Source: a virus
Reading direction: 5' to 3' (one strand)
Length of the DNA: 22,051 bases
Virus record (IMG/VR): IMGVR_UViG_3300007538_000220
Location: 1 to 22,051 of that record
Of this stretch, positions 1 to 22,051 are shown piece after piece (position 1 is the stretch's first letter; every line of letters begins with the position of its first letter). Position numbers and translations under genes: made by a program. The notes below the pieces were generated by a model, which was not told where the DNA came from, did no database searches, and saw only the letters and a program-made list of their open reading frames with translations.

Positions 1-783
1 ATGGCCTCCTACGTAACCGAAACAAACGGGCGGTTACAATATGCCAAAGATACCTTGTGTTCTTTATTAGACACCGTTGATTTTTATACTCATGAATTAT
101 TTATTTGCGACAATGGAAGTTGTTCGGAAATGCTTAAATTCTATCAAGTATTTCAATCATTATTTTATAAAATTTATCTTGAAAGTAATTTAAAAATACA
201 ATACAATAGTTATAATTTAGGCACAGCAGAAGCAGTTAATTTTGGTATTAAAGAACGAAAGCCTAATCAGTTTGTAATAAAAATTGATTCAGATGTAGAG
301 ATAGGTAGAAATGGTTGGGTTGAGGATATGGAAGAGTGTTTTTCTCGTTACCCAAACTTGGGCATACTTGGCCTTAAAAGAACAGAAGTTACTCAAAAGG
401 CCGACCACGAAAATCCTGCATACAGAACTAAATTAGTATCTGCTCCTCATGTAAGAGGGCAGAAGTGGATTACTCTTGAACTTTGTGAAGATATTATAGG
501 AACTTGCACCATGTTTTCCCCTGAACTACTTGATAAAATAGGTTATTTATTTCAGCCTGCAAATTATGGTTGGGATGATGTATTGGCTTGTATTCGTTCA
601 GAAAAGGCAGGTTTCGTAAATGCTTTTTTACCACACATTCCAATTATTCACTTAGATGATGGAGAAGGAGATTATGTCAAGAAGAAATTAAAGGAAGCTG
701 AAAAGACTATTGCAGAGTTTGGTGAGATAGCTGAAGATTATAAAAGTGGTGTAAGAGATATTTATTATAATCCATACGAATAA
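1..783 (+). CDS. GT-A family 2-like glycosyltransferase, possibly 5'-truncated
   Basis: Probable glycosyltransferase that moves a sugar from a nucleotide-sugar donor to an unknown acceptor in the host cytoplasm. Residues 7-26 resemble the start of the GT2 fold (TNGRLQYAKDTL, normally preceded by a short beta strand). D37-N38-G39-S40 matches the donor-binding DNGS turn. D96-S97-D98 in IKIDSDVEI is the metal-binding DxD motif. G190-W191-D192-D193 fits the acceptor/catalytic-base region, and H217 lies in the place of the late metal-binding His. The ATG is the first base of the window, so an upstream start cannot be excluded; the short N-terminal strand hints that a few residues may be missing. 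The stop overlaps the next ATG by one base (TAATG), as in an operon. Target and linkage cannot be read from sequence. Confidence 0.8.
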   Translation: MASYVTETNGRLQYAKDTLCSLLDTVDFYTHELFICDNGSCSEMLKFYQVFQSLFYKIYLESNLKIQYNSYNLGTAEAVNFGIKERKPNQFVIKIDSDVEIGRNGWVEDMEECFSRYPNLGILGLKRTEVTQKADHENPAYRTKLVSAPHVRGQKWITLELCEDIIGTCTMFSPELLDKIGYLFQPANYGWDDVLACIRSEKAGFVNAFLPHIPIIHLDDGEGDYVKKKLKEAEKTIAEFGEIAEDYKSGVRDIYYNPYE

Positions 784-1415
784 TGAAGTTAATAACAGTA
801 GCAACAAGTTTAGGTAACGATGGCCTTAATCAATTATATAATTCAGCTAAAAAAAATGGTTGGGATATTGAGGTTATAGAAGCAGAGTGGCGAGGATTTG
901 GTACAAAGCTAATTGAAACATATAATTACCTTCTAAGAAATCCTGACGTTAAAGATTTTATGTTTGTTGATGCTTACGATGTTGTTGCTTTATCTACTCC
1001 GCAGGAGGTTATTGAAAAAATAAAAGACAGAAGTAAAATGCTTGTTAGCGTTGAAAAAAACTGTTGGCCTGATTCAAAATTATCTACTGAATACCCTGAT
1101 ACTGATAGCGAGTGGAAATACATTAATTCAGGAACTTATTATGCACCGAGAGATGTGTTTATGGAACTGATTGAGAAAAATCCTCCTTTATATTCAGATG
1201 ATGACCAGTTGTGGATGACTAATGAGTTTCTTAATCACAAAAATAGTTTTGTTTTGGATTATTCTTGTCAGGTATTTCAATGTTATTCGTTTATATCTGA
1301 AGATGACTTTGGATATGAAAATAAAAGGCTTCAGAATTTAAAAACAAAAAGTGAACCTGTGTTTATTCATGGAAATGGGAAAACAGACCTAACCAAAATA
1401 ATCGACCTATTATGA
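783..1415 (+). CDS. PLOD-like (procollagen-type) glycosyltransferase
   Basis: A 210-residue protein resembling the glycosyltransferase domain of procollagen lysyl hydroxylase/glycosyltransferases (PLOD/LH3 type). Motifs in order: FVDAYDV at 61-67, with D63 and D66 as likely metal or donor ligands; EKNCWPD at 91-97; YINSGTYYAP at 113-122; DDDQLWMT at 139-146; FIHGNGK at 194-200. The CWPD, NSG and DDQ blocks in this spacing are characteristic of that family. Only the glycosyltransferase domain is present: there is no hydroxylase domain, no signal peptide and no collagen-like Gly-X-Y protein in this window. It starts inside the stop of the previous gene and ends with an ATGA overlap to the next, so it is probably co-translated with them. 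The acceptor is unknown; a virion protein or host glycan are both possible. Confidence 0.8.
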   Translation: MKLITVATSLGNDGLNQLYNSAKKNGWDIEVIEAEWRGFGTKLIETYNYLLRNPDVKDFMFVDAYDVVALSTPQEVIEKIKDRSKMLVSVEKNCWPDSKLSTEYPDTDSEWKYINSGTYYAPRDVFMELIEKNPPLYSDDDQLWMTNEFLNHKNSFVLDYSCQVFQCYSFISEDDFGYENKRLQNLKTKSEPVFIHGNGKTDLTKIIDLL

Positions 1416-2125
1416 AATTAGATAGTTACGCAAATATTTGGGGTGATATTCCTGAATACCATAATGCAATACATGAATCATTTTCTGAATTGGTTAATGA
1501 GCATGAAGAATTAAGGGCTCATAGGGATTTTGTAGAAAGCAATGCTTTTGGCTTTGGTGAGAGAAGTTTTGGTTGGCTATTTAAATTAATAGTTGATGAA
1601 ATGCCTAAAGAGTTTTCCTTCTTAGAAATTGGCGTGTTTAGGGGTTCTTCATTAAGCTTAATTAAACTTCTTGCCAATATATCAGATAGGAAAGTAAAAA
1701 GATACGGTGTAAGTCCTATGGATAATAGCGATGGCCATTGGGATAGCGATTATTTCCATGATGTTTCTCGTATTCATTATAGTTTTGATTTAGAGCCAGA
1801 TTACACTATTTATCATGGTTCAAGTACCGAAGAAAGAATAATTAAAAAATCTTTGAATACTGCACCATACAATATTTTATACATTGATGGTGGTCATACG
1901 AGAGAGGTTGTAGATTCAGACTTACTTTATTATCCACAAATGATAAAGTCTGGTGGGTATCTAATGATTGATGATTGCTGCAATGATATGAAGATGCCAT
2001 TTGGATTTTTTCAGGGCATTCAGCCAGTTACCGATGCTGTTTTGGAATGGGAAAAAACAGAGATAGGTAAAGATTTTGAGTTTGTATTTAATGTTGTTCA
2101 CCTTAAAGTATATAAAAGAAAATGA
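1412..2125 (+). CDS. SAM-dependent methyltransferase, Methyltransf_24-like
   Basis: Class I (Rossmann) SAM methyltransferase of about the usual length. Motif I is FLEIGVFRGSS at residues 70-80 (SAM-binding loop). LYIDGGHT at 156-163 is the acidic strand and metal/SAM region typical of Methyltransf_24 proteins, and GGYLMIDD at 181-188 is the late strand. Members of this family commonly sit beside sugar-transfer genes and methylate sugars or small molecules, so a role in modifying a transferred glycan is a reasonable inference. ATGA overlaps join it to the genes on either side (start at 1412, stop at 2123-2125). It lacks the DPPY-type motif of N6/N4 DNA methyltransferases, so base modification of phage DNA is unlikely. 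Confidence 0.82.
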   Translation: MKLDSYANIWGDIPEYHNAIHESFSELVNEHEELRAHRDFVESNAFGFGERSFGWLFKLIVDEMPKEFSFLEIGVFRGSSLSLIKLLANISDRKVKRYGVSPMDNSDGHWDSDYFHDVSRIHYSFDLEPDYTIYHGSSTEERIIKKSLNTAPYNILYIDGGHTREVVDSDLLYYPQMIKSGGYLMIDDCCNDMKMPFGFFQGIQPVTDAVLEWEKTEIGKDFEFVFNVVHLKVYKRK

Positions 2126-2259
2126 ACGGAAAGAAAGCCCGTAAGTTAAAGCAAATATCTAATAGAGAATTTGAAACTTCAGATGATAAGTCTAAGAGAA
2201 TGGTTTATCAGGACTTGAAGGATATGTATAAAAAAGGTCATGTAAAATTTACAAAATGA
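2122..2259 (+). CDS. 45-residue basic hypothetical protein
   Basis: A short ORF filling the gap between the methyltransferase and the next glycosyltransferase. It begins MNGKKARKLKQ and ends YKKGHVKFTK. It is Lys/Arg-rich, with a strongly basic N-terminus, an acidic middle (ETSDD) and a Tyr/Lys-rich C-terminal half likely to be helical. ATGA overlaps on both sides (ATG at 2122 within the upstream stop; stop 2257-2259 over the next ATG at 2256) are the best evidence that it is translated. Similar short 'GKKARKLR...Y..LK..Y' proteins recur, from memory, in phages of Bacteroidota, with no known function. Nucleic-acid or virion-protein binding is possible from the charge, but this is a guess. Confidence 0.72.
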   Translation: MNGKKARKLKQISNREFETSDDKSKRMVYQDLKDMYKKGHVKFTK

Positions 2260-3239
2260 AAAATGTTTTCTATTTAAGTATGGTTGAAGATGATGCTGCT
2301 TCGTTTTACAGAACGAATGGTGTCTTTCCGTTTTTAAATCATGAAGAAATTTCGGTAAAGAATATTTTTAATCCTCAAAAAGTCTATGGATGGGAGAGTT
2401 TGATAGGTGCAGACATTTTTGTCTTTCAAAGGCCATATCATGAGCATCATGTTAACCTGATAATGATGGCAAAGGATATGGGCATTAAAGTTATTTGTGA
2501 ATATGATGATGATTTGCTTAATGTTCCATTTCATAACAATGCAGCAGTTACACTAACAGAGCAAAGGGCAAACATTAAAAAGGCATTAAGTCTTGCCGAT
2601 GAAGTATGGGTAACAACAGAATCAATTAAAAAAGAATATCGTTTTTACAATAGGAATATATATGTTATTCCAAATGCTCATAATGATTATTTATATCCAA
2701 TAGAAAATAAAAAGCCATTTGATAAAACAAAAAAGATTGCTGCATACAGGGGTGGGGCAAGTCATGAGGCAGATATGTATCAAAATATAAATGATGTTGT
2801 TTCTACAATAAACAATAATACAGATTGGGAATTTAGATTTCAGGGAAGCAGGTTTAAATTTTTAGAAGATAGGACAAGTGATAATCATACCTATACAGAC
2901 CCATTTACAATTATGCAGTTTTATAAAAGCTATCATGATTTGAACCCTAACATAGCTTTCTTCCCATTGATTACAAACACATTCAATGATGGTAAAAGTA
3001 ATATATCATTTTTGGAAGCCACGTATGCGGGTGCAGCATTTATGGGAAATAGGAATTTATCTGAATTTAATTTACCTTTTGTTATACCTATTCAAAATGG
3101 TTTTAAGGATGAATTTGAAAAAGTAAAAAATGATTTTTACCGATTAGAGATATTAAATAATGATTCTTGGAGTTGGATTTTAGAAAACAGATTATTGAGC
3201 AATATAAATAAACTAAGAGTAGAGAGAATATTATCATGA
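2256..3239 (+). CDS. GT-B fold glycosyltransferase (GT4-like)
   Basis: A 327-residue glycosyltransferase of the GT-B fold. The N-terminal Rossmann half carries the acidic segment EYDDDL at 82-87 and the VWVTTESIKKEY segment near 118-128, followed by the interdomain VIPNA at 137-141. The C-terminal half opens with YRGGASHEAD at 164-173, which resembles the donor-phosphate loop (usually W-x-G). The C-terminal block at 235-259 contains FFPL, the ND-G-KSN segment and LEATYAG; E254 lies where the EX7E-type nucleotide-sugar ligand is expected. This arrangement is common in phage and surface-polysaccharide glycosyltransferases. It is joined by ATGA overlaps to the small gene upstream and the GroES-like gene downstream. 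No signal peptide or membrane segment is seen, so it should act in the cytoplasm. Donor and acceptor are unknown. Confidence 0.82.
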   Translation: MKNVFYLSMVEDDAASFYRTNGVFPFLNHEEISVKNIFNPQKVYGWESLIGADIFVFQRPYHEHHVNLIMMAKDMGIKVICEYDDDLLNVPFHNNAAVTLTEQRANIKKALSLADEVWVTTESIKKEYRFYNRNIYVIPNAHNDYLYPIENKKPFDKTKKIAAYRGGASHEADMYQNINDVVSTINNNTDWEFRFQGSRFKFLEDRTSDNHTYTDPFTIMQFYKSYHDLNPNIAFFPLITNTFNDGKSNISFLEATYAGAAFMGNRNLSEFNLPFVIPIQNGFKDEFEKVKNDFYRLEILNNDSWSWILENRLLSNINKLRVERILS

Positions 3240-4090
3240 AGCCAAATTTAAATTACATTTTAATTTTACCTGAACCTGTTGTTGAAAGTAAATTTATTTT
3301 TACTCCTGATACTATTGCAAAATCTTATACAAAAGGAACAGTTGTTAGTACAGGAGATGGTTGCTATAATCAAAAGACAGGAGATTTCAGGCCAGTTCAA
3401 GTTAAAGTTGGCGATAAGGTTGCCTATACACCAAATGTTGGTTATTTGGTTGATAATGATGGTAAGGCTTGTGTTTTATTAAGGGAAGAAGAGATATTTA
3501 CAGCAAATGGTTTTCCCATTAATGATTGGATTGGTATTAAATTCGATGAAAGTCACAATAGAACAGTTAATGTAGGCGGCATTCAGATTGCAAGACCTGA
3601 AACGTGGGTTTATCAGGAGTTTGATGATAAAACTATGTATGAAAACAATAAAGATTTAAAAGCCACAAATCCTCAAATAGCACATATTCTAAATTCCAAT
3701 GTGAAATATGGTTTGCAAAAAGATGACTTAGTGTTTGTCCACTACTTGCAATATAATTCTGATTTAATTATTGATGGTATTAAATACATTCCATTTAATA
3801 CAATATTTTTTAAGATAAACGGTAAAGATGATTTTGAAATGGCCGATGGTATTTTGCTTGCTAAAAGAATACTTGTTGAAGCACCAAAAACAAATTCGGG
3901 TATATTTTTAAGTTCTGTTGAAACTAAAAAAGAACCATTAAAGCTTGTTATAACACATATACCAAGAGATTCAAAATTAAAAACAGGAGATATTATTATA
4001 ACTGAAGATGATTATCAATATGAGATTGATGTTTATAATGAAACCTATGTTAAAATAACACCAGATTGGATTGCTGCAACAATTAGTTGA
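3236..4090 (+). CDS. Triple GroES-like domain protein (putative co-chaperonin)
   Basis: A 284-residue protein that reads as three consecutive GroES (Cpn10)-like domains, at about 5-89, 94-194 and 202-279. Domain 1 has the classical pattern: a starting strand (ILILPEPV), a loop (KFIFTPD), KGTVVSTGDG, VKVGDKVAY and a closing LLREEEIFT. Domain 2 repeats it, with loop GGIQIA at 114-119, a longer insert at 125-150, KDDLVFVHY, then IDGIKYIPFNTIFFKI. Domain 3 is compact: GILLAKRILVEAP, loop SGIFL at 221-225, LKTGDIII and a closing YVKITPDWI. Each domain keeps a hydrophobic tripeptide where the GroES mobile loop contacts GroEL (IFT, IQI, IFL). GroES is normally about 95 residues and heptameric. Phage co-chaperonins such as T4 gp31 are single-domain, and chloroplast Cpn20 is double. 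No GroEL is seen here, so host GroEL is the likely partner (inference). Confidence 0.72.
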   Translation: MKPNLNYILILPEPVVESKFIFTPDTIAKSYTKGTVVSTGDGCYNQKTGDFRPVQVKVGDKVAYTPNVGYLVDNDGKACVLLREEEIFTANGFPINDWIGIKFDESHNRTVNVGGIQIARPETWVYQEFDDKTMYENNKDLKATNPQIAHILNSNVKYGLQKDDLVFVHYLQYNSDLIIDGIKYIPFNTIFFKINGKDDFEMADGILLAKRILVEAPKTNSGIFLSSVETKKEPLKLVITHIPRDSKLKTGDIIITEDDYQYEIDVYNETYVKITPDWIAATIS

Positions 4091-4091
4091 T

Positions 4092-5021
4092 ATGGGAGTA
4101 AGTGGTAGAATTGGAAGCGTAGAAGTTATACATGAAATTGCAAAAATTTCTAATCAAACGCAAGCTGCTGTTCAAGGTACAATAGACGCTTATCATCAAA
4201 TCATATTAAGGGAATTGAGAAATAACAATACGGTTTCCTTTAAAAATTTTGCAAGTTATGCTTCGGGTTACAGAAAATCAGGTCTGATAAATCCGCAAGG
4301 CGTAGCCATTATTGGCTCTAATTCGGCAAAGATTATTCCCTCAAAGAATATGCGCCATGTTATAAACTCTACCGAACCTATTGAGTTTGATTTGGGTTTA
4401 TTTGAAACAGTCCAGAGCAATACTATTATTAAGCTTAAAAAAGAAGTCAAGAGGTTAATCACTTCAAGGTATCGTGCATCAAAAAGAGCCGACATTCTTA
4501 GGGATAAGTATAACAAAAGAGTAAGGGAAATTTATAATAGTACAAAAGAAATAAGAAAGGTTCATAGGTACAAACAAGCATCTGCTCTTTTAATAAAACG
4601 CAGGGCAAGGAACTTATTGAATGATAAGATATTGAGAAAACGCATCAACTCAACCTATTTTTTAGATGCCATCACAGCTTTCCCTGTATTAACAGAATTT
4701 TATAAAACTCAAAGCTTAACGATTAATGAAATAAATATGTTCATTATTGTCAATCACTTTGAGTATTTTACTGTAAAAGATTCTGAATTATTTGGATTTA
4801 AAAAGGCTACTGCCTTAACTGTTCTGAATACATTGCATGGCGCAGGATTGCTTGAAAAATTTACTGGTCATTCAAATAAGTATTCAGTTAGTCTTAGTGG
4901 TAAAAGAAAGTTTACCAATTTTTCAAGAGAAATAAATAGCGGTGTTCGTAGGTTATTGAATAAATATAGGGATAAAGTAAAGGATGAAGATGAAAGTTTA
5001 CCTGTAAAATTTAAAGATTAA
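4092..5021 (+). CDS. HU/IHF-like DNA-binding domain fused to basic linker and putative winged helix
   Basis: A 309-residue protein starting at the ATG just after the upstream stop (TGATATG). An in-frame TTG at 4071 would add 7 residues inside the previous gene and is less likely. Residues 7-92 resemble a HU/IHF fold: helices GSVEVIHEIAKISNQTQAAV and IDAYHQIILRELRNN, the strand TVSFKNFASYASGYRKSG, then IIPSKNMRHVIN, matching the return strand and C-terminal helix. Residues about 112-190 form a Lys/Arg-rich helical stretch, possibly coiled coil. Residues about 195-282 look like a winged helix, with helices INEINMFIIVNHFEYFT and KKATALTVLNTLHGAGLLEKF and a hairpin ending YSVSLSGKRKF. IHF-like proteins are known next to the structural genes of crAss-like phages. 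A virion-packaged or genome-organising DNA binder is likely; a late regulator is the alternative. Confidence 0.7.
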   Translation: MGVSGRIGSVEVIHEIAKISNQTQAAVQGTIDAYHQIILRELRNNNTVSFKNFASYASGYRKSGLINPQGVAIIGSNSAKIIPSKNMRHVINSTEPIEFDLGLFETVQSNTIIKLKKEVKRLITSRYRASKRADILRDKYNKRVREIYNSTKEIRKVHRYKQASALLIKRRARNLLNDKILRKRINSTYFLDAITAFPVLTEFYKTQSLTINEINMFIIVNHFEYFTVKDSELFGFKKATALTVLNTLHGAGLLEKFTGHSNKYSVSLSGKRKFTNFSREINSGVRRLLNKYRDKVKDEDESLPVKFKD

Positions 5022-5025
5022 TATC

Positions 5026-5421
5026 ATGGTAGGAAAAGAATTGGCAAAACTTCGTAGCGGAATAGCAGATGTTGACAATTATATTGAGAAGCTTGAAGAA
5101 AAGGTAAATGCTATCAATGGTTCAAATACATTAAGGCTTATTACATCAATAGATTCTATGGCAGGTAAGATTGCTACCGATATTGATATGATGGCAAATG
5201 GTCAACAAGATGAAGATGGAAATGAAGTTGAAATATCTCATAAGATTGTTGATACCTTTATAAAACTTATTGATAAGTCAGATAAGATAAAATCATTCTC
5301 TGAAGTTGTTGAAGCATTGCGAAGTTTGGATGATGATTCAGATACAACAAAGGTTGGAGAAAGTATTTTTGAAAAAACCGAAAGAAAGATAAAGAGCAAG
5401 CTGAATGGCAAGACAAATTAA
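5026..5421 (+). CDS. Hypothetical protein directly upstream of TerL; small-terminase candidate
   Basis: A 131-residue acidic protein that I do not recognise by sequence. Residues 1-35 (KELAKLRSGIADVDNYIEKL and onwards) have the heptad look of a short coiled coil. The centre is helical with an acidic stretch (QQDEDGNEVE near 70-79), and the C-terminus turns basic (KTERKIKSKLNGK). The size, mostly helical composition and position immediately before the large terminase are those of a small terminase subunit, but no helix-turn-helix can be pointed to, so this is positional inference only. Its 3' end overlaps the TerL ATG at 5405 by 17 bases, suggesting translational coupling. If TerL instead starts at the ATG at 5426, the genes would not overlap. 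Confidence 0.6.
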   Translation: MVGKELAKLRSGIADVDNYIEKLEEKVNAINGSNTLRLITSIDSMAGKIATDIDMMANGQQDEDGNEVEISHKIVDTFIKLIDKSDKIKSFSEVVEALRSLDDDSDTTKVGESIFEKTERKIKSKLNGKTN

Positions 5422-8400
5422 AATTATGCTTCAGGGTTTGGAATATGTGACACCCGATGTTCCAAAGCAGATTCGTGGCAGAGATTTAATGAAGCGTGAC
5501 CAAGTTTGGAGTAGAGATACAACATATTTACAATGGGATTGGAATACTGACCCTGCACAGGGATTTGTATGGCACGAGAAGCCTGCAAAGGGTCAGATTG
5601 AATGGTATGAAGCAGAAATAGAAAGACTGCATACAGGTGCGTGGATAATGATTTACGGTGAACCTGTTTACTTTAATAAGTACGCTTATTTCTTTCATCA
5701 ATGGTTTATGCTTCAGGAGGGCATATACCCTATTTTTAAAGACACCTCATTAGAATATTTTCGTTTTTATCAGATATGTGAAGATGATGACTTTACATTG
5801 GGAGATTGTGGAATAAAAGGAAGGCGTGTCGGTCTTTCATCAATGAAGGCATCCATAAATCTACTTATAGGTTTACTTGAAGAAAATACATTGCAGGGTA
5901 TTGTATCTAAAACAGGTACGGATGCAAAGGAAATGTATTTAATGGTAAAGAATGGATTGGAAAACTTGCCAGAGTTTTTGATGCCCGATTTGGCTAAGGT
6001 TGCAGAAACTGAATTGCACATAGCAAAACCAAGAAGTAGAATATCGACAAATAATAAAACCGTTTCGGGGGATAAGGGTAAGAATAATCGTATTAATTGG
6101 CTTTCTACTGCTGAAAATGCTTACGATGGTCGTAGAGCAAGAAATATTACAATAGATGAGTGTATGTCACCTGATACTAAAATATTGTGTGATGGCTTTG
6201 TATTTAGGGAGATAAAGGATATTAATGTTGGTGATTACATTATTGTAGAGGGCGGAAAAAGAAAGCGTGTAGCAAAGGTTTTTAATGGGCAAGATGAAAT
6301 GTTTTTGGTAAAGCAACCGTATTCTAAGGATTATGTTGTTTCATCAAAGCATAGGCTTTATTTGGAGCAAAGGTGCAGCGTTAAAACTATCAAAGATGAT
6401 GGAATAAAAATTATTACTCCATTAGAAGCAATTAATTTAGGAAAGTATAAAAAAAGAACAACCTATGGCGTAAGAAGTTCTGGAATTGATATAAAATCAA
6501 AACAAAATTTAATTGACCCATATATTTTTGGGGCTTGGATTGGCGATGGATTTAGTCAAGCTATGGGGTTTATTGTAAATTATGAAGATGATTTAGAATT
6601 GTATGAATACATAAAGTATTATGGCAAAGGTTTAGGGTATAATGTTTCTGAACATAAAGTGTCTAATAGCAAAAAGGTAGTAAGACTTTATTATACAATG
6701 GCTGAAAGAGGCAAGGGAACTTATACAAACCCATTAATGGATGAATTAAAGAGGTTGAATGTATTAAACAACAAGCATATACCAAATGAATATTTATTTA
6801 ACTCTCGCGAAAATAGATTAAAATTATTGGCAGGCATTATTGATACTGATGGTCATTGTTCAATTAAAAAGGGTTCAATACATATTACGATGTCCAATAC
6901 TGAAATTATTGACCAAATAATATTTTTATGTAGGTCTTTAGGGTTATCAGTTTCTAAAAATAGAATAAGCAAAACAAATTTTAATACAAGCTCTTACAAA
7001 GTTTCTATAAGTGGAAACCTTTCAGAAATACCAACAATATTAAAAAGAAAACAATTTAATGGATATGTTCAGCAGTCTAAGTATAGAAGAAACGGAATTG
7101 AAGTTTCATCAATAGGTATAGGCGAATATGTCGGTATTCAAGTAGAAGCAACCAACGACGACGATAGAAGATTGATATTGGAAGATTTTACTTTGACAAT
7201 GAATTGTGCAAAGTGGGAGGAAGCCAATGTAGAAATTTGCTTAGCTAAAATAAGCGAAACTCTTGTTATTGGTGCGTCTGTTATTGGTCATGTATCGGCT
7301 TTTAGTTCGGTAAATAGAGGTGATAAAGGTGGTAACAACTTTAAAAACATTTGGCTTGGTTCAAATCATTTAGGGAAACTTGACTCAATAGGTCAAACAG
7401 AAACAAGACTAAAAAGATTTTTCCTTGAAGGCTATCGTGGATATTTTGGTTATATTGATAAATACGGAAATTCTGTAATTGAAAATCCTACTCCAGAACA
7501 AACAGCATATTTAACAAAACTTGTTGACCCAACAACAGGAAAGAAGGCTTGTCCAAATCCTAAGATAGGAGCAAAGCAATATATTCAAGAAAGAAGGTCT
7601 TTACTTTCAAACAATCCTGAAAAATTATCAGAGTGGGTTCGTATGTACCCATTTGAATGGCAGGAAGTATTTAAGGATTCAAATAATATGTGCCACTTTA
7701 ACTTAAATGAGTTAAATGAACAGATATTAAGTATTGAGTTAGAGCTTGAAGGTAAAAACAAATCAGAGAATGGTCGTGTTGGCTTATTTAAAAAACATGA
7801 TAGCGGAGAGGTTTATTTTGTAGATAATCCAAAGGGTATGTGGTATATCTTAGAATTTCCTGATAATAACAATAGGTCTGTTTATAATGGAAGTATTAAA
7901 TGCCCAAATAATACAAGTTATGGCGCTTCAGGATTAGATACATTTGCCAATGCAAAACAAACTGTTGAAAAGGGTTCTGATGCCTGTTGTATTATTCATA
8001 AAAGATATGATTCTTTAAACCCAGACGAATCTAATATGCCAATAGCTATGTTTATTGGAAGGCCTAAAACGAAAGAAGAATTTCATAGTCAGATTTTTTA
8101 TGGTCTTGAATATTATGGCATAAAGATGCTTGCTGAAAGAAGTCCTACGGATTGGGAGGATTATGCTATTACAAAAAGATACGCTTCTCCTCTTGATAGT
8201 TCAAAGAAACATGGTTATTTGATTAGCACAAAGCGTTCAAACAATTCAGAGGTTTATGGTATTGCTCCACAAGATAAAGAAGCGAGAGAGCAGCATTTAA
8301 CAGAAATGGTTGAATATGCTTTAAATAATATGCACAAAATAAAGTTTTTAAGACTATTAAAGGATATGGTTAATTTCAATATTAACTCTCGTACAGACTA

Positions 8401-8533
8401 TGATGCTTGCATGGCATGGGGTTATGCTCTTATGGGATTAAAAGAACATCAGTTGGCAGTTAAAAAAGTAGACAATAGCAAGTTAAAAGTATTTCATATT
8501 TTCAACAAGCCTGCTGCACAAAAATATCACTAA
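5405..8533 (+). CDS. terL: Terminase large subunit interrupted by an intein
   Basis: ATP-driven DNA-packaging motor and nuclease. The 1042-residue precursor holds a 348-residue intein (residues 253-600). The joined exteins make 694 residues, near the usual length for large phage TerL proteins. The ATPase has a deviant Walker A loop, GRRVGLSSMK at 139-148, and Walker B ARNITIDE ending at D251-E252. After the intein the protein resumes at C601 as CAKWEEANVE, so the mature active site reads IDECAKWE. A Ser/Gly-rich segment with HVSAFSS and RGDKGGNN near 629-645 fits the coupling-motif region. The C-terminal RNase H-like nuclease shows D845 (GLDTFANAKQ), E911 (LAERSPTDW) and D1000 (DYDACMAWGYAL) as likely metal ligands. 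The annotated ATG overlaps the previous gene by 17 bases; the ATG at 5426 is an alternative. Packaging should depend on splicing, because the intein separates the catalytic Asp-Glu from the rest of the ATPase. Confidence 0.93.
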   Translation: MARQIKIMLQGLEYVTPDVPKQIRGRDLMKRDQVWSRDTTYLQWDWNTDPAQGFVWHEKPAKGQIEWYEAEIERLHTGAWIMIYGEPVYFNKYAYFFHQWFMLQEGIYPIFKDTSLEYFRFYQICEDDDFTLGDCGIKGRRVGLSSMKASINLLIGLLEENTLQGIVSKTGTDAKEMYLMVKNGLENLPEFLMPDLAKVAETELHIAKPRSRISTNNKTVSGDKGKNNRINWLSTAENAYDGRRARNITIDECMSPDTKILCDGFVFREIKDINVGDYIIVEGGKRKRVAKVFNGQDEMFLVKQPYSKDYVVSSKHRLYLEQRCSVKTIKDDGIKIITPLEAINLGKYKKRTTYGVRSSGIDIKSKQNLIDPYIFGAWIGDGFSQAMGFIVNYEDDLELYEYIKYYGKGLGYNVSEHKVSNSKKVVRLYYTMAERGKGTYTNPLMDELKRLNVLNNKHIPNEYLFNSRENRLKLLAGIIDTDGHCSIKKGSIHITMSNTEIIDQIIFLCRSLGLSVSKNRISKTNFNTSSYKVSISGNLSEIPTILKRKQFNGYVQQSKYRRNGIEVSSIGIGEYVGIQVEATNDDDRRLILEDFTLTMNCAKWEEANVEICLAKISETLVIGASVIGHVSAFSSVNRGDKGGNNFKNIWLGSNHLGKLDSIGQTETRLKRFFLEGYRGYFGYIDKYGNSVIENPTPEQTAYLTKLVDPTTGKKACPNPKIGAKQYIQERRSLLSNNPEKLSEWVRMYPFEWQEVFKDSNNMCHFNLNELNEQILSIELELEGKNKSENGRVGLFKKHDSGEVYFVDNPKGMWYILEFPDNNNRSVYNGSIKCPNNTSYGASGLDTFANAKQTVEKGSDACCIIHKRYDSLNPDESNMPIAMFIGRPKTKEEFHSQIFYGLEYYGIKMLAERSPTDWEDYAITKRYASPLDSSKKHGYLISTKRSNNSEVYGIAPQDKEAREQHLTEMVEYALNNMHKIKFLRLLKDMVNFNINSRTDYDACMAWGYALMGLKEHQLAVKKVDNSKLKVFHIFNKPAAQKYH
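6161..7204 (+). mobile_element. LAGLIDADG homing-endonuclease intein in TerL
   Basis: In-frame intervening protein element, precursor residues 253-600. Block A is CMSPDTKILCDGF with Cys1 as nucleophile, followed by the INVGDYI segment. Block B is VVSSKHRLYL, with H316 as the expected His. Two dodecapeptide motifs mark a LAGLIDADG endonuclease: FGAWIGDG at 375-382 (D381) and LLAGIIDTDG at 474-483 (D482). The C-terminal end is LILEDFTLTMN followed by extein Cys601. The terminal Asn and +1 Cys are canonical, but the penultimate residue is Met where most inteins have His. Such variants are known and can splice, often using other residues to assist Asn cyclisation. The insertion point directly follows the Walker B Asp-Glu, a highly conserved site that suits homing between related phages. 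Confidence 0.93.
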
Positions 8534-8542
8534 AACTTATTT

Positions 8543-8550
8543 TATCTTTG
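8543..8550 (+). promoter_or_regulatory. Bacteroidota-type -7 element before portal gene
   Basis: TATCTTTG matches the TAnnTTTG -7 consensus of Bacteroidota housekeeping promoters. It lies in the 41-base gap between terL and the portal gene, 24 bases before the ATG, giving a leader of roughly 15-20 nt. No clear TTTG/TTG -33 element is seen at the expected spacing, so this is a partial match supported by position. Confidence 0.5.
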
Positions 8551-8574
8551 ATAAACGATTTTTATTAATTTGCT

Positions 8575-11070
8575 ATGCCTATACACGAATCCTCACTACC
8601 AAATACATTAGATTCAGACAAAGAAAAAAACTCGGAAGCTTTCGGTTTTTCTGTTCTAAAAGCTTGTTATGAAAGATGGAAATCTGGCTATGGCTCTGAA
8701 TCTTGGGTAGTAAAAAAACAAAGGTTTGATTATAACCGTTCATTTTCTGTTGGTAAGCAACCGATGTCGGAATACAAAGATATTATTGATACCGATGGTC
8801 AGTTATCTGTAATTAATCTTCAATATACTCCAAATCCTATTGCTATTCCTTTTCTTAATCGTTTGAAGGATAGATATATGCAGCGAGTTGAAAAAATAAG
8901 CTGTGTTTCTATTGACCCATTTACTCAATCAAAAAAAGAAAAAGCCAAGAATGAAGCCTTGTTCAAAATGAAGCACAAGGAAGAAATTATAGCCTTACAG
9001 CAGGATGCAGGTTTTGAGTTGGAGGAGTTTAAAGATACAGACCCTGAAGATGAACAAGAATTAGATATTGAGTTTGGATTTAACTACAAGGAACGTGAAG
9101 AAGTAGTTATGGAGAACCTGATTAATCTTGTTTTTTATGATAATAAATGGAGCAAGGTAATTAAGGATAGGGTTTTTGATGATTTAATTAATTGTGGTTA
9201 CTCAGTAACTAAAACATATATTGACCCAAATGGGAGGATAAAACTAAAGTTTGTTAAGCCCGATAATTTCATTACTTCTTATTCTGAATGGAATGATATG
9301 AGGGATTGGGAATGGCAGGGTGAAGTTGATTATATGACTATTACCGATATTCGTTTAAAATATCCTGGAAAGTTTTCTGAAGAACAATTATTTGATTTAG
9401 CAAAAGAACATTCAGGGTTATTTAATAATGCTTTATGGACTTATAACTGGTCTTATGTTTGGTTAAATGCTGTTGCAAGACCCTACGATTCATATCGTGT
9501 TCAAGTATGCAATTTGACTTACAAAACTCTTTACAATCTTAATTACGAAAAGAAAACAGATAGATTTGGTAAAGAGATATTAGACCCAGCTAAAGAATTA
9601 AAAGAAGGCAAAGAGTATGAAAAATCTAAGCCGTATTATGTAAGTTATACAGGTGCTTACATAATAAATACAGATAAAGTTCTTGAATGGGGATTAAGTA
9701 AAAACATGATTAAGCCAGAGAAGAATCTTACAGAGATACTTTCTCCATATACGGTTTATATGTACAATAACAATCAAATGGTAAATACTCCATTGATTGA
9801 AACTATGATTCCAAGTATTAAGATGATGCAGTTGTTGAATCTTAAAACACAAAATATTATTGCTACGATTGCTCCAGATGGTTCAAATATTGATTTTGCA
9901 GGACTATCTGATATTGATTTAGGTTCAGGTATTGGCGTTGTTTCTCCTTTACAGCTTTATGGAATATACCTACAAACAGGTAATATGTATTATAAGGGTA
10001 TTGGCGATAATGGAGAAGATAGAAGACAACCTCCTATTACACCAAACAATGTAAATTTCTCCAATAAATTACAACAATTAGAACAACAATGGCAGTCTGA
10101 ATACCAAAAACTTGTGACTATTATTGGTTCTAATGCCTTAGATTCAGGCCAAATAAATAATCAAGCTGTTGGTAAGCAGGTATTCCAAGATGCTCGTAAG
10201 CAAGGCGAGAGTGCTTCAAATTACATATACAATGCTTATCTAAATATCATGGAACCGACTGCACAAAAAGTTCAGCAGCTGGGTTGGGATATTCTCGTTT
10301 ATAAGAAAGGTGGATATGAAGGATATATGGCTGCTTTGGGTAATGACAAGGTTGAATATATTCGTTTGGAATCTACTGATGACTTTGAAAGAGCGCAATT
10401 TGATGTTAAGATTGAAGCTGTTTTAGATGATACTGCACAGGCTATATTGAAAGAGCGTATTAACATTGCATTAGGTAATAAAGAAATTACTTTACAAGAT
10501 GCTTTGCAAGTAGAAGAGCTATCTCAAACGAATGTAAAGTATGCTTCTTATTTATTGGCTTCAAGACAAAAGAAGCGTGAAAAGCAACGCATTAAAGAAG
10601 CTCAATTAAATTCTCAATCAAATACTGAAGCTGCTATTGCTGCTGCTGAGGCCAAGTCAAATGGAGAAATGCAAGTCATTCAGTTAAAAAATGATTTAGA
10701 GAAGGAAAGGGAAAACGAAAGGCTTGAAGCAATGAAGACTGAAGAGATGACCAAGTATGCAAGTATCATGAAGATTGAGTTGATGAAAGCATTGTTTGCA
10801 CAGGGCAAAACTATGGAGCAACTCCCTTCAATGATATTTGATGGTATAGGTCTTATTGATAAAACAAATAAGCAGTTGTTGATGGAAGAGTTAGCTGAAA
10901 ATGAAAGAGAAGCGCAACAAATGGCACAGCAAATGGCTGCTGAAGAAGAAGAAGCAATGATGCAACAGCAACAACAAGGCATGGAGCAAGAGCAAATGAT
11001 GCAAGGCGAAGAACAAATGAATATGGGTGAAGAAGAAATGATGCAGGGCGAAGAAGAACAAATGATGTAA
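8575..11070 (+). CDS. Portal protein with Met/Gln/Glu-rich C-terminal tail
   Basis: An 831-residue protein immediately downstream of terL, with the length and order of a crAss-like portal: the dodecameric ring at one capsid vertex through which DNA passes. Residues 1-400 are mixed alpha/beta with many aromatics (clip and wing regions). An acidic insert (DTDPEDEQELDIEFG) lies near 155-170. A Gln-rich helical stretch containing KLQQLEQQWQSEYQKL, around 500-525, could be the stem/crown region. From about 670 to 770 it is a long charged helix (repeated KK, EKER and EAMK runs), probably coiled coil. The last 58 residues (774-831) are low complexity, with 13 Met, many Gln and Glu, and GEEEMM-type repeats. 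Preceded by its own TAnnTTTG element. Portal identity is inferred from position, size and the helical C-terminal half; no short diagnostic motif exists for this family. Confidence 0.82.
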   Translation: MPIHESSLPNTLDSDKEKNSEAFGFSVLKACYERWKSGYGSESWVVKKQRFDYNRSFSVGKQPMSEYKDIIDTDGQLSVINLQYTPNPIAIPFLNRLKDRYMQRVEKISCVSIDPFTQSKKEKAKNEALFKMKHKEEIIALQQDAGFELEEFKDTDPEDEQELDIEFGFNYKEREEVVMENLINLVFYDNKWSKVIKDRVFDDLINCGYSVTKTYIDPNGRIKLKFVKPDNFITSYSEWNDMRDWEWQGEVDYMTITDIRLKYPGKFSEEQLFDLAKEHSGLFNNALWTYNWSYVWLNAVARPYDSYRVQVCNLTYKTLYNLNYEKKTDRFGKEILDPAKELKEGKEYEKSKPYYVSYTGAYIINTDKVLEWGLSKNMIKPEKNLTEILSPYTVYMYNNNQMVNTPLIETMIPSIKMMQLLNLKTQNIIATIAPDGSNIDFAGLSDIDLGSGIGVVSPLQLYGIYLQTGNMYYKGIGDNGEDRRQPPITPNNVNFSNKLQQLEQQWQSEYQKLVTIIGSNALDSGQINNQAVGKQVFQDARKQGESASNYIYNAYLNIMEPTAQKVQQLGWDILVYKKGGYEGYMAALGNDKVEYIRLESTDDFERAQFDVKIEAVLDDTAQAILKERINIALGNKEITLQDALQVEELSQTNVKYASYLLASRQKKREKQRIKEAQLNSQSNTEAAIAAAEAKSNGEMQVIQLKNDLEKERENERLEAMKTEEMTKYASIMKIELMKALFAQGKTMEQLPSMIFDGIGLIDKTNKQLLMEELAENEREAQQMAQQMAAEEEEAMMQQQQQGMEQEQMMQGEEQMNMGEEEMMQGEEEQMM

Positions 11071-11096
11071 GTCAAAAAACTATTAAAAAAGTAGTT

Positions 11097-11104
11097 TAGC
11101 TTTG
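11097..11104 (+). promoter_or_regulatory. Bacteroidota-type -7 element before scaffold-like gene
   Basis: TAGCTTTG matches TAnnTTTG. It lies in the 61-base gap after the portal gene, 27 bases before the ATG of the scaffold-like gene, much like the element before the portal gene. A clear -33 TTTG is not seen. A weak AAACTA/TAGTTT inverted repeat overlaps its upstream edge. Confidence 0.5.
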
Positions 11105-11131
11105 TATTAGAGAATTAAAAGACAAATCAAC

Positions 11132-12202
11132 ATGAGTGAAAAAGTAAACGTAGCAAAATCTTGGGAGGATGCAGTACTTGATAATTTCGAGGAGCAAGAA
11201 TCAACTACCGTACAGGATGAATTTGTAACCACCGCAACAAGCGAAGAAACTATTGCAGCACCTGTAAATGATGCTGTTGAAATTGTTTTACCTGAAGGAG
11301 CAGAAATTGTTAGCAACGAAGCCGAAGAAATTGTAATTCCTGAATCAGCAATAGAAGAAAAGATAGTTGAACGCTATCCTGAAATGAGTGCTGATGCTAA
11401 GAGTATATTAGAAGCTCTTCAAGCAGGTAAAGAAGATGAAGTATTTAATTACTTATCTGAAAAAAGAAAAGACTACACTTCTATGTCAGATTATGATGTA
11501 GTTAAAGAAAATCTTATTCGTTCTAATCCAAATTGGACTGATAAAGATGTAGCCATTGAGTTAAAATCAAAGTATGGTAATTTGGCAGGTAAAAAAGATT
11601 TATCAGAGATAGATGAAGATATTTATCCTGATGAATATCAAAGTGCTGTTGAGTTCAATGAAATGATTGAAGAGCGTGAAACAATCCTTGCAAGGGATGC
11701 AAGAGAAGCAAGACGCATCTTAGATGAACAAAAGAAAAACATAGAATTTCCCAAATTAACCCAAGAAGCACAAAACCAGCCTACCGATGAAGAAATTGCA
11801 GAAGCAAATAAGCAATGGGAAGAAATGGTTTCAAGTGAAGTTCCAAAACTTTCAGACTTCAAGTATAAATTAAATGGCGAGGATGTCATTTATAAAATTA
11901 CTGAAGAAGAAAGAACGAATTTGACAGAAACCATGAAAGGTTTTAATGCTTCAGAATACCTATCTAAACGTGGATGGTTTGACCAAGAAGGTAACCCGAA
12001 TATTCTAAAAATTAGCGAGGATGTCTATAAATTAGAAAATCAAGGTAAGATGATTGGCTCTGTGGCAACACAGATTAAAACTGCTACAAGAAAAGAAGTT
12101 ATTTCAAGAGATATAAAGAACATTGATATGGATGATAAGTCATCATCTGATTTTAAAGTTTCTAAACCCTTTTGGCAAGTAGCTATGGAAGCTGGGGAAT
12201 AG
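11132..12202 (+). CDS. Putative capsid scaffolding protein
   Basis: A 356-residue, strongly acidic and mostly helical protein between portal and capsid genes, the usual slot for a scaffolding or assembly protein. Residues 1-75 are a disordered-looking Glu/Thr/Val-rich region (repeats such as IVLPEGAEIV, EEIVIPESAIEE). Residues 120-220 are charged helices, including ERETILARDAREARRILDEQKK, which looks like coiled coil. The C-terminal third (about 235-356) contains FKYKLNGEDVIYKITEEER and the segment EYLSKRGWFDQEGNPNILKI, then a short basic/aromatic end (KVSKPFWQVAMEAGE) that could contact the capsid. No protease motif (Ser-His-Asp or ClpP-like) is visible. Function is inferred from composition and position; it could also be an internal head protein. 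Confidence 0.65.
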   Translation: MSEKVNVAKSWEDAVLDNFEEQESTTVQDEFVTTATSEETIAAPVNDAVEIVLPEGAEIVSNEAEEIVIPESAIEEKIVERYPEMSADAKSILEALQAGKEDEVFNYLSEKRKDYTSMSDYDVVKENLIRSNPNWTDKDVAIELKSKYGNLAGKKDLSEIDEDIYPDEYQSAVEFNEMIEERETILARDAREARRILDEQKKNIEFPKLTQEAQNQPTDEEIAEANKQWEEMVSSEVPKLSDFKYKLNGEDVIYKITEEERTNLTETMKGFNASEYLSKRGWFDQEGNPNILKISEDVYKLENQGKMIGSVATQIKTATRKEVISRDIKNIDMDDKSSSDFKVSKPFWQVAMEAGE

Positions 12203-12236
12203 TTAACAAAAATTATAAAATTTAAAAGCCAAGAAA

Positions 12237-13574
12237 ATGTCAGCTTTACCATCAAGTTTTACCACCCCCTCTGTAACCAGAGCCGGCACGCTCATTAGTG
12301 AGCTTAACATCATTGTACCTCGTGCATACAATCAGTTTATTGACAAATGGAAATTTGTTCCTATTGTTATGATGAACGAATTAGCAGGTAACGAAATGCC
12401 TACTGATAACAAATTGTTCTATTGGTATGAGCAAGCAGGTCGTGCTATGGGCTTCGTACAGTCTTCAGCAGCAGTTTCTGTATCAGCAGGTGCGCCAGCT
12501 ACTATTACAGTTGCAGCAGGAGCTTATTCAGCTTCAGGTACTCGTTCTCTACCAAATGAAGGACAGATTTATTACAATGCTCGTACAGGAGTTGAATCTC
12601 GTGTAAGTGCAGTTCCGAATAAGTCAACTCCTTATGCTCACACATTTGTATTAACTCCAGTAATTGTTACTGATAATGCTTCAACTCTTGCAGGTGATGT
12701 ATTACAGAACAGAGGTTACAAATACTTAGGTGAAGCATCTGATTACACAGGTACTGAAGTTCGTAACATCGACAAGTACACCAACTACTGTACTCAAATT
12801 CGTAAGGATAGTAAGTTCACCGATTTGTCAATGGCAGAAAGAATTGACTTTGAAATTGATGGACAGCGTTTTTACAAGTACAAGCAGTTGAAGGATGATA
12901 ACTATGAGATGATGCTTCAAAAAGAAGTTGCTCTTATGGATTCAAACTTGACTAACAACTTGGGTTACAACGAATCAGGTACAGCAGGTGTTATCCAGCA
13001 AGTACAAGCAAACGGAACAACTCAATACTACTCCACTATGGGAGCGCAGACTACTTTTGCTCAAATTGAGCGTCAGATTGATAGTCAAGGCGGGCCGGGT
13101 GAGTACGATTGGTTGTCAGATACTAATCAAAGTATTGAAATCCAGAATGCTTTGGGCAATGACTTCAATAACGGTGCTATTTTGTACGCACAAACAGGTA
13201 ACATGGATAATTTAGACCTTGCAAGAGGATTTAAGTCATTCACTCCGTACCATCGTAAGTACAACTTCACTCGTTACTTGCCTTTCTCACAAGCAGCTTT
13301 CTATGGCAATAATGTTGCAGGAACTACTCGTGATAACTTTGGTTTACTTATCCCTAAAGGTACAGGTACTGATGCAAGAACTAAGAACATTGTTCCTAAC
13401 TTCTGTATTCGTTACCAAAACATTCCGGGATTCGGAAAGGTTGTTATCGGAGAAACTGGAGGTCTTTCACCTAACGGTAAGACTACCAAGTTGGAATTAG
13501 ATGTATTCCAGCAAGCATACTACGGAGTGATGGTTTTCGCTGCGAATCAGTATGTTATTCTAAAGAAATCCTAA
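12237..13574 (+). CDS. Major capsid protein
   Basis: A 445-residue protein in the capsid slot of the module, presumably HK97-fold and forming the icosahedral shell. The N-terminus (VTRAGTLISELNIIVPRAYN) is an amphipathic arm or helix. A Gly/Ala/Ser-rich region follows (about 75-105), then mixed alpha/beta sequence with a long helix-prone segment around 195-240 (MAERIDFEIDGQRFYKYKQL). The C-terminus is compact (FQQAYYGVMVFAANQYVILK). Codon use differs from its neighbours: by hand count TAC outnumbers TAT 20 to 8 and AAC outnumbers AAT 21 to 13, whereas the last gene of the window shows the opposite bias. This is typical of a very highly expressed gene. A strong terminator follows directly. Identity rests on position, size and these expression marks. 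Confidence 0.85.
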   Translation: MSALPSSFTTPSVTRAGTLISELNIIVPRAYNQFIDKWKFVPIVMMNELAGNEMPTDNKLFYWYEQAGRAMGFVQSSAAVSVSAGAPATITVAAGAYSASGTRSLPNEGQIYYNARTGVESRVSAVPNKSTPYAHTFVLTPVIVTDNASTLAGDVLQNRGYKYLGEASDYTGTEVRNIDKYTNYCTQIRKDSKFTDLSMAERIDFEIDGQRFYKYKQLKDDNYEMMLQKEVALMDSNLTNNLGYNESGTAGVIQQVQANGTTQYYSTMGAQTTFAQIERQIDSQGGPGEYDWLSDTNQSIEIQNALGNDFNNGAILYAQTGNMDNLDLARGFKSFTPYHRKYNFTRYLPFSQAAFYGNNVAGTTRDNFGLLIPKGTGTDARTKNIVPNFCIRYQNIPGFGKVVIGETGGLSPNGKTTKLELDVFQQAYYGVMVFAANQYVILKKS

Positions 13575-13588
13575 TTTAAAAAAGGTAG

Positions 13589-13617
13589 AAGGGTGGGGAA
13601 ATTCCTCACCCTTTTTT
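13589..13617 (+). terminator. Rho-independent terminator after the capsid gene
   Basis: An 11-base-pair stem, 13589-13599 (AAGGGTGGGGA) with 13603-13613 (TCCTCACCCTT), has one G-U pair and a 3-base loop (AAT), followed by a T run at 612-617. It lies 15 bases after the capsid stop codon and should end or attenuate capsid transcripts before the next gene. Confidence 0.92.
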
Positions 13618-13639
13618 AAATAAAACAAAAGAGAGAAAA

Positions 13640-14548
13640 ATGGAAGTATTAATTGAAAAGAAAAAGGGAAACCCAAATTTTGGTAAGAAAAATGTTCAGG
13701 TTGTAAGTGACTTGGATAAAATTTATGATTTTGAGCTTATTAAAACCTATGAAATTTACAAGCCAGAGGTTGTTATTATTACAGGAAGAAATAGCGAAAA
13801 AAGTGTAGGTAAAAGCGACACACTATATCCTCCTACTTATGCCATTCCAAATAGTGGACTTGCTTGGGATGAAGAAGAAGGCCGTCAAAGAGCATGGAGG
13901 TTTATTAATACTGAAGAATCAATTTGGATTGATGAACAACGTGATTTGACAAAAGAAGAAGAGGCATCATTGCTTTCAAATACTGATAACCAACTTGAAT
14001 TTAAAAAAGGAAAGTTAATGGTTAGAGGTATTGAGAAGTCAAAGCTTGCTGCATTGATGATACAAGATATGTATGAAGGAAAGAAAAAGCAATTAAAGCA
14101 AATTCCTCCTGTATATCGTTTATTAAATCCTGAAGCAATACTAAAGAGTACACAAGATATTTTAGATTTAGCGTGGGAAGCAGAGAGTGCTGCAAGAGCT
14201 TGTTCTTCAAAAGAAATGCTTGAATTTGCAAGTGTTTTAGGAATTAGTTTAGAGCAAAGCGAAGCAGGCATCCGCAAGGATTTCATTGTATCAGCTAAGT
14301 CAAATCCTACATATTTTGTTAAGCACTTTGTTAATCCAAAGAATAAATATCAATATGCTTTTTCTGAAGCTGTAAAGAATGACCTTATAACCGTAAATAA
14401 AAATAGCGGAAAACTTATATGGTCAGAGAGTAAGGCTGAAATTACAAGTATTGCTCCAAATGCAGATGTTGCACAGCAACTTGCTGAAAGAGCAGTAAAT
14501 AAAGAATCTGAAATTCTTGCTTTATTTGAGCAATTATCAAATATTTAA
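13640..14548 (+). CDS. Hypothetical protein following the capsid gene
   Basis: A 302-residue protein that I do not recognise. The N-terminus (MEVLIEKKKGNPNFGKKNVQ) is basic. Residues about 50-100 are Pro/Trp-containing and may be a small beta domain. Residues about 125-260 are helical with Lys-rich runs (IEKSKLAALMIQDMYEGKKK), and the C-terminal helix is AQQLAERAVNKESEILALFE. No signal peptide, membrane helix or enzyme motif is visible. It sits between two strong terminators, one before its start and one after its stop, and the 65-base gap upstream holds no TAnnTTTG match. It is therefore probably expressed by read-through from the capsid transcript, at a lower level. A structural or head-completion role is suggested only by location. 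Confidence 0.7.
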   Translation: MEVLIEKKKGNPNFGKKNVQVVSDLDKIYDFELIKTYEIYKPEVVIITGRNSEKSVGKSDTLYPPTYAIPNSGLAWDEEEGRQRAWRFINTEESIWIDEQRDLTKEEEASLLSNTDNQLEFKKGKLMVRGIEKSKLAALMIQDMYEGKKKQLKQIPPVYRLLNPEAILKSTQDILDLAWEAESAARACSSKEMLEFASVLGISLEQSEAGIRKDFIVSAKSNPTYFVKHFVNPKNKYQYAFSEAVKNDLITVNKNSGKLIWSESKAEITSIAPNADVAQQLAERAVNKESEILALFEQLSNI

Positions 14549-14591
14549 TTTAGCAAGAGGAGGATTCTGTCCAAATTCTCTCTTTGTTTTC

Positions 14592-14620
14592 AACCCTGCG
14601 CTGAAAGGCGTGGGGTTTTT
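14592..14620 (+). terminator. Rho-independent terminator with GAAA loop
   Basis: The stem AACCCTGCGC (14592-14601) pairs with GCGTGGGGTT (14608-14617) through two wobble pairs. An inner U-G pair closes a GAAA tetraloop, and a T run follows. It lies in the 127-base gap after the 302-residue gene and ahead of the connector genes, so it should separate head from connector transcripts. The rest of the gap holds the promoter-like element at 14650 and nothing else I can name. Confidence 0.88.
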
Positions 14621-14649
14621 GATTTGAAAAACTATTATCTTTTTTGTAT

Positions 14650-14657
14650 TACATTTG
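14650..14657 (+). promoter_or_regulatory. Bacteroidota-type -7 element before connector genes
   Basis: TACATTTG matches TAnnTTTG and lies 18 bases before the ATG at 14676, just downstream of the terminator at 14592-14620. A TTTG at 14623-14626 could be the -33 element, though the 23-base spacing is a few bases longer than usual. A new transcript starting here for the connector and tail genes would fit the layout. Confidence 0.55.
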
Positions 14658-14675
14658 TTTAAGTAAGAAATTTCA

Positions 14676-15578
14676 ATGGCAAATATCAACGACATATATC
14701 AGTTAGTACAATATCGTGCCAATAAAAGCGGATTTTTAGGGAATATCTCTCCAAATGATTTTAATTTAATTTTTCCTCGTGCAGAAATTAAATATTTCAA
14801 TTCGCTTTATGCTCAATATTATAAAACTCAACGTATTTCTGATGCTTTAAGTAGATTTTTTAGTGGGTTGACTGCTATTAGTATGACTACTTCTGGAGGT
14901 AGTGCTGGTCAGTACATTTTCCCAGCTGATTTATTTCATGTAGACGCAATAACACATAACGTATCAGGAATACAATATCCTGTTGTTAGGGTTGAAAAAG
15001 ATAGATTATCTAATCATCTATCATCTAAAATAGAAGCGCCAACTACTACTTTTCCTATTTATACTGAATATAAAACATATTTGCAGTTTTATCCATTGGA
15101 TTTAGCTACTGCTAATATAGTTTATTTAAAAGCACCTACTACAAGTGTATGGGGATATACTTTAAATGGAATTACAGCTTTTAGTACATTGGTTGCAGGA
15201 AGTTTATATACCAATGGTACATATAGTAATATTCCTTTGACAGGAGGTACAGGAACTGGCGCAAGAGCAACTATAATTGTTTCAAGCAATCAAGTTACTT
15301 CAGTTTCAATAACAACAGCAGGTAACGGATATGTGGTTGGGAATGTGTTGTCGGCTAATGCTGCTAATATTGGCGGTACAGGTTCAGGATTTGCATTTAC
15401 AGTTACCCAAGTATCAGGAAGTAGACCAATTTATAATCCATTAACTTCTGTTCAACCTGAATGGAATGAAACAGATTTAGATAATATTATTTACCTTGCA
15501 TTACAGGATGTTTCTCAAAATATGAGAGATGGAATGTTGCAACAGTTTGCACAAGTAGAAACACAACAAGCGAAATGA
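14676..15578 (+). CDS. Head-tail connector (ring) protein with an inserted Gly-rich beta domain
   Basis: A 300-residue protein, first of three consecutive short genes in the place of the ring or tail-adaptor proteins of podovirus-like phages. The N-terminal helices (DIYQLVQYRANKSGFLGNIS, then FNLIFPRAEIKYFNSLYAQY) and the C-terminal segment PEWNETDLDNIIYLALQDV form the presumed connector core. Between them, about residues 160-250, lies a distinct beta-rich insert: TNGTYSNIPLTGGTGTGARA, the strands ATIIVSSNQVTSVSITTAGN, GYVVGNVLSA, GGTGSGFAFTVTQV. From memory, such modules recur in many phage virion proteins and are likely surface-exposed. The stop overlaps the next start (ATGA, 15575-15578). 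The ring assignment is inferred from order and length. Confidence 0.68.
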   Translation: MANINDIYQLVQYRANKSGFLGNISPNDFNLIFPRAEIKYFNSLYAQYYKTQRISDALSRFFSGLTAISMTTSGGSAGQYIFPADLFHVDAITHNVSGIQYPVVRVEKDRLSNHLSSKIEAPTTTFPIYTEYKTYLQFYPLDLATANIVYLKAPTTSVWGYTLNGITAFSTLVAGSLYTNGTYSNIPLTGGTGTGARATIIVSSNQVTSVSITTAGNGYVVGNVLSANAANIGGTGSGFAFTVTQVSGSRPIYNPLTSVQPEWNETDLDNIIYLALQDVSQNMRDGMLQQFAQVETQQAK

Positions 15579-16216
15579 CCTATCAGCAAATAAGCGAACA
15601 AATTAGGACTATGCTATATGGTGGCATACCTTCTGATGATGCGTCTTTTAGTTTAAGATATATTGCTGAATTAGTGGCACAAGAAGTTGCTGTTCAAGCA
15701 AGGAAAAACGCATTTGAAAATAGTAATGCAGGAGAAACTACTTACGCAAATGATACATTTACTTCTACATTCACAAGTATTGCAGTAGTGTATAATAGCA
15801 CGTTAAAACAAAACTATTCAGTATTGCCGCAAATACCTGCTGCCTTGCCAAATAATCAGGAGATAATAAGCATTACTCCTCTTGGTATTATAGGAAGGCG
15901 TAGACAGATAGTTTTAATGAAGAATAAGGATAAGTTCATGCAAGACATGCTACCTCCTGTAAAAGGCTTTATTTTAGCTTATATAGAGGATGGTAAATTG
16001 TATTATGACAACATACAAGAATATATGTTTACTTCGGTAAATATAACAATGGTTGGAGCTATAAGTAGCACAGGTGATTTATTAAGTGCTAAATTAAATG
16101 TTCCAAAAAGTGTAGAAAGTGAAATTATAGGTAAAATATTTCAGTTATTAAGAATATCAAAAGGTTTACCACAGGATGTTTTGAATAATGCTAACGATTC
16201 ACCAACAGTACAATAA
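15575..16216 (+). CDS. Connector (ring) protein, putative
   Basis: A 213-residue protein starting within the stop of the preceding connector gene. The N-terminus is helical (QQISEQIRTMLYGGIPSDDA, then AELVAQEVAVQARKNAFENS). The centre is beta-rich (YSVLPQIPAALPNNQEIISI) with a short basic patch, GRRRQIVLMKNKDKF, near 104-118. The C-terminus is helical (VESEIIGKIFQLLRISKGLP). It lacks enzyme motifs or a signal peptide. Position and size match the second ring protein below the portal in crAss-like phages. I cannot tie it to a specific family by motif alone. The next gene starts two bases after its stop. Confidence 0.62.
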   Translation: MTYQQISEQIRTMLYGGIPSDDASFSLRYIAELVAQEVAVQARKNAFENSNAGETTYANDTFTSTFTSIAVVYNSTLKQNYSVLPQIPAALPNNQEIISITPLGIIGRRRQIVLMKNKDKFMQDMLPPVKGFILAYIEDGKLYYDNIQEYMFTSVNITMVGAISSTGDLLSAKLNVPKSVESEIIGKIFQLLRISKGLPQDVLNNANDSPTVQ

Positions 16217-16218
16217 GC

Positions 16219-16992
16219 ATGGCAACGATAGGGTTAAGACAATTAGTAGCTGAATTTTTAGATAGTGCAGACCAAAGCTCTCACCAGTTTAGACGTATGT
16301 ATAATATTGGTGTGCGTGGTTCTCGTGCTTTTAATTTAGATATTACAGGCCAGATGATTACTGTTTTACTTCCTGTAAATGTAAACAATACAGTTAATCT
16401 TCCTGTTGATTATCTTACCTATTCAAAGATGGGTATTATCAATGAAAGGGGAGAAATAATTACGTTTACTAAAAATGAGCAATTGTCGCAGTATCATGCT
16501 ATATATCAGAATGAAACAGATAGAAATGCAGGAGTACCTGAACTTACAACAATAGGTAATTATGTAGCTCCGCTTCCTTATCCTTATTTATATAGCAATT
16601 ATTGGTGGGGTGGTACTTCTTATACATTATTTGGATTAAATAGTGGTACAGCGCAGATTTGTGATTTTGATATTGATGAAGGCGCTGGAGTTATACTATT
16701 AAATCCTAAAAATAAATATCCAGAAATACTTTTTGAATACCTATCAGATGGTTATGATGAAACAGCAGATGATTATCAAATCAATTCAATGGCTGAAGAA
16801 GCATTTATATGCTATCTTAGATGGAAAAACTCTACTGACATGGTTAAAAAGTTTAGTGCAGGTCAGGTAAGAGAATACAAAAACGAATATTACAGAGAAA
16901 TGCGTTTAGCTAAGATGCGTATCAATAAGGCTTACGCTTCTGAATTTACAGCTAAAAAGCGCAGCTTGACAGGACTTACTGCAAGAGCATAA
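16219..16992 (+). CDS. Connector (ring/adaptor) protein, putative
   Basis: A 257-residue protein, third in the connector series. It begins with a helical segment (LRQLVAEFLDSADQSSHQFR), then a beta-rich core with NVNNTVNLPVDYLTYSKMGI, an aromatic Tyr/Trp-rich stretch (PYPYLYSNYWWGGTSYTLFG, about 119-138) and an acidic strand (DFDIDEGAGVILLNPKNKYP). The C-terminus is a long basic helix (EYKNEYYREMRLAKMRINKA), which could line the connector against DNA or the neighbouring ring. The layout recalls the gp11/gp4-type tail-adaptor fold of T7 and P22, but that is a structural guess. The next gene follows after four bases. Confidence 0.64.
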   Translation: MATIGLRQLVAEFLDSADQSSHQFRRMYNIGVRGSRAFNLDITGQMITVLLPVNVNNTVNLPVDYLTYSKMGIINERGEIITFTKNEQLSQYHAIYQNETDRNAGVPELTTIGNYVAPLPYPYLYSNYWWGGTSYTLFGLNSGTAQICDFDIDEGAGVILLNPKNKYPEILFEYLSDGYDETADDYQINSMAEEAFICYLRWKNSTDMVKKFSAGQVREYKNEYYREMRLAKMRINKAYASEFTAKKRSLTGLTARA

Positions 16993-16996
16993 GATT

Positions 16997-19900
16997 ATGG
17001 CAGAGAATATCAAGTTATTTCGTCAAGGTGGAATGGACACCGATGATGCTTACGAATTTATTGAGCAAACAGATTTTGTTGATGCTTATAACGTAAGGGT
17101 TATGGGTACTTCAGAAGGTGAAGAGGGTCTTGCAACAAATATTGAATCTAATGTATTAATTGCAGGAACAAGGCCAGCAGGTTTGAATAAAGCTATTGGT
17201 GCAGCAGGATTTGAAATAACTCGAAATGCGTATGCTTTCGTATATAATTCTCAAAACAAAAACTTAATTACAAAACTTGCGTATGACACAAATACGCAAA
17301 CAAACATATTTGAAAATCTAACAAATAGTGCATCTGTTGATATACTTCCATTAAACCCTGAATATTATGTAAATGATATTAAGTTAATTAATGATAAGTT
17401 TTTGGCGTGGACTGATGGCAGGATGCAGCCAAGAATGATAAACATAGATAAGCTTGCAGCAGGAACATATACTTCATTATATGGTAGCTTAACGCAAGAT
17501 GATATGCTTGTCATTAAAGCGCAAGGATTAATACCTGCAATTTGTGCTTATGGAAATGATGAGGGTCAGTCTGTAAATTTACTTCAGGGAAAGTTATTTC
17601 AATTTGGCTACCAGTATGTGTATTCAGAGGGTGAACATTCAGCTTGGAGTACAAGGTCAAAAAGGCCTGTTCCTACGCAAGAATCTACACCAGCTATTGG
17701 TACAAACGTAACTAATAATAATCATATTGTTGTACAATTAAATATTGGAACAAATAGAGTAAATCAAGTCAATGTATGTGCGAGGTATTCCAATTACGAT
17801 TGGTTTACCATAAAGAGTGCAAGCAGAGCTTATATATTGTCTTTACCTGCTACGATAAATGTAGCTACTCAGGTTTATGAAGCATACAATCCTGCAACCA
17901 ATATTTACAGCATTGCCTTTTATAACAATGGGTTATATACCAATATCGACCCATTAGAAACCGACTTAAACTATGACCACGTTCCATTAAAATGCGAAAC
18001 ATTAGAAAATGTCAATGGTAATATATTGGCTATGGGTGGCATTACAGAAGGTTACCCAAGACCAACTATTGAAGTAGATATAAAGGTAAGTGCATACGAC
18101 CCATTGTTGAGTGTCACTCTTCCCCCTACTGGAATGACTGTTAATTGGTATACTCCTGAAGTTAATACATTTCAATACCTTTATTTTGCAGGAACTCCTG
18201 CTATTGGCGATAAAATAATTATTAGATATAAAAAAATAGATGATTATTCAAATATATTGACACTTCCTGCTCCAAGTGGATATACTGCGACTTCTGTAAA
18301 CTTAGGTTCAGTAATGAACGGTTTGTATTCTGCATTATCTCCCACTTATGCTTGGGGGTTAGATTTTGACAATCCTGCATTTACTATTTTAACAATAAAA
18401 GCTCCATCAGGATATACTTTCTTGGATTGTGCTATTACTTTAGCAAGTGCAGGTGCAGCCACATTTAAATCAATTCATGCTTTAAAGAGTAATTCAAGTT
18501 ATCAACTTGCATTATTACATTTTGATAGATGGGGTAGATATTTCCCTATGGTTAGTGGAAAGGAATATGTCATTAATACTCCTTCTTATGCAGTAATAAA
18601 TAGTGCTAACACAACAGGCTCTTATGGTTTAACTCCACAAATAAATTGGGAGATAAAAAGTTTGCCTCCTGCGGAAGCCGTTTCTGCACAATGGGCAATT
18701 ACTAAAAACAATACGCATCAAACTACATTAATGGTAAACGGTGTTCTTGACGCAATACCAACCGATGATTACGTTACATTTAACTTATCTCCATTAAAAA
18801 AATTCAATGAAGTAAACAGTTCTTCAGTATTAAATTATGATTATACTCCGGGAGATAGATGTACATTATTGTTCTACATTGATGGAACAACATATAATTA
18901 TTTTGATAGTCCTGCTTTTGATGTAGAAGTTGTGAGTTTTGTTATAGACGCAAACAATGGTAAATATTTATTAAAAATAAGGAAGGCTGAACTTTTAAAT
19001 ACTGCTGCTATTTCTGGAAAGAACGTAATGCTTGAAATTTATACTCCAAGATTGCGTGATATAGTTGAAAATAATGCTACCGTTCCTGCTGAACAATTAT
19101 TTTATGAGGTTGGTGACCAAATAAATATTGTAAATGGAGATTATGTAACGAAAGTAGGAACTATAACAGATGGCGATGTTTACTTTAAAACAAGAAGTCT
19201 TTATAGTGCTGTAAATCCAAACATTCCTCCTCCATATAGTTTCTTAGTAGAGGATTTTAACTTTAGTGATTTTTATGAAAGTGCTTACACTTCTTACGGA
19301 AGGCCAAGAAGTTATAATGACGAGCCGGGTTTAGTCGAAAGAAAGGCAAGCATACGTTACTCTGATTCTTTTTTAAGGGATTCACAAGTCAATGGACTTA
19401 CAAGATTTTATACTGATAATATATACGGAGATATAGATGGTGAAAGTTCTTCAAATTATGGTTGGATTCGTAAAATACGTCAAAGAAATAATGTACTCGT
19501 TTGTTTTCAAGAATTAAAGGTAGGTTATATCCCTGTATCTCAAACAATAGTTGAAGACCAATCAGGTAGTTCGCAATACGCATTATCATTTAAGCTATTT
19601 AACTTTATACGTTACAATGGATTAAATATAGGAATGGGTAACGCTAAAGAATCCTATGCAGAATGGAACAACAATTTATATTTTGTAGACCCTTTTCGTT
19701 CAGAACCTATTAAAACAGGATTAGATGGCATAGCTCCTATTTCTGGTAAAATGAGCAAATATTTCAAAAGAGTTTTGCAACAAGCCTATGAGAGTGGAAA
19801 GAAAATTATTGGCTATTACGATATATTCAATAATGAATATTTGCTATCTACTGAAACCGAAGGCGATATATTAGCTGTTCCGGGATTTGATGGTCTTAAT

Positions 19901-20899
19901 TGGCAATTAGAAGATAGCTATACTGTTTTACCAAGCGCAATAAGCATAACTGCGCAAGGAACAAAAGGTGTAACTACGTATAATAATACAACAGGTATTG
20001 CAACTTATACTCCAAATTCGGGACAGACAGGGGCTGATTCATTTAGTTTTGGCTTTACTGTTGGTGGAATACCAAAAACAAAGAATGTATGTATTACAAT
20101 TACAGCAGGAAATCCTTGTCCTAATAACTTTGTATTTGGTGAAATAACAGGTGCTTCTTTAAGTACGGTATATACTTCAAATGCTGTAAATATATACGGA
20201 ATAGATATTTCTGTTCCTGTTACTATTATAGGTGGAGAATATAGAATCAATGGCGGTTCTTGGACAAGTTTAGCAGGTGTTGTTGTTAATAATGATATTG
20301 TTGAAGTAAGGCAAACAAGTTCTGGTACACCAAGTACAAAAACTACTGCTACATTAACCGTTAATTGTAGAGTTGTTGATTTTGATGTTACTACCGCAGG
20401 AACAACTACAACTACTACTACGACTTCTACAACAACTACTACAACAACTTTAGAGCCGACAACAACAACGACTTCTACCACAACAACTTTAGAACCGACA
20501 ACAACTACTACTTCAACTACGACTACTTTAGAGCCGACAACGACTACTACTTCAACTACTTTAGAGCCGCCTCCAACTACAACAACTACGACAAGTACGA
20601 CTACGACAAGTACAACAACTTCAACCACAACGACTACGACAACTTATCCTTGTATATGTTATGAAATTGAAAATGAAACAGGAGGTGCTTTAGATATTAC
20701 ATATACTCCTTGTGCAAGTGGAGAAACTACTGTAAGTGTTCCTGCTGGTTACATAATAAATATATGTGTTGATAATGGAACACCTATATATGCCACAGGT
20801 TTAACTGTAACAAATTGTGGAACTCCTTGTTCAGCAGATTATGATTGTAATGCTTGCGGTTCAATAACAACAACTACGACAACAACAATAATTGGTTAA
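16997..20899 (+). CDS. Long tail-hub ('stabilization'/muzzle-type) protein with Ig-like, Thr-rich and Cys-rich C-terminal parts
   Basis: A 1300-residue virion protein. The N-terminal region (FRQGGMDTDDAYEFIEQ, then FVDAYNVRVMGTSEGEEG, residues 8-44) and the later DIKLINDKFLAWTDGRMQPR resemble the tail stabilization protein found after the ring genes in crAss-like phages. Most of residues 50-975 is beta-rich and likely forms the tail hub; VERKASIRYSDSFLRDSQVN and YGWIRKIRQRNNVLVCFQEL look like a conserved core. The C-terminus is modular. An Ig/cadherin-like domain lies at about 980-1037 (YTPNSGQTGADSFSF). A second Ig-like domain at about 1040-1130 contains YRINGGSWTSLAGVVVNNDI. Residues 1136-1216 are Thr-rich. 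A terminal domain from 1217 holds eight Cys and ends in another Thr run. These outer parts are probably exposed and bind or decorate. Stop and next start overlap (TAATG). Confidence 0.78.
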   Translation: MAENIKLFRQGGMDTDDAYEFIEQTDFVDAYNVRVMGTSEGEEGLATNIESNVLIAGTRPAGLNKAIGAAGFEITRNAYAFVYNSQNKNLITKLAYDTNTQTNIFENLTNSASVDILPLNPEYYVNDIKLINDKFLAWTDGRMQPRMINIDKLAAGTYTSLYGSLTQDDMLVIKAQGLIPAICAYGNDEGQSVNLLQGKLFQFGYQYVYSEGEHSAWSTRSKRPVPTQESTPAIGTNVTNNNHIVVQLNIGTNRVNQVNVCARYSNYDWFTIKSASRAYILSLPATINVATQVYEAYNPATNIYSIAFYNNGLYTNIDPLETDLNYDHVPLKCETLENVNGNILAMGGITEGYPRPTIEVDIKVSAYDPLLSVTLPPTGMTVNWYTPEVNTFQYLYFAGTPAIGDKIIIRYKKIDDYSNILTLPAPSGYTATSVNLGSVMNGLYSALSPTYAWGLDFDNPAFTILTIKAPSGYTFLDCAITLASAGAATFKSIHALKSNSSYQLALLHFDRWGRYFPMVSGKEYVINTPSYAVINSANTTGSYGLTPQINWEIKSLPPAEAVSAQWAITKNNTHQTTLMVNGVLDAIPTDDYVTFNLSPLKKFNEVNSSSVLNYDYTPGDRCTLLFYIDGTTYNYFDSPAFDVEVVSFVIDANNGKYLLKIRKAELLNTAAISGKNVMLEIYTPRLRDIVENNATVPAEQLFYEVGDQINIVNGDYVTKVGTITDGDVYFKTRSLYSAVNPNIPPPYSFLVEDFNFSDFYESAYTSYGRPRSYNDEPGLVERKASIRYSDSFLRDSQVNGLTRFYTDNIYGDIDGESSSNYGWIRKIRQRNNVLVCFQELKVGYIPVSQTIVEDQSGSSQYALSFKLFNFIRYNGLNIGMGNAKESYAEWNNNLYFVDPFRSEPIKTGLDGIAPISGKMSKYFKRVLQQAYESGKKIIGYYDIFNNEYLLSTETEGDILAVPGFDGLNWQLEDSYTVLPSAISITAQGTKGVTTYNNTTGIATYTPNSGQTGADSFSFGFTVGGIPKTKNVCITITAGNPCPNNFVFGEITGASLSTVYTSNAVNIYGIDISVPVTIIGGEYRINGGSWTSLAGVVVNNDIVEVRQTSSGTPSTKTTATLTVNCRVVDFDVTTAGTTTTTTTTSTTTTTTTLEPTTTTTSTTTTLEPTTTTTSTTTTLEPTTTTTSTTLEPPPTTTTTTSTTTTSTTTSTTTTTTTYPCICYEIENETGGALDITYTPCASGETTVSVPAGYIINICVDNGTPIYATGLTVTNCGTPCSADYDCNACGSITTTTTTTIIG
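20402..20644 (+). repeat. Thr-rich (mucin-like) coding repeat with LEP spacers
   Basis: This encodes residues 1136-1216 of the long tail protein: 60 Thr, 7 Ser, 4 Leu-Glu-Pro triplets and two extra Pro in 81 residues. LEP codons begin at 20450, 20489, 20528 and 20561, giving periods of 39, 39 and 33 bases. The repeat unit is LEPTTTTTSTTTT. ACA, ACT, ACG and ACC are mixed differently in each unit, so the protein repeat is more regular than the DNA. Confidence 0.95.
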
Positions 20900-22051
20900 T
20901 GAATAAACTAATAGAATTGTTTACTGCTTGGGGTGTAAGTTTTAATCCTAATAGTGAGCAAATTGAGTTAGCATCAAAAAGATTAGAGGTTTGTAATTCT
21001 TGTGAACACAAGGGTGAAAATGCTATTTTTAAAAAAATATGCAATATTTGTACATGCCCTTTAAACAAAAAGGTATATTCGCCTGTGAAAGGTGCTTGTC
21101 CTGAAAAAAAATGGGATGAAGTAGATAATCAATTTATAAAACACACTGATATTAAAACACTAAGATTTGTATCTGCACAGCCTGCTATTATTTATTACGC
21201 TTGGCAAGTTGAAGTAATGCTTCAAAACTTTTTAGAAATGGGTGTTAATCTTAATCAGGTTGATGTTGTTTGCTGGAAGATTAATGGAGTTATTCCTGTT
21301 GAATGGTCAAAGCTTGCCGGAGCATATCCTGCTCGTTTTTTCTTCTATGATGATACAAGAATTACAAAGCATTACATTTCTTCTATAAGACCCAATATTT
21401 TAAAACATCATTGGAAGCGTTATCCTGAATTAAGCGAAGAAGCTATATTTTATCATGATTGCGATATTGTATTTACAAAGCCTATTAAGGAATGGATTAC
21501 AGAGGATATGCTGAAAGATAATCATTGGTATGGCTCTAACACAAATTCATATATTTCTCACTCTTACATATCATCTAAAGGTGATGATATATTAAATAAA
21601 ATGTGTGAGATAACATCCATTAATAAAAGAGTTATTCTTGATAATGAAAAGAATTGTATTGGCGCACAATATTTAATGAAAAATGTGACTTACTCCTATT
21701 GGGAAAGAGTTGAATCTGATAGTGAGCAATTATTTAAGCAGATTACCGATATAAACAATATTAAGAAAGAAGAAAATCCTGAATACCATGAATTGCAAAT
21801 ATGGACTGCTGATATGTGGGCAGTATTATGGGGTGCTTGGAGATTAGGATTTGAAACAAAAGTTCATGAAAATTTTGATTTTTGTTGGGCAACTTCTCAT
21901 ATAGATAGATTTAGTATTTGCAATATTTACCATAATGCAGGAGTTGTTTCAGGTAAAGATGGATTGTTTTTTAAGGGTGACTTTAGAGATAAGCTTCCAT
22001 ATAATTCTGATATTAAAATAAAAGAAAATACTTCTTCTGAAAAATATTGGA
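20899..22051 (+). CDS. Cys-rich zinc-ribbon-like module fused to a DxD glycosyltransferase-like domain (3' end outside window)
   Basis: The frame is open from the ATG overlapping the upstream stop to the window edge (384 complete codons seen). Residues 1-72 form a compact module with C32-x2-C35, C48-x2-C51, C53 and C67, ending ACPEKKW; this looks like a zinc ribbon and, from memory, resembles short stand-alone proteins of Bacteroidota phages. From about 85 onward the sequence resembles a GT-A-like glycosyltransferase: the strand KTLRFVSAQPAIIYYAWQVE, then EEAIFYHDCDIVFTKP, with D187-C188-D189 as a DxD metal site, then WYGSNTNSYIS, and IWTADMWAVLWGAWRLG with acidic and aromatic residues near 301-317. 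No signal peptide or membrane helix is seen. It follows directly on the Thr-rich tail gene, which makes that protein a candidate acceptor (inference). The glycosyltransferase call is less firm than for the upstream genes. Confidence 0.65.
   Translation, partial: MNKLIELFTAWGVSFNPNSEQIELASKRLEVCNSCEHKGENAIFKKICNICTCPLNKKVYSPVKGACPEKKWDEVDNQFIKHTDIKTLRFVSAQPAIIYYAWQVEVMLQNFLEMGVNLNQVDVVCWKINGVIPVEWSKLAGAYPARFFFYDDTRITKHYISSIRPNILKHHWKRYPELSEEAIFYHDCDIVFTKPIKEWITEDMLKDNHWYGSNTNSYISHSYISSKGDDILNKMCEITSINKRVILDNEKNCIGAQYLMKNVTYSYWERVESDSEQLFKQITDINNIKKEENPEYHELQIWTADMWAVLWGAWRLGFETKVHENFDFCWATSHIDRFSICNIYHNAGVVSGKDGLFFKGDFRDKLPYNSDIKIKENTSSEKYW

Follow-up and report, generated by a model that had tools for sequence, protein, structure and literature searches.

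The window, by which we mean the whole 22,051-nucleotide stretch of viral DNA analysed here, contains a terL open reading frame (ORF) that is interrupted by an intein (Table 1). The element corresponds to residues 253–600 of the TerL precursor, between the flanks ...RNITIDE and CAKWEE..., such that the ligated exteins would amount to 1042 - 348 = 694 residues. A search of genome contigs with the full TerL ORF returned no relative. Upstream of terL, an ORF at positions 3236–4090 encodes a GroES/Cpn10 domain at the N-terminus (Pfam E 7e-16) and approximately 190 more residues fused to it; in an elemo phage, a GroES gene is located just before terL. The ORF at 4071–5021 shows a weak similarity to HU/IHF at its N-terminus (Pfam E 4e-4, under the cut-off), and tandem genes for a Glycosyltransferase family 2 protein and a PLOD-type glycosyltransferase occupy positions 1–1415, upstream of the head genes.

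Table 1. Features of the terL locus, with positions counted along the window
Feature	Positions	Strand	Description	Basis
terL ORF	5405..8533	+	1042-aa precursor (694 aa once spliced)	PHROG terminase large subunit, E 3e-63; relatives in Flavobacterium and Cellulophaga phages
N-extein	5405..6160	+	252 aa, ends ...NITIDE (Walker B)	Intein-less homologues align up to its end; D-E invariant
Class 1 intein	6161..7204	+	348 aa, C1 ... T-M-N	
Block B	6329..6364	+	DYVVSSKHRLYL; His64 = B:10, Arg65 = B:11	Alignment
LAGLIDADG motif 1	6521..6550	+	YIFGAWIGDG; intein Asp129 = ORF D381	
LAGLIDADG motif 2	6824..6853	+	LLAGIIDTDG; intein Asp230 = ORF D482	Pfam Hom_end, LAGLIDADG_3; PI-SceI match
Block F	7121..7180	+	GEYVGIQVEATNDDDRRLIL; clade-specific 4-residue insertion, no His	
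Block G	7181..7204	+	EDFTLTMN; penultimate Met347, then Asn348	
C-extein	7205..8530	+	442 aa, starts CAKWEE	
+1 Cys	7205..7207	+	Nucleophile; Ala in intein-less alleles of the window lineage	
First 62 C-extein codons	7205..7390	+	Counterpart in the mini-intein allele is a foreign, putative co-conversion tract	

The element exceeds the Pfam cut-offs for Hom_end and LAGLIDADG_3, falls slightly under that for Hom_end_hint, and is matched to PI-SceI by phmmer at 8.5e-16. An AlphaFold model that covers the element plus five residues of either flank (mean pLDDT 86, pTM 0.87) has a HINT fold and can be superimposed on PI-SceI over the whole length (Z 31.6, rmsd 3.2, 339 residues). Cys1 is found in 24/24 members of the clade described below. 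The block B motif T-x-x-H reads S-S-K-H64 in the window and T/S-x-x-H in all 24 members, with Ser for Thr in 7 of them. The C-terminal end is N348 followed by C+1 in the window, and Asn followed by Cys or Ser in the clade. The usual penultimate His is absent from the window intein, where the residue is Met347. Both LAGLIDADG Asp residues (D129 and D230 of the intein) are present and conserved, in agreement with a sequence-only reading of this DNA that had reported D381 and D482 of the ORF as retained.

The same reading had placed the insertion directly after the Walker B Asp-Glu of TerL (ITIDE/CAKWE, with a slash marking the site). A profile of the intein-free TerLs gave 0 matches among PDB sequences, and the Walker B assignment is based on two other observations: the Asp-Glu is invariant in 14/14 intein-free TerLs, and it aligns with Walker B of a TerL family that has a canonical P-loop (hhalign E 1e-4, probability 57%). 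Thus, the element is inserted directly after the catalytic acid pair, as originally described.

Empty alleles and traces of transfer

The window lineage is represented in IMG/VR by 14 contigs: 10 without the element, 3 with the full intein and 1 with a shorter intein; of the full copies, two match the window at 100% identity and could come from the same phage. The intein-less alleles, whose N-exteins are 92–98% identical, read ITIDE/AAKWEE. Because these empty alleles are precise, the splice ends are exact. The comparison of terL alleles with and without the element therefore excludes misplaced ends and, together with the class 1 features and the HINT fold, bears out the earlier identification of 6161–7204 as an intein. 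As the +1 residue is Ala in the empty alleles of this lineage, a native Cys+1 was rejected, and the Cys codon came in with the element. Cys+1 is seen in three more distant intein-free TerLs (L058:827, L059:2061 and L068:461, reading LDE/CAKW or LDE/CGKW); these sites are either pre-adapted or scars left where an intein was lost precisely.

Inteins at the same site are also present in a second TerL lineage, the Ser lineage, whose intein-free members are approximately 27% identical to those of the window lineage. Here 3/80 sampled alleles are occupied and 77/80 are empty; the native +1 residue is Ser in 75 of the 77 empty ones, indicating that an imported nucleophile is unneeded there. In one contig (L115:3300-3302), a stop codon replaces the catalytic Glu codon directly before an intact same-site intein, reflecting either an assembly error or a dead allele.

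Comparing the window with contig 3300011114_000650 gives a dS of 1.25–1.5 for the exteins and 0.10 for the intein, where extein values of around 1 or more approach saturation and serve as a contrast only. The two inteins are near-identical from approximately residue 58: dS is about 0.03 across the endonuclease and 0 over the final 29 residues. A further trace of transfer lies next to a natural 149-aa mini-intein that occupies this TerL site and is known from one 4.5-kb contig, 3300042502_001819 (L023:310-756). Compared with the empty allele L026, this allele shows 98.1% identity both upstream of the site and beyond codon 65, versus 74.9% over the 65 codons directly after the site, with a break at codon 62. 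The amino-acid states within the foreign tract are largely those of other intein alleles, and C1, A32, L51, S61 and I62 of the first 62 C-extein codons are common to all intein alleles of the window lineage. Such a foreign tract of 62 codons is the signature expected of homing co-conversion, or else of recombination with an intein-bearing donor. The low endonuclease dS and this tract indirectly suggest that the homing endonuclease is live.

The C-terminal splice site and its accompanying changes

Searches with the element and with profiles recovered complete same-site inteins on 45 IMG/VR contigs (44 complete copies plus L155, several of them near-duplicates), of which 37 end in M-N, 8 in L-N and none in H-N. 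The frame is open in all complete copies. A tree of 36 inteins unites the 24 distinct same-site ones in a single group with 100/100 support, and the 12 outgroup inteins all end in H-N, as do 77/77 further viral inteins sampled from the PI-SceI-like superfamily. This clade-wide occurrence of Met or Leu rules out the Met of the window as a one-off mutation. The non-His penultimate residue that had been singled out at the start, which means that Asn cyclisation would have to rely on something else, is thus a character of the whole clade. We found no paper on an intein with a penultimate Met or Leu in the open-access literature, and none on this TerL insertion site in environmental phages in open-access titles and abstracts; such absences are no proof of novelty.

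Other positions are specific to the clade as well. B:11, the residue directly after the block B His, is basic in 24/24 members (23 Arg, 1 Lys). It is basic in 0/12 of the H-N relatives, which have Ile, Val or Glu, and in 0/73 readable sequences among the 77 other H-N inteins, which have Ile, Val, Leu, Thr or Asn. Gln327 (24/24) and an Arg or Lys at position 336 (24/24), beside the 4-residue insertion in block F, are also restricted to the clade. Aligned column by column, blocks F and G of the clade contain no His anywhere. Just 39 of the 77 H-N relatives have His at F:13, while 17 have Arg there; the lost block F His was for this reason rejected as a special trait.

The penultimate residue and B:11 also vary in a set of TerL inteins inserted at the P-loop (L010–L020, from IMG/VR), which are class 3-like. 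L010–L013 have a penultimate Ser and Arg at B:11, and their sisters L014–L020 a penultimate His and Leu at B:11. Here the two positions have changed together independently of the window clade. The main Met/Leu–Arg B:11 co-change is one evolutionary event, to which the class 3 contrast adds another outside class 1. Some inteins beyond this superfamily carry Arg or Lys at B:11 even though their penultimate residue is His, and a basic B:11 is thus insufficient evidence of a replacement role. Near the ends of the L010 and L017 TerL ORFs there is an apparent start of a second intein, cut by the ORF end, which lies either a short way past Walker B (HIECFSEETFVRV...) or at a more downstream position (GNCVTGESNLDV...).

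The mini-intein lacks the endonuclease and has a diverged linker, with all splice residues kept, including Arg B:11 and the M-N/C end. The mini-intein is modelled (pLDDT 79) with a HINT fold close to that of Prp8 mini-inteins. The dN/dS of the splice blocks is 0.06–0.12 between the mini-intein and the window, and that of the splice segments among Ser+1 members is 0.01–0.19 where dS could be estimated.

In published work, about 5% of functional inteins have no His at G:6, the penultimate position, and His at F:13 and G:6 is not required in all inteins (PMC4031507). For the Ssp DnaE intein, Arg B:11 was proposed to change its orientation and help the Asn to cyclise (PMC4031507); a search for Arg73 of DnaE under that name found no paper in the open-access literature. 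By analogy, Arg65 may take over the role of the missing His, which would be consistent with the Ssp DnaE precedent.

Predicted splicing and alternative explanations

Based on these observations, we suggest with considerable confidence that the element is a class 1 intein made mobile by a PI-SceI-type LAGLIDADG endonuclease, and that it splices by the standard pathway and carries out a His-free Asn cyclisation with Arg65 as the substitute. It most likely splices efficiently with a His-free C-terminal active site. In the predicted reaction, an N-S shift at Cys1 would be followed by attack of Cys+1, cyclisation of Asn348 with His missing from both the penultimate position and block F, and a final acyl shift. 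Met or Leu would pack at the penultimate position, and Arg65 (B:11), perhaps together with Arg336 of the block F insertion, would replace the missing His. The endonuclease would spread the element among phages by homing, carrying along the +1 Cys codon and the downstream flank.

The same intein could use a substitute other than Arg B:11: the block F insertion (Arg336, Asp333), the invariant Gln327, water or an extein residue. Gln327 and Arg/Lys336 are as clade-specific as the basic B:11, which makes this a possible reading, if a somewhat doubtful one. Arg B:11, however, has both a proposed precedent in Ssp DnaE and a second independent co-change, whereas Arg336 is located in a segment that has no counterpart in the relatives. 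With Arg65 as the preferred substitute, we tentatively propose, as an idea with a little less than an even chance of being right, that the Walker B TerL inteins constitute a class 1 catalytic subtype in which Asn cyclises without His at F:13 or G:6 and Arg B:11 plays the penultimate-His role, and that loss of His with gain of a basic B:11 is a recurrent, predictable switch across intein classes.

It had also been speculated that the missing His slows Asn cyclisation, delaying TerL activity and timing packaging. Given the invariant Asp-Glu, an insertion at this point would leave the ATPase inactive until spliced, and Asn cyclisation is often rate-limiting (PMC4031507). Yet occupancy is sporadic (3/80 alleles in the Ser lineage, 4/14 contigs in the window lineage), so that relatives package without an intein, which makes a conserved regulatory role less likely. 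In addition, no sensor motif was seen, Met/Leu is fixed in a divergent clade under purifying selection and kept in the mini-intein, and the accompanying changes look compensatory. A penultimate residue other than His is compatible with good splicing in known inteins, and changing Gly to His in the mycobacteriophage RDF intein made splicing slower (PMC5050341). We therefore find slow or conditional splicing unsupported, and improbable as an explanation. The absence of His from both usual positions could be taken to mean that the element has decayed, with splicing lost along with the His and TerL either a dead allele or supplied otherwise. Against this, every complete copy has an open frame, and the splice residues kept in a mini-intein devoid of endonuclease, the purifying selection on the splice blocks and the HINT-fold model of the mini-intein make decay of splicing very unlikely. 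TerL is, moreover, essential in tailed phages. Less credible still, to the point of being negligible, is that the window element is a class 3 intein: related TerL inteins among the matches (L010–L020) are class 3-like, with A1 and the residues W, C and T, but Cys1 is invariant in the clade, block F contains no Cys, and neither a non-nucleophilic residue 1 nor the W-C-T triplet is found.

Relation to known inteins

How Asn cyclises without the usual histidines is a mechanistic question that has so far been based on isolated examples. The TerL inteins provide a natural clade with fixed His loss and candidate compensating residues. The 149-aa mini-intein should be easy to express, and the matching empty alleles in near-identical backbones are suited to homing assays. 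If splicing is quick, these inteins would be an addition to the toolbox of His-independent inteins.

PI-SceI (the Sce VMA1 intein) and phage helicase and TerL inteins, such as those of KpV2811 TerL and the Bacteroides phage BS162P1 helicase, have the same full-length HINT and LAGLIDADG architecture as the window intein, with C1, the block B His and the Asn end; identity to the related phage inteins is 28–33%. Unlike the window clade, PI-SceI and the phage relatives end in H-N, and the sampled phage relatives have Ile or Val at B:11 and are mostly inserted at the P-loop Gly-Lys/Thr site. The Ssp and Npu DnaE inteins resemble the window intein in being class 1 without a penultimate His, but they are split, have no endonuclease and carry a penultimate Ala or Ser. 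They also keep the block F His, which the window clade lacks.

Among phages of Bacteroidetes, TerL inteins are likewise known from the crAss-like group (PMC7886860). The TerL intein of cr118_1 differs from that of the window in occupying another TerL site and ending in H-N/C. The sequences L089 and L138 of this uncultured phage (Crassvirales) include an intein ending in H-N in the portal protein, annotated plainly as portal, besides the one at the different site in TerL. The mycobacteriophage class 1 inteins, which include TerL1-e in Walker B, are, like the window intein, phage terminase inteins at ATPase motifs (PMC5050341). According to the same paper, penultimate Gly, Lys and Ser occur among mycobacteriophage inteins, and one of these inteins splices better without His (PMC5050341). 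These substitutions are scattered and, in the passages considered, carry no link to B:11 (PMC5050341), in contrast to the clade-fixed Met/Leu of the TerL inteins described here.
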